NCBI RefSeq assembly: GCF_000270185.1
Contig: NC_015516.1
Location: forward strand, 1,039,001 to 1,103,000
DNA length: 64,000 bases
Source: Melissococcus plutonius ATCC 35311
Lineage (GTDB): Bacteria; Bacillota; Bacilli; Lactobacillales; Enterococcaceae
Direction of reading: 5' to 3'
This document shows positions 1-64,000 of the stretch, piece after piece. Under the pieces are notes generated by a model. That model ran no database searches. It was not told the DNA's origin and saw only the letters and a program-made list of their open reading frames with translations. The stretch's first letter is position 1. Each line of letters starts with the position of its first letter. Made by a program: the position numbers and the translations under genes.

Positions 1-289
1 AATAAAATTCTTTGTCTTTTAATTGATTTAATGTTCTAATAGATAGTTTCAATGACTAAATTAATCTTCTATTTATAATCTTTAACTCTTATTCATCTAT
101 TTTTTAGTACTATGAAGTTAATGTTTTGTTTTTATTACTTTGAATAAATGCAGCCAAAAAGAAAAGGAAGCTTTCAATTTTTTACTAGGTAGCATATAAT
201 GAAGAAGAATCTTATCTGCAGTTTTGATATGACTTGTTTCATATCAAGATATTTTTGATTAAATAGTTAAAAAGTAGGAGGTATTTGGT
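1..289. other. AT-rich intergenic stretch upstream of zapA
   Basis: No coding frame with a ribosome site is visible here. The stretch carries the leader of zapA, whose strong AGGAGG site lies about 10 bases before the ATG at 290. No clear promoter pair or terminator was recognised. Any gene to the left lies outside the window. Confidence 0.5.
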
Positions 290-736
290 ATGGCAACAAA
301 GGAGAAGAACAGATACAAAGCTTTGATTGCTGATAATACATACACAATTATTGGAAAAGAAACGAAGCAACACATGGATTGTGTAATAAAGTTAGTCAAT
401 GAACAATTAATTGAAATCAAGCATATGTCTTCACAAATAAATGATGAACAAGCATCGATCTTATTAGCAATTAATGCTGTTTCTGATCAATTAAAAAAAC
501 AAGAAAAAATTATAGAATTAGAACAACAGATCGTTGAATTGAAGCAACGAACAATTAAATTTGCTGAAATGGAAAATCGAATTAAACGCATGGAAGCCAT
601 TGAAGATGAGGCAAGAGAGATGCTTAAGAAAAATGGACAAGAAGACATTGAAATACATAATTATGTAGAAGCACAACAAATTCTTAATGAAAATCGTAAA
701 AAACAAATACAAAATAAAACCATAACTGAATCCTAA
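290..736 (+). CDS. zapA: Cell division protein ZapA
   Basis: Small cytoplasmic protein of 148 residues. The first ~85 residues match the ZapA family: a short N-terminal globular part followed by a helix, then a long coiled coil rich in Glu, Lys and Gln (residues ~65-125). ZapA binds FtsZ and bundles its filaments at the division ring. At 148 residues it is longer than the ~85-100 residue Bacillus form, because of the charged C-terminal coil. The ATG has an AGGAGG site. It is followed after 31 bases by cvpA and then mutS2, an order typical of enterococci and bacilli, which supports the call. Confidence 0.85.
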   Translation: MATKEKNRYKALIADNTYTIIGKETKQHMDCVIKLVNEQLIEIKHMSSQINDEQASILLAINAVSDQLKKQEKIIELEQQIVELKQRTIKFAEMENRIKRMEAIEDEAREMLKKNGQEDIEIHNYVEAQQILNENRKKQIQNKTITES

Positions 737-767
737 ATAGAAGAATCAAAGAAAGGATTAATAAAGC

Positions 768-1301
768 ATGTTCACACTTTTTATTCTATTAATATTGATT
801 GTAAGCTTTTATACTGGACGTAAGCGTGGCCTGCTTTTGCAAATTCTATATACCGTTGGTTACTTGGTTTCATTTTTGATAGCTAGAACGTATTATAAAG
901 AACTTGCAAATAAACTAGAACTTTATATTCCTTATCCATCAATTACACCAAATACGCAACTGGTTTTTTATAATCAAAAAATGTCTTTTGGATTAGATAA
1001 AGCATTTTATGCAGCTGTCGCATTTTTAATTTTATTTTTTCTTGGTCGATTGGTTCTAAGATTTTTGGCAGTCTTCCTTCATGCTTTTACTTCTTTGCCT
1101 GTTTTACATGGTTTGAATGGTTTATTAGGTGGATTGGTAAATTGTGTTGTTGTTTATCTGATTTTATGCCTTGTTTTAACAACTTTATCATTTCTTCCCA
1201 TTAATTTTATTCAGCATCTGTTTGAAAATAGTGGACTTGCTCGTATAATGGTAGAACAGACACCTATCTTTTCTAAACAGATCTTTCATTTATGGATGTG
1301 A
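768..1301 (+). CDS. cvpA: CvpA family membrane protein
   Basis: Integral membrane protein of 177 residues with about four hydrophobic segments (around residues 1-17, 25-42, 78-100 and 115-145). It matches the CvpA (colicin V production) family, including the GRKRG basic turn after the first helix and a Gly-rich LNGLLGGLVN stretch in the third part. Biochemical function is not established in Firmicutes. It sits between zapA and mutS2, the conserved location, and is probably cotranscribed with zapA. The start is the ATG behind an AAAGGA ribosome site. Confidence 0.8.
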   Translation: MFTLFILLILIVSFYTGRKRGLLLQILYTVGYLVSFLIARTYYKELANKLELYIPYPSITPNTQLVFYNQKMSFGLDKAFYAAVAFLILFFLGRLVLRFLAVFLHAFTSLPVLHGLNGLLGGLVNCVVVYLILCLVLTTLSFLPINFIQHLFENSGLARIMVEQTPIFSKQIFHLWM

Positions 1302-1440
1302 GCATAGGAGAATAAATTGATTTTGCTATTGATAAAATCTTTAATTTTTACGTATCTTTTTAGTAATGACTTCTTATAACCTTTGTCAATTAAAAAAGTT
1401 AATTTATTAGTAAGATAAGCTTTTGAAAGTAGGTGAATGA

Positions 1441-3810
1441 ATGAATACTCGTATTTTATCTATATTAGAATTTGAAGCAATTAAACAACAATTATCAACC
1501 TATGTAATTACAGAACAAGGAATGAACAAGGTAGAAAAATTATTGCCAAGTAGTAATAAAGAACAAATCCAGCTTTGGTTAAACGAGACAAAAGACGGAT
1601 TAAAGATCCAACAACTATGTAATGGTATTCCGATTCCTAAGTTGGTAGATATCCACTCTCATATGAAAAGACTGCAAATTGGTGCTAATCTAAATGGTTT
1701 AGAGTTAAGCCAGATCGGTCGTATTTTAACGACGACATCAGAAGTTTATCATTTTTTTGATGAGTTAAGAGAAAATGAGATTGAGTTTTACAACTTATAC
1801 ACTTGGATTGATCAATTGGTTATCTTATCTTCACTAACAAGACAAATTAAAGTGGCAATTACTGAAGATGGTGCAGTAACCGATGAAGCTTCACCAGAAT
1901 TAAAAAATATCCGTCAAATGATTCATAAAAATGAACGAGCGGTTCGAGAAAAGCTGGAAGAATTAATTCGTGGAAAAAATGCACGTTACTTAAGTGATTC
2001 AATTATTACAATGCGAAATGAACGTTATGTCATTCCAGTAAAACAGGAGCATAAAAATACTTTTGGTGGTGTCGTTCATGATCAGAGTGCATCTGGTCAG
2101 ACATTATTCATTGAACCAAAACAAATCGTAGAATTAAATAATCATTTAAGGCAATTGCAAATTGCGGAAAGAACAGAAATCAATCGTATTTTAGCAGAAC
2201 TTTCTGCTGAATTGGCTCCTTATTATAAAGAAATCTTACGAAACGCTGAAATTATTGGAACCCTTGATTTTATTAATGCTAAGGCAGATTTTGGGAAAAA
2301 TTTAAAAGCAATTGTTCCTAAGATTAATGAAAAAAATCATATATTTTTAAAACAAGCACGTCATCCACTTTTGGATCATGACAAAGCCGTATCTAATGAT
2401 ATTACAATCGGTGAAGATTACCAAACAATAGTAATTACCGGCCCTAATACAGGTGGGAAAACGATTACACTTAAAACAATTGGCCTACTACAATTAATGG
2501 GACAATCAGGATTACCTATACCGGTAAATGATAACAGCCAAATAGGTATCTTTAAGGAAATCTTTGCAGATATTGGTGATGAACAATCCATTGAACAAAA
2601 TTTAAGTACCTTTTCTTCTCATATGACAAATATTGTTTCAATTATAGAAAAAGTGGATAAAAATAGTTTAGTTTTACTTGATGAATTGGGAGCGGGGACT
2701 GATCCACAAGAGGGAGCAGCGCTAGCCATCTCAATTTTGGATGCGTTAAATACCAAACAGGCATATACAATAGCTACAACACATTATCCAGAACTTAAAA
2801 TATACGGTTACAATCGTTCAGGTACGATTAATGCGAGCATGGAATTTAACATTGATACTTTAAGTCCAACTTATCGTTTGTTAATAGGTGTGCCTGGGAG
2901 AAGTAATGCTTTTGATATATCAAAGCGCTTAGGATTAAACACCAAGATTATCGATGAAGCTAGACAAATTATGAATGGAGATAGCCAGGAACTAAATGAA
3001 ATGATTGCCGATTTGGAAAATCGTAGAAAAATGGCTGAGACGGAATATAAGGAAGCACGCTATTTTTTAAATGAGGCAGAGCAATTACAAACTGAATTAA
3101 AGGAAGTTTACCGTTATTTACACCAAGAACGAGAAAATGAAATGGAAAAAGCCAATAAACAAGCAAATTCAATAGTAAAAAAAGCGCAAGAAGAAGCAGA
3201 TGCGATTATTAAAGAAATACGAAAAATGCAACTTAATACAAATCAGCAAACAACAATTAAAGAGCATCAATTAATTGATGCTAAGATAAAGCTATCAAAC
3301 TTGCAGCAGACAGAAGAACACCTTGAAAAAAATAAAGTTTTAAAAAAAGCAAAAGCAAAAAAACAACTAAATGCTGGTGATGAAGTTATTGTTGAAACCT
3401 ATGGACAACATGGAACGCTTTTGAAGAAATTAGATAAAGAACATTGGCAAGTTCAATTAGGTATTTTAAAAATGCCAGTTGCTGAGGAAGACCTAACTAT
3501 AGTTACCGCGGTGAATGAACAAGAACAACGACCAATGCCAACACTTCGTTCGTCTAAAGAGAGCCATGTACCTAGTCAATTAGACGTAAGAGGCAAACGT
3601 TATGAAGAAGCTATGGTAGAGGTAGACCAGTATCTAGATTCAGCAATTTTAGCTGGTTATTCACAAGTGACTATTGTACATGGTAAGGGAACAGGTGCTT
3701 TAAGAGAGGGAATTACAAATGATTTAAAAAATCATCGTAGTGTTGCTAGTTTTGCTTTTGCGCCTGCAAACCAAGGTGGCAATGGAGCAACAATTGTTAA
3801 ATTCAAATAA
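1441..3810 (+). CDS. mutS2: Endonuclease MutS2
   Basis: 789 residues, full family length. The Walker A motif is GPNTGGKT (about residues 334-341), followed by the MutS-type ATPase signature and Walker B DELGAGTDP near residue 415. A long charged coiled coil (about residues 515-640) precedes a KOW-like segment, and a C-terminal Smr nuclease domain begins near LDVRGKRYEEA and contains HGKGTGALR. MutS2 lacks the mismatch-recognition domain of MutS. In Firmicutes it acts on branched DNA or on collided ribosomes. It follows cvpA by about 140 bases, with a ribosome site AGGTGA before the ATG. Confidence 0.93.
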   Translation: MNTRILSILEFEAIKQQLSTYVITEQGMNKVEKLLPSSNKEQIQLWLNETKDGLKIQQLCNGIPIPKLVDIHSHMKRLQIGANLNGLELSQIGRILTTTSEVYHFFDELRENEIEFYNLYTWIDQLVILSSLTRQIKVAITEDGAVTDEASPELKNIRQMIHKNERAVREKLEELIRGKNARYLSDSIITMRNERYVIPVKQEHKNTFGGVVHDQSASGQTLFIEPKQIVELNNHLRQLQIAERTEINRILAELSAELAPYYKEILRNAEIIGTLDFINAKADFGKNLKAIVPKINEKNHIFLKQARHPLLDHDKAVSNDITIGEDYQTIVITGPNTGGKTITLKTIGLLQLMGQSGLPIPVNDNSQIGIFKEIFADIGDEQSIEQNLSTFSSHMTNIVSIIEKVDKNSLVLLDELGAGTDPQEGAALAISILDALNTKQAYTIATTHYPELKIYGYNRSGTINASMEFNIDTLSPTYRLLIGVPGRSNAFDISKRLGLNTKIIDEARQIMNGDSQELNEMIADLENRRKMAETEYKEARYFLNEAEQLQTELKEVYRYLHQERENEMEKANKQANSIVKKAQEEADAIIKEIRKMQLNTNQQTTIKEHQLIDAKIKLSNLQQTEEHLEKNKVLKKAKAKKQLNAGDEVIVETYGQHGTLLKKLDKEHWQVQLGILKMPVAEEDLTIVTAVNEQEQRPMPTLRSSKESHVPSQLDVRGKRYEEAMVEVDQYLDSAILAGYSQVTIVHGKGTGALREGITNDLKNHRSVASFAFAPANQGGNGATIVKFK

Positions 3811-3945
3811 TCATTTATTATATTGTATTTCTAATTGTATGTTTATTGTTTTGATAATCGTTGAAATTAAAAGCATAAAATTAGAGAATCGATCATATGA
3901 AATGATATAATCATTTTAAATAGGGCTGAGTAGGAGGAAATAATC

Positions 3946-4266
3946 ATGGCAGAAACAATGGCAGTGACAGATCGAGAATTTGAAACAGCAACAAACAGTG
4001 GATTGGTTTTAATTGATTTTTGGGCAACTTGGTGTGGTCCTTGCCGGATGCAGGGCCCAATCCTAGATCAACTAGCAGCTGAATATGATGAGAGTGAATT
4101 AAAAGTAATGAAGATGGATGTAGATGAAAACACTGAAATACCAGCAACTTTAGGTGTACTAAGTATTCCTACCCTTCTATTAAAAAAAGATGGTGAAATA
4201 GTAGAAAAATTAATTGGTGTTCATACAAAGGAACAATTAAAAGCAGTTATTGATCAATATCTATAG
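3946..4266 (+). CDS. trxA: Thioredoxin
   Basis: 106 residues with the canonical WCGPC active site (residues ~29-33) and the cis-proline region SIPTL. Cytosolic thiol-disulfide reductant that works with thioredoxin reductase and supplies ribonucleotide reductase and peroxiredoxins. The ATG is preceded by TAGGAGG. A TATAAT-like box sits about 40 bases upstream, so it may be transcribed independently of mutS2. A hairpin terminator follows before uvrC. Confidence 0.93.
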   Translation: MAETMAVTDREFETATNSGLVLIDFWATWCGPCRMQGPILDQLAAEYDESELKVMKMDVDENTEIPATLGVLSIPTLLLKKDGEIVEKLIGVHTKEQLKAVIDQYL

Positions 4267-4327
4267 AGGTTAAGGAAAGCTGAGCATTGGATTTTTTCAG
4301 CAAATTCTGATTAACTTAATTGGACAT

Positions 4328-4383
4328 AAAAATCAAGAAAGAGCAGAATATATCCTGTGGCTTTCTTGATTTTTAATTTTTTA
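4328..4383 (+). terminator. Rho-independent terminator after trxA
   Basis: A perfect 14-bp stem (4328-4341 pairs with 4361-4374) with a 19-base loop, followed by a T-rich tract. It separates trxA from uvrC. Confidence 0.75.
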
Positions 4384-4460
4384 AACTAAAAGATAAAAAT
4401 AATAACATTTGACAAAAATGTTATAATAAAAGTGTATTTAAAAAAGAGGAGAAGGATATC

Positions 4461-6248
4461 ATGAACGAACGAATTAAAAACAAATTAGCTTTGCTTCCAG
4501 ATCAACCCGGTTGCTATTTGATGAAAGATAAAACAGGTGAAGTGATTTATGTAGGAAAAGCTAAAATTTTGAAAAATCGTGTTCGTTCTTATTTTAGAGG
4601 TAGTCATGATACGAAAACTGAACGATTAGTCAGTGAAATTGATGATTTTGAATATATTGTTACTGAATCAAATATTGAGGCATTACTTTTAGAGATAAAT
4701 CTAATTCATAAAAATGATCCGAAATATAACATCATGTTAAAAGATGATAAAAGCTATCCTTTTATCAAAATTACCCATGAAAAATATCCTAGATTATTAA
4801 TTACACGAAAAGTAGCAAAGGATCAAGGGCTTTACTTCGGTCCTTATCCAGATGTAGGAGCGGCCAATGAAACAAAGAAATTACTTGACCGATTATATCC
4901 ATTAAGAAAATGTAGCTTACATCAAAAACAACCTTGTTTATACTACCACTTAGGGCAATGTCTCTGTCCAAGTGTTTTCCATGTAGATCCGAAAGTTTAT
5001 ACAGATATGGTTGGTGAAATCAAACAATTTTTAAATGGTGGTTATACGAAAATACAACAACAATTAGAAACAAACATGAAAACAGCAGCAGAAGCAATGG
5101 AATTTGAAAGAGCAGCAGAATATCGAGACCAAATTAAAGCGATCGAAACCGTGATGACACGTCAAAAAATTACAAATACGGATCTAATCGATCGAGATGT
5201 CTTTGGTTATGCGGTTGATAAGGGTTGGATGTGTGTTCAGGTATTTTTTGTTCGTCAAGGAAAACTCATTGAAAGAGACGTTTCGCTATTTCCATTTTAT
5301 AATGATAAAGAAGATGATTTTTTAACATTTGTTGGTCAATTTTATCAAAAAGATGAGCACTTTATTCCGAAAGAAATTTTGATTCCTGATGCTATTGATA
5401 AAAAAAGCATGGAAGTAATGCTGTCTACAAAAATTATTCAACCTCAACGTGGAGAAAAGAAAAAATTGGTTAAATTAGCAACTAAGAATGCTGTTGTTGC
5501 CTTAAAAGAAAAATTTAATTTAGTGATGCATAAACAAGAACGAACAACTGGGGCAATTGAAAAACTAGCAGAAGCTATGCATATTTCTCTGCCTCGGCGG
5601 ATTGAATCTTTCGATAATTCAAATATTATGGGAAGTGATCCGGTATCAGCGATGGTTGTCTTTGTTGATGGTAAACCTAAAAAAGACGAATATCGAAAAT
5701 ATAAAATTAAAACAGTTAAGGGAGCAGATGATTATGCATCAATGCGTGAGGTCATCTATCGACGATATTCCCGCGTGTTAAAAGAAAATTTACCGTTTCC
5801 TGATTTAATTATTATGGATGGGGGGAAAGGCCAAATTGATGCCGCGAAAAGTGTATTAGATAATCAACTAGGCATTGATATTCCTATAGCAGGATTGGTC
5901 AAGAATGATAAGCATAAAACAAGTGAATTATTGTTTGGTTCGAAATTAGAACCAATTCCTTTAGCTAGGAATTCTCAGGAATTTTTCCTTTTACAACGAA
6001 TTCAGGATGAAGTCCATCGTTTTGCCATTACGTTTCACCGTCAATTACGAAGTAAAAATAGTTTTGCATCAAAATTAGATCGAATTGAAGGCTTAGGACC
6101 TAAGCGTAAAAATTTACTTTTATGCCAATTTAAATCGTTGAAAAATATGATGGCAGCTACAGAGGAAGAATTGCAGCGAGCAGGATTGCCGAAAAATGTA
6201 GCGAAAAATGTTTATACTTATTTTCATGAACAAGAAAAAAATAAATAA
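4461..6248 (+). CDS. uvrC: Excinuclease ABC subunit C
   Basis: 595 residues, normal length. N-terminal GIY-YIG nuclease domain ([20 protein letters not shown], residues ~14-33) for the 3' incision. A UVR motif that binds UvrB lies around residues 205-230 ([11 protein letters not shown]). The RNase H-like 5' nuclease domain includes [14 protein letters not shown] and MDGGKGQ. Tandem helix-hairpin-helix motifs at the C-terminus include IEGLGPKRK. It acts in nucleotide excision repair with UvrA and UvrB. The ATG has an AGAGGAG site. An extended -10 box (TG-T-TATAAT near 4419-4427) suggests its own promoter. Confidence 0.95.
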
Positions 6249-6330
6249 ATGTTATTATGTTAATGTTTGATTGTTCTAATCACTGACGTCTAATTTATTT
6301 TTAATTAACGATTATCGATCTAGATAAAAT

Positions 6331-6382
6331 ATAAAAAATGCGCTGAAATTTAATCAACATAAATTTCAGCGTATTTTTTATA
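6331..6382. terminator. Terminator after uvrC
   Basis: A nearly perfect ~22-bp inverted repeat with one G-U pair and a loop of about 8 bases, with A and T tracts on the two flanks. It ends the uvrC transcript before the sugar ABC operon. Confidence 0.8.
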
Positions 6383-6534
6383 TTTAAGATGTTGAATATT
6401 TTTTTAAAAAGTAAAAAATTTCTATTTATAATTCAAAAAAATAATTTAATTATCATACCTAGTTTTGTAAAAATTAAAATGACAAATTAGGATTTTAACA
6501 TTAGTGAAATAAATAGTAATGATAGTTGTATATT

Positions 6535-6564
6535 TTGTTATTTCTTTATATTGTTTGTTATGAT
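6535..6564 (+). promoter_or_regulatory. Putative promoter of the sugar ABC importer
   Basis: TTGTTA (6535-6540), an 18-base spacer and TATGAT (6559-6564) lie 45 bases before the solute-binding protein gene. It is a reasonable sigma-A match. No catabolite-response element is evident around it. Confidence 0.4.
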
Positions 6565-6609
6565 GAATATATAGTGAGTTGAATAAAAATAGGTAGGTGT
6601 GATGTAAAA

Positions 6610-7884
6610 ATGAAAAGAATTTGTTTTGTTATTTTTTCCTTAACAGCAGGATTTCTTCTCTTAGTTGGTTGTGGCAATTCCAATTCAAAAGTTTCAAAAG
6701 AAGAGGAAAATAAAGTTACCGTTTGGGCATGGGATGAAACGTTTAATGTTGAAGCAATGAATCAAGCAAAAAAAATGTATAAAAATAAAGATGTCACTAT
6801 CGATATCGTCACTATGTCACAAGATGATATTGTTCAGAAATTAAATACAACTTTGGCAAGTGGCAATAATGAAGGTTTGCCTAATATTGTGTTAATTGAA
6901 GACTATCGAATTCAAGGTTATTTAAATTTCTATCCAGATGCCTTTGCAGATTTAACAGATATAGTGAAGGAAAAAGACTTTGCTGCATACAAGTTTGCTG
7001 TAAACAAAGTAGGAAATAAGATTTATGGCGTTCCTTTCGATTCTGGTGTAACAACAAATTTTTATCGAACTGATTTATTAAAAAAAGCTGGGTACAATGA
7101 AGAAGATATGAATCATTTGACTTGGGATGATTATTTACAAGTTGCACGTGATATAAAAAAGAAAACAGGAAAAAAGATCACAGAAGTAAATCCTTCCGAT
7201 CTAGGTAGAATTCGAATCATTATGCAAGAAGCAGGAGAATGGTACACCGCAAAGGATGGAAAAACTGCCACAATAAAAAATAATAAATCTCTTAAGTATG
7301 GACTTGAGTTGTTTGCTACCTTATTGAAAGAAGATCTGGTTGAACAAACTTCAGATTGGAATGCCGGTGTCTCAGCCGTACAATCTGGCAAAGTTGCCTC
7401 CAGTCCAACAGGTTCAACAATTCAGGGTGCAAAAAAACAATCTGGTAAATGGAAAATCGCACCTATTCCTGCCTTACCAAAAAAAATGCAAAAAGCACAG
7501 GCTTCCAATCTAGGAAGTGGTGGCTGGTATGTCATGAAAAATATTCCTGGCGAAAAAAATGCAAAAGATTTTTTGAAAAAGACCTTTGCAACCAATAAAA
7601 AATTAATGGAAACGTTGACTAAAAAAATTGGATTGGTTCCTACAATGCTTGGAACAAGCGATCAAGCTATTTATAAAGAACCTTCAAAATTTTATAGTAA
7701 TCAAAAAGTATTTGAAGATTTTTCCAAATGGACAGCTAAAATTCCAGAAGTGAATTATGGTGAACAAACCTATGCAATTGAATCTGTTGTTGGAGAAGCA
7801 TTACGCCGAATCGTTGATGGAGAAAATACAGACAAAGTTTTAGCAGATACACAAACACAAATAGAATCACAATTGGCCAATTAG
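6610..7884 (+). CDS. Sugar ABC transporter solute-binding lipoprotein
   Basis: 424 residues. The N-terminus is a lipoprotein signal peptide: MKR, a hydrophobic core, then lipobox LVGC with Cys21 as the lipidation site. The rest matches family 1 carbohydrate-binding proteins (MalE/MsmE type), with the early VWAWDE strand, the YGVPFDSG segment and a C-terminal IVDGENTDKVLADTQTQIE. It should be anchored on the outer face of the membrane and deliver an oligosaccharide to the two permeases downstream. The substrate cannot be read from sequence, and no glycosidase or regulator gene is adjacent. Confidence 0.85.
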   Translation: MKRICFVIFSLTAGFLLLVGCGNSNSKVSKEEENKVTVWAWDETFNVEAMNQAKKMYKNKDVTIDIVTMSQDDIVQKLNTTLASGNNEGLPNIVLIEDYRIQGYLNFYPDAFADLTDIVKEKDFAAYKFAVNKVGNKIYGVPFDSGVTTNFYRTDLLKKAGYNEEDMNHLTWDDYLQVARDIKKKTGKKITEVNPSDLGRIRIIMQEAGEWYTAKDGKTATIKNNKSLKYGLELFATLLKEDLVEQTSDWNAGVSAVQSGKVASSPTGSTIQGAKKQSGKWKIAPIPALPKKMQKAQASNLGSGGWYVMKNIPGEKNAKDFLKKTFATNKKLMETLTKKIGLVPTMLGTSDQAIYKEPSKFYSNQKVFEDFSKWTAKIPEVNYGEQTYAIESVVGEALRRIVDGENTDKVLADTQTQIESQLAN

Positions 7885-8047
7885 TTAAGAACTATAATTC
7901 ATTTCAATTTTTACTTGTTTTAGTTAACTTGTTACAAAAAATAAACCATCCATCTACCTATTAATAAACAAAATTAAGAAAAATAGCTAAAAAATTGTGT
8001 GTTTTTGAAACAAAAATCACAATAGTTTTAACTAGAGGAGAGGAAAA

Positions 8048-8920
8048 ATGAAGAAACAAAGAGACTTATTCAAAAATGGGACAGCATTTTTAATTCTTCC
8101 AGTAATTCTAATTTCAATAATGGTCTTTATTCCAATGATTTTAGCGCTAATTACATCATTCCAAAGCGGGCCGCCCGTTAAGATGACATTTAACGGACTT
8201 GGAAACTACCGACGTCTATTGGTCGATACCACCTTTAAAAAAGCTTTTTTTAATACGTTTCTTTATTTAATTGTACAGGTGCCTGTTATGTTATTTTTAG
8301 CTTTATTTATTTCAAATTTTTTAAATGATAAAAAATTAAAGTATAAGGGGTTATTTCGAACTGCTATTTTCTTACCATGTATTACTTCTATGGTAAGTTA
8401 TTCTTTAATTATGAAAAGTTTATTCGCACAATCTGGATTAGTAAATAATTGTTTGCTTGGTATTGGTATTATTGATATGCCGATTAGCTGGTTGACAAAT
8501 CCTATATGGGCAAAAGTATTAATCATTATTTCTATTACTTGGCGTTGGACGGGATATAATATGATTTTTTTCCTATCGGGCATGCAAAATATTGATGAAG
8601 AAATCTATGAAGCAGCAGATATAGATGGCGCAACCAAATGGCAACAGTTTACACGGGTAACGATTCCCAATTTAAAACCAATTATTTTGTTTACCTCGAT
8701 TACTTCAACCATTGGAACTTTACAGCTGTTCGATGAAGTCCAAAATATTACTGGAGGTGGACCGGCAAATGCAACGAACACTTTATCTCAATATATTTAT
8801 AATTTAAGTTATAAATTCACACCAAATTTTGGTTACGCAGCGGCTGTATCCTTTGTTATTGTGCTATTTATTGTCATTTTATCAACCATCCAATTAATAG
8901 TAGGGAGAGAGACGGAATGA
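8048..8920 (+). CDS. Sugar ABC transporter permease (MalF/LacF type)
   Basis: 290 residues with six predicted membrane segments and the ABC permease EAA loop EAADIDGATKWQQFTRVTIP near residues 192-211. This loop couples to the cytoplasmic ATPase. It resembles MalF/LacF/UgpA permeases of carbohydrate uptake family 1. It lies 163 bases after the binding protein and overlaps the next permease by 4 bases (ATGA), so the two are translationally coupled. The start has a GAGGAGAGG ribosome site. Confidence 0.88.
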   Translation: MKKQRDLFKNGTAFLILPVILISIMVFIPMILALITSFQSGPPVKMTFNGLGNYRRLLVDTTFKKAFFNTFLYLIVQVPVMLFLALFISNFLNDKKLKYKGLFRTAIFLPCITSMVSYSLIMKSLFAQSGLVNNCLLGIGIIDMPISWLTNPIWAKVLIIISITWRWTGYNMIFFLSGMQNIDEEIYEAADIDGATKWQQFTRVTIPNLKPIILFTSITSTIGTLQLFDEVQNITGGGPANATNTLSQYIYNLSYKFTPNFGYAAAVSFVIVLFIVILSTIQLIVGRETE

Positions 8921-9804
8921 AAAAAAATATGATAAACCAAAGTCGAGATTCAAAAATAACGACCACTCGGTCAACGGCTATTCGGGAAAAATTATCGATG
9001 GGTGGTAAGTATCTCTTTCTTAGTTTTATCGCTTTTCTTTCTATTTTCCCTTTTGTATGGATGATTTTAGGAATGACAAACACACCCGTTGACATTACAA
9101 GTGGGAAAATTAAGATTGGAAATAATCTAATGATTAATTTTCAGCATCTATTTTCAAATGAATTAAATTTTGTTCAGTCGGTTTGGAATTCAGCGGTGAT
9201 TGCAATCATTACTACGATTCTTGCTTTACTTATTTCATCAATGGCAGGTTACGGCTTTGAAATTTATCGAAGTAAAAGAAAAGATCGATTGTTTGATCTT
9301 CTACTTTTATCGATGATGGTGCCTTTTGCAGCCTTAATGATTCCTTTATATCGAATGTTTTCCAAATTAAATGGAACAATTTTGGGAATAAATAGTCTTT
9401 TTGTTGTTATTTTACCCGCAATTAGTACGGCTTTTCTCATTTTCTTTTTCCGACAGAATATTAAATCCTTTCCAAAAGATTTAATCGAAGCTGCCCGTTT
9501 AGATGGATTAAAAGAATTAAGTATTTTTTTTCGGGTGTATATGCCAACTGCTAAAAATACGTATGCAGCGGCAGCAATTATCACTTTTATGACAAGTTGG
9601 AACAATTATTTATGGCCACTTGTTGCCTTACAGACACCAGATAAACGAACAGTTCCTTTGGTCCTGTCTGCCATGGGAGCCTCTTATACACCTGATTATG
9701 GTATGATTATGGTTGGGTTGGTTTTAGCTACGTTACCAACAGCGATTATTTTCTTCGTTTTGCAAAGGCAATTTGTGCAAGGTATGATTGGTTCAGTGAA
9801 ATAG
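8917..9804 (+). CDS. Sugar ABC transporter permease (MalG/LacG type)
   Basis: 295 residues, about six membrane segments after a hydrophilic N-terminus of ~30 residues. The EAA loop reads EAARLDGLKELSIFFRVYMP (about residues 191-210). It is the MalG/LacG partner of the preceding permease. The ATG overlaps the previous stop codon. No ATP-binding subunit follows, so a shared MsmX/MalK-type ATPase encoded elsewhere is presumably used, as is known for several Firmicutes sugar importers. Confidence 0.88.
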   Translation: MKKNMINQSRDSKITTTRSTAIREKLSMGGKYLFLSFIAFLSIFPFVWMILGMTNTPVDITSGKIKIGNNLMINFQHLFSNELNFVQSVWNSAVIAIITTILALLISSMAGYGFEIYRSKRKDRLFDLLLLSMMVPFAALMIPLYRMFSKLNGTILGINSLFVVILPAISTAFLIFFFRQNIKSFPKDLIEAARLDGLKELSIFFRVYMPTAKNTYAAAAIITFMTSWNNYLWPLVALQTPDKRTVPLVLSAMGASYTPDYGMIMVGLVLATLPTAIIFFVLQRQFVQGMIGSVK

Positions 9805-10090
9805 GTGAATATAATATAAATAATTAACAAAAATAAGAAAATATGGCGATTATGAAATTTTATAAGAAAATTAAAAATAAGGGAAATACTTCCTATGTTT
9901 TTTATTTAATTCAGTAGTAATATTAATAATGAAAAACTGATCATATATTTAGTAAAACTATTAGTAAAAAATCTTAATTCATAAAATTGATTCCTTATCT
10001 GATAAATTGAATTTAAAAAGTAAGTAGCATTTTTAAATTCAATTTATTTATGAATGGATTGACAATTAGTCAATAATGGAGGAAAAAAAC

Positions 10091-10990
10091 TTGTTACAAG
10101 TAAATAATTTGATGAAAACATTTGGAAATTTCATGGCATTAGACGATCTTTCATTTGAGGTTAATGATGGAGAAATTTTAGGTTTAATTGGTCAAAATGG
10201 AGCTGGAAAAACGACTACTTTTCGTTTAATTTTAAATTTTTTGGTCCCTAATCAAGGAACAATTCTATGGAATCATCAACCACTTGATGAAAGGGATTAT
10301 AATTTAATTGGTTATTTGCCGGAAGAAAGGGGCTTATATCCAAAAGTAACAGTAAAAAATCAGTTGCTTTATTTTGCTGCACTACATGGGAAAACCAAGA
10401 AAGAAATTGAACTAAAAATTGATGTGTGGATGGAAAAATTCCAAGTAAAAGGCAATAAGACAGATAAAGTTAAATCGCTTTCAAAAGGAAACCAACAAAA
10501 AGTTCAATTAATCGCTACTTTGATTCATGAACCTAAATTAGTCATTTTAGATGAACCATTTAGCGGACTAGATCCTATAAATGCAGAAATTTTAATCCAG
10601 GGAATTATCGAACTCAAGCAAAAAGGTACTTGTGTTATTTTCTCTAGCCACAATATGGACAATGTTGAAAAGCTTTGTGATCATTTGGTCATGTTAGAAA
10701 ATGGAAGAACCGTATTAAATGGTAAAATTCATGAAATCCGAGAGAGCTTTGGACGCACTAAAGTTTTTTTGGAATCTCCCCTAACTTTACCGGAAATTTT
10801 AGAAATTGATGGTGTCAAAGGAGCCATTCAGCAAGAAAATGGCCGGATAGAAGTCACATTGCATCATCCAAAAGCCGGAGAAGAAATTTTTACCAGGGCG
10901 ACACAATTTGGTTATATTCCAATGTTTAGTCAACAACCACCAACTTTAGAAGAAATTTTCAAACGTAAAGTAGGTGAAAAAAATGTCTAA
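10091..10990 (+). CDS. ABC exporter ATP-binding protein (NatA-like)
   Basis: About 299 residues. Walker A GQNGAGKTT, signature LSKGNQQKVQLIATL, Walker B LVILDEPFSGLDP, and an H-loop in IFSSHNMDN. The ~80-residue C-terminal extension is typical of the NatA/EcsA group that pairs with NatB-type permeases. I chose the TTG at 10091 because GGAGG at 10078-10082 stands 8 bases before it. An in-frame ATG at 10076 overlaps that ribosome site and is less likely. The permease gene overlaps the 3' end. Sodium or drug export is possible; the substrate is unknown. Confidence 0.85.
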   Translation: MLQVNNLMKTFGNFMALDDLSFEVNDGEILGLIGQNGAGKTTTFRLILNFLVPNQGTILWNHQPLDERDYNLIGYLPEERGLYPKVTVKNQLLYFAALHGKTKKEIELKIDVWMEKFQVKGNKTDKVKSLSKGNQQKVQLIATLIHEPKLVILDEPFSGLDPINAEILIQGIIELKQKGTCVIFSSHNMDNVEKLCDHLVMLENGRTVLNGKIHEIRESFGRTKVFLESPLTLPEILEIDGVKGAIQQENGRIEVTLHHPKAGEEIFTRATQFGYIPMFSQQPPTLEEIFKRKVGEKNV

Positions 10991-12236
10991 ATATTGGTTG
11001 ATTACTTGGGACGTTTATAAGAAAAATACGAAGTCTATTTCTTTTATTATTACGATTTTAATTCCTTTTATTTTAATAGGTATTGTATATGGCATTCAGT
11101 CATTTTCTAATCATTTCTCTGAAAAAAATGAGATTGGAATTATTTCAACTCAGTCATCTATTACTCAATATTTACCAAAGATAACTAATAAAAATTATGT
11201 TTTTAAAAGAATTTCAAAAGAATCTATTGCTGAAAAAAAATTAAAAGAAAAAGAAATTGATGCCTACCTAACAATAGAAATGCATAAAGAGAAAGTTGTG
11301 GGTAAATTATATGCTACTCAATCCTTAGGTAGTATGAAAGAAGCAAAAATCAATCAATATTTGAATCAAATCCAATTTCATTTGAATGCGAATAAACTTG
11401 GTTTATCAAATGGGCAGATAGCTAGTTTAAACCAAAAGGCAAATTTCTCTAAGATTAGAGTTAGTTTTGATAAAGATGGAAAAATACAGATGAATCGTGA
11501 TAATACAGCTGTGCAAACTGGGTTGGTTTATTTAATTAGTATCTTTTTAATTGTTATTATTATTACTTATTCCACTATTATTGCCCAAGAAATTGCTTCT
11601 GAAAAAGGGACAAGAATCATGGAAATTATTTTATCTAGTACACGAGCTCAAACACATTTTTATGGAAAATTAACGGGAATTATTTTAATGGTCTTAACAC
11701 AATTTTTTATTTATATTCTTTGTTTTACTTTAAGTTATCAAAAAATTAAAAATATCATCTTAATCAAAGAATTTATTAGTGGATTATCAATCAATACTTT
11801 TATTGGTCCTTTAGTGATTTATACTTTATTTTTTACATTGATTGGGACACTTAGTTATGCTGTTTTAGCTGCTCTTTGTGGCTCATTGGTTTCACGACCT
11901 GAAGATACAGCAAAAGCAGTACAACCAGTGGCCTATTTAGGAATGATTGGTTATTTTACTGGAATTATCTTGGGAATGACAAATCCACAAAATATGATTG
12001 TCCGAGTAACTTCATATCTCCCATTTTTTTCTTCTTTCACAATGCCTGTTCGTTTGGCAACAGAAACAGCAACAGGCATAGAGGCAGGAGTTTCATGTGC
12101 CATTTTGTTTCTATTTACCATATTTTTAACTCTATTTTCTGCCCAACTTTACAAAACCAATGTTTTAGTTTATAACGAAGGAGGGATTTGGAGATCATTA
12201 AAACAGTCTATTTTTATTTTAAGTCATGAAAAATAA
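10983..12236 (+). CDS. ABC exporter permease (NatB-like)
   Basis: About 417 residues. One N-terminal membrane segment, a large extracellular loop (residues ~45-180), then five or so membrane segments at the C-terminal half, with the conserved EIASEKGTRIMEIILSS motif of NatB/ABC-2 permeases. It forms the membrane part of the exporter with the preceding ATPase. The ATG at 10983 has the site AGGTG. A GTG three codons upstream overlaps that site and is unlikely to be used. It ends before a bidirectional terminator. Confidence 0.85.
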   Translation: MSKYWLITWDVYKKNTKSISFIITILIPFILIGIVYGIQSFSNHFSEKNEIGIISTQSSITQYLPKITNKNYVFKRISKESIAEKKLKEKEIDAYLTIEMHKEKVVGKLYATQSLGSMKEAKINQYLNQIQFHLNANKLGLSNGQIASLNQKANFSKIRVSFDKDGKIQMNRDNTAVQTGLVYLISIFLIVIIITYSTIIAQEIASEKGTRIMEIILSSTRAQTHFYGKLTGIILMVLTQFFIYILCFTLSYQKIKNIILIKEFISGLSINTFIGPLVIYTLFFTLIGTLSYAVLAALCGSLVSRPEDTAKAVQPVAYLGMIGYFTGIILGMTNPQNMIVRVTSYLPFFSSFTMPVRLATETATGIEAGVSCAILFLFTIFLTLFSAQLYKTNVLVYNEGGIWRSLKQSIFILSHEK

Positions 12237-12461
12237 GAACGATTAAGTTTATAAATTGGAAAGAAAAATTTTTTCAATTTTTCAGTTGCTATCAGTTTTA
12301 TCTTTAATAGTTCTATAGAGGACAAAATCATAAAAACTGGGGATATTCGATGGATTTCAACGCTAGATAAGAAATAATAAACAAGGTATTTGACGTTGGA
12401 AAATAGACAGCTTTACTAGCTCTCATTAAGTAGATAGCATGAAAAATAAATAATAGAGCTG

Positions 12462-12501
12462 AAAAAATAAGACCTGGAATTATTTTCAGGTCTTATTTTT
12501 T
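12462..12501. terminator. Bidirectional terminator between natB-like gene and aspD
   Basis: A 15-bp perfect stem (12462-12476 with 12487-12501) carries a run of A on the left and T on the right, so it can stop transcripts from both converging genes. Confidence 0.85.
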
Positions 12502-12609
12502 AATTATTCTTCCTAGTTAGAAGAATTTAAAATTACAGAACAATGATTGTTTCTTTTTCAATGAAAGAGTAGCAATTAAATTTATACACCAATTCATAAA
12601 AATTAGCGG

Positions 12610-14208
12610 TCATTGATTTGTATGCTTTAAAAATTGTTCATGATATTCTTCTAATAATTCTAAAATTTGACCAGCAATAATATTGTAGTCTTCATTGGGT
12701 AAGTTTGCCTGTGAAACACGTAATTCACCCGGGGTGGCTCCAAATCCTACACCGTCTATAAGAACAACACCATTTTTCGCAGCAAGTTTTACTAAAAAAT
12801 CGACTTGTTCAAAATTTTTCTGAAGATAATCTTTAAAATCTTCTCCATACAAAGTAGCAGCCAATGCATAAAGGTCAATTAATGAATAATATTTTGCATT
12901 ATCAGAATTTTCATTTGTACTAATTTTTAATTTATGATGCAAATCTTCATAACGCTGATTAACAATTCGTCTAGCGGCTTCAAGATAAGTGTCCTTTTTA
13001 GCCTGGACATTTAAATGGGTTAGAGCAAATAAAGCTTCCATAATTTGCTGAGGCGTAGAAAGACCAGAAGTATGATATAAACCAACAGAACGACTATCTG
13101 CATCAATTCGATCAATAAATTTCATTTTTGCTGGTTCCAATACATTTGAAGAGTAACGCTTGGTTAATGCTTGTTTATCAGCTGCATTTAATTGACTGAT
13201 TAAATCATCAAAGACATTTTTTTGATTTAATCCAATCAATCCTAGACGCCAGCCCGTTGCACCAAATAATTTGGAGAAAGAATAAACGAGCAATGTATTA
13301 TAAGGAACAAAACTATAAACTGATTTAAAATTATTGACAAAAGTACCATAGACATCATCCGTAATAATTAGTAAGTGAGGATTTTTCTTAATCGTTTTTT
13401 GAATTTCTGTTAATGCGTTGTCGTCAAAAGCGACAGAACCCGGATTAGATGGATTAACAATCAAAAAAGCTTTCAATTGGGTATCATGTAATTTATCGAT
13501 TTCTGATGGTAAAACTTCCCAATTATTTTCTTCTGTAGAACGCAAGTCAACTTCAACTAACTCATAATCATTTAATTCTGGAATTTGTAAGTAAGGTGTA
13601 AAAATGGGTGTATTAATTGCAATTTTATCTCCCTTTTTTATCAGCTTATTTTCTTTTAATGAATGAAAGATATAAACAATAGCAGCCGTAGCACCTTCAG
13701 TTGCAAATAGCTGTGTTTGATCTGCTAGCTTTTCACCACGATAAAGAAAAGATTCTAAATAGGCATTTAAAATTTTTTCTGTGTGCTTTAAAATACGACT
13801 AGGCACTGGATAAGTATTTCCGATGACACCATCCACCATTTCTTTGACTAGTTCATCTTTATTAATTCCTAAATTATTCTGTGCATAGTCAAGAATATCT
13901 AAGATAAATTGGTCTATTTCATTTCCTTGAGGATCTAGGAAGGTTTCTAAACGCTCACGAATTCCTGATAATTCGGTGTACCCAGCAAGGTCTGTATCAT
14001 TCATCGTTCGTTTTGATTCGATTACACCAAATTCGATCAGACGTGCAAACGCCAAACGACCTTTAGTGTTGATCCAATTTGGATTGCCACGGCCTGCGTT
14101 TAAAAAAATATTACTTTTTTCATTTTTTTGAGCAAGAGATAACATTTGGGTACTAATTTCAAAAGCACCTAACTGTTCTAAGTGCTGTTCGTCTTTCCTA
14201 TTTAACAT
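12610..14208 (-). CDS. aspD: Aspartate 4-decarboxylase (bifunctional aminotransferase)
   Basis: About 532 residues, the usual length for the PLP enzyme that converts L-aspartate to L-alanine and CO2. The lysine that binds PLP sits in YSFSKLFGATGWRLG. NPSNPGS and the DDVYGTF segment are typical fold I landmarks. The second ATG at 14208 is preferred because GGAGGG lies 7 bases upstream; the ATG at 14214 is too close to it. In Tetragenococcus the enzyme pairs with antiporter AspT to build a proton gradient, but no aspT is adjacent here. It is divergent from pgi. Confidence 0.9.
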   Translation of the reverse strand: MLNRKDEQHLEQLGAFEISTQMLSLAQKNEKSNIFLNAGRGNPNWINTKGRLAFARLIEFGVIESKRTMNDTDLAGYTELSGIRERLETFLDPQGNEIDQFILDILDYAQNNLGINKDELVKEMVDGVIGNTYPVPSRILKHTEKILNAYLESFLYRGEKLADQTQLFATEGATAAIVYIFHSLKENKLIKKGDKIAINTPIFTPYLQIPELNDYELVEVDLRSTEENNWEVLPSEIDKLHDTQLKAFLIVNPSNPGSVAFDDNALTEIQKTIKKNPHLLIITDDVYGTFVNNFKSVYSFVPYNTLLVYSFSKLFGATGWRLGLIGLNQKNVFDDLISQLNAADKQALTKRYSSNVLEPAKMKFIDRIDADSRSVGLYHTSGLSTPQQIMEALFALTHLNVQAKKDTYLEAARRIVNQRYEDLHHKLKISTNENSDNAKYYSLIDLYALAATLYGEDFKDYLQKNFEQVDFLVKLAAKNGVVLIDGVGFGATPGELRVSQANLPNEDYNIIAGQILELLEEYHEQFLKHTNQ

Positions 14209-14506
14209 AAGCATTCCCTCCTAAATTAATCAATACTTAACTTTCATCTATCAATAACCATTGGATTATTTCCTTCATTATTTCAAAGCTAACATCTTCA
14301 ATTTTTTCGGTCAAATATAAGGATTTAAATATATATAAATTTTTAAAATAAATGATTTAGTTGAATTAATTTAGATAAAAAACAAGCGAAAAATAATTAA
14401 CCATGAATATTTCTCATTCTTTTTACATAAATAATTTACTTGAAAAAAAGTATAAAAAAACGTAAAGTATTAATGTATTGGAAAATTATTTCAGGGAGGA
14501 AATAAC

Positions 14507-15856
14507 ATGTCACCTATTCAATTTGATTATTCTAATTTGGCACCATTTATTGCTGAACATGAATTAGACTATATGCAAGAACAAGTTACAGCAGTAGATA
14601 AAGCATTAAGAGAGAAAACTGGCGCAGGTAATGACTTTACTGGTTGGATTGATTTACCTGAAAACTATGATAAAGAAGAATTTGCTCGTATTAAAAAGGC
14701 AGCAAAAAAAATTCAATCAGATTCTGAAGTTTTAGTTGTCATTGGAATTGGTGGTTCTTATTTAGGTGCAAGAGCAGCAATTGAATTTTTAAATCATTCA
14801 TTTAATAATTTATTATCAAAAGAAGAACGAAAAGCACCACAAATCCTCTTTGCAGGAAATAGTATCAGTTCTACTTATTTAGCTGATTTAATTCATGTGA
14901 TCGGAGATCGTGACTTTTCTGTCAATGTAATTTCAAAATCAGGAACAACCACAGAACCTGCCATTGCTTTCCGGGTATTTAAGGAATTATTAATCAAAAA
15001 ATATGGAAAGAATGAAGCGAATGAACGTATCTACGCAACGACAGATCGTGCAAAAGGTGCTGTCAAGGTTGAAGCAATTGCTGAAGGTTGGGAAACTTTC
15101 ATTATCCCAGATGATGTAGGTGGTCGTTTTACTGTATTAACACCAGTTGGCTTATTGCCTATCGCTGTTAGCGGTGCAGATATTGATGCACTAATGAGTG
15201 GTGCAAATGATGCACGTAAAGAATATGCTGAAACCAGTGATTTGAAAAAAAATCAAGCATACCAATATGCTGCATTGAGAAATATTCTTTACCGAAAAGG
15301 GAAAACAACAGAAATGTTAATTAATTATGAACCTAGTATGCATTATTTCTCTGAATGGTGGAAACAACTTTATGGGGAATCTGAAGGCAAAGATAATAAA
15401 GGTATTTTTCCAGCTGCCGCAGATTTCTCAACAGACCTACACTCCATGGGACAATACGTTCAAAATGGCATGCGTATCCTTTTTGAAACGGTGATAAAAG
15501 TTGAAAAACCTCGACATGCAATGAATATTCCGGAACAATCCGATGATTTAGATGGTCTTGGCTATTTGCAAGGAAAAGAAATTGATTACGTGAATACAAA
15601 AGCTTTTGAAGGAACTTTACTTGCACATACAGATGGTGGCGTGCCAAACATGATTGTTAAAATTCCTACAATGGATGCTTATTCCCTAGGTTATGTAATG
15701 TACTTCTTTGAAATTGCTGTTGGTATTTCTGGATATTTGAATGGAATTAACCCATTTGATCAACCTGGTGTTGAAGCCTATAAAAAAAATATGTTTGCAC
15801 TTCTTGGAAAACCGGGCTATGAAGCTTTGGCTAAAGAATTAAATGAACGTCTATAA
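14507..15856 (+). CDS. pgi: Glucose-6-phosphate isomerase
   Basis: 449 residues, typical of the short Firmicutes form. It interconverts glucose 6-phosphate and fructose 6-phosphate in the cytosol. Landmarks are [15 protein letters not shown] near residue 82, [10 protein letters not shown] (sugar-phosphate binding), and the catalytic-region sequence near residue 290. The gene is monocistronic, with a strong AGGGAGG site and a terminator just after it. Together with the phosphoketolase at 41.8 kb it feeds fructose 6-phosphate metabolism. Confidence 0.95.
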
Positions 15857-15921
15857 TTAAGAAATTTTAACTGTATTTTTATGCAAAGAGACAGAACTAT
15901 TTTATAAAAAAATAACTTTAT

Positions 15922-15956
15922 AAAAACATTCTATTTAAAAAATAGAATGTTTTTTA
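15922..15956 (+). terminator. Terminator after pgi
   Basis: A 14-bp stem (15922-15935 with 15941-15954), a 5-base loop and a T run. Confidence 0.8.
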
Positions 15957-16106
15957 TTTTTCTAAATGAATTCAATGGTAAAAATCTGGAAAAATATTGG
16001 AATTTTTATCAGAATCTTTAAGATATAATAAATAAGCAATGAACTTGTAGTCTGATCATTTATTTTCATTGTGAAGTTTACTAAAATTTTAGAGGGAGAG
16101 ATTCAA

Positions 16107-16742
16107 ATGGCAGAAATTGTTCAACTAAAAGAAAACGGAAAGCTTCAATATGTAAAAACACACGTCAAGGGAATAGATGGAATTGATGGAGAGTTGGTAA
16201 GAGCTAAGGGTGATGAAACAATTTCAGGTGTTAAGAATTTTATAGATGGTCTGCAAGAAAAAGGCAAGCCTGTTCTAACAAATTTTAAAGCATTATTTGA
16301 TGAAGGACAAAGACTAACCGATAAACTACATCTGGCAAGAGTCGTATTTGGACCTATAATAGGCTATTCACAAACGAATCAGGAAAATGATATACCTTTC
16401 ACGTTTAATGCAGGTAGATATGAAGGAACTATTACTAGAGACTGCAAGTTACATTTTAATTTTAATTGTAAGGTTCAAGGAGGAGACTCAGATAATCAAT
16501 ACACAGACTATGCTTATTTTAACTTAGATACAGGTAAGGAAACAGCAACAACTTCTGGTAGAATGATTGGTGGTTTGGGTGCACCTGCTGATAAAAAAAT
16601 AATTTTACAAAATTTAATTCCCTTACAAGGTACGGCAAGCTTTAAAAAAGATGATAAATTCTCTATTACTTTAGGTAGTAGGGAAGGTAAAAAGTTATTT
16701 TCCTTACAATTAATGCAAGGTTATATCGAAGAAGTTTACTAA
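16107..16742 (+). CDS. Hypothetical protein with phage-tail-like N-terminus
   Basis: 211 residues from the ATG at 16107, which has a GAGGGAGA ribosome site; an in-frame GTG at 16071 has none. The first ~55 residues (KTHVKGIDGIDG, then ETISGVKNFIDGLQEKGKPVL) resemble a module I associate with tail or baseplate proteins of lactic-acid-bacterium phages. The remaining ~150 residues look beta-rich and carry no motif I recognise. No signal peptide or membrane segment is seen, and no other phage gene is nearby, so it may be a phage-derived leftover or a protein put to a new use. Function unknown. Confidence 0.55.
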   Translation: MAEIVQLKENGKLQYVKTHVKGIDGIDGELVRAKGDETISGVKNFIDGLQEKGKPVLTNFKALFDEGQRLTDKLHLARVVFGPIIGYSQTNQENDIPFTFNAGRYEGTITRDCKLHFNFNCKVQGGDSDNQYTDYAYFNLDTGKETATTSGRMIGGLGAPADKKIILQNLIPLQGTASFKKDDKFSITLGSREGKKLFSLQLMQGYIEEVY

Positions 16743-17120
16743 AAATCAATAAATAATGTAAATTAAAGTTATAGAAGCATGTATTATCAAGAATAAGAAT
16801 TGAACAGAAAGAAAAATCAATCTGTTTGATGCTTATTCTTTATAAAATTACTTAATTGCTAGATAGTTTAAAAATATTGTTACTCAAAAAGATACTTTTC
16901 AATAATCAATTCATAAATCATAAACCTGAAGTATCAGTTAATTAAATAGTCAAAAAAATTTTACATAAATATTTTTATAGATTTTTTCACCTTATTAAGA
17001 GAAAAGATTTGTAATACATACATATACAAAATAATAGAATAATTACAGATTCCTCATTGGCATTTTCAATATAGGTTTTATTATTAAATCGTAAACCAAG
17101 AGAACAAACAATAAGGCAGA
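16743..17120. other. Intergenic AT-rich region
   Basis: A 378-base stretch between the phage-like gene and the small minus-strand ORF. I see no gene, no clear promoter pair and no strong hairpin in it. Confidence 0.4.
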
Positions 17121-17300
17121 TTATTTACTTTTATGCTTCGATAAACGGGTAATTTCAGTAGATTTAGCGATTGAATTAGATTTTTTCTGTTTTTTTACTG
17201 GTTTAGACTTATCAGCAGTTAATGTCAGATATATAATTAAACTAATCATAATAACAGTAAGAATAATTAAAAAGATAAATGTATTAAATGATATAAACAT
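17121..17300 (-). CDS. Small single-pass membrane protein (59 aa)
   Basis: An ORF of 59 residues with a plausible GGGGAA ribosome site 8 bases before the ATG. Residues ~5-28 are one strongly hydrophobic segment (FNTFIFLIILTVIMISLIIY). They are followed by a basic tail rich in Lys and Ser (DKSKPVKKQKKSNS). This layout, a single helix plus a positively charged cytoplasmic tail, is coding-like and not expected of random AT-rich DNA. I do not recognise the family. It is isolated on the minus strand between two plus-strand genes. It could be chance, but codon content and composition favour a real small protein. Confidence 0.5.
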   Translation of the reverse strand: MFISFNTFIFLIILTVIMISLIIYLTLTADKSKPVKKQKKSNSIAKSTEITRLSKHKSK

Positions 17301-17853
17301 ATAAAATTCCCCATTTTTAATTGTTGTTTTTTAGTATACCAAATAGTTAAAGAGGCATCGGCTTTTTTCAATCATATCATGAATTTTTATTTATAGCATG
17401 GAGACTTTATTAAAAGATAGCTTAACTCTAGAAATAAATAAAAATTTTTAATTAAAATTAATAGTTTTACTATTAAAATCATTTTATATAAAATGATAAA
17501 TTTAGAAATGTAAAAAGTAAGAGAATAGAATAAAGATAAAATAATCAAATTAGTTATATAGTATTTGTATTTTTAATCAATTATTGATAAAATGTTTTTT
17601 ATGTTAACTATTATGTTTTTAATTATCAACAGAAATAGCATAATTAACAAGTTTATTGGAGATAGTATTATCTATTAATAAAATAAACTGTTTGATGTTT
17701 TTTAATAATAATTGAGGAAGCTATAAAATTTAATTTTTTCTTACAATGATATATTAGAATATAATAATTTGTCTGTATTGTTTGAAAATTAGGTATAATC
17801 ATTATTGAAACTAAGAATTTTATGGTAAACTATAAACAGCAAGCATTGGGGGA
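17301..17853. other. Intergenic AT-rich region upstream of lepB
   Basis: About 550 bases with no credible ORF. A TATAAT at 17794-17799 lies about 60 bases before the lepB start and probably belongs to its promoter. A matching -35 is weak (TTGTCT with a 19-base spacer). Confidence 0.4.
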
Positions 17854-17859
17854 ATGAAA

Positions 17860-18417
17860 TTGAGAATGAAAGAATTTACAAAAACAATTATCTTTTTTAT
17901 TGGGTTAGTACTTGTTTTATTTTTATTGCGTCAATTTGTATTTACTCCTGTCGTAGTTAGAGGACATTCTATGGATCCGACTTTGGAAGATGGCGAACGG
18001 ATCATTGCTTTAAAAAATACGACAATTCATCGTTTTGATATTGTTACATTCCCAGCACCTGATGAGAAAGATAGAAGTTATATTAAACGAGTTATTGGAT
18101 TACCTGGTGAAACAGTTGCCTTTAAAAATGATAATTTGTACATTAATGGAAAAGAAGTTAATGAGCTGTATTTAGATAAATTTAAGGGTGAATTAACTGA
18201 TGGCCAACCTTTAACTTCTGATTTTACGCTTAATGATATAGGAGCATCTAAAGTGCCTGCAAATAGTTATTTCGTAATGGGAGACAATCGAAGAAATTCA
18301 AAAGATAGCCGGATTATTGGATTTATAAAGAAAGATACCATTTCTGGTGATGTAAAATTTGTATTCTGGCCATTTAGTCGTTTTGGTTTAATTCCTAAAG
18401 ATGGCGTTCGACCTTAA
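17860..18417 (+). CDS. lepB: Signal peptidase I
   Basis: About 185 residues. One N-terminal membrane anchor (residues ~8-27), then the catalytic-serine motif GHSMDPTL and the general-base lysine in DRSYIKRVIGLPGE. The conserved box GDNRRNSKDSR follows. It cleaves signal peptides of secreted proteins at the outer membrane face. The TTG at 17860 is chosen because GGGGGA lies 7 bases upstream. ATG codons at 17854 (too close) and 17866 (12 bases away) are alternatives. Monocistronic, followed by a terminator. Confidence 0.9.
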   Translation: MRMKEFTKTIIFFIGLVLVLFLLRQFVFTPVVVRGHSMDPTLEDGERIIALKNTTIHRFDIVTFPAPDEKDRSYIKRVIGLPGETVAFKNDNLYINGKEVNELYLDKFKGELTDGQPLTSDFTLNDIGASKVPANSYFVMGDNRRNSKDSRIIGFIKKDTISGDVKFVFWPFSRFGLIPKDGVRP

Positions 18418-18431
18418 TAGAAATATAAAGG

Positions 18432-18469
18432 AGCAATCAGCTTTTAAAATAGGCTGATTGCTTTTTTTA
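18432..18469 (+). terminator. Terminator after lepB
   Basis: A 10-bp stem (18432-18441 with 18453-18462) and a T7 run. Confidence 0.8.
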
Positions 18470-18659
18470 TTTTTTTATATCTCGATTAAGTAGTTTGCTT
18501 TTTATTTCTATAGATAATTTATAAATTTGACTTTCAGGTCTTGCTATTTTGCAAGCTAATTTATTTAATTATTTTTGAATCTTTTAAATGAAAAAGAACA
18601 GAGAGTTAATAATATGATAAACTAAGACCAAACGATACAGAGAAAAGATGTGAGAAATT

Positions 18660-21600
18660 TTGAGTTTACAGTTTATTCGTGGGAAAATGACAGCTGATCT
18701 AGAAGAACCGCTCATTCAACAAGCGGTAAATTGGTTAGATCAGTCGGCTAATCATGAAGTTTTTTATTTGGTACCTAGACATATTGAATTTGAAAAAGAA
18801 ATTGATGTGTTAAAAAAAATTCGCCAAATGAACAGAGATACAATGATTGCTAGCACACGTCTACAGATTTTCAACTTTGATCGGCTTGCTTGGTATTATT
18901 TACGAGATACCTCTTATTATTCATCAAAACTTTTACCTGAGGCAGGTGCTGCCATGCTATTTAGACAGGTTTTATTAGAAAATGAGCAAGAATTACAAAT
19001 TTTTCAAGGAGAAATTACTAAGGAAGGATTTATTCAACAATTATTTGTTTTTTATCAAGAAATACAGGATGGAAATATTACGATTGATGAATTAGATACT
19101 TTTTTAACCCAATTGGATAAAGGAGCAAAAGAACAAGAATTACAAATAAAACTTAAAGATCTGGCATTAATTTTTACTAAATTTGAGGAGAAAGCAAAAA
19201 ATTATCAATTTGACACTAAAAAAATCGTTGAAAACTTAACAAAGTATTTAACAAATCAAAATCTAAGCCATGTTTCATTTTTAATTAGTGGATTCCATCA
19301 GTTCACAGCAAAAGAACTAGAACTCATTTGTCTACTGATTAAAAAGGCAGGTGAGGTAAAAATTTCTTTGCCTTTGGATCGTTCGTATACAAATTCTTTG
19401 CCTGAGCCAATGGATATATTTGCTGAAACTGGTACACTTTATTATCAATTTTATCAATTTGCACGCACAAATCGGGTACCTTTATTCACTGATTATGTGG
19501 TCAACGAATCTTCCTTAATTCCAACAACAGGTATTTGTCAATTGGAGAATTATTGGATTGCTGCACAAAAACAGTATTTTCCAAAAATGCAACAACAGAT
19601 TCTTGATAACTGTGTACAAATCTGGAAGGGTGAGAATGTCAAAGAAGAAATTTTGAGTGTTGCTTGTGAGATTCGTCGACTGGTTGCAGAAGAAGGCTAC
19701 CGATATAAGGACATTCAATTAATCACAAGAGATATGGCTTGCTATGAGAATTTATTAAAACCATTACTTGCTTTATATGATATTCCCATCTATCTTGATC
19801 ATGATCAAACAATGGAACAGCATCCCTTGGTGGAATGGATTCAATCTTTCTTTGCTATTTACAATTATAATTATCGCTACCGAGATATCTTGCGCTTTTT
19901 ACGTACGGAACTTTTTTTTCCAAAGGAAAATCAGAAATGGGAAACTATTGAGCAGTGGCAAGCGGCATGTAGAGAATGGCGTAATAAGGTAGATATAACT
20001 GAAAATGTCGTTTTAGCTTACGGGTATGAGGGAACCTATTGGTCTAGAAAACAAGATTGGTCATTTATACAATACGACTTTGAAGAGCATAAATTAGAGA
20101 ATACAAAACAAATTGAAGAAGATTCAAATGAAATTAGACAGAAGGTACAAAAATATCTACCAGTGTGCTTTAAAAAATTAAAAAAAGCCAAAAATGGATT
20201 GGAAGCTGCTAAAATTTTCCATCATTTTTTAATTGAGAGTGGTGTGAAGTATCAGATGAATCAATGGCGAATTCAGGCAATTGAAGCAGGAAATTTAGAA
20301 GAAGCAAAAAATCATGAACAAGTATGGACAGCACTTATGACTTTACTTGATGAGTATGTCGAAATTTATAAGAATGAACCGTTTTTCTTTGAAACTTTTC
20401 AAGAGATATTTACCAGTGGATTAGCAGGTATTAATTATAGTAGGATCCCAGCGACAATTGATCAAGTACAAGTTCGTTTGATTGATTTAACAAGAGCTGC
20501 TGCTGCAAAGGTAATATTTGCTATCGGTCTGACAGAAGAAGCTTTTCCAAAAAAAATTGAAAATAAAACATTACTTTCTGATGAAGAACGTCAATTGATA
20601 GATTTATATTTAGCGGATGATCAATTTTTAGCGAATAGTACAGAAAAAAAAATTGCTCAGGAACCCTTCATTGCTTATAAAATGTTGGTATCAGCGACTG
20701 AAAAATTGTATCTTACCTATCATTGTACAAAAGATACAAAACAAGAAATAAAATGTTCGCCTTATATTCGAAATATCCAACAAGCTTTTATGCTACCCAT
20801 TATAGAGAAACGAGAAGGATTACCGACAGATGATGAAGCTATCAGCTTAACGCATATCGGTACCTATCCTGCCTTGATTGGTGAATTAACACGATTAAAG
20901 CGACAAAATCAGGAAATAGGGGAACCCGTTTCTGGTTTTTGGTTAGCGATGGAGAAAGCATTAACCAGACAACCAGAAATCTCACAAACAGCTTCTTTTG
21001 TTTTTTCTAGCTTGGGCTACACAAATAATCCGGAAAATTTAACAGAAACATTTGCTGAAGCTTTATATGGTAAGCATATTTATACCTCTATTTCTCAAAT
21101 GGAAGCTTTTCATCATTGCCAATTTCAATACTTTTTACAATTTGGATTAAACTTAAAAGAACGGTTACTTTTCCAACTCACTTCAGCTGCAACTGGAGAA
21201 TTCTTTCATGAAGCCTTAGATCAATTTTTTAAATTGCTGATTCGTCAAAATAAATACTTACCTGATTTAACAGATGAAGAAGTAGCTAATTTTTCAGATA
21301 ATGTCTTAACGGCTGTACTAGATGAACCTAAATTTTCAATTTTAACTTCTTCAAATCGTATGAATTATTTACGTTATCAGTTGAGTCAAACAATTAAAAA
21401 AGTAAGTTGGGCACTAAAAAAACAGAGTCAGAAGAGTGGATTTTCCACCGTTCAAACAGAAATATTATTTGGTCAATTAGCTATTCAACAAGGTATTCCT
21501 GGTTTAGAACTTGCTTTAGAAAAGCAAGGTAAAATTAGCGTGCGAGGTAAAATTGATCGTGTAGATCAATTAATAACAAATGACCATGAAGTATACTTAG

Positions 21601-22268
21601 GTGTTATTGATTATAAATCAAGTCATCGAAAATTTAATATAACAGAAGTTTATTATGGTTTAGCGATGCAAATGTTGACCTATTTAGATGTGGCTTTAAT
21701 GGATGCTGTTCAATTGGTTGGAAAGACCGCAAAACCAGCTGGGTCATTTTATCTACATGTCCATAACCCTACACTTTCTTATGATACAACTGGAGCGATT
21801 GAGCAAAAATTGTTAAAAAAATATCAGTATGATGGGTTACTTATTAATGATTCAGAGCTATTGAATTACTTAGATAAAGAATTAGAAGAAAAAACCAGCT
21901 CTACCATTTTTCCAATTGAAGCATCTGCTAAAGGAATTATTAAACCAGGGAGAAAACAAGAAAATAAATTTGTCACAGAAATGGAATTACAATCATTATT
22001 GAAAAATAATCGTGAAAAAATAAAAAAAGCTGGAAATAAAATTATTAATGGTGAAATTCAAATGAATCCAGCTTATCAAGGGAAAGAGCGAATTGCTTGT
22101 CGGTTTTGTCAATTCAAAAGTATCTGTACCTTTGATACGATGCTAAAAGAGAATAACTATCATAAAATAGCAACCTTATCCAAGAAAGAAGTTATGGAAC
22201 GCTTATCAAAAGAAGGGATTGAATGTATAGATGATGGAAAAAAAGATTCCATTACGACCACAAAATGA
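18660..22268 (+). CDS. rexB: ATP-dependent nuclease subunit B (RexB/AddB)
   Basis: 1202 residues. N-terminal degenerate helicase-like part, and a C-terminal RecB-family nuclease domain with the motif GVIDYKSSHRKF. Four cysteines expected of the AddB iron-sulfur cluster are present: one in FHHCQFQYF near residue 818 and three in CRFCQFKSIC near residues 1147-1156. With RexA it processes double-strand breaks for RecA loading and recognises Chi. The start is TTG at 18660, with a weak GATGTGAG site. The 3' end overlaps rexA, so the subunits are translationally coupled. Confidence 0.92.
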   Translation: MSLQFIRGKMTADLEEPLIQQAVNWLDQSANHEVFYLVPRHIEFEKEIDVLKKIRQMNRDTMIASTRLQIFNFDRLAWYYLRDTSYYSSKLLPEAGAAMLFRQVLLENEQELQIFQGEITKEGFIQQLFVFYQEIQDGNITIDELDTFLTQLDKGAKEQELQIKLKDLALIFTKFEEKAKNYQFDTKKIVENLTKYLTNQNLSHVSFLISGFHQFTAKELELICLLIKKAGEVKISLPLDRSYTNSLPEPMDIFAETGTLYYQFYQFARTNRVPLFTDYVVNESSLIPTTGICQLENYWIAAQKQYFPKMQQQILDNCVQIWKGENVKEEILSVACEIRRLVAEEGYRYKDIQLITRDMACYENLLKPLLALYDIPIYLDHDQTMEQHPLVEWIQSFFAIYNYNYRYRDILRFLRTELFFPKENQKWETIEQWQAACREWRNKVDITENVVLAYGYEGTYWSRKQDWSFIQYDFEEHKLENTKQIEEDSNEIRQKVQKYLPVCFKKLKKAKNGLEAAKIFHHFLIESGVKYQMNQWRIQAIEAGNLEEAKNHEQVWTALMTLLDEYVEIYKNEPFFFETFQEIFTSGLAGINYSRIPATIDQVQVRLIDLTRAAAAKVIFAIGLTEEAFPKKIENKTLLSDEERQLIDLYLADDQFLANSTEKKIAQEPFIAYKMLVSATEKLYLTYHCTKDTKQEIKCSPYIRNIQQAFMLPIIEKREGLPTDDEAISLTHIGTYPALIGELTRLKRQNQEIGEPVSGFWLAMEKALTRQPEISQTASFVFSSLGYTNNPENLTETFAEALYGKHIYTSISQMEAFHHCQFQYFLQFGLNLKERLLFQLTSAATGEFFHEALDQFFKLLIRQNKYLPDLTDEEVANFSDNVLTAVLDEPKFSILTSSNRMNYLRYQLSQTIKKVSWALKKQSQKSGFSTVQTEILFGQLAIQQGIPGLELALEKQGKISVRGKIDRVDQLITNDHEVYLGVIDYKSSHRKFNITEVYYGLAMQMLTYLDVALMDAVQLVGKTAKPAGSFYLHVHNPTLSYDTTGAIEQKLLKKYQYDGLLINDSELLNYLDKELEEKTSSTIFPIEASAKGIIKPGRKQENKFVTEMELQSLLKNNREKIKKAGNKIINGEIQMNPAYQGKERIACRFCQFKSICTFDTMLKENNYHKIATLSKKEVMERLSKEGIECIDDGKKDSITTTK

Positions 22269-25200
22269 GTCCTTCACGAATAGTCAGTGGCAAGCTATTT
22301 TTGATGGTAACTCAAATATTCTGGTTTCTGCTTCTGCCGGTTCTGGTAAAACCACTGTCTTGGTACGAAGAATCATTGAAAAGATAAGGAATGGTAGCCA
22401 AATTGATCGCTTGCTGGTTGTTACTTATACTGAAGCTGCAGCCAAGGAAATGAAAGAGAGAATTCAGATTGCTCTCCAACAAGCGATTAACAGCGAACCA
22501 GACCTAGCAAGACGACAGCATCTTCTCAGACAATTATCTTTATTACCAATGGCTTCTATTAGCACATTGCATGCGTTTTGTTTAACTGTCATTCGGCGCT
22601 TTTATTATTTAATTGAAATAAATCCTGTTTTTCGTTTATTGACAGACGAGACAGAAACCCTGCTATTAAAAGAGGATGTCTGGGAAGTGGTTAGAGAGAA
22701 GTATTATGAAAAAGACCAAGAATTATTTTATCAACTGACGGCTAATTTTTCTAATGATCGTAGTGATGATGGCTTGACCCAATTAATTTTTGCTCTATAT
22801 GATTTCGCCAAGGTAAATCCTGATCCAATTGATTGGTTAGAGCAATTAACAACAAGTTATCAAATTGAAAATGATTTAGGAGAAACCTTCTTATACAAAA
22901 AATATTTGAAACAAGATATCTTAACAAAACTAACACGAGTAAATCAATACTATGAAGAATGTTTCAGATGGCTACCGAAACTACCGGAAGAGGAAAAATT
23001 ATTAAAATTAAAACAATTAATCTTAAAAGAGCAAGAACAAGCAAAACAATTAATGAATTATTTAAGTAGTAATCAATTAGAAGCCGCCTATCAGTTTTCC
23101 TTAACCATGGGTTTTGACCGTTATCCAAGCATTCGAGATGAAGAATTAAAATCAATTGCAAATCAGGTAAAAGAATTAAGAGAGAGAAACAAAAAAATAA
23201 TTAAAGAACTATTAATCCAATTATTTGCCTTATCACCCCAAGAAATGAAAGAAGTGATGAAACAGACAATACCCATTGTTCAAAAACTGAGTGATGTAGA
23301 AAAAGAGTTTATTAAAGCTTACACAGAAGAAAAAGCTAAGAAAAACTTGGTAGATTTTAACGATCTAGAACATTTTACTTTAGCTATTTTGGCTAAAAAG
23401 ACAAAAAAAGGTTGGGTACCGACAGAGGCCTCTGATTATTATCGTGATAAATTTGAAGAAGTTTTGGTTGATGAATACCAAGATATTAATCGCCTACAAG
23501 AAACGATTCTTAGCTGGTTGAAAAAACCAGAAGAGACGACGGGAAATCTTTTTATGGTAGGGGATGTAAAACAATCTATCTATTCTTTTCGTTTAGCCGA
23601 TCCAACATTATTTATTGAAAAATATCATCAATATGGACAAAATAAAGATGGAAAACGAATTATTTTAGCTGAAAATTTTCGTTCTAGAAAAAATATTTTA
23701 GATTTTACAAACCTAATTTTTCAACAATTAATGGATGGGTCTATTGGACAAATTCCTTATGATCAGTCTGCACAGTTGATTGCAGGAGCAAAACAATTTT
23801 TGACAGCTGAAGATCATCAAGAGAATCAATATGATACAGAACTTTTAATTTATGAAAAGAAAAAAGAATTAGAAAATGAATTCGAAGAAAAATCAAGCTT
23901 AGGGATGTCTTTACAAGCTTCTGAGTGGGTGATTGAAGATAAAACTGAAGGAGAATTGTATGTTGTCGCTTTAAAAATTAAAGAATTAGTGGACACTAAC
24001 TATATAATTTATGATAAAAAATTACAAACAAATCGTCCAGTTACTTATCAAGATATTGTTTTACTAACACCTACCAAGAAAAACAACCTAACGATTCTCG
24101 AAGTTTTCAAAGCAGTCGGTATTCCAATACAGGTAAATGATGTACAAAATTATTTTCAAGCAACAGAAATTCGTATTATGATTGCTTTATTGCAGATTAT
24201 TGATAATCCCTATCAAGATATTCCTTTTGTTGCTGTATTGCGTTCACCAATTGTTGAATTGACAGAAAATGAGTTGACAATAATTCGTCTAGTAAACAAA
24301 AAAGGCAATTATTACGAAGCATTTTTACAGTTTAATCAAATAACAGATTCAACATTTTCTGTATTGCAACAAAAAACAAAAAAATTTGCAGAACAATTAG
24401 AAAAATGGCGAGAAATTGCTCATAAAAATCAATTAGCTATTTTATTATGGACCATTTATCAAGATACATCTTATTTATATTATGTTGGTGGTATGCCTGC
24501 GGGAAAACAACGGCAAGCAAACTTATATGCCTTGGTCGATCGAGCAGCTGCTTATGAAAAAACCAGTTTTCGTGGATTGTTTCAATTTATTCGTTTTGTT
24601 GAAAAGATGCAGGAAAAAAATAAAGACTTGGCGGAACCAACTATTTTAGCTGAGGAAAATGCTGTACATGTTATGACGATTCATGCAAGTAAAGGATTAG
24701 AATTTCCAATTGTTTTTGTATTAGATATGACGAAGGAATTTAATTTAGGAGATTTAAATGAACGATTTATTTTTGATGAGCAATTAGGAATTGGTGTCCG
24801 TTTGCTTCATGAAAAAAATCGTATTTTATATGATACTTATCCATTTTTGGCAATTCGTCAAAGAAAACTGCATAAGCTTTTATCTGAAGAAATGCGAAAA
24901 CTGTATGTTGCTTTGACAAGAGCAGAGCAGAAATTATTTTTAGTTGGTTCGTATAATGATCAAGAGGCATTATGGAAAGAATGGTTAAAAGTAGCGGATG
25001 TTGACTCAGTTGTTTTACCAATTGAAAATCGTTTACAAAGTAAAGGAAATTTGATGAATTGGGTAGGAATGGCACTGATTCGCCATCGTAAAATGAACGA
25101 ATATCAAACTGAACAGCCCATTAATAAGGTATCTGAAATCTATGATCATCAAGCAAACTTTACACTTACATTCTTTACAAAAAACAGGATTCAAGAGGCT

Positions 25201-26084
25201 TTTAAACAACGAGAAATGGAACAAGAGAAGAAAGAGAAAAAAGTTTTAGCCAAGGCAGCTTCAAAAGAAATTGTTCAAAAAGGATTAAAAAATTAAATTA
25301 TCAGTACCCTTATGAAATTGCTGAACACACTACCAGTTATCAATCTGTTTCAGAAATTAAACGTGTCTTTGATGATCCAAACAATCAAGAAATTGGAAAA
25401 ATGGAATGGCAAGCAGATAATAGGATGGCGCCTCATACATTAATTGTCAATCGTGCAGTAGAAGCAACCCTTCCTCAACCAAAATTTATCGAAACGATGG
25501 AACAACCTTCAACTGCAGAGGTAGGAATAGCTACACATCAATTGTTACAAAAGATGGACTTATCTGAAACACCCTCTGTGGAACAATTAACCGTTTTATT
25601 GATGGAATTGGTAGAGACAAAGGTAATAACTTTAGCTGTTGCTGATCGGGTAAATGTCAATCAAATTGTTGAGTTTTATCAAACAGAATTAGGAATCGAA
25701 ATTTTAACAAATTACCAAAACGTTCATCGGGAAAAACCGTTTTCCATGCTTATTCCGGCCGATGAATTAATTAAGGATTATCCTAAAAATAGTATGGATG
25801 ATTTATTAATTCACGGAATCATTGATGGGTATTTAGAAAAAGAAGATAGTTGTTTACTTTACGATTATAAAACAGATCATATCTACCTAAACAATGAAAA
25901 AGAAGAATTGCAAAAAATAATTAAAAAATATCGTGGACAATTGAATCTATATAAAAAAGCATTACAACAAGCAATGAACAAACCTGTTAAGGGCATTTAT
26001 TTGATCCTATTATCCATTGGTAAAATTATTGATATGGAAACCGAAGAGATAGTCGAAATGACACAACCTATGAAATCAAATTAA
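22231..26084 (+). pseudogene. rexA: ATP-dependent helicase/nuclease subunit A (RexA/AddA), frameshifted
   Basis: The first 1021 residues contain Walker A SASAGSGKTT, Walker B VDEYQDIN and the other UvrD motifs. The reading frame then stops at TAA 25294-25296. Translation in the -1 frame continues without a break (LNYQYPYEIAEHTTSYQSV onward) to 26084. It includes the C-terminal nuclease motif LYDYKTD. The break is at A6 (25287-25292); one extra A, or a -1 shift on A-AAA-AAT, restores a ~1284-residue protein. Without the second part the nuclease domain is lost. It could be a sequencing error, a true lesion or a recoding site. Confidence 0.85.
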
Positions 26085-26258
26085 CTTAATTGTTATAGAA
26101 AATAACCCCATTTGCTGTACCAATTTAGCATTTCTTTTTTTTCAAAAATGATAGCAATGTTTTATAGATAGCGAAATTATAAAGGCTTTGTTTATTATTT
26201 TTATCTATTTTGTTCTATAAGATCGATGTATTGATGCCATTTGAGAAAAGATTTATAG

Positions 26259-26287
26259 TTGACCAATCCCTTATCTTCTTGTACACT
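26259..26287 (+). promoter_or_regulatory. Promoter of the pheS T-box transcript
   Basis: TTGACC (26259-26264), a 17-base spacer and TACACT (26282-26287). Transcription would start near 26294, immediately before the T-box leader. Confidence 0.65.
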
Positions 26288-26289
26288 GA

Positions 26290-26562
26290 ACGAAAGAGAA
26301 ATGATAGTAAAAACATTGATGGGAACAAGTAATTTGGCTGAGATACGCTAGGGAAAATTTGCCTTGACTGAAAGCAAATTGTATATTCAAAAAATGAAAT
26401 TCACTTCCAGAGTTGTTTGTTATCTTTTAAAAGAAACAAATCGGTTAGGACCGTTATTCCAATTAAGTGCGCAACTCAGCTGCCTAGTTTTGGCTGGTCG
26501 GAGTTACGAAGTAGGATGGTACCACGAACGCTCGTTCCTTTTTTGGGAATGAGTGTTTTTAT
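26290..26562 (+). ncRNA. T-box leader (tRNA-Phe-sensing riboswitch) of pheST
   Basis: The conserved T-box core GGATGGTACCACG occurs at 26514-26526, directly before a terminator hairpin. A TTC codon near 26399-26401, within the specifier-loop region (AAATTCACTTCCAGA), would decode uncharged tRNA-Phe, in agreement with the downstream pheS and pheT. Uncharged tRNA should stabilise the antiterminator and allow readthrough. A 62-residue open frame overlapping this leader is not a gene. Confidence 0.88.
26527..26560 (+). terminator. Regulated terminator of the pheST T-box
   Basis: A GC-containing stem (26527-26538 with 26545-26557, some G-U pairs) followed by T5. Its 5' side is adjacent to the T-box sequence that forms the alternative antiterminator. 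Confidence 0.8.
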
Positions 26563-26615
26563 TTATCGAATAACGTTAATGATTAGCAGATAAAATAAAG
26601 AAAGGAATCAATCAC

Positions 26616-27662
26616 ATGCTATTACAAAAGCAGTTAGAAATTTTACATGATGAAACATTAAAATCAATCAAAACTTCACAATCTTTAACAAAATTAAATC
26701 AAATTCGAGTAGAAATTTTGGGAAAAAAGGGTCCTATTACAGAAATTCTTAGAGGAATGAAAAACTTATCTGCAAAAGAGCGACCAATGGTGGGAAGCTT
26801 TGCCAATAATGTTCGAGATTTACTTGTACAAGCCATTGAGGAAAGAAAAGAAGTGCTAGAACAAGAAGCTTTAGAACAGTCATTAGCAAAGGAGACTTTG
26901 GATGTAACTTTGCCTGGAAAACAAATGAAACAGGGAACAAGACATATTATCTCACAAGTTATTGAGGAAATCGAAGATATCTTTATCGGCATGGGCTATC
27001 AAGTGATTGATGGTTATGAAGTAGAATCAGATTATTATAACTTTGAGCGAATGAATCTACCAAAAGAACATCCTGCTAGAGATATGCAAGATACATTCTA
27101 TATTTCAAATGAAATACTAATCCGTACCCATACTTCACCTATTCAGGCACGTACAATGGAAAAACATGATTTTTCAAAAGGTGCTCTGCGTATGATTTCT
27201 CCAGGAAAAGTTTTTCGAAGAGATACCGATGATGCAACACATAGTCATCAATTTCATCAAATTGAAGGTTTGGTTATTGATAAAAATGTGACTATGGGAG
27301 ATTTAAAAGGCACCTTAGAAATTATGATGAAAAAGATGTTTGGTAAAGATCGACGTATTCGTTTGCGACCTAGTTACTTTCCATTTACTGAACCTTCTGT
27401 AGAAGTCGATGTTAGTTGCTTTAAATGTGAAGGCGATGGATGTGGCGTTTGTAAGCAAACTGGTTGGATTGAAATACTAGGTGCTGGTATGGTTCATCCA
27501 AATGTACTAGCAATGTCAGGAATTGATGCAAAAGAATATAGTGGCTTTGCATTTGGATTAGGTCCCGATCGAATTGCTATGCTTCGTTATGGTGTCAATG
27601 ATATTCGAAGTTTTTATCAGAATGATCTTCGGTTTTTAGGTCAATTTAAAGTAAAGGAGTAA
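26616..27662 (+). CDS. pheS: Phenylalanyl-tRNA synthetase alpha subunit
   Basis: 348 residues. N-terminal coiled coil that binds tRNA (residues ~1-90), then class II synthetase motifs 2 ([19 protein letters not shown]) and 3 ([16 protein letters not shown]). The Cys-rich segment [12 protein letters not shown], usual in PheS, is present. It charges tRNA-Phe as an alpha2-beta2 enzyme with PheT. The start is ATG after AAAGGA. It is separated from pheT by 4 bases and controlled by the T-box upstream. Confidence 0.96.
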
Positions 27663-27666
27663 AAAA

Positions 27667-30083
27667 ATGTTTGTTTCTTATAAATGGTTAGGTGAATATT
27701 TAGATCTTTCAAAAGTTCCTGTAAAAGAATTAGCAGATCAGTTATCTTTAACTGGATTAGAAGTAGAGGGGATTCGATTTCCAAGTGAAGGACTTAAAAA
27801 AATTATTGTCGGTGAGGTGAAAGAATGTGTCCCTCATAATAATTCCGACCATCTGTTTATTTGCCAAGTAGATATTGGTGAAGAAGAATTAACACAAATT
27901 GTTTGCGGTGCGCCAAATATAAAGGCTGGCATTAAAGTCATTGTTGCTTTACCAGGTGCTCGTATTTCAAATAATATAAAAATAAAAAAGGAAAAGTTCG
28001 TGGTGAAGTCTCTAATGGCATGATTTGTTCATTGCAAGAAATCGGCTATATGGAAAGCGTAGTACCTAAAGAATTTGCAGATGGGATTTACTATCTTCCA
28101 TTTGAAGCAGTTAACGGAGAAGCCGTTTTTCCATATTTAGAGATGGATGATGCCATTATTGAATTAGCCATTACTCCTAATCGCGCAGATGCTTTAAGCA
28201 TACGGGGAGTTGCTTATGAGGTAGGTGCCATTTATCGTCAAACGCCTAGTTTTGAAGAACCTAAATTGCAAGAAGATTCAACAGAGACAGTTGATCAATA
28301 TTTAACAGTAGAAGTAGCGGATCAACATGATACACCTGCTTATCAAATACGAATCATCAAAGATGTAAAAATTGCTGAAAGCCCATTGTGGTTACAGACC
28401 CATTTAATGAATGAGGGAATTCGTCCAATTAATAATGTTGTTGATGTTACAAACTATATTCTTTTACTTTTCGGTCAACCATTACATGCTTTTGATTATC
28501 ATAAATTACAAAGTAAAAAAATAGTTGTTCAACGTGGCAAAGAAAAAGAAGAATTTGTAACATTAGATGGTGAATTAAGAGAGTTATCATCAGAAAATAT
28601 TGTTGTTACAAATGGAAATGTACCAGTTGCTTTAGCTGGTATTATGGGGGGAAAAAATTCTGAAGTTACTTCTGAAACAACTACGATTGCACTTGAAGCT
28701 GCTTTATTTGATTCTGTGATGATTCGTCAAACTTCTAAAATGTTTAATTTACGTAGCGAATCTTCCAATCGGTTTGAAAAAGGAATTAATCAAGCAACGA
28801 TTAATCTGGCTTGTGATACTGCAGCAGCATTAATTGCTGAATTAGCTGGTGGAACAGTAATAGCTGGAAGAGAAATTGGTACTGAAGTTAACGCACAGGC
28901 AGTAACCATTCCAATCTCCTTAAAACGAATTAATGACTATTTAGGTACAGAATTGACAGAAACAACGGTGAGTGAAATTTTTGATACATTAGGCTTTTCA
29001 TATATTATAAAAAATAATAATTATCAGGTAACAGTTCCGCCACGTCGTTGGGATATTGCAATTGAGGCAGATTTAATTGAGGAAGTAGCTAGAATTTATG
29101 GTTATGATCGGTTACCAACTACCTTACCAAAGGGTGAAACACTTCTTGGTAGCTTAACGCCAAGTCAGGCACTTATTCGTCAATTTAAAGCTATTTTGGA
29201 AGGGCAAGGATTAAGTGAAGTAATTAGTTATGCTTTAACGACCGAGGAAAAGTCAAAACAATTTATGATGAAAAGTAGCTTACCAACCAGTTTACAATGG
29301 CCAATGAGCCAAGATCGTTCTCATTTACGAATGAACTTGATTTCAGGGCTGTTGGATGATATTGCCTATAATGTGGCTCGAAAAAATAATAGTATCGAGT
29401 TTTATGAGGTGGGACGTGTATTTTATCAGAATGAGGATTCATTAAAGAATCTTCCTTATGAAGAAAATCACTTGGCAATGGCTTTAACAGGCAATAGAGA
29501 AGAGAAAGATTGGCAAACACAAGCAGTATCTGTTGATTTTTATACCTTAAAAGGCATTATTGAAACATTGTTTGAAGCTGCTGGAATTCATGTTGTTTAT
29601 CAAGCGACAAAAGATATACCTGAATTACATCCAGGTCGGACTGCATTTATTTATTTAGAAGATCAGATGATTGGCTTTATCGGGCAAGTGCATCCAGCTT
29701 TAGAAAAACAATACAATATTCCTACAACATATGTTGCTGAACTCAATCTATTTGCAATGATGCAAATGAGGAATCAGACAAAAATGATGGCTCCTATTTC
29801 AAAATTCCCAGCAGTAAACCGAGATATTGCTTTATTGGTTGATAAAACAATAACCAATCAAGAGATTATTAATGTCATTAAACAATACGCTGGTAAATAT
29901 TTGGCAAATATTGAGATATTTGATGTGTATCAAGGAAGTCGTATTGAAGCAGATAAAAAGTCGATGGCTTATAGCTTAACATTTATAAACGATGAAGCTA
30001 CATTGACGGATGAGGTAATCAACCATTCAATGGAAAAAATTGAAAAAGGCTTGATAGAAAACTTAGCTGTTGTCATTCGTTAA
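27667..30083 (+). pseudogene. pheT: Phenylalanyl-tRNA synthetase beta subunit, frameshifted in this sequence
   Basis: Two frames together give a complete ~805-residue PheT. The first frame covers the N-terminal tRNA-binding (EMAP-like) domain and ends at TGA 28021-28023. The second continues at [15 protein letters not shown], followed by the B3/B4 editing, B5 and catalytic-like domains and the C-terminal anticodon-binding domain. The switch falls at A6 (27984-27989). One added A, or a -1 shift at A-AAA-AAG, rejoins it as [12 protein letters not shown]. PheT is essential, so a complete protein must be made. The label pseudogene describes only the sequence as given. Confidence 0.88.
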
Positions 30084-30185
30084 GATAATTTTAAAATAAA
30101 ATGTAACAAAAGAAAATCAGTTACTCTATCTGTTCACTATCCAGCTTTCAAAATGATAATGACTATCTCTTTTGTTATTAAAGTT

Positions 30186-30248
30186 AAATAAGATGAATTA
30201 TATACAAGTTAGTAAGGCTATTTTTGTTATAATTCATCTTATTTTTTT
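30186..30248 (+). terminator. Terminator after pheT
   Basis: A 17-bp stem (30186-30202 with 30228-30244), a 25-base loop and a T7 tail. The rest of the ~300-base gap before murI shows nothing else. Confidence 0.7.
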
Positions 30249-30392
30249 GCTCAGTGAATGGCAGTATATTTTTATGAATGGTAGATTTATTAATTTTTGC
30301 TAGTATTTAATGATTCATTTTAAAGATAAATTGACAAGTAGATAAAAAAAAGAGAAAATAAAAATACTAAAAAATATAAGGGTTTGATAATT

Positions 30393-31214
30393 GTGAATGA
30401 CCAATATGCGATCGGCCTAATTGATTCTGGTGTAGGTGGTTTGACAGTTGTAAAAGAATTATGCCGACAACTTCCTAATGAAAATTTTATTTATTTAGGA
30501 GACACTGCACATTGTCCATATGGATCAAAGCCGACAGAACAAGTAATTCAATATACTTGGCAGATGACTAATTTTTTACTCAGAAAAAAAATAAAATTGC
30601 TAGTTATCGCATGCAATACAGCAACAGCTGCTGTACTAGAAGAAATAAAAAATACATTAGACATACCTGTTATAGGTGTAATCGCTCCTGGAGCTAGAGC
30701 GGCTATTGCTGCTACGAAAAGTCAGCGGATTGGTGTTATTGGCACCGAAGGAACTATTAAAAGTCAAGCATATGAAAAGAATATAAAACTATTAGTTGAA
30801 AAAAGCTTTGTAAGCTGTTTGGCCTGTCCATCCTTTGTTCCATTAGTGGAGATGGGGAATTATCATACAATAAAAGCGAAAGAAATTGTTACTAAAACGT
30901 TAGCTCCGTTGAAATTGAAACAACTGGATACTTTAGTTTTAGGGTGTACGCATTACCCGTTATTAAGATCGTTTATTCAAACAGCAATTGGATCACAAGT
31001 CACCTTGATTGATCCGAGTATTGAAACAGTTAAAGAAATTCAGGATTTATTAGCACATTCTAATAAACTGACTTCAAATCAGACAAACAACAATCCAAGT
31101 AGGAAATTTTACACGACTGGTTCAATAAAAACATTTGAAAAAATTGCAATAGATTGGTTAGAACAGGAAATAGATGTTGAATATGTACGGTTAGGAGAGA
31201 CAGCGAATGATTAG
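30393..31214 (+). CDS. murI: Glutamate racemase
   Basis: About 273 residues. The two catalytic cysteines are visible in [10 protein letters not shown] and LGCTHYPLL, with the N-terminal [13 protein letters not shown]. It makes D-glutamate for peptidoglycan. The GTG at 30393 is preferred because AAGGG stands about 10 bases upstream; a TTG at 30384 is too close. The gene end overlaps the start of the rph-rdgB fusion by 8 bases, which indicates an operon of murI, rph-rdgB and the phosphodiesterase, an arrangement found in related Firmicutes. Confidence 0.93.
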
Positions 31215-32568
31215 AAATGACGGGAGAGGCGAACAACAACTTAGATCAATTACTATCGAAACAAATGTTTTTAAATATCCTGAAGGTTCTGTCGTGATTT
31301 CTTTTGGTGATACAAAAGTTATTTGCTCAGCTACGATTGAAGAGAAGGTGCCTTTTTTTTTGAAAGACTCAGAAAAAGGTTGGGTAACTGCCGAGTATAG
31401 TATGTTGCCAAGAGCAACACAAAGACGAAATCGACGAGATAGTAATAAAGGTAAACTTAATGGACGAGCAACAGAAATTCAACGTCTAATTAGTCGCTCT
31501 TTAAGAGCAGTTGTTGATTTGGAGAAATTAACCGGGAAAAGTATTATCATAGATTGTGACGTTATTCAAGCAGATGGGGGTACCCGTACAGCGAGTATTA
31601 CAGGAGCATTTGTTGCTTTAAAATTAGCTGTTGAAAAATTACTTCAGCAAGGATTACTTACAGAAAATCCAATTAAGGAGTACTTGGCAGCAGTTAGTGT
31701 TGGTATGCTATCTAATGACAATTGTATAACAGATTTGAATTATGAAGAAGATACTGCTGCAAAGGTAGATATGAATCTAGTGATGACTGAAACTGGAAAT
31801 TTTGTTGAAATTCAAGGAACCGGAGAAGAAGCAACATTTTCAGGTGAAGAATTGAATACCATGCTTTTTTATGGTAAACAAGCGATTGAAGAATTAATTT
31901 CAATTCAAAAACAAGCAATAGTAATCAACGAAAGAAAAAGCAAGAAAGTGAATGGGAATACCATTGTGATTGCTACCAGTAATTTAGGAAAAGCGAATGA
32001 ATTTAAGAAAATTTTTGAACAAAAAGGATATCAGGTAAAAACGTTACTAGATTATCCGGAATTACCTAAAATTGAAGAAACAGGAAAGACATTCGAAGAG
32101 AATGCTCGCTTAAAAGCTGAAACAATTGCTAGTATTTTGAATCAACCAGTTTTAGCAGATGATTCTGGTTTAATAGTTAAAGCATTAGATGGTATGCCTG
32201 GAATTTACTCAGCCAGATTTGCTGGTGAACCAACCAATGATGCGGCGAATAATGCTCGTTTACTTTATGAGATGACAAACGTTCCCAAAGAAGATAGACA
32301 AGCAACCTTTCATTGTACTTTAGTATTAGCAGCTCCTAAAATGGAAAGTCTGGTTGTTTCAGGAGAATGGCAGGGAGAGATAGCAACCATTCCACGTGGG
32401 GAGCATGGATTTGGCTATGATCCATTATTTTATGTGCCAGAATTTCATAAAACTTCAGCAGAAATGTCTAATGAGGAAAAAAATCGACACAGTCATCGAG
32501 CAAAAGCGATAGAAAATTTAGAACAAAAATGGAAGCAATGGATTGCACGTTGGGAGATGATCGAATGA
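31207..32568 (+). CDS. rph-rdgB: Fused RNase PH / non-canonical purine NTP pyrophosphatase
   Basis: 453 residues with two complete enzymes in one chain. Residues ~1-240 are RNase PH, a phosphate-dependent 3' exonuclease for tRNA maturation ([48 protein letters not shown]). Residues ~256-453 are RdgB/Ham1, which removes ITP and XTP ([43 protein letters not shown]). The joining segment is short and Lys-rich. Such fusions are known in enterococci and lactobacilli. The stop codon overlaps the next ATG (ATGA). Confidence 0.93.
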
Positions 32569-33077
32569 ATTATTTAGTTATCAGCGATAGTCATGGCGAT
32601 CGTGATATTTTAGTTGAATTGGTCGATCGCTATGAAGAAAAGGTAGATGGTATGTTTCATTGTGGCGATTCTGAACTTTCAAGCGAAGATGATATTTGGC
32701 AACATTTTTTAGTTGTTCGTGGTAATTGTGATTATAATGCTGATTTTCCAGATTTCGTTACTGAACAAATTGGAGAGGATAAAATTTTTATGACACACGG
32801 ACATCTAATGAATGTCCAACAAGATCTCATGAACTTAGCTTTAAAAGCAGAACAGGTAAAAGCAACCATTGCTTTATTTGGTCATACGCATAGGATTGGT
32901 TGCGAAATGCATAATCATGTGCTTTACTTAAATCCTGGTAGCATTCTTTTACCAAGAGATCCCATTTCGGTTCAAGCCTATGCACTTATTAATAGTCATA
33001 AAACGGGTTATGATATCACCTATTATGATCGTAACCATCAACAAATGGATCATCTACATTTTGTTTTTCATAAATAA
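32565..33077 (+). CDS. YfcE/MJ0936-family metallophosphoesterase
   Basis: 170 residues. The metal-binding motifs of calcineurin-like phosphodiesterases appear in order: SDSHGD, CGDSE, RGNCD, THGH and GHTHR. It is probably a manganese-dependent phosphodiesterase; the physiological substrate is unknown. The ATG at 32565 overlaps the stop of the fusion gene and has GGGAGA upstream; a longer in-frame reading further upstream would run inside the fusion gene. It is the last gene of the murI operon. Confidence 0.88.
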
Positions 33078-33105
33078 GATCATATTTATTAATTTGATAG
33101 GTACC

Positions 33106-33144
33106 AAAAAAGGTAACATGATGATCATCATGTTACCTTTTTTT
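33106..33144. terminator. Terminator after the phosphodiesterase gene
   Basis: A perfect 38-base palindrome (19 bp each side) with A6 on the left and T7 on the right, so it can act in both directions. It can also form a full duplex-like hairpin with almost no loop. Confidence 0.8.
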
Positions 33145-33376
33145 GAATAAACTAAAATAAATAAGTATACAAACAAATCATGAATCAAAAGAATTTTTCA
33201 AATTAATGGATGGATTATAATTTTTTGATTAATACTTAAGTTTCTTAAGAAAAAATTATTTTATGAATAAACTATTAAATTTGTAAAATATTTATGAAAA
33301 AATATCAAATTGGAAGACTTTTGGATCTGTTTTCGATAAAATGGAAAAGGGAAGAAATTGAAATGGAGGTATTTCA

Positions 33377-33880
33377 ATGATTGGAACAACGATTGAAAAA
33401 TTAATGTTAGAAAAAGCAGGTTCGTTTTTAATTCCAGCGGAAAATGTAGCCAATGTAATGAGTTCACATCCCTTAAACCATGCCGTATTGGTTTTATCAA
33501 AAGTAAAATATTCAAAGATCCCTGTATTGGATAAAAATGATCAATTTGTAGGACTTATTAGTTTAGCAGATATTATGGGAAAAATGTTTAGCATAACTTC
33601 GATTGATCTAAAAAACCTGAATAAATATACTGTATCTGATGTTATGGAAAGAGAGGTTACTGTCATTCATGAAGACTGGGAATTAGAAGATGTCTTGCAT
33701 TTTTTAGTAGATACTTCTTTTTTACCAGTCGTTGATAAGTATCAGTGCTTTAAAGGAATTATTACTAGAAAAGAAATTCTTAAAGCAGTAAATCATTTAG
33801 CACATGAACTTGAAAAATCCTATGTTGTTTTAGCTAAATCTTCAGAAGAAGACAAAAAAGATAAAATAAAAATTAGTTAA
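33377..33880 (+). CDS. cbpB: CBS-domain protein, CbpB/DarB-like
   Basis: 167 residues with two CBS domains (about residues 18-75 and 85-145). The N-terminal FLIPAENVANVMSSHPLNHA and SKIPVLDKNDQFVGLISLADIMG resemble the small cyclic-di-AMP-binding CBS proteins CbpB of Listeria and DarB of Bacillus. Those regulate (p)ppGpp synthetase and pyruvate carboxylase. c-di-AMP binding here is inference from similarity. It has a GGAGG ribosome site and is convergent with the MscS gene. Confidence 0.75.
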   Translation: MIGTTIEKLMLEKAGSFLIPAENVANVMSSHPLNHAVLVLSKVKYSKIPVLDKNDQFVGLISLADIMGKMFSITSIDLKNLNKYTVSDVMEREVTVIHEDWELEDVLHFLVDTSFLPVVDKYQCFKGIITRKEILKAVNHLAHELEKSYVVLAKSSEEDKKDKIKIS

Positions 33881-34013
33881 GCATTTTTATTTAAGATAAA
33901 AACCTATTCATAATTTCATAAAGGCAAAATAATCCCCTTGTATTTTTTAATTTTCTTTTATTTATTAATCCGTTTTATTTGAGATAGGTATTAATACAAC
34001 TCATTAAAATTAT

Positions 34014-34925
34014 TTAATGAATAGGTGTATTTGGAATAGTAAAACCAGCTACAGATAATTCACTAACATAATAAGATAAGAATTTCTCTTTCATTTCAGA
34101 TTGTTGACCATTTAACACATAAACAGTAATTCTAATAGCAAAATTACTATTTCCTAAATCGATTAAACCAAAAATTGCTGGATCGGTTTGGATAATTTCA
34201 TTATATTCTTCTTTTAATCGATCATTGATACGGCGAATAACAGAAACAATCTGTGGATAGCCTTCTTCTGGATTAATTCGAACATCGATTTGAATTTGCA
34301 TGTTTGCACGAGAAAGATTGCTAATTATGCTAATGTTACGGTTAGGAACAAAATGGATGGTACCGTCATCTGATTTAATCTGTGTTGTTCTTAGACCAAT
34401 TGCTTTTACTGTACCAATGATTCTTAAAGGAGTTAGATTCACTCGATCACCAACATCCATTTGCTGCTCAGAAATAACTAAAAAACCTGTAATTAAGTCA
34501 TTGATAAAGCCTTGTGCACCTAAACCAATAGCAACACCGGCAATACCAGCACCAGCAAGTAAAGAGCCGACAGGTACGCCAACAACGGTTAGTATAGAAT
34601 AGGTAAAAAGAAAAAAGATCAGATAATTAAATGCATTGGTTGTTAAAGTATGGATAGTTCGTAGACGACTTTCATTTGTTCCTTTATTTCTATCATATTG
34701 TTGATAGGCACGATGAATGACAAATTGACCAATTTTTTGAATGAAAAAAAATAATAAACATAATAAAAAAACATAGACAATTTTTTCTATTAAAATTGTA
34801 ACAATTTGATCCCAGTCAATACTATTAAAAAAACGTTCTACAGCATTTACATTACGAATGGTTTCTTTTTTTATATCTGTACTAGATTTAATTGCCTCAT
34901 TATTGATCTGATTGATTAAAAACAT
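34014..34925 (-). CDS. MscS-family mechanosensitive ion channel
   Basis: 303 residues. Three membrane segments; the pore-lining third one is rich in Gly and Ala (VGSLLAGAGIAGVAIGLGAQGF, quoted in part as AGAGIAGVAIGLGAQGF). A beta domain follows (GDRVNLTPLRIIGTVKAIGLR) and then the vestibule domain. It opens under membrane tension and releases solutes on hypo-osmotic shock. It resembles Bacillus YkuT. The ATG is preceded by GGGAG. Convergent with cbpB and divergent from the reductase gene. Confidence 0.9.
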   Translation of the reverse strand: MFLINQINNEAIKSSTDIKKETIRNVNAVERFFNSIDWDQIVTILIEKIVYVFLLCLLFFFIQKIGQFVIHRAYQQYDRNKGTNESRLRTIHTLTTNAFNYLIFFLFTYSILTVVGVPVGSLLAGAGIAGVAIGLGAQGFINDLITGFLVISEQQMDVGDRVNLTPLRIIGTVKAIGLRTTQIKSDDGTIHFVPNRNISIISNLSRANMQIQIDVRINPEEGYPQIVSVIRRINDRLKEEYNEIIQTDPAIFGLIDLGNSNFAIRITVYVLNGQQSEMKEKFLSYYVSELSVAGFTIPNTPIH

Positions 34926-35182
34926 AATTCTCCCAACTTTCTATTCTGACATTTTTATTTTAACAAAAAATTCTAATTCATTATATTAAAAACAATTCTC
35001 TAATAATCTTTAAGTAAAAAATCTGTTATTAATAATAAGTAGTCATATTGTTAAAATTTACTAAATGGTTGAAATTAATTTTCTTTTATTTTTAACTATT
35101 TATGATTTTTTGTCAATGATTAACTCTAATTAATTGTTAAATTATTGCAAAAATGAAGCGTATTGCTTTTTTAAATAAAAAT

Positions 35183-35220
35183 AGAAATTTCATTTTTAAA
35201 AGATAAATAGTATAATAAAA
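35183..35220 (+). promoter_or_regulatory. Putative promoter of the aldo/keto reductase gene
   Basis: TATAAT sits about 30 bases before the ATG, with TTTCAT 17 bases upstream as a weak -35. The rest of the ~320-base divergent gap shows no other signal. Confidence 0.4.
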
Positions 35221-35247
35221 ATTAAATAAGAGAAGGGAGATAGGCAG

Positions 35248-36075
35248 ATGGCAATTGAAAAGTTTAAACAATTAGCAAATGGCGTCTCAATGCCTAGATT
35301 AGGATTAGGTGTTTGGCGGGTAAATGATGGAAAAGAAGCAACGATGGCAGTAAAGTGGGCATTAACAGATGGCTATCGATTGATTGACACAGCAGCGATT
35401 TATGGAAATGAGCAAGGTGTTGGTCAGGGAATTAAGCAATCAGGCATGCAAAGAGAAGAAATTTTTGTAACGACTAAATTATGGAATGAGGATCAAGGAT
35501 ATGAATCTACCTTCAAAGCTTTTGAACAGAGCCTTGAAAAATTAGGATTGGATTATATTGATTTATATTTAATTCATTGGCCCGTAACTGGAAAATATAA
35601 AGATTCTTGGCGTGCTATGGAAGAAATCTATCGAAGTGGAAAAGCAAAAGCGATAGGAGTATCTAATTTCCAACAAAAACATTTAGAAAATCTGATGACA
35701 GAAGCAACAATTACACCAATGGTTGATCAAATCGAATTACATCCAACACTTACACAAAAGGCATTAACAAATTATCTAGCTGATAACAAAATTGCTGTTG
35801 AAGCATGGTCACCACTTGGACAGGGAAGTGCTTTAAAAAATGATCATATCATAAAAATAGGAGAAAAATACCATAAATCAGCAGCCCAAGTAATTATTCG
35901 CTGGCATTTACAAAATGATCATATTGTCATTCCAAAATCTGTTCATGAAGAAAGAATTAAAGAAAATTTTGATGTCTTTAATTTTGGGTTGACAGAAGAA
36001 GAAATGCAACAAATTAGTCAATTAAATACAAATACACGTTTAGGAACTAATCCTGACACTTATGATATTTATTAA
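35248..36075 (+). CDS. Aldo/keto reductase
   Basis: 275 residues, (beta/alpha)8 NADPH-dependent reductase. The catalytic tetrad is visible: Asp and Tyr in DTAAIYGNE, Lys in VTTKLW, and His in YLIHWPV. The nucleotide-binding part includes IPKSVHEERIKEN. It resembles the diketogulonate reductase/YvgN group that reduces methylglyoxal and other aldehydes. That fits the glyoxalase gene just downstream on the opposite strand. The start has an AAGGGAG site. Confidence 0.9.
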   Translation: MAIEKFKQLANGVSMPRLGLGVWRVNDGKEATMAVKWALTDGYRLIDTAAIYGNEQGVGQGIKQSGMQREEIFVTTKLWNEDQGYESTFKAFEQSLEKLGLDYIDLYLIHWPVTGKYKDSWRAMEEIYRSGKAKAIGVSNFQQKHLENLMTEATITPMVDQIELHPTLTQKALTNYLADNKIAVEAWSPLGQGSALKNDHIIKIGEKYHKSAAQVIIRWHLQNDHIVIPKSVHEERIKENFDVFNFGLTEEEMQQISQLNTNTRLGTNPDTYDIY

Positions 36076-36261
36076 TTGACTGATTGTTAAAATCTAAGCG
36101 CTTATTTATGAAATACATGTTATTAATGGAACGTATAGTATCAAGAAATGAATTTTTAACTACTGTTCTGACTGATTTTAATTAATATTTTATAAAACAA
36201 AAAACAGTTAAAGATTAATCGATTTATTATTGAATTCATTAAATTCAATAATAAATGAATA

Positions 36262-36326
36262 ACACATACAAAAAAGCACTTGAAATAAGAAATTACTTCT
36301 TATTTCAAGTGCTTTTTTGTATGTGT
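36262..36326. terminator. Long bidirectional terminator hairpin
   Basis: A perfect 30-bp inverted repeat (36262-36291 with 36297-36326) around a 5-base loop, with internal A6 and T6 tracts. It lies between two converging genes and is longer than a terminator requires. Confidence 0.85.
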
Positions 36327-36355
36327 CGCTATTTCATTGATTACTTAAAAAATAA

Positions 36356-36727
36356 TTAGCTGCGAATAACTTCGATTTTGTAACCATCTGGATCTGTAAT
36401 AAAATAATAAGAAGGATTAGTTCCAGGTAATCCCTTAAGATCTGTCACAGTAAAACCGGCTTTTTTATGTGTTTGATGAAGTTCTTCAAGGTTCTCTGTG
36501 CCAATTGCAATATGACCATATCCATTACCAAGTTCATAAGCACTATGATTATAATTATAGGTAAGTTCTAATTCATAGTCATCTTCTGGTAAGGTTAAAT
36601 AAACTAAAGTAAATTGATTTTCTGGAAAATCACGGCGATTCTTTTCTTTAAATTGAAATGCTTGTTGATAAAAGTTTAGTGACATTTCTAGATCTTTCAC
36701 TCGTATACAAGTATGAAGCATCTTCAT
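36356..36727 (-). CDS. gloA: Glyoxalase I (lactoylglutathione lyase family)
   Basis: About 123 residues, one vicinal-oxygen-chelate domain. Metal-ligand regions are visible in MLHTCIRVKDLEMSLNFY (His), YELELTYN (Glu), GYGHIAIG (His) and DPDGYKIEVI (Glu). It would detoxify methylglyoxal as a thiol adduct. The start is uncertain: ATG codons at 36727 and 36721 both fit the family, and the ribosome site is weak (GAGA). It converges with the aldo/keto reductase gene. Confidence 0.85.
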   Translation of the reverse strand: MKMLHTCIRVKDLEMSLNFYQQAFQFKEKNRRDFPENQFTLVYLTLPEDDYELELTYNYNHSAYELGNGYGHIAIGTENLEELHQTHKKAGFTVTDLKGLPGTNPSYYFITDPDGYKIEVIRS

Positions 36728-36815
36728 AACTATCATTCTCAATTTTCTAATTTTTTATTTTAAAACAAATTTAATTCATTTTATAGCTGTCAATGAGCCT
36801 TTTCATTAAATAAGT

Positions 36816-37625
36816 TTATAAAATCAGTTTTTCAATAACATGAGCAACACCATCTTCATCATTGGTGCCCGTATGGATATTTGCAGTTTTTTTGACATTT
36901 TCTGTGGCATTTCCCATGGCTACACCAATTTCTGCATAATCAATCATCGATAAATCATTTTCGTTATCACCAATAGCCATAATTTCTTTTTGAGGAATAT
37001 TTAAATGGGCAGCTAGTTTTACTAATGCATTCCCTTTGCTGGCTTGTTTGTTTAGTATCTCAAAATAAAAATCTGTACTTTTTACGGTAGTATATTTTTC
37101 TCTAAAGCTTAATGGGATTTTCTTAATGGCAGAATCTAGTCGTTTTGGTTGATCAATCATCATCATCTTGATAATAGTCATATCAGGTGTCATTTCTTCA
37201 ACTGTTCGATACATTAATGGCATATTCACAAGAAAAGCTTCATGTACGGTATATTCACTGATATTGCGGTTCGCAGTATAAATAGCTGTATCATCAATTG
37301 TATGTAAATGGACACCAATTTTTCTTGCCATTAATTCAATATCTAAATAGTCCTCATAAGTTAACGTGTATTTCGAAATCACTTCTTTAGATTTTGTTGC
37401 TTGTACAAGAGAACCATTATAGGTAATTACATAATCTTTCTCTCCAAATAAATTTAATTCATTTAATTGTTTGGTTACACCAAGTAATGGTCTTCCTGTA
37501 CATAGAACAATAGCAATTCCCTTATCGTTCGCTGCTTGGAGGGCTTGTTTTACTCTAGGTGTAATTTGGCTTGCTGAATTGAGCAATGTTCCATCAATAT
37601 CTATAGCGATTAGTTTAATTGGCAT
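36816..37625 (-). CDS. HAD-superfamily phosphatase, Cof/YidA type
   Basis: About 269 residues. The HAD motif I aspartates are in IAIDIDGTLL, motif II is in VLCTGRP, and the C-terminal motif is GDNENDLSMIDYAEIGVAMGN (motif IV). The class IIB cap identifies the Cof group that dephosphorylates sugar phosphates or flavin intermediates. The ATG at 37625 has GGGAG seven bases upstream; reading further upstream would run into the dNTPase gene, which ends 11 bases away. It is the last gene of the lipL-dNTPase operon. Confidence 0.88.
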   Translation of the reverse strand: MPIKLIAIDIDGTLLNSASQITPRVKQALQAANDKGIAIVLCTGRPLLGVTKQLNELNLFGEKDYVITYNGSLVQATKSKEVISKYTLTYEDYLDIELMARKIGVHLHTIDDTAIYTANRNISEYTVHEAFLVNMPLMYRTVEEMTPDMTIIKMMMIDQPKRLDSAIKKIPLSFREKYTTVKSTDFYFEILNKQASKGNALVKLAAHLNIPQKEIMAIGDNENDLSMIDYAEIGVAMGNATENVKKTANIHTGTNDEDGVAHVIEKLIL

Positions 37626-37635
37626 TGTTATCTCC

Positions 37636-38994
37636 CTAGTCTTTTTTCTGGATAGCTCCATTATGAATATAAGTAGTGAATTCATAATGAATTGAATTAA
37701 AAAGCGAGTCATGTTTGCTTCCAAGCATTTCTTTTGGAAAATAAAACCGATTATCTCCCTGCGTTTGGCCGGCTAAAGCAGCGACCAAATTACTAATTTT
37801 TGATAATTCAATTAGTGTACCATCTTTTTGCATAATTTCAATTTGTGTTCGTTGACTCCCTTTTTCTGGACGATAAAAGTCATAGGGAAGATCATAACTA
37901 GAATTTATAGCCGTATAATAGAGTGTATTGTAACCCGTTTTTTCAATTAATTTTTTTAAATAATGAATGGTTTTTCCATCTTTTTTCATCATAAATGTAG
38001 CAGATTTTAAAGGTTTTCGCATTAAAAAACGTTTTGCAAGATCACTCAAAATGACGTCTGGTAAATCTAGCCATTGTGTAAAATAAGCACTTAGAATATT
38101 ATCATCTAACTTTAAATAATCTGCTAATGTATAATCATTTTTAAAAAAAGGAAGCAATAATTGAGCTTGGAATGAATACTCCTCAGGATATTCTATAAAT
38201 AATTCTTGAGCTCGATGTAATAAGTGATCTAATAGGACTTCCATGCCTCTGGAAGTTGGATGGAAGTAGACCTGCACATACATTTGGTAACGACTAACAA
38301 TGTAATCTTCAACTGCATGCATGCCATTCATAGAAAAGGCAATCCCACATTTATAGGGGCGAATAACACTGAGAACTCTTGTTAAATCAAATGTGCCATA
38401 TTCAGCACCTGTAAAGTAAGCATCCCTTAATAAATAATCCATCCGATCTGCATCAATCTGACTTGAAATCATTTGCACAACTTGTGGATTAGGATAGGTT
38501 TTTGTAATAACACTGGCAACTTTTTCTGGAAAATCGGATGAAACACGTGATAAAATTTGATGGACTTCTGTTTTTGGCGAAGTAATAATATCAATGGTAA
38601 ATTGTTCATGATTTGTTTGAAAAATATGTTCAAATGTATGTGAGTAAGGACCATGACCAATATCATGAAGTAATGCAGCACATAAAGTAATTAGGCGTTC
38701 ATCATCATCCCACCCGTCTTCACCTAATTGTTTTTTAGAATAGTTTCTTTGAAAAATATCACAAATCCGGCGTGAAATCTCGTAAACACCTAATGAATGT
38801 GCAAAGCGACTATGTTCAGCGCCATGAAAGGTAAAGGAAGAAGTTCCTAATTGTTTGATTCGTCTTAAACGCTGTACTTCAGCTGAATTAATCAAATCCA
38901 AGATAACTTGATGTTGAACATGAATATAACTGTGAACCGGATCTCTAAAAACCTTTTCAATGGGAAGTAATTGCTCACTATAAGCGATTGACAT
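37636..38994 (-). CDS. HD-domain dNTP triphosphohydrolase (EF1143-like)
   Basis: 452 residues. HD-domain metal ligands: His in GAEHSRFAHSLG, HD in LLHDIGHGPYSH, and the distal Asp in SSQIDADRMDYLLRD. The sequence closely resembles the E. faecalis EF1143 enzyme, whose crystal structure and dGTP-stimulated dNTPase activity are known (Bacillus homologue YwfO). It hydrolyses dNTPs to nucleosides and triphosphate. The ATG has AAAGGAG and overlaps the lipL stop by one base (TAATG), so the genes are coupled. Confidence 0.9.
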   Translation of the reverse strand: MSIAYSEQLLPIEKVFRDPVHSYIHVQHQVILDLINSAEVQRLRRIKQLGTSSFTFHGAEHSRFAHSLGVYEISRRICDIFQRNYSKKQLGEDGWDDDERLITLCAALLHDIGHGPYSHTFEHIFQTNHEQFTIDIITSPKTEVHQILSRVSSDFPEKVASVITKTYPNPQVVQMISSQIDADRMDYLLRDAYFTGAEYGTFDLTRVLSVIRPYKCGIAFSMNGMHAVEDYIVSRYQMYVQVYFHPTSRGMEVLLDHLLHRAQELFIEYPEEYSFQAQLLLPFFKNDYTLADYLKLDDNILSAYFTQWLDLPDVILSDLAKRFLMRKPLKSATFMMKKDGKTIHYLKKLIEKTGYNTLYYTAINSSYDLPYDFYRPEKGSQRTQIEIMQKDGTLIELSKISNLVAALAGQTQGDNRFYFPKEMLGSKHDSLFNSIHYEFTTYIHNGAIQKKD

Positions 38995-39851
38995 TAGTGG
39001 CTCCTTTCTAATTGTTTATTTCGTTGGTGCATTTTATCTAATTGAGTTGGCCATTTATCCTTAAACCAAGCAGTGGTTACCAATTGATCGGCACATTGTT
39101 CTTTTAATTTAGAAGTTTGACTACTATTCCATTTATCTATCAAATTCTTTTTCACCTCATCAATTGTTAAAGGCTTTTCGATTAACGCTTCAAGTGTACC
39201 CATAACCATTGGATCTACAGTCGGATAATCTGTAGTTTTTTCGCCAAATTGTTTTTTCAAACTCGCTTGATAAAATTGTCGAACTATCTTGCCACGGGCT
39301 AATTGATCACCATTTACACTTAAATAGATCATAATAGCTAAGCCATTTTTTATGCGACGTTGAGAAATACCGGCAAATTTTTTTTGATGAATACTTAGAT
39401 CGAAAGTGCCTGGACAATAAGAGTTACCTATCTCAAAGGCATCAATTTCTTTTTGTGGATAGGTCGTTTTTATCCAGTGCCACATTTTTTGATAACCTTC
39501 ATCAATAGATAATTTCTTATTTGGTGGATTGGGTAAAATTAATGAAACATTTAAAATGCCAGAATCAGCGATAACACCTAAACCACCAGAATTTCTGACT
39601 AGATAATGGTAACCAGATTCTTTGAGTGAAGAAAGACCACTTTCTAAAAATGGCAGTCTAAGATCTTTCATTCCAAGAATCATTGCTTTTTCTAATTGCC
39701 AAAAATGTAAGATGGGTTGATTTGTTAGGCCAGAAAACTCAATGAGTAAGTCGGTTAGCGCGAATGGATGAAGTGCCTGTTCATTTGTTAAATAGCCTTC
39801 ATCTATTAATAGAGTAGTTATTTGTTCATTGTTGTTTTGCCTGTTTGTCAT
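38994..39851 (-). CDS. lipL: Octanoyl-[GcvH]:protein N-octanoyltransferase
   Basis: 285 residues of the lipoate ligase fold. RNSGGLGVIADSGILNVS and SYCPGTFDLSIHQKKFAGIS identify the LipL (YwfL) branch; the Cys in SYCPG is the expected acyl-carrying nucleophile, and the Lys in KKFAG is conserved. It transfers octanoyl or lipoyl groups from GcvH to E2 subunits. The ATG at 39851 has an AGAAG site; an upstream in-frame extension has none. First gene of the three-gene minus-strand operon. Confidence 0.88.
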   Translation of the reverse strand: MTNRQNNNEQITTLLIDEGYLTNEQALHPFALTDLLIEFSGLTNQPILHFWQLEKAMILGMKDLRLPFLESGLSSLKESGYHYLVRNSGGLGVIADSGILNVSLILPNPPNKKLSIDEGYQKMWHWIKTTYPQKEIDAFEIGNSYCPGTFDLSIHQKKFAGISQRRIKNGLAIMIYLSVNGDQLARGKIVRQFYQASLKKQFGEKTTDYPTVDPMVMGTLEALIEKPLTIDEVKKNLIDKWNSSQTSKLKEQCADQLVTTAWFKDKWPTQLDKMHQRNKQLERSH

Positions 39852-39902
39852 TGTTATCTTCTTTCTAATTGTTATAATGAATGAGAGTGAAATACCTAGC
39901 AT

Positions 39903-40392
39903 TGATAAATAACTGACTTATTAAAATAAAGCTGGTTTCTTAAGAAAAGTTTTCCTTAAAATTATTATAAACGATTTATAAGAAAAGTTGGAGGGCAAAT
40001 GATAATTTTATAAAAACTCATGGTAAAAACCCAAATAGCATAACAGGATTGTATAACTATGCTAGAAAATGATAAATAGGTTGTTTCCTAATTTGTTATT
40101 GTTTCTTTAATCATTTTAATTTTTTATTCTCTTGACTGATGGGTCTTCTTTTTTGATAAGTAAATTTTTACAATATTTTAATTATAAAATTGCCAAACGT
40201 TTGATAGGATAGTTTTCCTTAGTTGACAAAATTGATGAAACAGTAAACAATAATTAATAAGTAGTAATCTTTATTTAATAGATATTCAATCTTTTATTTT
40301 TTAATAGAGATCAATTTATTTTTATTCCATAATATAATTCTAAATCTTTGAATATTATGATATGAGAGAAGAAAAGGAAGGTGTAATATACC
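39903..40392. other. Intergenic region between lipL and the DUF1934 gene
   Basis: About 490 bases holding divergent promoters. TTGACA at 40223-40228 is the clearest -35-like sequence but has no good -10. No ORF with a ribosome site was found. Confidence 0.4.
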
Positions 40393-40827
40393 ATGAATTT
40401 GTCACAAGGAGTTCCAATCTCTATCCAATTGAAAACAGAAGTGAAACAAGCGGAAAAACGTGAGAATTTTTATTTCGATCTGCAAGGACAAATTATTCGC
40501 ATGGGAAATACTTTATATATTCGTTATAAAGAAGAACAAGAAGATGGAGAAACAGCATCAGTGACTATAAAAATCGAGCCAGATGGAAAGATTCAACTGA
40601 TACGTTCGGGTGAATTACATATCCGATTAAAATTTGGGTATCTTGAACATTTAGATACAATTTATCGTACGCCGTATGGGTTACTTCAAATTACAACATT
40701 TACACGAAATTTACGATTTAGCCTAAAAGATCGTCCAGTTTCCGGTTCTATTATGGTTGATTACGATCTACACACACAAGGTGAAAAATTAGGAGAGTAT
40801 CACCTAGAATTAGAATTTACCGCATAA
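40393..40827 (+). CDS. DUF1934 protein (YwiB-like)
   Basis: 144 residues forming one calycin-like beta-barrel domain of the DUF1934 family. Family features include the opening PISIQLKTEVKQ, and LHIRLKFGYLEHLDTIYRTPYG. Usually found next to rpoE, as here. Cytoplasmic and of unknown biochemical function. The ATG follows GGAAGGTG. The rpoE gene begins about 70 bases after its stop. Confidence 0.8.
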   Translation: MNLSQGVPISIQLKTEVKQAEKRENFYFDLQGQIIRMGNTLYIRYKEEQEDGETASVTIKIEPDGKIQLIRSGELHIRLKFGYLEHLDTIYRTPYGLLQITTFTRNLRFSLKDRPVSGSIMVDYDLHTQGEKLGEYHLELEFTA

Positions 40828-40899
40828 TTCTGTAAGAACACATTGATTTTTCCTCTTTATTTTTGTATGATAGAAGATATGTGAAAGGACGTGTACCGT

Positions 40900-41541
40900 T
40901 TGGAAATAAAAGCATTTGACGGATTAAATAAAAAAGAATTATCTATGATTGAAGTAGCACATGCCATTCTAGAACAACGTGGAGATGTAATGGATTTTTC
41001 TGATTTGGTAAATGACATTCAAAATTATTTAGAAACATCTGACAGTGAAATTCGTGATTCTTTAGCACAATTTTATACAGATCTTAACATTGATGGTAGT
41101 TTTATTTCTTTAGGGGATAATCGTTGGGGTCTTCGTTCTTGGTATCCAATTGATTCAATCAATGAAGAGGTCACTCATGGACTTGATGATGACGATGAAG
41201 AAGAAACAATTCGTAGAAGAAAGCGCAAAAAGGTGAATGCCTTTATTATGGATACAGATGATGATGATGCTATCGATTATAATGATGATGATCCAGAAGA
41301 TTCAGAATTAGATGAGAATGATAATGCATTATTTGATGATGACGAAGAAGATGGAGAAATTAAAGCCTATAATTCTGATTTGCAGGAAATTGGTGCTGAT
41401 GCTGATGAAGAAGATGAGTTACCAGAAATTGAAGAAAATCTCTCTATTATTGATGATGAAGAGATCGATCCTGAATTTGATGAAAATGGTGAATATCCAG
41501 ATGAACCTAATGATGAAGGGCCAGATGCATCAGATATATAA
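40900..41541 (+). CDS. rpoE: RNA polymerase delta subunit
   Basis: 213 residues. The N-terminal ~85 residues form the HARE-HTH domain (LSMIEVAHAILEQRG; FYTDLNIDGSFISLGDNRWGLR). The rest is an unstructured, very acidic tail of Asp and Glu. It promotes RNA polymerase recycling and transcript release. The TTG at 40900 is preferred (EIKAFDGLNKKE is the family start), with GAAAGGA upstream; a GTG at 40891 sits too close to that site. In related genomes pyrG follows directly; here phosphoketolase and an accessory island intervene. Confidence 0.93.
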   Translation: MEIKAFDGLNKKELSMIEVAHAILEQRGDVMDFSDLVNDIQNYLETSDSEIRDSLAQFYTDLNIDGSFISLGDNRWGLRSWYPIDSINEEVTHGLDDDDEEETIRRRKRKKVNAFIMDTDDDDAIDYNDDDPEDSELDENDNALFDDDEEDGEIKAYNSDLQEIGADADEEDELPEIEENLSIIDDEEIDPEFDENGEYPDEPNDEGPDASDI

Positions 41542-41552
41542 AATACGAGAAG

Positions 41553-41596
41553 AAAAACTAATGGGAAGCTATCCAGACTTTTCATTAGTTTTTTTA
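41553..41596 (+). terminator. Terminator after rpoE
   Basis: A 16-bp stem including two G-U pairs (41553-41568 with 41578-41593), followed by T7. Confidence 0.75.
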
Positions 41597-41755
41597 TGTT
41601 CATTAATAAAACATTTTTATTTTTAACATAAATTAAAAACTAAAAAATTTTTGACTATAGCTCTTATCTTTTTTGCTATACACCACTTTTGTTTATAATA
41701 ATAGATAGGTGAAAAAGAAATCTATTTTTGTTAGTGAGAAATAGGAGGGGCAATT

Positions 41756-44155
41756 ATGGAAAAAGATAAATACTCTTCAACTGAATATTTGGATAAAATA
41801 GATAAATGGTGGCGGGCAGCAAATTATTTATCTATAGGACAACTGTATTTAAAGGATAATCCATTATTAAAGAGGAAAATTCGCTCAGAAGATGTGAAAT
41901 ATCATCCGATTGGACATTGGGGAACAATCGCAGGTCAGAATTTCATTTATGCTCATTTAAATCGTATTATTAATAAATATGATTTAAATATGTTTTATAT
42001 TGAAGGACCAGGTCATGGTGGGCAAGTTATGGTATCCAATTCTTATCTTGATGGAAGTTATACAGAAATATATCCTGCTGTGACTGAAGATGAGGCTGGA
42101 ATGCAAAAATTATTCAAACGTTTTTCATTTCCTGGTGGTGTTTCCTCTCATGCTGCACCTGAAACACCTGGTTCGATTCATGAAGGTGGAGAACTTGGAT
42201 ATTCACTATCTCATGGCGTAGGAGCTATTTTAGATAATCCTGAAGTCATTTCTGCTGTTGTTATTGGTGATGGAGAGTCAGAAACAGGTCCACTAGCAAC
42301 CTCATGGTTTTCAAATACCTTTATTAATCCAGTAACAGATGGGGCAGTTTTGCCCATTCTACATTTAAATGGTGCAAAAATTGCTAATCCAACGATTTTG
42401 GGTAGAAAATCAGATAAGGAATTAGAACAATATTTCAGAGGAATGGGATGGATTCCCTATTTTGTTGAAGGCAATGATCCTAATCAGATGCATCCACTGA
42501 TGGCTAAAACGCTCGATCAAGTTATTGAAAAAATTCATTCCATTCAGGAAACAGCAAGAAAACAAACTGCTGAAACAGCAAGCATTCAAAAATGGCCGCT
42601 CATTGTTTTACGCACACCGAAAGGTTGGACTGGGCCAAAAGAATGGGACGGAAAACCAATCGAGGTAACGTTTAGAGCTCATCAGGTGCCTATACCAATT
42701 GATCAAGATCACATGGAACATGTCGATCAATTAGTGAACTGGTTAAAATCTTATAAACCTGAAGAATTATTTGATGAAACAGGTAGATTAAACTCTGAAA
42801 TTCGGGCAATTGCTCCAATGAATGATAAACGGATGGCAATGAATCCTATTACAAATGGTGGCATTAATCCTAAACCACTACAAATGCCAGATTGGCGAGA
42901 GTTCGATCTTCATATTTCGAAACCAGGAGAACTTGTTGCTCAAGATATGTTGGAATTTGGTAAAATGGTTGCAGCAATTATAAAGAAAAACCCACAAAAT
43001 TTTCTAATCTTTGGGCCAGATGAAACAAAATCTAATCTCTTAAATGATGCATTTAGTGTAACAAGTCGTCAGTGGTTAGAACCCATCTATGAACCACAAG
43101 ATGAGTGGTTAGCACCAAGCGGTCGAATCATTGATAGCCAGTTATCTGAACATCAAGATGAAGGGATTCTAGAAGGCTATGTGTTAACAGGTAGACATGG
43201 TTTCTTTGCTAGTTATGAAGCATTCATTAGAATTGTTGATTCAATGATTGCTCAACATATTAAATGGATGAGAAAAGCCATGGATTTACCTTGGCGAAAT
43301 GGATATTCATCATTAAATCTAATTGCATCGTCAACTGCTTTTCAGCAAGATCACAATGGTTACACCCATCAAGATCCTGGTATATTATCTCATTTAGCTG
43401 AAAAAGAAGCAGACTTTATTCATGAATATGTTCCAGCAGATACAAATAGTCTATTAGCAGTTATGGATAAGGTATTAAAAAGTCAGGGAAAAGTCAATCT
43501 GGTTATTTCAAGTAAACATCCACGACCCCAATTTTATTCTCCTGAAGAAGCACAAGAATTAGTAAATAGGGGGTTAATGGAGATTGATTGGGCAAGTACA
43601 GTGGCAGAGAATGGCACACCAGAAATTGTCATTGTTGCTGCTGGAACCGAGCCAAATATGGAAGCTCTAGCTGCCATAAATCTAATTAATCAGTCATTTC
43701 CAAAATTGCAATTCCGATTTATTAATGTTGTCGATTTATTAAAATTAAGACATCCAGCAGTTGATTCAAGAGGAATTTCTGAAGTAGAATATAATCATTT
43801 ATTTACGGTAGATAGTCCAATTATATTTGTTTGCCAGGGGTATAGTAGCCTGATTCGTTCACTGTTTTATGATCGAAAGAATCGTCCAGTCTCTATTCAT
43901 AGTTATCAAGAAAATGGTGCGATTACTACTCCTTTTGATATGCGGGTTCTTAACAAAATTGATCGCTATCATTTAGCAAAGGACATTGCTTTAACGGCCT
44001 ATGGTTCTAGAGGAGAAGATTTTGCTAGAGCAATGGATACTATTTTAGAGAAACATAACCAATACATTCGCGAAACAGGAAAAGATTTACCGGAAGTTTT
44101 AAACTGGAAATGGGCACCACTTCATATTTATAACGAAAATATTGAACAAGATTAA
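41756..44155 (+). CDS. xfp: Xylulose-5-phosphate/fructose-6-phosphate phosphoketolase
   Basis: 799 residues, full length. Thiamine-diphosphate enzyme that splits xylulose 5-phosphate or fructose 6-phosphate to acetyl phosphate. Family landmarks are [27 protein letters not shown], the [20 protein letters not shown] segment, and the ThDP motif [16 protein letters not shown]. It gives the cell a heterofermentative route alongside glycolysis. Strong AGGAGGGG ribosome site; monocistronic, with its own terminator. Confidence 0.96.
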
Positions 44156-44157
44156 TT

Positions 44158-44199
44158 AAAGATAAAAGCCTTGTACTAGATACAAGGCTTTTATCTTTA
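44158..44199. terminator. Terminator after xfp
   Basis: A perfect 18-bp stem (44158-44175 with 44181-44198) and a 5-base loop. Its AT-rich ends make it potentially bidirectional. The ~240 bases that follow hold no recognisable gene. Confidence 0.85.
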
Positions 44200-44440
44200 T
44201 TGGTATATTTTTACTAATATAGTTTCTAATTTTTACTGTGTATTTAAATTTTGATATCGTTTACATAAATGATATTGGTTCCTTTTTCATTCCAACAATA
44301 CATGTATATAAATATTTAATCGTATAGAACTATCTTTATAATCTAGTCTATATATTTTTAGTTGAGACTTTTTTATCCAATATAGTAGGGCAATATTTCT
44401 AAGATGATGGGAATCAATTATTTATAGATAGGTGATTACT

Positions 44441-44968
44441 TTAAATATGGGCTTTAAATTTAGCTGGGTTTTCAAATGAGACTAATGGGCTAAAGTGAAT
44501 TTCAATATCTCCTGTTTGATTAAGACCAAAATGGGTGATACATTCCATTTCTTTGCCTGAAGCAACTGAATCCATAGTGTGCTCATTTGCATAAGAATCC
44601 GATTTTTTATTGTCTGATCCATACACATTGACATCAGCACCTACAGGAATATCTTTATCACTATTATTTTTAACTGTATAATAAATCTTTACAAATTATG
44701 CAGGTTTTTTATCATCAAACTCATTTCTTTCATCTGTTAATTCTACATGTTTAAGCGTATATTCCACATCACCAACCTGAACAGTATCACCTATCTTGTA
44801 GAATTTATCAGATTCTTTTTCTTTTGTTTTTGCACTGGATTTTTGTTCTACTTTTTCTCCACCATTATCTGATCTACTAGTAGCAACGCCACCAATAGCG
44901 ATAACTAGAACGACCAATACAATCCAGAACCAAATACGTTTATAAATTGGTTTTTTTACTTTTGCCAT
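44441..44968 (-). pseudogene. Membrane-anchored DUF4352-like protein with premature stop
   Basis: Residues 1-35 form a basic start plus a membrane helix (KKPIYKRIWFWIVLVVLVIA). A charged linker and the start of a DUF4352-type domain follow (FYKIGDTVQVGDVEYTLKHV). TAA at 44696-44698 interrupts the frame after DDKKPA. The same frame continues with FVKIYYTVKNNSDKDIPVGA and runs to TAA 44441-44443, giving ~175 codons in all. The domain is typical of extracellular lipoprotein-like proteins, but no lipobox Cys is present. One base change (AAA or CAA to TAA) would explain the break. Strong AGGAGG site. Confidence 0.75.
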
Positions 44969-45127
44969 GTTAATTTCCTCCTAATATATGTTGGTTATTC
45001 TTTTCGATAGAAAGGTCAAAAGAACGCTCGCTTTATTTTTTCTAAGAGTAATTGAATAATGAGCAACTTTTCAATAAAATACGAATAAACAAAAATTATT
45101 TCATTGTCTAAATCCATTCAGTATGGC

Positions 45128-45531
45128 TTAATTTTTTCGACCAATCGTTGTTTCTTCAATATTGATAGAAAGATTGTCATTACTTTTTTGCATTAAAGTA
45201 TAAATGGCTGCAAGTATTAATAAAATAAATGCTGGAAGTGCAAGTAACATCGTACAAATAAATAATGCACAACCAATTGTACCTAATATATGTCCAACGA
45301 TAGTAATACCTGCTTTTTTTGATTTAAAAATAGCAATGAGATATAAGATAAGACCTATTCCCACCATGATATAAAAGAATGTTGCAATCCCTTGTGTTGA
45401 TCCAGATTTACCATTAAAAGCTTCATCAAAAGCAGATCCTAAAACAACAAACCATGATATAGCTATAAGTATTGTGTTGATAATATCAAATATACCTGCC
45501 CAAATATTAATTTTTAATGTTTTTTTTTCAT
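45128..45531 (-). pseudogene. Small multi-pass membrane protein, frameshifted in an A9 tract after the start codon
   Basis: A perfect GGAGG site 7 bases before ATG 45531 leads into ATG-A9-CATTAA, which stops at once. The -1 frame after the A-run is open for ~130 codons (TLKINIWAGIFDIINTILIA onward, ending at 45128). It encodes about three or four hydrophobic helices: residues ~10-30, 50-65, 75-110. One more A, or -1 slippage on the A9 tract, restores it. An internal ATG at 45367 would give only 79 residues. No family recognised; it lies between the two membrane-anchored proteins of this island. Confidence 0.65.
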
Positions 45532-45544
45532 TTTTAATCCTCCA

Positions 45545-45813
45545 ATTTTATTCTATATAATATATAAAGTCAATAAGGCTAATTTTTATTAGTCTAATTC
45601 ATTCATCATCTACAAAAAAACTAGGGAAATATAAAAAATTATGTTTAGAAATTTTTTATATATAATTATTTTTGATTTTATTACAATAATATGAAAAAAG
45701 TAAAAACAATGAAAACGAAGAATGTTTTTTATCATATTGTTAATAGAAATATTTTAAGATTTTGTCTATTTAAGCGTTATACCAGTTAAAAGAAAAACCA
45801 AGAGATTAATTTT
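45545..45813. other. Intergenic AT-rich stretch
   Basis: Nothing coding was seen. It contains the leader of the small membrane protein gene and the end of the Ltp-family gene. Confidence 0.4.
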
Positions 45814-46350
45814 TTAATCATTTAGATGTTGAATTGCAAAGGCAGCTTCTTCTGAAGTGAATTTTTCACCTGCATCAGATATTAGTTGAGTACGAATAGT
45901 TTCTGGTGACATATTCATTTGATTTTGATAGATCTTAGCCTTTTTTAAAGCGTTATTATTCCAATCCGCCTTAATATTATCAACAGCATATTGGGCAGCT
46001 TGTTCTGAAAATTTTTCACCAACGTTCGAAGTTAATTGATTGTATAGTTTAGCTTTTGACATATTCATTATTTCTACATAAGTTTTTGATTTTTGTAATG
46101 CTGATTTATATTCTGTTGGTAGATTATCTTTCTCGCTTGTTATTGATTTTATTTGGTTTATATCTTTATTCGGTTCAGTTTTTTCGACCTTATTTTCCTC
46201 AACCTGACTTTTTTCAACTTCTTCATTCTCGCTTGCCAGTTGATTGTCATCCTTATTTTCCACTATTCCACCAATCCCACTAACTAGTATAATTAATGCA
46301 AACCAAAACCATACCTGCTTATAAATCGGCTTTTTCACTTTTTCTACCAT
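45814..46350 (-). CDS. Membrane-anchored Ltp-family protein (possible superinfection-exclusion type)
   Basis: 178 residues. The N-terminal anchor (KKPIYKQVWFWFALIILVSG) is nearly the same as that of the DUF4352-like neighbour. A Glu/Lys-rich linker (residues ~35-75) precedes two ~45-residue repeats: SKTYVEIMNMSKAKLYNQLT and AKIYQNQMNMSPETIRTQLI, each followed by a G-EKF-EAA-A segment. Such repeats are the Ltp domain (host cell surface-exposed lipoprotein), best known from phage TP-J34 Ltp, which blocks phage DNA injection. No lipobox Cys. Antiphage activity is inference; chromosomal copies are common and mostly uncharacterised. Confidence 0.75.
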   Translation of the reverse strand: MVEKVKKPIYKQVWFWFALIILVSGIGGIVENKDDNQLASENEEVEKSQVEENKVEKTEPNKDINQIKSITSEKDNLPTEYKSALQKSKTYVEIMNMSKAKLYNQLTSNVGEKFSEQAAQYAVDNIKADWNNNALKKAKIYQNQMNMSPETIRTQLISDAGEKFTSEEAAFAIQHLND

Positions 46351-46384
46351 ATATTCCTCCTAGTAAATGTTATAACGTGTGTAT

Positions 46385-46805
46385 ATGCTACAATATATTT
46401 AAAAATCAGGAAAACTCATAGGTTATACTACCAAACTTTTCATAGTTTTATTTGGATCTTTAGTTCTTTCAATTTTCAAATATTAAAATAGTATTGAATG
46501 CGTTTTAATTATTTTTCATCGTGAATTTTCTAAAAATTTGATGTGTATTTAGAATTCATGCTAATTATTAGTCAATAATTTATTACTAATAAAGTTAGTA
46601 TAGCAGATTTTTTTTCATTTTTGTTAAAAAAATAAAAATAATATCAAATTATCATTGCTTATTGTAATTTATATCAGATAAAGAGGTATATACATGGATT
46701 TTTATTACAAAGTTTATAATAAATAATTTTTAAATGAATGCTTATAATGAATAATATTTAATAGTTATTGTGTTGTCACTTTATAATTGAGTTTGTTACA
46801 AATAG
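46385..46805. other. Intergenic AT-rich region upstream of pyrG
   Basis: About 420 bases without a credible ORF, between the minus-strand Ltp gene and the pyrG promoter. It must contain the promoter of the Ltp gene; none was identified with confidence. Confidence 0.4.
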
Positions 46806-46808
46806 GAC

Positions 46809-46848
46809 TTGACCTATTTGTAATTTGATTGTATTATACTACTTGGGC
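46809..46848 (+). promoter_or_regulatory. pyrG promoter with GGGC start site
   Basis: TTGACC (46809-46814), a 17-base spacer and TATTAT (46832-46837). The start falls 7-8 bases later on GGGC (46845-46848). A transcript beginning GGGC is the known requirement for CTP-sensitive reiterative G addition in Gram-positive pyrG leaders. Confidence 0.8.
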
Positions 46849-46876
46849 ACCATTGAAAAGGTTTAAGAATAATTAG

Positions 46877-46917
46877 GCTCCCTATTCATTTGTTGAATAG
46901 GGAGCTTTTGCTTTTTT
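46877..46917 (+). terminator. CTP-responsive attenuator of pyrG
   Basis: A perfect 12-bp stem starting GCTCCC (46877-46888) and ending GGGAGC (46894-46905), then a T-rich tail. When CTP is low, extra Gs added at the 5' end of the transcript can pair with the C/U-rich 5' arm and prevent termination. The mechanism is established in Bacillus; here it is inferred from matching architecture. Confidence 0.85.
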
Positions 46918-46982
46918 AATGGTCAGAAAGAAATATTGGTTTTGATTCTCCTAATTTAGAATAAGAAAGGGTTTTTTGTTAT

Positions 46983-48599
46983 ATGACAAAATATATTTTT
47001 GTTACAGGTGGCGTAGTTTCTTCTATCGGTAAAGGAATTGTGGCAGCTTCACTTGGTCGTTTATTAAAAAATCGTGGACTAAAAGTAACGATTCAAAAAT
47101 TTGATCCTTATATTAATGTGGATCCTGGAACCATGAGTCCATATCAACATGGTGAAGTATTTGTTACAGATGATGGCGCAGAAACAGATTTGGATCTGGG
47201 ACATTATGAACGTTTTATTGATATTAATCTAAATAAATATTCAAATGTTACAACTGGAAAAATTTATTCAGAAGTTCTACATAAAGAGCGCAAAGGTGAA
47301 TATCTAGGTGCAACAGTTCAGGTAATTCCTCATATTACTAATGAAATCAAAGAAAAAATTATGCGTGCTGCTAAAATGACAGATGCAGATATCATTATTA
47401 CCGAGGTAGGTGGAACGGTTGGAGATATTGAATCATTACCATTTTTAGAAGCTTTACGTCAAATGAAAGCAGACGTAGGTAGTGATAATGTTATGTATAT
47501 CCACACGACATTAATTCCCTATCTAAAAGCAGCGGGAGAAATGAAAACAAAACCTACACAACATAGCGTAAAAGAATTGAGAAGTTTAGGCATTCAACCA
47601 AATATTTTGGTTGTCCGCACAGAATCGCCAATTTCACAAAGCATTAAAGACAAATTAGCACAATTTTGCGATGTAGCAACTGAGGCAGTAATTGAATCTA
47701 GAGATGTAGAAACGCTTTATTCGATTCCTTTGGCATTACAAGCACAAAATATGGATAAAATTGTTTGCGATCATTTGAAATTAGATGTGCCACCAGCAGA
47801 CATGACGGAATGGCAAGCTTTAGAAAAACGTGTATTAAGTTTAAAGAAAAAGACAAAAATTGCTTTAGTTGGTAAGTATATTGAATTGCCAGATGCCTAT
47901 ATTTCAGTTGTTGAGGCGTTGAAACATGCTGGCTTTGTTTTCGACTCAGATATTGAGATGAAATGGGTAGACGCACAATATTTGACAGCTGAAAATGTTG
48001 ATGAACTGCTAGGAGATGCTGATGGGATTCTTGCTCCAGGCGGGTTTGGAGATCGTGGCATTGAAGGAAAGATTGAAGCTATTCACTATGCTCGTGAGAA
48101 TGATCGTCCATTTTTGGGTATTTGTTTAGGTATGCAAATGGCTTGTGTAGAATTTGCACGTAATGTGGTTGGATTAAACGATGCAGGTTCAGCAGAATCT
48201 AATCCAAATATTGAACATAACATTATAGATCTAATGGCAGATCAGTCAGCTATTGAAAATTTAGGTGGAACATTGCGGTTAGGTTTGTACCCATGTAAAT
48301 TAAAGTCGGGAACAAAAACAGCTGAAATTTACGATAACCAAGAAGTAGTCCAAGAACGTCATCGTCATCGCTATGAATTCAATAATGATTATCGTCAATT
48401 ATTTGAAGACAATGGGCTAGTCTTTTCTGGTGTATCTCCAGATAATCGATTAGTTGAAATTGTTGAATTACCAGAGAAGAAATTCTTTGTTGGTTGTCAA
48501 TTTCATCCAGAGTTGATCTCACGACCAAATCGTCCACAACATTTAATTAAGGGATTTGTAAAAGCGGCCGTTGAAATTCGAGATGATAAAAAAGCATAA
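46983..48599 (+). CDS. pyrG: CTP synthase
   Basis: 538 residues. The N-terminal synthetase domain starts [19 protein letters not shown]. The C-terminal glutamine amidotransferase domain has the nucleophile Cys in [11 protein letters not shown] and the catalytic His and Glu in FHPELISRP. It converts UTP to CTP using glutamine. It is the single gene of the transcript, regulated by the attenuator upstream, and ends at a strong terminator. Confidence 0.97.
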
Positions 48600-48680
48600 A
48601 ATGTCGGATTTATGCTTTGCTTAAGATTTACTGTGAAAATTATTGAACTAGCTTAAACCAAGACTTTAATTAAATAGTCA

Positions 48681-48720
48681 AAAAAACCTTGAAAGTAATT
48701 TTAACTTTCAAGGTTTTTTT
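48681..48720. terminator. Bidirectional terminator between pyrG and pbp1A
   Basis: A 16-bp stem (48681-48696 with 48704-48719) with A6 and T7 flanks. It serves the converging pyrG and penicillin-binding protein genes. Confidence 0.85.
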
Positions 48721-48759
48721 GCTAGATTTAATTTTGAAATATCAATATTTGTTTACATT

Positions 48760-51060
48760 TTAAAATGATGTAGAAATTGGTGAATTTGAATCACTTGGTT
48801 TTGACTCCTTACTGGATTTACTAGATTCAGCACTTGGTTCACTAGGCTCATCGCTAGATTTAGTAGGCTCACTAGATTTACTAGATTCACTAGGGTCATT
48901 ATCCAATATTTGGCTCTCTGTACTGCTAGATGTAGTGGAAGATGTTTCTTTACTTTCTTGTGAAGTTTCCTCTATTGGTAAACTAGAAGAACTGTTGGAA
49001 GGCAAAGTCGATACTGTTGGTAATGGCGTTGATTTACCTTTTACATAAAGTTCTTTTCCTACACGAATAACAGTATTTGGTTGTTTCCAATCAATATTTG
49101 ATACATTTTTAGAAAGATATTGAATCATCTCACGATAAACAGAAGAGGCAATACCATAATCATTGTAAAGAACAGGCATCATTCGGTCTTTATATCCTGT
49201 CCAAACAGACACGACATAATTAGGCGTATAGCCTACAAATGTACTATCTGGTGCTACACCCAAACTACTAGTCACCTTTAAATGTGCCATATCGCTGTCT
49301 GTATAATTAGAGGTTCCCGTTTTTCCTGCCTGAATTAATCCTGGAATTTTGGCATTGAAAGCCGTTCCTCCAGAAATAACGTCTTTGAGCATATCTGTCA
49401 TCATATAGGCAGTGGCTTCACTCATTGCTTGGTTGCTCTCAGGTGCAAATTCATCAACAGAACCATCTTTATAAACGACCTTATTCACATAATAAGGTTT
49501 ATTGTATACACCTTGATTTGCAAAAGCGGCATAAGCTGCAGCGAGCTTTAAGGAAGAGAGGCCATATTTATTTGTTTTTAGATCTAATTTTGATGTATTG
49601 CTAGAAATTGCATTAGACTCATTCAAATCTGCGAATTGAATACCAAGATTTTTAAGGAATTCTGCCGCTTTTTCTTTTCCGACTGCCTTAAATGTTTGAA
49701 CGGCTGTAGTATTTCGTGAACGCATAATGGCTTTTCTCATAGTAATTGGACCGTAATATTGGAAATCAGAATTAAAAACAGGTGTACCACTGGAATAGGT
49801 CGTTGGCTGATCTTTTAAAGGAATTCCTGTAGAATAATTTAAGTATTCAATAGCTGGGCCATAGTCAATCATTGGTTTCATTGTTGAACCGACATCACGA
49901 GACGTATTGACTGCCAGGTTATTGTTTAATTGAGAATTCTCAGGGAATTTTCTACCACCAATTTGTGCGCGTACTTGTCCCGTTTCGACATCAATAGCTG
50001 TAGATGCTACCTGGAAATCATTATCCGGATATTGAACATAGTTATCCGTATTAACAATATCATATAGACGTTTTTGAGCTTTCATATCAAGATTGGTATA
50101 AATATTTAAGCCATCTGTATAGACATTTTTTCCAGTTTTCTTTTGAACTTCATCAATAACTTCTTTTACATAATTATCAACAATTTGTCGATCATTTGAA
50201 GAAGTTTTCAATGGCTTAAGGCCATCATCAATAGGAGTCTCTTTGGCCTGATCATATTCCTGCTGACTGATCTTTTTGTTGTCTAACATAGTATAAAGAA
50301 CGGTATCGCGTCTTTCCTTGGCCTGGTCTTTATGGGTATAAGGATTATACTCATTTGGTGCTTGAGGCATACCAGCTAATAATGCAGTTTGAGGTAAACT
50401 CAATTCATTTAGGGACTTTCCATAATAATTTTCTGCAGCAGTCTCCATTCCATACAGACCGTTAGCCATATAAACCTTATTTATATAATAAGTTAAAATC
50501 TCTTCTTTTGATTTTTTCTTTTCTAATTGAAGAGCTAGCCAAGCTTCCTGGGCTTTTCGTTTAAAGTTTTTATCAGCATCTTTTGTTGAGAAATAAGTTA
50601 ATTTGATTAACTGCTGGGTTAATGTACTCCCGCCTTGTAGACCAGAACTGCGGTGTTTTAAGTTTGAAAAAGCTGAACCGGCAATTCGAATAGGATCGAC
50701 ACCAGCATGTTTATAAAATCGACGATCCTCAACAGAAGTAATTGAATTTTTTAATAATTGAGGAATATCATTTGGTTGAATCAATTCCCGTTTTTCTGCA
50801 CCTAGGTCTTCAAAAACTTCATTATTCATATCATATAATTTTGAAGAAGTAGTGGCATTCAACCTTGTATCAGACAATCCTGGCGCATTGTGTGCATAAT
50901 AGACAAATAAGCCAGTCCCTGCCAAAAGGCCAATAAATAGGATAAAAATTAGACTTAAGAAAATTTTTATAATCCCATGTTTCTTTTTTCCATTTCTCAT
51001 AGGAGGCTCATTTTTATGTGAATATCTAGATGAGCGTGTGTCTGATTTTTCAGTTGCCAT
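48760..51060 (-). CDS. pbp1A: Class A penicillin-binding protein 1A
   Basis: 766 residues. Cytoplasmic basic tail and one membrane segment (residues ~30-55). A glycosyltransferase domain follows, with catalytic Glu111 in VEDRRFYKHAG and GGSTLTQQL. The transpeptidase domain has STMK (Ser392), SRN (448-450) and KTG (580-582). The last ~85 residues are a low-complexity tail of Ser, Glu, Pro and Lys with repeated SSKSS and EPS units, likely in or beyond the cell wall. It polymerises and cross-links peptidoglycan. It lies 21 bases downstream of recU, the conserved Firmicutes pairing. Confidence 0.95.
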   Translation of the reverse strand: MATEKSDTRSSRYSHKNEPPMRNGKKKHGIIKIFLSLIFILFIGLLAGTGLFVYYAHNAPGLSDTRLNATTSSKLYDMNNEVFEDLGAEKRELIQPNDIPQLLKNSITSVEDRRFYKHAGVDPIRIAGSAFSNLKHRSSGLQGGSTLTQQLIKLTYFSTKDADKNFKRKAQEAWLALQLEKKKSKEEILTYYINKVYMANGLYGMETAAENYYGKSLNELSLPQTALLAGMPQAPNEYNPYTHKDQAKERRDTVLYTMLDNKKISQQEYDQAKETPIDDGLKPLKTSSNDRQIVDNYVKEVIDEVQKKTGKNVYTDGLNIYTNLDMKAQKRLYDIVNTDNYVQYPDNDFQVASTAIDVETGQVRAQIGGRKFPENSQLNNNLAVNTSRDVGSTMKPMIDYGPAIEYLNYSTGIPLKDQPTTYSSGTPVFNSDFQYYGPITMRKAIMRSRNTTAVQTFKAVGKEKAAEFLKNLGIQFADLNESNAISSNTSKLDLKTNKYGLSSLKLAAAYAAFANQGVYNKPYYVNKVVYKDGSVDEFAPESNQAMSEATAYMMTDMLKDVISGGTAFNAKIPGLIQAGKTGTSNYTDSDMAHLKVTSSLGVAPDSTFVGYTPNYVVSVWTGYKDRMMPVLYNDYGIASSVYREMIQYLSKNVSNIDWKQPNTVIRVGKELYVKGKSTPLPTVSTLPSNSSSSLPIEETSQESKETSSTTSSSTESQILDNDPSESSKSSEPTKSSDEPSEPSAESSKSSKESKPSDSNSPISTSF

Positions 51061-51081
51061 ATTTGTAACTCCTTTAAATAA

Positions 51082-51732
51082 TTACTTCCAGTTTTTTACT
51101 TCTTTTGATTTTTTTATATTTAAAATATGTAGATCAACAGCTTTTAAATAGGGAATGGGGGGAGTGAGTTCACAGGGAATTTCAATGCCTTCCTTTTCTA
51201 TTAAAGCCAGAGGCAGTGACTTTTTTCCCGTATTACTTTGTTGATTCCAATGAAAGATGAGCTTTGAGCCTTCGAAAAAAAAACAACGTCGTAAAGATGA
51301 AAACCAAAGCAGAACAAAACATATGCCTTGTTGTTTTAAACATTGGTTAATATGTTTAATTTGATGAGAATGAAAATTACTAAAAGGAAAAGAAGTTTTA
51401 TTTTTTGTCTCTTTTGCTTCGAAATCAATATAATAGCCTTGATAAACACCATTATAATCCGTGGTAGATGCCTGACGAAAATAAGCTTCCTTAATGACTG
51501 CAGCACTGCGGCGTGGATAATCTACCTTTACCACCTGAATAGGTGTAGGCTTCTTATGAATGACAGCCAGTCCATGATTTAAATAATACAGATTACTTTG
51601 GTTAATCGACTCTTCAAATTCCATTCCACGTTTGCCAAATTGAATGTTCTGTTTGGTTTTTTCTTGTATTTTTTTTTGTTCTCCGTCATGATTGTTTTTA
51701 AAGGAAGTACCATTAGGATAATGGAATACCAT
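51082..51732 (-). CDS. recU: Holliday junction resolvase RecU
   Basis: 216 residues. Acidic metal-binding residues of the RecU nuclease are in STTDYNGVYQGYYIDFEAKET (quoted in part as YYIDFEAKET), with the N-terminal GKRGMEFEESI. It cuts Holliday junctions in recombination and chromosome segregation. It is followed by pbp1A, as in Bacillus and streptococci. It is divergent from the ypsA-like gene by about 60 bases. Confidence 0.92.
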   Translation of the reverse strand: MVFHYPNGTSFKNNHDGEQKKIQEKTKQNIQFGKRGMEFEESINQSNLYYLNHGLAVIHKKPTPIQVVKVDYPRRSAAVIKEAYFRQASTTDYNGVYQGYYIDFEAKETKNKTSFPFSNFHSHQIKHINQCLKQQGICFVLLWFSSLRRCFFFEGSKLIFHWNQQSNTGKKSLPLALIEKEGIEIPCELTPPIPYLKAVDLHILNIKKSKEVKNWK

Positions 51733-51792
51733 TTTATCACACTCCTAGACATATTATAGCAAAAAATCAAAGGGAAAGAAAAGGCTAGTTCA

Positions 51793-52347
51793 ATGAATAT
51801 TATAAAAAGATTATATATTACTGGATATAAAAGTGCAGAATTAGGTATTTTTCAAGCAAATGATCCAAAAATTTCTATTATTAAACAATGCTTGGAAAAA
51901 CAATTGATATCTTATCTAGAAAATGGGCTAAATTGGGTAATTATTTCTGTAAACTTAGGTATTGAAATCTGGGCAGCAGAGGTGGTAGAAGAGCTGAAGA
52001 AAAACTATCCAGAGCTAAAACTTAGCATTATTTATCCCTTCAAAGATTTTGGTAGTAATTGGAACGAACAAAATAAAGAACAACAAAAAAAGATAGAAAA
52101 TCTTGCTGATTATTGTAATTCAGTCAGCCACCAACCTTATTATCCACCTATCCAATATCAAAATCATACAAAATTTTTATTAGAGCATACGGATGGTTGT
52201 CTAGTTATTTATGACCCTGAGTATCCTGGAAAAACTGCCTATTTTTTAGAAAAGGCCCAACAATTTTCTAAAAAAAGAAATTATACTATTCAGCAGATTA
52301 CTATGGATGACTTACAAAACTGTCAAAATTATGAAGAATATAATTGA
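51793..52347 (+). CDS. ypsA: YpsA-like SLOG-superfamily protein (DUF1273)
   Basis: 184 residues. Opening KRLYITGYKSAELGIF and later WVIISVNLGIEIWAAEVV match the DUF1273 Rossmann-like fold (SLOG superfamily, possible nucleotide ligand binding). Bacillus and Staphylococcus YpsA influence cell division, and it regularly sits beside gpsB, as here. The exact activity is unknown. The ribosome site is weak (AAGG). Confidence 0.85.
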   Translation: MNIIKRLYITGYKSAELGIFQANDPKISIIKQCLEKQLISYLENGLNWVIISVNLGIEIWAAEVVEELKKNYPELKLSIIYPFKDFGSNWNEQNKEQQKKIENLADYCNSVSHQPYYPPIQYQNHTKFLLEHTDGCLVIYDPEYPGKTAYFLEKAQQFSKKRNYTIQQITMDDLQNCQNYEEYN

Positions 52348-52419
52348 TTTTCTATACATATTTGGGTACAATGATAATGCTGTGAAATTTAATCGGTAAA
52401 TAATTAACGAGGTGTAAAT

Positions 52420-52824
52420 ATGGCAAACTTGGTATACAGTCCTAAAGATATATTACAAAAAGAATTTAAGCAAAGAATGCGCGGGTATGATCCAATTGAA
52501 GTCGATGAATTTTTAGACAATGTAATCAAAGATTATGAAGCTTACAATAAAGAAATCCTAACCTTGCAAGAAGAAAATAATCGATTAAAAGCAAAATTGG
52601 AACAAATGTCAAAAGTCCAACAAGCTGCTCCAAGAGCATCACAAGAAGCACCAAAAAGTGCAGCAGTGACAAATTTTGACATTTTAAAACGCTTATCTAA
52701 TCTAGAACGCGAAGTGTTCGGTAAAAAATTAGATGATTCTTCAACAACGGTTGCTTCTCGCATGCAACAACATACAACAACTTACGACAACGATATTGAC
52801 AACTCAGAAACACGTCAATTTTAA
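52420..52824 (+). CDS. gpsB: Cell division regulator GpsB
   Basis: 134 residues. N-terminal DivIVA-like domain (SPKDILQKEFKQRMRGYDPI, VDEFLDNVIKDYEAYNKEI) followed by a coiled coil. A variable linker leads to the short C-terminal trimerising helix (FDILKRLSNLEREVFGKKL). It connects penicillin-binding proteins to the division machinery. PBP1A is encoded nearby. The start has an ACGAGGTG site. Confidence 0.95.
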   Translation: MANLVYSPKDILQKEFKQRMRGYDPIEVDEFLDNVIKDYEAYNKEILTLQEENNRLKAKLEQMSKVQQAAPRASQEAPKSAAVTNFDILKRLSNLEREVFGKKLDDSSTTVASRMQQHTTTYDNDIDNSETRQF

Positions 52825-52890
52825 TATTAAGTTTGCTTATTATTTTATTCTCGCATTAAATATTCAGACAAAGAATTAGTATTAATAAAA

Positions 52891-53285
52891 TTAACTTTGT
52901 AATTTTCGGGTGATCGCGGTCTATATTATATAGGCTGAGGAAAGTCCATGCTCGCACAGGCTGAGATGTCTGTAGTGTTCGTGCTTAGCAAAACCATAAG
53001 CTAAGGTATCTCTAAAGAGATAACGGCAGAGAAAATGGCTAAGGGAAACTATGCCAAAGTACTCTATAAAGTGTCACAGTGACGAAGCGACTTGGAAACA
53101 AGATCGGTGGAACGCGATAAACCCCTCGAGCGAGCAACCCAAACAATGGTAGGGGCACTCTTCTAAAGGAAATGAACGAGTAGAAGAGACAGAAATTTTT
53201 CTGTAGATAGATGATGACCCTCTAAATTCTTTTCCTGAGAGAATCTAGAGACAGAACATGGCTTATAGAAAATTACAATGAATCA
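52891..53285 (+). ncRNA. rnpB: RNase P RNA (type B)
   Basis: Conserved elements are clear: GAGGAAAGTCCATGCTCGC near 52937-52955, AACGGCAGAGAAAATGGC, GAAACTATGCC, the GAAGCGAC region and the 3' ACAGAACATGGCTTATAGAA. The ends pair to form helix P1: 52894-52907 region with 53268-53283. It is the catalytic RNA that matures tRNA 5' ends. Its position between gpsB and the RlmL-like methyltransferase gene is conserved. Ends are set from P1 pairing and may be off by several bases. Confidence 0.95.
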
Positions 53286-53465
53286 GGAACAAAATAGTAA
53301 CCAATGCAATTGATAACCATATATAAAATGATGAATAACTGCTAAATTTAATTTTATTTTTATCAACATTTTGCTGAATAATTTACCTAGGAAAAGAAAT
53401 ACAAAAGAAATATTATGAGTACTTTTAATAACCTGACGATCAAAATGTCTAATTATTTGAAGTTA

Positions 53466-53509
53466 GAAAAAAGGGTGTGGGATTTCATTTCTTCTCACAT
53501 CCTTTTTTT
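53466..53509 (+). terminator. Terminator downstream of rnpB
   Basis: A 16-bp stem with G-U pairs, spanning 53466-53509 and ending in T7. The ~180 bases between the RNA and this hairpin show no ORF. Confidence 0.7.
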
Positions 53510-53583
53510 AGAATGAAAAATTATTTTAAAATGCTAGCTTAGACAAATATATAGAAATAAACATATAAAAAAGAGGAAAAAAT

Positions 53584-54741
53584 ATGACAAATGAGAAAAT
53601 TTTTAATTTGATGGCAACTTCTGCAAGTGGCATTGAAGCATTAGTCGGTAAGGAACTCCGTGCTTTAGATATTCCTTGTCAGGTAGAAAATGGCAAGGCA
53701 TTATTTCAAGGAACCCAGACAACAATTGCGACCACCAATTTATGGTTACGGACAGCTGATCGTATTAAAATAGTTATTGGTGAATTTTCGGCTTTAAGTT
53801 TTGATGAATTGTTTGAAAAGGTTAAGGCATTACCATGGGAGGATTATTTACCTCTGGGTGCAAAATTTCCTGTAGCAGGAAAATCAATTAAATCTAAATT
53901 ATACAGTGTGCCAGATTGTCAGGCAATCACTAAAAAAGCAATTGTCGAACGGTTAAAAAGTGTTTATCATCGACCAAGTACAACCCCTTTGCCTGAAACG
54001 GGTGCTCTTTTTCAAATTGAAGTTGCCTTATTAAAAGATCAAGTGACACTGACAATAGATACAACAGGACCTAGTTTATTTAAACGAGGATATCGTTTAG
54101 AAAAAGGAGGCGCGCCTTTAAAAGAAACTATGGCGGCTGCCTTGGTAATGTTAACAAATTGGCGAAAGGATCGGCCATTTTATGATCCAGTTTGCGGTTC
54201 AGGTACTATTTGTATTGAAGCTGCTTTAATTGGCCGTAATATTGCTCCAGGCTTTAATCGTAGTTTTACTTGTGAAACTTGGGATTGGTTTGATGAACCT
54301 ATTTTTAAAGCAGTTCGTGAAAAAGCTAAATATCAAGCTGATTATGAAATTGAACTAGATATTACTGGATCAGATATTAATGGTAAAATGATTGATATTG
54401 CACATCGAAATGCACAAGAAGCAAACTTGGAGTCTTCCATCACATTTAAACAATTGGCAGTGAAAGATTTTAAAACAACAAAAGATTATGGTGTCATGGT
54501 TGCTAACCCACCCTATGGTGAACGTCTGGGTGAGGAAGAGACGGTTCATCAACTTTATAAAGAACTAGGAAAAGTTTTTCAGCCATTAGACACTTGGAGT
54601 AAATATATATTAACAAGCGATCTTGGTTTTGAAACGGACTATGGAGAAAAAGCAACAAAAAAACGTAAATTATACAATGGTGCACTACGGATAGATTTGT
54701 TTCAATATTGGGGAAAACGTCTACCTAGAAAGAATTCATGA
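53584..54741 (+). CDS. rRNA (guanine-N2) methyltransferase, YpsC/RlmL type
   Basis: 385 residues. N-terminal THUMP domain (residues ~1-155) followed by a Rossmann methyltransferase. The SAM site is in FYDPVCGSGTICIEAALIGR and the catalytic NPPY motif in MVANPPYGERLG. It is predicted to modify 23S rRNA guanine N2. It follows rnpB as ypsC does in Bacillus. The ATG has an AAGAGG site. Confidence 0.9.
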   Translation: MTNEKIFNLMATSASGIEALVGKELRALDIPCQVENGKALFQGTQTTIATTNLWLRTADRIKIVIGEFSALSFDELFEKVKALPWEDYLPLGAKFPVAGKSIKSKLYSVPDCQAITKKAIVERLKSVYHRPSTTPLPETGALFQIEVALLKDQVTLTIDTTGPSLFKRGYRLEKGGAPLKETMAAALVMLTNWRKDRPFYDPVCGSGTICIEAALIGRNIAPGFNRSFTCETWDWFDEPIFKAVREKAKYQADYEIELDITGSDINGKMIDIAHRNAQEANLESSITFKQLAVKDFKTTKDYGVMVANPPYGERLGEEETVHQLYKELGKVFQPLDTWSKYILTSDLGFETDYGEKATKKRKLYNGALRIDLFQYWGKRLPRKNS

Positions 54742-54953
54742 TAAAACGTCTTGCAACTTTAAGTTTACTAAATTTTTATTTTTAATAAAATGACTAGATT
54801 ATTGGTAATCGTTATTGTAAGAAGTTTTTTCTGCTTGATGATTTAATTATTAATAAAAAATTCATCTTTTATCTCATTTATAATTAAACGACATGATGAG
54901 AAGAGCCTTCCTTTTATTGAATAAAACAGAGTAAAACATTAAATTTAAAATTT

Positions 54954-54996
54954 AAACAATCAAAAAATTTGAATCATGAATTTTTTGATTGTTTAA
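54954..54996. terminator. Terminator after the methyltransferase gene
   Basis: A 16-bp AT-rich perfect stem (54954-54969 with 54979-54994) with a 9-base loop. Confidence 0.65.
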
Positions 54997-55056
54997 TTAG
55001 AGATAAGGTTGTATGCTTTTAAAAGATACAAACAGCTAGTCAGGAGTTGAATATCG

Positions 55057-55773
55057 GTGATGTTATCTATTGATGAATATTTAAAAGCTGGAGAAACGAC
55101 AATTTCTAATTTAGTTATTGAGAATTATCAAAGATTGGGATTAACAGATGAAGAGTTTTTATTTTGGCTTCAATTATTTCGTTCACAAAATACAGGTGAT
55201 TTATTTCCTAATTTGACAGCTATTAGTCAGATAATGGGTAAATCTCCAGGTAAGATTTACCAATTATTGAACCAATTGGTAAACAAGGGGTTCATTATTA
55301 TACGTACCAAACAAAATACCCAAGGTAGAATGATGGATACTTATGATTTATTCCCTATTTTTCAAAAAATTTATGGATTAAAGCAACAAGCCAAACAAGA
55401 ATCAGCCACATCTGTAGATAAAGTTCGCCAATTGTATCAAACGTTTGAAAAAGAATTCGCACGGCAGTTATCTCCCATTGAACTTGAAACCATTGGTCAA
55501 TGGCTAGAAGTAGACCATTATCAACCTGAAATCATTTGTTTAGCATTAAAAGAAGCCGTCTTAAATCAGGTCTATAGCTTGAAGTATATTGATCGTATTC
55601 TTCTAACCTGGGAAAGAAAAAATCTGACAACAAAAGAACAAATTGCTGAAGATCGGAAAAGAAGAAAACAATCGTTATTACAAAAAGAAATTACTGAAAA
55701 TCAAAAAGAACAGACAAATGCAGCAACAAAAATAACTTTACATAATTGGTTAAATCCAGAGGAAGATAGTTAG
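55057..55773 (+). CDS. dnaD: DNA replication initiation protein DnaD
   Basis: 238 residues. N-terminal winged-helix domain (residues ~15-95, with FPNLTAISQIMGKSPGKIY), then the DnaD/DnaB-like C-terminal domain (LSPIELETIGQWLEVDHYQP, KYIDRILLTWERKNL) and a charged tail. It helps load the replicative helicase with DnaB and DnaI. The start is GTG at 55057 or the adjacent ATG at 55060; AGGAG lies about 10 bases upstream. It forms an operon with nth, 11 bases downstream. Confidence 0.9.
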   Translation: MMLSIDEYLKAGETTISNLVIENYQRLGLTDEEFLFWLQLFRSQNTGDLFPNLTAISQIMGKSPGKIYQLLNQLVNKGFIIIRTKQNTQGRMMDTYDLFPIFQKIYGLKQQAKQESATSVDKVRQLYQTFEKEFARQLSPIELETIGQWLEVDHYQPEIICLALKEAVLNQVYSLKYIDRILLTWERKNLTTKEQIAEDRKRRKQSLLQKEITENQKEQTNAATKITLHNWLNPEEDS

Positions 55774-55784
55774 GAGGCTCTTAA

Positions 55785-56438
55785 ATGCTTTCTAAAGAGA
55801 AAACAATGGAAGCAATCAATATTATGTATGAAATGTTTCCAAATGCTAAAGGGGAGCTAAATCGCAAGAATCCATTTGAATATCTTATTGCCGTTAGTCT
55901 AAGTGCTCAAACTACAGATGTTTCTGTAAATAAAGTAACACCAGCCTTATTTGCCGCTTATCCAACGCCAGAAGCTCTAGCAAATGCACCGATTGAAGCA
56001 ATTATAGAAAAAATAAAAACAATTGGATTATACAGAAATAAAGCAAAAAATATTAAGGCATGTGCTGAACAATTAGTTGAACGATTTGATAGTCAGGTAC
56101 CTCAAACGCATAAGGAACTAATGAGTTTGCCAGGAGTAGGTCAAAAAACAGCAAATGTTGTTATGGCAGATATGTTTAATGAACCCTCATTAGCTGTAGA
56201 TACACACGTAGAAAGAGTTTCTAAACGGTTACGTTTTTGTTCGTTAAAAGCGAACGTTTCACAGGTAGAAGAGACGCTTAAAAAAAAGGTACCTAAGCAT
56301 TTATGGATAAAAACACATCATACATTGATTTTTTTTGGCCGCTATCATTGCTTTGCTAGAAATCCTAAGTGTCCAGTTTGTCCTTTGCTTTATATGTGTC
56401 CGGAAGGTAAAAAGCGTTTGAAAGTAAAAAATGATTAA
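55785..56438 (+). CDS. nth: Endonuclease III
   Basis: 217 residues. Helix-hairpin-helix LPGVGQKTANVV with the catalytic Lys, catalytic Asp in AVDTHVERVSKR, and the [4Fe-4S] cysteines in CFARNPKCPVCPLLYMC (spacing 6-2-5). It removes oxidised pyrimidines from DNA by glycosylase and AP-lyase activity. Strong GGAGG site; second gene of the dnaD-nth operon, as in Bacillus. Confidence 0.95.
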   Translation: MLSKEKTMEAINIMYEMFPNAKGELNRKNPFEYLIAVSLSAQTTDVSVNKVTPALFAAYPTPEALANAPIEAIIEKIKTIGLYRNKAKNIKACAEQLVERFDSQVPQTHKELMSLPGVGQKTANVVMADMFNEPSLAVDTHVERVSKRLRFCSLKANVSQVEETLKKKVPKHLWIKTHHTLIFFGRYHCFARNPKCPVCPLLYMCPEGKKRLKVKND

Positions 56439-56668
56439 TTCCTTTGAAAGTAAGATCGAGTACTTTTAAATCTTTTAAGAACAAATGAATCCATTCAGCA
56501 ATAGTTTTTTGAATAAAAAATATAAATTTCATGTAATATTGATGAAAGTTTCTATCAAGTAAATTAATTCGATAAGTAGGATTATATGTTAGATTCCATT
56601 AATTTTTTATAGAATTTTTTAATACTTTGTTGGTTATCATTCTATTGTCTTTATTTATAAATCATAAT

Positions 56669-56716
56669 AAAAACTTAGCATGAGCGTATATTGTAACGTT
56701 TGTATGCTAAGTTTTT
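56669..56716. terminator. Bidirectional terminator between nth and the glycerophosphodiesterase gene
   Basis: A 13-bp stem (56669-56681 with 56704-56716) with A5 and T5 ends and a 22-base loop, between two converging genes. Confidence 0.75.
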
Positions 56717-56726
56717 AATTGATTAA

Positions 56727-58530
56727 TTAATTAATACCTATTACAAAATTAAATAATTTGTCAGAGTAGGTTGGATGTTTTAAATCAGTCTGCATGGTCT
56801 TCTTTAAAATCGTTAGCTCATCAGTCATAATGCCATCAACCCCATAAAACATTAACCGTTTCATCCCAGCTTTATCATTTACCGTCCATGCAAAAACTTT
56901 TTTTTCCATCTTCATGGGCGGCATTAATAAAGTTTCGGTTGAGCGTGCTGTATTCCATTGAAAAGAAATCAACTGGCCCAATTGGTGGTCCCACAACATT
57001 AAAGGGAACAATATAGCCAACATAAAATCGAGGCTCTTTTTGTTTCAATTGAATGGCTGTTTCATAAGTTAATGTATGAATAAAATGATGTTCCTTCAAA
57101 ATAATCGTTCGATATTTTTTAATAAATAGATCGATTACATCCGATGTGTCTTGTTTGGTTGTTTTAATTTCAATGATTAATTTTTGATTCAAATTTTTAG
57201 CAGTTTTTAAATAGTCATCAAATGAACAAATAGAAGCTGTTTTTCCATTTTCCTTAACGGTGAGTGCCTGTAGTTCTTTAAGTGTTAACTGGTTTACTCG
57301 TTTTTTTATCCCAGCTAACTGGTCTAAGTCAAAGTCATGCATGACAACGAATTGCTTGTCTTTTGTTTCATAAATATCCATTTCTACATAGTTGGGTTTT
57401 GCTTTACTGGTACTTATGAGAGCAGGTAAGGTGTTTTGCACACCATTAGTCCCATTTACACCACGATGAGAAATTGCTAATGGATAAATTTTTGAGGCAG
57501 AACGTAGATAATTGGCATTATAGATGACTACACCAATACTAAAAAGAAACGTCATAATCAATAGCAAACTTTTTCCTTTTCGTGTATAAGAAAACTTTTT
57601 CTTTTTTTTCACTGAGAACCATTCTGGTAAATCTGGAAGTAATTGATTCACCGACATATTTTCAATAATAATATAGAGAATACTTAAAGAGGATAAGACT
57701 ATATTTAATAAAAACAGGCATTGCAATAAGGTCATTGCAATAACAGCACTGATAAATGAATAGGAACTAAAAAATTGTTCAACAAACCACTGCCCTAAAA
57801 AAATTAGCAAGGAAGCAATTAGCAAGAGAAGAATAATAAAAAGCCAAATAGCTAACATTTGAATTACAAGGCGCCAGGTTTGATGACGTGTTTTTTTCCA
57901 ACTTATTTTGAGTGATTGACAAAATGAAATCGATCGAACTAAGATTAATTGTGGCAATGCAAAAATGAGTCGAATACCAAGATAAGTTATAACTAGATAA
58001 TAAAGTATATAGATAGAGATAAGAATTACCCGATTAGCAAAAATAAAATCTAGGATAAAAGCAGGTATTTTTATTTTAGCTAAAACATCCGAATGAAAAT
58101 TTATATAACTAATTGGTAAGATTAAAAAGAAATAAAATAAAAAAAATAAAAAAGTAAGTGGCCGAATTTTCTTAATTTGTAGCAATGTTCCATGAATGAG
58201 CTGCAAAACCGTAATAGGCTGCTTTTTTTTTATAAAAAAAACGGTTAGTAATAAAAAAGTAAACTCAAAAAAAGCAGCTAGAACAACGACAATTAATAAA
58301 AGAGTGAGAAAAAACAAAGCAAATGGATGATCAGTAATAATAGATGGCAGTAAATCATAAGACAAATAGGGAATTTTGCTATGTTTTAAAATAATGCGAG
58401 TGCAGCTTGATAACAATGGAAAAAAAACAAATAAAATAAAACCATGCATTAAAAGGACATTTTTAAAAGATAGTCGAGCTTCATTTAAAAACCGACAAAT
58501 ATGGGAAATACTTAATTGTGAATAACGCAT
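56727..58530 (-). pseudogene. Membrane glycerophosphodiester phosphodiesterase, frameshifted near the C-terminus
   Basis: Residues 1-~330 hold about eight membrane segments, a domain typical of long Firmicutes GlpQ-like proteins. The GDPD catalytic domain follows (ISHRGVNGTNGVQNTLPAL, YVEMDIYETKDKQFVVMHDF). At A8 (plus-strand T run 56898-56905) the frame is lost and stops after HEDGKKSFCMDGK. Removing one A continues as KKVFAWTVNDKAGMKRLMFY, the expected last strands of the barrel, to 56727. The full protein would be ~600 residues. It hydrolyses glycerophosphodiesters at the membrane, perhaps in teichoic-acid turnover. Confidence 0.8.
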
Positions 58531-58882
58531 TTTTCAACACCTAACATCAAGAATAAATAGTCAATTCAGATGAAATGATCTATTGGTTAAAAATGAAATA
58601 ATTGTATTAAAAATACAATTTGGTAAATTATTTATACAAGCCATGAATCTATTAGAAGTAAATTCTTTCTCAATTATCTATCGGTTTGCTATACTTGGGT
58701 TAAGTGAAAGATTTATCTACTAAGTGAAATACCCAATTACTAGTCAATTTGATCAATATATTCATTTTAATTCTATATTTATTATAAAAGAAATAAAAAG
58801 AAAGCGATACTAATAATGATTAAGAAAAATGAATCGATTTCCTATAGATTAGTTAAATGAAAAAAACAATTGAGGGATTGGA
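58531..58882. other. Divergent intergenic region upstream of mntH
   Basis: About 350 AT-rich bases with divergent promoters for the phosphodiesterase and mntH. I found no convincing MntR-type palindrome and no ORF. Confidence 0.4.
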
Positions 58883-60238
58883 ATGACCAAAGAAAAAAAA
58901 GATAAAGGAAAATTATTCCATTATGCGAATGGACCAAGTTTAGAAGAAATTAACAATACAGTTGCCGTACCTAAAAATGCTGGCTTTTTTAAAATGTTAC
59001 TTGCTTACAGTGGACCGGGAGCATTGGTTGCCGTTGGCTATATGGATCCTGGAAATTGGATTACTTCAATTGCTGGAGGAGCAGAACATAAATATATCTT
59101 GTTAAGTGTTATTCTTTTTTCAAGTTTGATAGCAATGTTATTACAAAGCATGGCGGCAAAGTTGGGCATTGTTACGGGTCATGATTTAGCACAGGCAACT
59201 AGAGCACATACAAGTAAAAAATTAGGCTTTGTTTTGTGGATAATTACAGAATTAGCCATTATGGCAACAGATATTGCTGAAATTATTGGTGGGGCGGTTG
59301 CATTAGAGCTACTATTCGGGTTTCCTTTGTTATTGGGTGTATTAATTACAGCATTTGATGTCTTACTTTTGCTGTTTTTAACCAAATTAGGATTTCGAAA
59401 AATTGAAGTGATTGTTGTTAGTTTGATTACCATTGTTTTTTTTGTATTTGCCTATGAAGTGATTTTAGCAAATCCCAATATAAAAGAATTATTCATGGGT
59501 TTTATTCCGAATACTAAAATTGCTACAAACCAATCTACCTTATTTTTGGCTTTAGGTATTGTTGGTGCCACGGTTATGCCACATAATCTGTATCTACATT
59601 CTTCTATTTCACAGGCTAGGATGTTTGATAGAAAAAATGAGCAAGAAATCGCTAAGGCGATTCGTTTTACAATTTGGGATTCTAATCTACAATTATTTCT
59701 TGCTTTTATCGTTAATTGTTTATTATTAATTTTGGGAGCAGCCTTATTTTATGGAAAAAATAGTGAATTAGGAAAATTTGTAGATTTGTATGATGCATTA
59801 AAAAATCCATCTATTGTCGGAAAGATTGCCAGTCCTTTCCTAAGTATGTTATTCGCAATTGCTTTGTTAGCCTCTGGTCAAAATTCAACAATTACAGGAA
59901 CGTTATCAGGACAAATTGTCATGGAAGGATTTATTCATTTAAAAATGCCACTTTGGATGCGTCGTGTTATGACTCGGTTGCTTGCGATTATTCCTGTAAT
60001 TATTTGTGTAATAATTTATGGAAATAAAGAATCTGCAGTAGAAGACTTGTTATTATACACACAAGTTTTCTTAAGTATTGCTTTACCTATTTCAATTATT
60101 CCATTAACAATCTATACCAGTGATAAAAAATTAATGGGCAGGTTTGTCAATCCGTTATGGGTAAGCATTTTAGCCTGGATTATTACCATTATTTTAACCA
60201 TCTTAAACTTATTTTTGGTTTATCAAACCCTGTTTTAA
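58883..60238 (+). CDS. mntH: Nramp-family divalent metal (Mn2+) transporter
   Basis: 451 residues, about eleven membrane segments. The metal-binding motif DPGN is in [15 protein letters not shown] (helix 1), and the helix 6 motif [11 protein letters not shown] is intact. It is a proton-coupled importer of manganese and related metals in the cytoplasmic membrane. The start follows TGAGGGAT. Monocistronic. Confidence 0.94.
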
Positions 60239-60892
60239 ATAAACGATGAAGCTAATGAACAATTATCCGTTTTGATTCCTAAGTATTTTAGATGAATTCC
60301 TTATTAAAAAGATAAATAAGTTATACAATCATAAGTTAAGAAATCCCATTCGTTTATAGAGTAACAACCTGTTTTAAAATAAATTTATTTTGAGTGTATG
60401 GGTGTTAATGATAGTTTATCAAAACAAAAGTTACTATATTAAGAGAAAAATATAAAGTTTCAATTCATGAAGGTCATCTCCCTAAGTTGAGAAAAAGATT
60501 TAAGATAAGTTAAAAATAAAACCAGTATAAAAAACCATTGTTTAAAAACAATGGTTTTTTATACTGATTGATTTAAAAATATAAAAAATTATTGTTTTTA
60601 ATCGGTATAATAAAAAGTGTGTAACTCATTGGTAATTGGCAGCATACTAATGTAGTACAGGAATCTCAACATCTTAAATTATATTCTTTGAATGAAGAAG
60701 ATACGAAAATTTGCCCTTCAATAAATAATAAGAGAGCTAAATAAATAAACCATTACTTGAAAATATCTTCATCTGTATTTATTTATAATCAGATAATCAA
60801 CAAGAAAATAACCAATTGAGCTAGTGAATGAATAAAATCTATTTTAAAATAGTGTCATAACTTGCCTATTAATAGAAAGAGATGAATAGAGA
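60239..60892. other. Intergenic region between mntH and the LytTR gene
   Basis: About 650 bases. It contains the terminator at 60523-60568 and an open stretch at 60628-60744 that reads like a protein tail but has no start. No regulator-binding repeat like that at 61348 was seen before the LytTR gene. Confidence 0.5.
60523..60568. terminator. Terminator downstream of mntH
   Basis: A 20-bp perfect stem (60523-60542 with 60547-60566) with a very short loop and internal A6/T6 tracts. Confidence 0.8.
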
Positions 60893-61348
60893 ATGAAAAT
60901 TACAATAAATAGAATTTTAGAAAAATTAGATAGTAAAGAATCAGCCATATTTAATATTTTCCAAGTAACACCCTCTATAGAAAAAGCAATTAGTCTTTTA
61001 AAAGAAAGTAATTATACAATTGTTGCACAGAATATTGATTCCAAAGAATATGTTCAGTTAAAAATTTTAGATATTCTATATTTGGAATATTTAGAGCGAA
61101 AAATATTTTTTTATACAAATGAGAACATTCTTTTTATTAAAGATTCACTTTCAAATTTTATTAAACTATTACCAGAAGAATTTATACAGATTTCAAAAAA
61201 TACGGTCGTAAATTCTTTATCTATTGAAAAATTTTACGCAAAAAAGAATGGGAACTTTATTTTAAAAATAACAAGTCATGAAAATTTAATGATTAGTAGA
61301 CGTTATGTTCCAAATTTAAAAAAGACCTTAAAAGCTCTGAGTAATTAA
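60893..61348 (+). CDS. LytTR-type DNA-binding regulator
   Basis: 151 residues without a receiver domain. Residues ~50-150 match the LytTR DNA-binding fold: VQLKILDILYLEYLERKIFF, then FIQISKNTVVNSLSIEKF and the terminal MISRRYVPNLKKTL. The N-terminal ~45 residues are a short helical part. Such stand-alone LytTR proteins usually work with a small membrane protein that inhibits them (LytTR regulatory systems, e.g. HdrRM and BrsRM of Streptococcus mutans). Here a DUF3021 protein follows, with a likely operator in between. Confidence 0.85.
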   Translation: MKITINRILEKLDSKESAIFNIFQVTPSIEKAISLLKESNYTIVAQNIDSKEYVQLKILDILYLEYLERKIFFYTNENILFIKDSLSNFIKLLPEEFIQISKNTVVNSLSIEKFYAKKNGNFILKITSHENLMISRRYVPNLKKTLKALSN

Positions 61349-61385
61349 ACCACTTATGTATTAAAAATAACCACTTGTGTATTTT
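61348..61385 (+). promoter_or_regulatory. Predicted LytTR operator: two direct repeats 21 bp apart
   Basis: AACCACTTATGTATT at 61348-61362 is repeated as AACCACTTGTGTATT at 61369-61383, exactly 21 bp start to start. Two imperfect direct repeats on the same helix face, about two turns apart, is the known LytTR binding geometry. A TATACA box at 61416-61421 lies downstream, with no good -35, as expected of an activated promoter. Confidence 0.7.
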
Positions 61386-61419
61386 TATATGTAATTTTTA
61401 CGAAAAGTGAAGTAGTATA

Positions 61420-61452
61420 CAACTAGTTAAGTCTATGATAGTTAACTAGTTG
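61420..61452 (+). other. Hairpin in the leader of the DUF3021-ABC operon
   Basis: An 11-bp perfect stem (61420-61430 with 61442-61452) with an 11-base loop, just after the predicted -10 box. There is no T-run behind it, so it is probably not a simple terminator. It could stabilise the transcript or be a second protein-binding palindrome. Confidence 0.5.
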
Positions 61453-61497
61453 TTTGCTGCCTAAAAGTTTTAAAAAAGATAATGGGAGGATTCAAAA

Positions 61498-61884
61498 ATG
61501 AAATGGCGCACAAAAATAGCATCAAGTTTAGGCATGGGCTCATTTATTTATTTAGCTCTTATTTATTTCAATGGTTCAACAGTTGTAACTCATAAAACGA
61601 TTACCATGGTTTTTTTGATTTCTATATTTACAGGAGTTACAACTAGTATCTTTGAAGTTGAAAGAATCAGTTTTTTAACCTCCTTAATCATTCACTATAG
61701 TGTAATCACACTTTTTGTCTGTATTTTATATCGAATTAATTATCCTATTCAAAATTTCACCCATTTAATTTTGAGTATTGCAGTTGTCTATTTTGTTGCA
61801 TATAGTGTTGTAATATTTCAAAATAAATTAATTGTTAGAGAGTTAAACCACGATTTGAAGAAAAATCAGAGAGATAAATCATAA
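61498..61884 (+). CDS. DUF3021 family membrane protein
   Basis: 128 residues with four membrane segments (about 10-25, 36-52, 60-80, 90-112) and a basic C-terminal tail. This is the DUF3021 pattern, including TGVTTSIFEVERISFL after helix 2. DUF3021 proteins accompany LytTR regulators, where the membrane protein is thought to hold the regulator inactive. The ATG follows GGGAGG. It starts a probable operon with the ABC genes (27 bases to the next), driven by the operator upstream. Confidence 0.82.
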   Translation: MKWRTKIASSLGMGSFIYLALIYFNGSTVVTHKTITMVFLISIFTGVTTSIFEVERISFLTSLIIHYSVITLFVCILYRINYPIQNFTHLILSIAVVYFVAYSVVIFQNKLIVRELNHDLKKNQRDKS

Positions 61885-61911
61885 TCTACTAGATAGATTA
61901 GAAGGGGAAAG

Positions 61912-62766
61912 ATGATGTTAAAAATTCAGAATCTTCAAGTTAAGTATAAAGATGTTATAGCATTGGATCTACAGGGTGAAATGAATATTCAAGAAGATGA
62001 TATTGTTGGCATTCTAGGGCCTAATAGAGCAGGAAAATCAACCTTGATAAAAGCGATTACGAATCAGGTAACCTATACTGGATATATAAAAAAACCGAAA
62101 AATATTGCTGTTCATTTACAGGAAAATCCTTATCCCAATGTTTTGACTTGTCAAACGATTATGGAAGGATTGTTGAAAACTAAACTAAAAAAAGACGACA
62201 AGCTAATGGCATTGATCGAATATTTTGAATTTCAAAGTCTGTTAAAGAAGAAAGTAACACAATTGTCTGGTGGCCAAAAACAAAAATTAACGTTGATCAT
62301 GGTTTTATATCAAGATGCTTCTCTAACTTGCTTTGATGAAATGACAGCAGGTTTAGATTTTGAGGCACGTAATAGATTAATGGAGAAAATTCAAGAATGG
62401 TATTTAGGAAAAAATGCCACACTTTTGTTAGTCACACATTATTTTGATGAAATTGAAAAATTAGCGAATAAATTACTAATTATTAATAAAGGTAGTTTAA
62501 TCGATTTTGGTAGAGTTAAAGAGTTGTTTAAAAAATACATTGGCTATTCAACAATTATCGTTGAAGGAGACAGGAAAAAACTCACCCTTCCAACAGGCAG
62601 ACAAATTATCAGTAAGAAAGGAAAACAAGCTTTTTCTTTTTCCAGCAAAACAGCAGAAGAGGAAGTAATTAAAGTATTAGCCAGTTCAGGAAGAAAATTT
62701 TCCATTTCAAATAACAACGTTGAACTTATTTATTTGAATGCTATTAGTCAAAGTAAAAAATGTTAG
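61912..62766 (+). CDS. ABC transporter ATP-binding protein
   Basis: 284 residues. Walker A reads GPNRAGKST, with Arg where Gly is usual, but the GxxxxGKS pattern is intact. The signature is LSGGQKQKLTLIM, Walker B is LTCFDEMTAGLD, and the H-loop is LLVTHYFDE. It is probably functional. Two adjacent ATGs at 61912 and 61915 are possible; spacing from GGGG favours the second. The permease gene starts 10 bases after the stop. Likely exports or confers resistance to a peptide or drug; the substrate is unknown. Confidence 0.85.
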   Translation: MMLKIQNLQVKYKDVIALDLQGEMNIQEDDIVGILGPNRAGKSTLIKAITNQVTYTGYIKKPKNIAVHLQENPYPNVLTCQTIMEGLLKTKLKKDDKLMALIEYFEFQSLLKKKVTQLSGGQKQKLTLIMVLYQDASLTCFDEMTAGLDFEARNRLMEKIQEWYLGKNATLLLVTHYFDEIEKLANKLLIINKGSLIDFGRVKELFKKYIGYSTIIVEGDRKKLTLPTGRQIISKKGKQAFSFSSKTAEEEVIKVLASSGRKFSISNNNVELIYLNAISQSKKC

Positions 62767-62776
62767 GAGAAGTGAG

Positions 62777-63508
62777 ATGAAACATTACATCGAATTTGAA
62801 TTGAAAAATACCTTTGGATATAGTATTGGGATAATTGTTGGTGGATTATTACCATTAATGCTAGCTATAGGTGATTGTCACGCCTCCAATGATATAGAAC
62901 AAAATAGGGAGCTGGCAGAAATGACTTTTACAATGTGTCTGCCAATGATACCATTGGGATTAGTTATGCTGCCTTTTACGATCGCTTTTGCTAAAGATAT
63001 TGAGGAAGAAATATCTATACGGTTTTCTTTATTCGGTTATACAAAACTGAAACAACTGTTTGCAAAGTTTATTTCAATCCTTTTTATGGTTAATGGTATT
63101 TGTCTTCTCTATTTTCTGGTACTACAAGTTGTTCTTCCTTTACCTGTTCCTAGTTTAGCCGCCTTATTATTAATGATCTTTGGAATTTTAATAGTTACTA
63201 TTTCTTTTTATTTTTTAGCATTTACTATTGCTTGGTTTTTTAAGGGATTTAATACTGTACAAGGAATTGCCATGGTTGCCTATTTTTGAATTGCTATCCT
63301 CACTGGTACAATTGGTAGTTTTGAATTTACAGGAATAATGAAAAAAATATCAGATTTTATTCCTTTCAACTCTTTCAGGATAGAGCTGGCAAAGCATTGG
63401 ACGACAACAAGCTTTGATATGTCTAATGTATTCATACATTTAATTGTTTTTATGGTTTTTACGATTTTATTATTTTGTATTGCAAATATTTATTCAATTA
63501 AAAAATGA
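62777..63508 (+). pseudogene. ABC-2 type permease with in-frame TGA stop
   Basis: The ATG at 62777 has AGGAG upstream; an in-frame open stretch before it lies inside the ATPase gene. Five or six membrane segments are encoded up to TGA 63287-63289, after QGIAMVAYF. The same frame then continues for 72 codons to TGA 63506-63508 and contains the last expected helix (FIHLIVFMVFTILLFCIANI). A TGG-to-TGA change would explain it, giving a ~243-residue intact protein. As written, the last quarter is missing, so the exporter is probably dead or altered. Confidence 0.75.
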
Positions 63509-64000
63509 GGAGAGAAAGGTTTAGAATAAAAAAATAATATACATGTAATTTGTAGCATTTTCTATCTCATATTGTTGTTATAACCTATTCTGTTAATATG
63601 CAAATGGCTACATTAGTTTTTTGTATATTGTGTTCAAATGCATTGAGATTTCATTTTAGAAAATAAGAATAGAATAATTAGTTAGAAAGATATCGAAATA
63701 TCAAGATAAAAAATACAGAAAATTCGGACTATTTAAGATTTTTATCAAAATTTAGAGAGGAAGAAAGATGACCCTACAAATTGAGAATTATTTAAAAGCT
63801 AATTGTTTATTTTAAATATATTTTTTCAGTATAATCTGATAGGTTGTTTTATAGTGCATAACATTAAAAATAGCAATTAATAAATCTTTGAATACTAAAC
63901 CTACTAAAAAGAGAAGTGAAGAAAACTTCTGATTCAATGAATAATGGAATCTTTTCAAGCAGTTTATTTTATAAAGGAGCTTTTTTGTTCATTTTAATCA
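63509..64000 (+). other. Right-edge intergenic region
   Basis: About 490 AT-rich bases. The only coding-like item is a 15-codon ORF at 63768-63815 with a good ribosome site (AGAGGAAG). Near 63975 an AAAGGAG is followed by TTG, possibly the start of a gene cut off by the window end, or part of a hairpin. Neither is certain. Confidence 0.3.

Follow-up and report, generated by a model that had tools for sequence, protein, structure and literature searches.

A LytTR regulatory locus of Melissococcus plutonius with a predicted operator between the regulator and DUF3021 membrane protein genes

A LytTR regulator gene and a DUF3021 membrane protein gene of Melissococcus plutonius were found to be separated by a pair of direct repeats which carries the motif and spacing of operators in LytTR regulatory systems (LRS) and which follows the regulator gene instead of preceding it. 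This operator layout is a real, conserved and new wiring of a known system. The locus is probably an LRS variant in which an activator-dependent promoter lies between the regulator and the membrane protein, giving negative and not positive feedback. The sequence basis for this reading is the gene order, the operator, its spacing, its conservation in a clade of relatives and the finding of no operator upstream of the regulator; LytTR binding, promoter activation and inhibition by DUF3021 are what we infer. In published LRS the operator is located upstream of the regulator and positive feedback has been called globally conserved (Zou et al. 2018, PMC6193735). A layout with the operator between the two genes is not described in that paper, and as our search covered literature available without subscription, priority is uncertain.

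Genes of the locus

The window analysed here is the whole stretch of 64,000 nucleotides (GC 31%) from a genome of 2,068,732 bases in two contigs. The regulator (R; 60893-61348, + strand) has 151 amino acids and matches PF04397 over residues 52-146 (E 1.8e-17), while a domain search of the protein found no receiver domain. The gene directly downstream (M; 61498-61884, + strand), separated from R by a gap of 149 bp, encodes a DUF3021 four-helix membrane protein of 128 amino acids which is the presumed inhibitor. Its match to PF11457 (E 5.1e-12) has 46.6 bits, above the curated cut-off of 24.7, and it is the sole DUF3021 gene found in the genome. The predicted structure consists of four helices (pLDDT 79, pTM 0.62), and a fold search with this model gave no convincing solved relative. 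Behind M are an ABC ATPase of 284 amino acids (61912-62766, + strand; PF00005, E 2.1e-17) and an ABC-2 permease (62777-63508, + strand).

The receiver-less LytTR, DUF3021 and ABC genes are located where a preliminary description of this DNA had placed them. One correction concerns the permease, which is not intact: an in-frame TGA (63287-63289) leaves it 170 residues out of 243, and it is probably broken. Beyond the TGA the frame stays open as far as 63508 and still resembles intact relatives. The Walker A motif of the ATPase reads GPNRAGKS, where arginine occupies a position that is normally glycine, compared with GSNGAGKT in a relative located beside a two-component system. The shortened permease and the glycine to arginine change do not fit a functional ABC-2 exporter. 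Since the permease is cut, the ABC output looks decayed; the TGA and the arginine reflect either decay or sequence error. The same kind of ATPase and permease pair occurs behind a two-component system in a different genus within the family (G057 and G058; L191 and L192), with 43% and 26% identity to the window's proteins respectively and, in G057 and G058, with permease genes that are open (249-250 residues). Next to these pairs stand genes for a response regulator and a histidine kinase but no LytTR pair, and the transporter seems to change regulators.

Two further features were noticed upstream of the regulator. A perfect hairpin with a 20-bp stem flanked by T and A runs (60523-60566), which looks like a two-way terminator, is located between a transporter gene (58883-60238) and the LytTR gene. 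On the minus strand, a glycerophosphodiesterase-like membrane gene (56727-58530) is divided between two overlapping frames, probably by a frameshift.

Operator and promoter

The direct repeats are two 15-mers with one mismatch (61348-61362 and 61369-61383), 21 bp apart from start to start, which confirms the repeats of the preliminary description. Within them lies the predicted operator ACCACTTAT-12 bp-ACCACTTGT (61349-61378, + strand), the first base of which comes directly after the stop codon of R and the motif of which is as in Zou et al. 2018. The full pattern ACCACTTAT-12-ACCACTTGT has a single occurrence in the genome. A consensus-only repeat scan was discarded, as it gave many chance matches and several sites in the wrong register, and a weight matrix built only from the half-sites that Zou et al. 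2018 give (PMC6193735) was therefore adopted. By this matrix the repeat pair has 24.7 bits, the second best site on both strands of the 64-kb window has 16.0, and none of 20,000 shuffles of the R-DUF3021 gap reached 24.7 bits. The earlier assignment of the repeats as a LytTR/LRS-type operator is therefore supported at sequence level, given that the published motif is matched and that the repeats are conserved in relatives, where the pair is found at the same place.

A -10 box, TAGTAT (61413-61418, + strand), lies 34 nt past the second half-site and has four of the six consensus bases. No good -35 upstream of it was seen by inspection of the R-DUF3021 gap, and the earlier view of a -10 box without a good -35 downstream of the repeats is upheld. 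A sigma-70 promoter scan gave a result at shuffle level. The locus therefore has the 9-bp direct repeats, with a spacer within 11-13 bp, just upstream of a promoter, that are typical of LRS. In Streptococcus pneumoniae the operator is ACCACTTAC-12-ACCACTTGC, and similar pairs found elsewhere are mostly 10 bp before the -35 box (PMC6193735).

An 11-bp inverted repeat, a possible 5' stem-loop, was observed at the expected transcript start (61420-61452, + strand; z -1.76, weak). Inverted repeats of differing sequence occur just past the -10 box in three lineages (61420-61452 in the window, about 4528-4548 in L065 and about 4530-4550 in L067). A 5' stem-loop is not claimed, as the window is barely above shuffles and L067 is no better than them. 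Matches to further operators of the LytTR regulator in the genome were no more numerous than those to a reversed-pattern control, and a wider regulon is not claimed either, the best secondary site falling within a LysM-type coding sequence.

Operator positions among LytTR loci

Relatives of the locus were not returned by a single-protein search of contigs, while a search with a three-row alignment gave seven loci. We considered LytTR loci from Enterococcaceae, Lactobacillales, Bacilli, one Paenibacillus-type genus (the genus of G635) and named genome records, where each locus was scanned for operators at three places with a search region reaching 30 nt before the stop codon. The operator is located before R in 69 of the 180 loci, between M and the next gene in 41, and between R and the membrane operon in 8, the window included. 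No operator was recognised in the other 62, so the matrix misses some, and only two loci have operators at two places. Many survey loci are closely related and the counts are therefore of loci and not of independent events.

The spacing of the two genes was observed to follow the third position. Among loci of the other groups with an adjacent membrane gene, R and M always overlap or lie at most 20 nt apart, and a gap above 40 nt occurs in 7 of the 8 third-group loci compared with 0 of the 172 others. The gaps in those seven are 79-149 nt, and in L065 the likely start of the next gene is about 120 nt away. The -10 box distance past the second half-site peaks at 32-33 nt in the other operator classes.

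In the second class, a spot check found M to be DUF3021 and the next gene to be an ABC ATPase in L018 and L015, and in Paenibacillus-type genomes the next gene was another membrane-type protein. Loci L006-L021 and L134-L187, from Enterococcaceae and Paenibacillus-type genomes, have LytTR and DUF3021-type genes together, with the operator following the membrane gene and preceding the next one; these operators are ACCxCTTAG or GCAxCTTAT/ACAGCTTAT pairs and the -10 box is mostly at 33 nt. They resemble the window in the kind of protein pair, in the operator and in having the regulator outside its control, but R and M are both upstream of the operator and the next gene alone would be driven, as in an open loop.

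The third group consists of the window, L065 (Enterococcus sp. HY326, the same locus as L005), L016 (Enterococcaceae), L132, L066 and L068 (Lysinibacillus), and L067 and L069 (Paenibacillus), and hence spans Enterococcaceae, Bacillaceae and Paenibacillaceae. Six representatives form one side of a single branch with support 100/100 in a tree of 102 regulators, although the clade holds only about five independent lineages. All eight loci have paired repeats separated by 12 bp at the stop codon of R, and the start of the first half-site ranges from 16 nt ahead of the codon's end to 4 nt past it; the Lysinibacillus-type half-sites lie within the last codons of the regulator. The external matrix gave p <=0.003 in six of the eight. 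The operator of L065 scores lower (8.3 bits, p about 0.02). In L016 the half-sites were missed by the matrix and were assigned by eye as GCAACAAGT-12-GCAAGAAAT, which a TAGAAT box 33 nt further on supports. A -10 box is located 34 nt past the second half-site in the window, L065 and L067, and also in the Lysinibacillus-type loci, where the matches are weak. No operator upstream of R was found in the clade, either by the matrix or by the half-sites of each locus itself.

The genes behind this operator vary. In L065, L066, L068, L069 and L067 a CcdC-like membrane gene (DUF1453/DUF6622-like, partly below the curated cut-off) is followed by DUF3021; the operon of L016 begins with DUF3021, and that of the window has DUF3021 and then the ABC genes. 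L132 has a similar R-M gap and an adjacent membrane gene of 172 amino acids. Across the window and the six loci L065, L066, L068, L069, L067 and L016, DUF3021 is the only gene that is constant behind the operator. The idea of the ABC transporter as the conserved target is amended accordingly, relatives having a CcdC-like or other small membrane gene with DUF3021.

Feedback reading and alternatives

The LRS of S. mutans include HdrRM, BrsRM, SMU_433/434 and SMU_1070c/1069c; the membrane proteins of all five of its systems, two of which are ABC-linked, have been shown to be inhibitors, and the systems in which such inhibition has been shown are those of S. mutans (Zou et al. 2018, PMC6193735). 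As in that species, a receiver-less LytTR gene in the window is followed by the gene of a small membrane protein and an ABC transporter is present. The 9-bp repeats, the 12-bp spacer, the pneumococcal-type motif and a -10 box about 33 nt downstream are shared with LRS. In contrast to published LRS, the operator comes after the regulator gene, which excludes the regulator from the regulated unit; R and M do not overlap; and the feedback is predicted to be negative, where that of published LRS is positive. The locus thus does not have an operator upstream of R with positive autoregulation and is filed as an LRS variant, not as a standard member.

By family resemblance, DUF3021 may be taken as an inhibitor of LytTR here and in its clade. 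If it is, the operator's most conserved output would be the inhibitor itself and the feedback would be negative. The preliminary description had proposed both an inhibitor on the regulated side and negative feedback. DUF3021 was indeed found behind the operator in the seven clade members read, with no operator found upstream of R, so negative feedback is the natural reading of this placement; the inhibitor role comes from family resemblance and the sign of the feedback is predicted. Transcription may also run on from R into M, which would make the uncoupling less sharp.

Short two-copy repeats are common in DNA of 31% GC, but an origin of this pair by chance is extremely improbable in view of the shuffles, its uniqueness in the genome and its place in relatives. 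The locus could instead be decaying in the M. plutonius genome, with a circuit that has no present function. The permease stop, the changed Walker A glycine and the neighbouring glycerophosphodiesterase-like gene, which looks broken, would be expected from this, but LytTR and DUF3021 have intact frames, no site in the window matches better than the operator, and decay of the cargo need not affect the switch; we regard decay of the circuit as unlikely.

Two other readings, each somewhat less likely still, concern the wiring itself. The locus might be an ordinary LRS where positive feedback is kept because the regulator also activates itself from an upstream operator whose sequence has diverged beyond recognition, and the 62 loci without a recognisable operator leave room for such sites. 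A single regulator normally reads a single motif, however, and the upstream regions of the clade are no better than shuffles even against the half-sites of each locus itself, which makes this doubtful. To a similarly small extent, DUF3021 could be an output or a helper, for example as a partner of the CcdC-like protein or of the transporter in a membrane complex, with LytTR controlled otherwise, such as by a ligand that its short N-terminal part binds. DUF3021 is a regulated gene, as an output should be, and the CcdC-like gene accompanies it in relatives; against this, a LytTR gene adjoins every DUF3021 locus fetched in the survey and the membrane proteins of S. mutans LRS act as inhibitors (PMC6193735).

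In the negative-feedback reading that we prefer, LytTR would be made from its own upstream transcription and not from the operator at 61349-61378, and at rest a basal amount of DUF3021 protein would keep it inactive at the membrane. A signal would relieve this hold, and freed LytTR would bind both half-sites, which lie on the same face of the DNA, compensate for the absent -35 contacts and drive DUF3021 together with the genes behind it. The raised level of DUF3021 would then shut the regulator off, so that the response would be graded and self-limiting, as against the self-amplifying streptococcal LRS. In ECF sigma and anti-sigma pairs, too, a membrane protein holds a soluble activator and can itself be induced. 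The proteins of those pairs are unrelated to LytTR and DUF3021, and LytTR is not a sigma factor.

More broadly, the balance leans slightly towards LRS operators occupying three alternative positions, so that one conserved protein pair serves in a positive-feedback, a negative-feedback or an open-loop circuit, with the clade of the window fixed in the negative-feedback wiring. With three operator positions, positive autoregulation would not be universal to the LRS class. Searches for LRS should then cover the front of the membrane gene and of the target besides the front of the regulator. For the clade, regulator mRNA is predicted to stay flat upon loss of the inhibitor. If the placement works as read here, the same two proteins would occur naturally in three circuits that differ only in operator position, which would let the sign of feedback be compared cleanly in nature.
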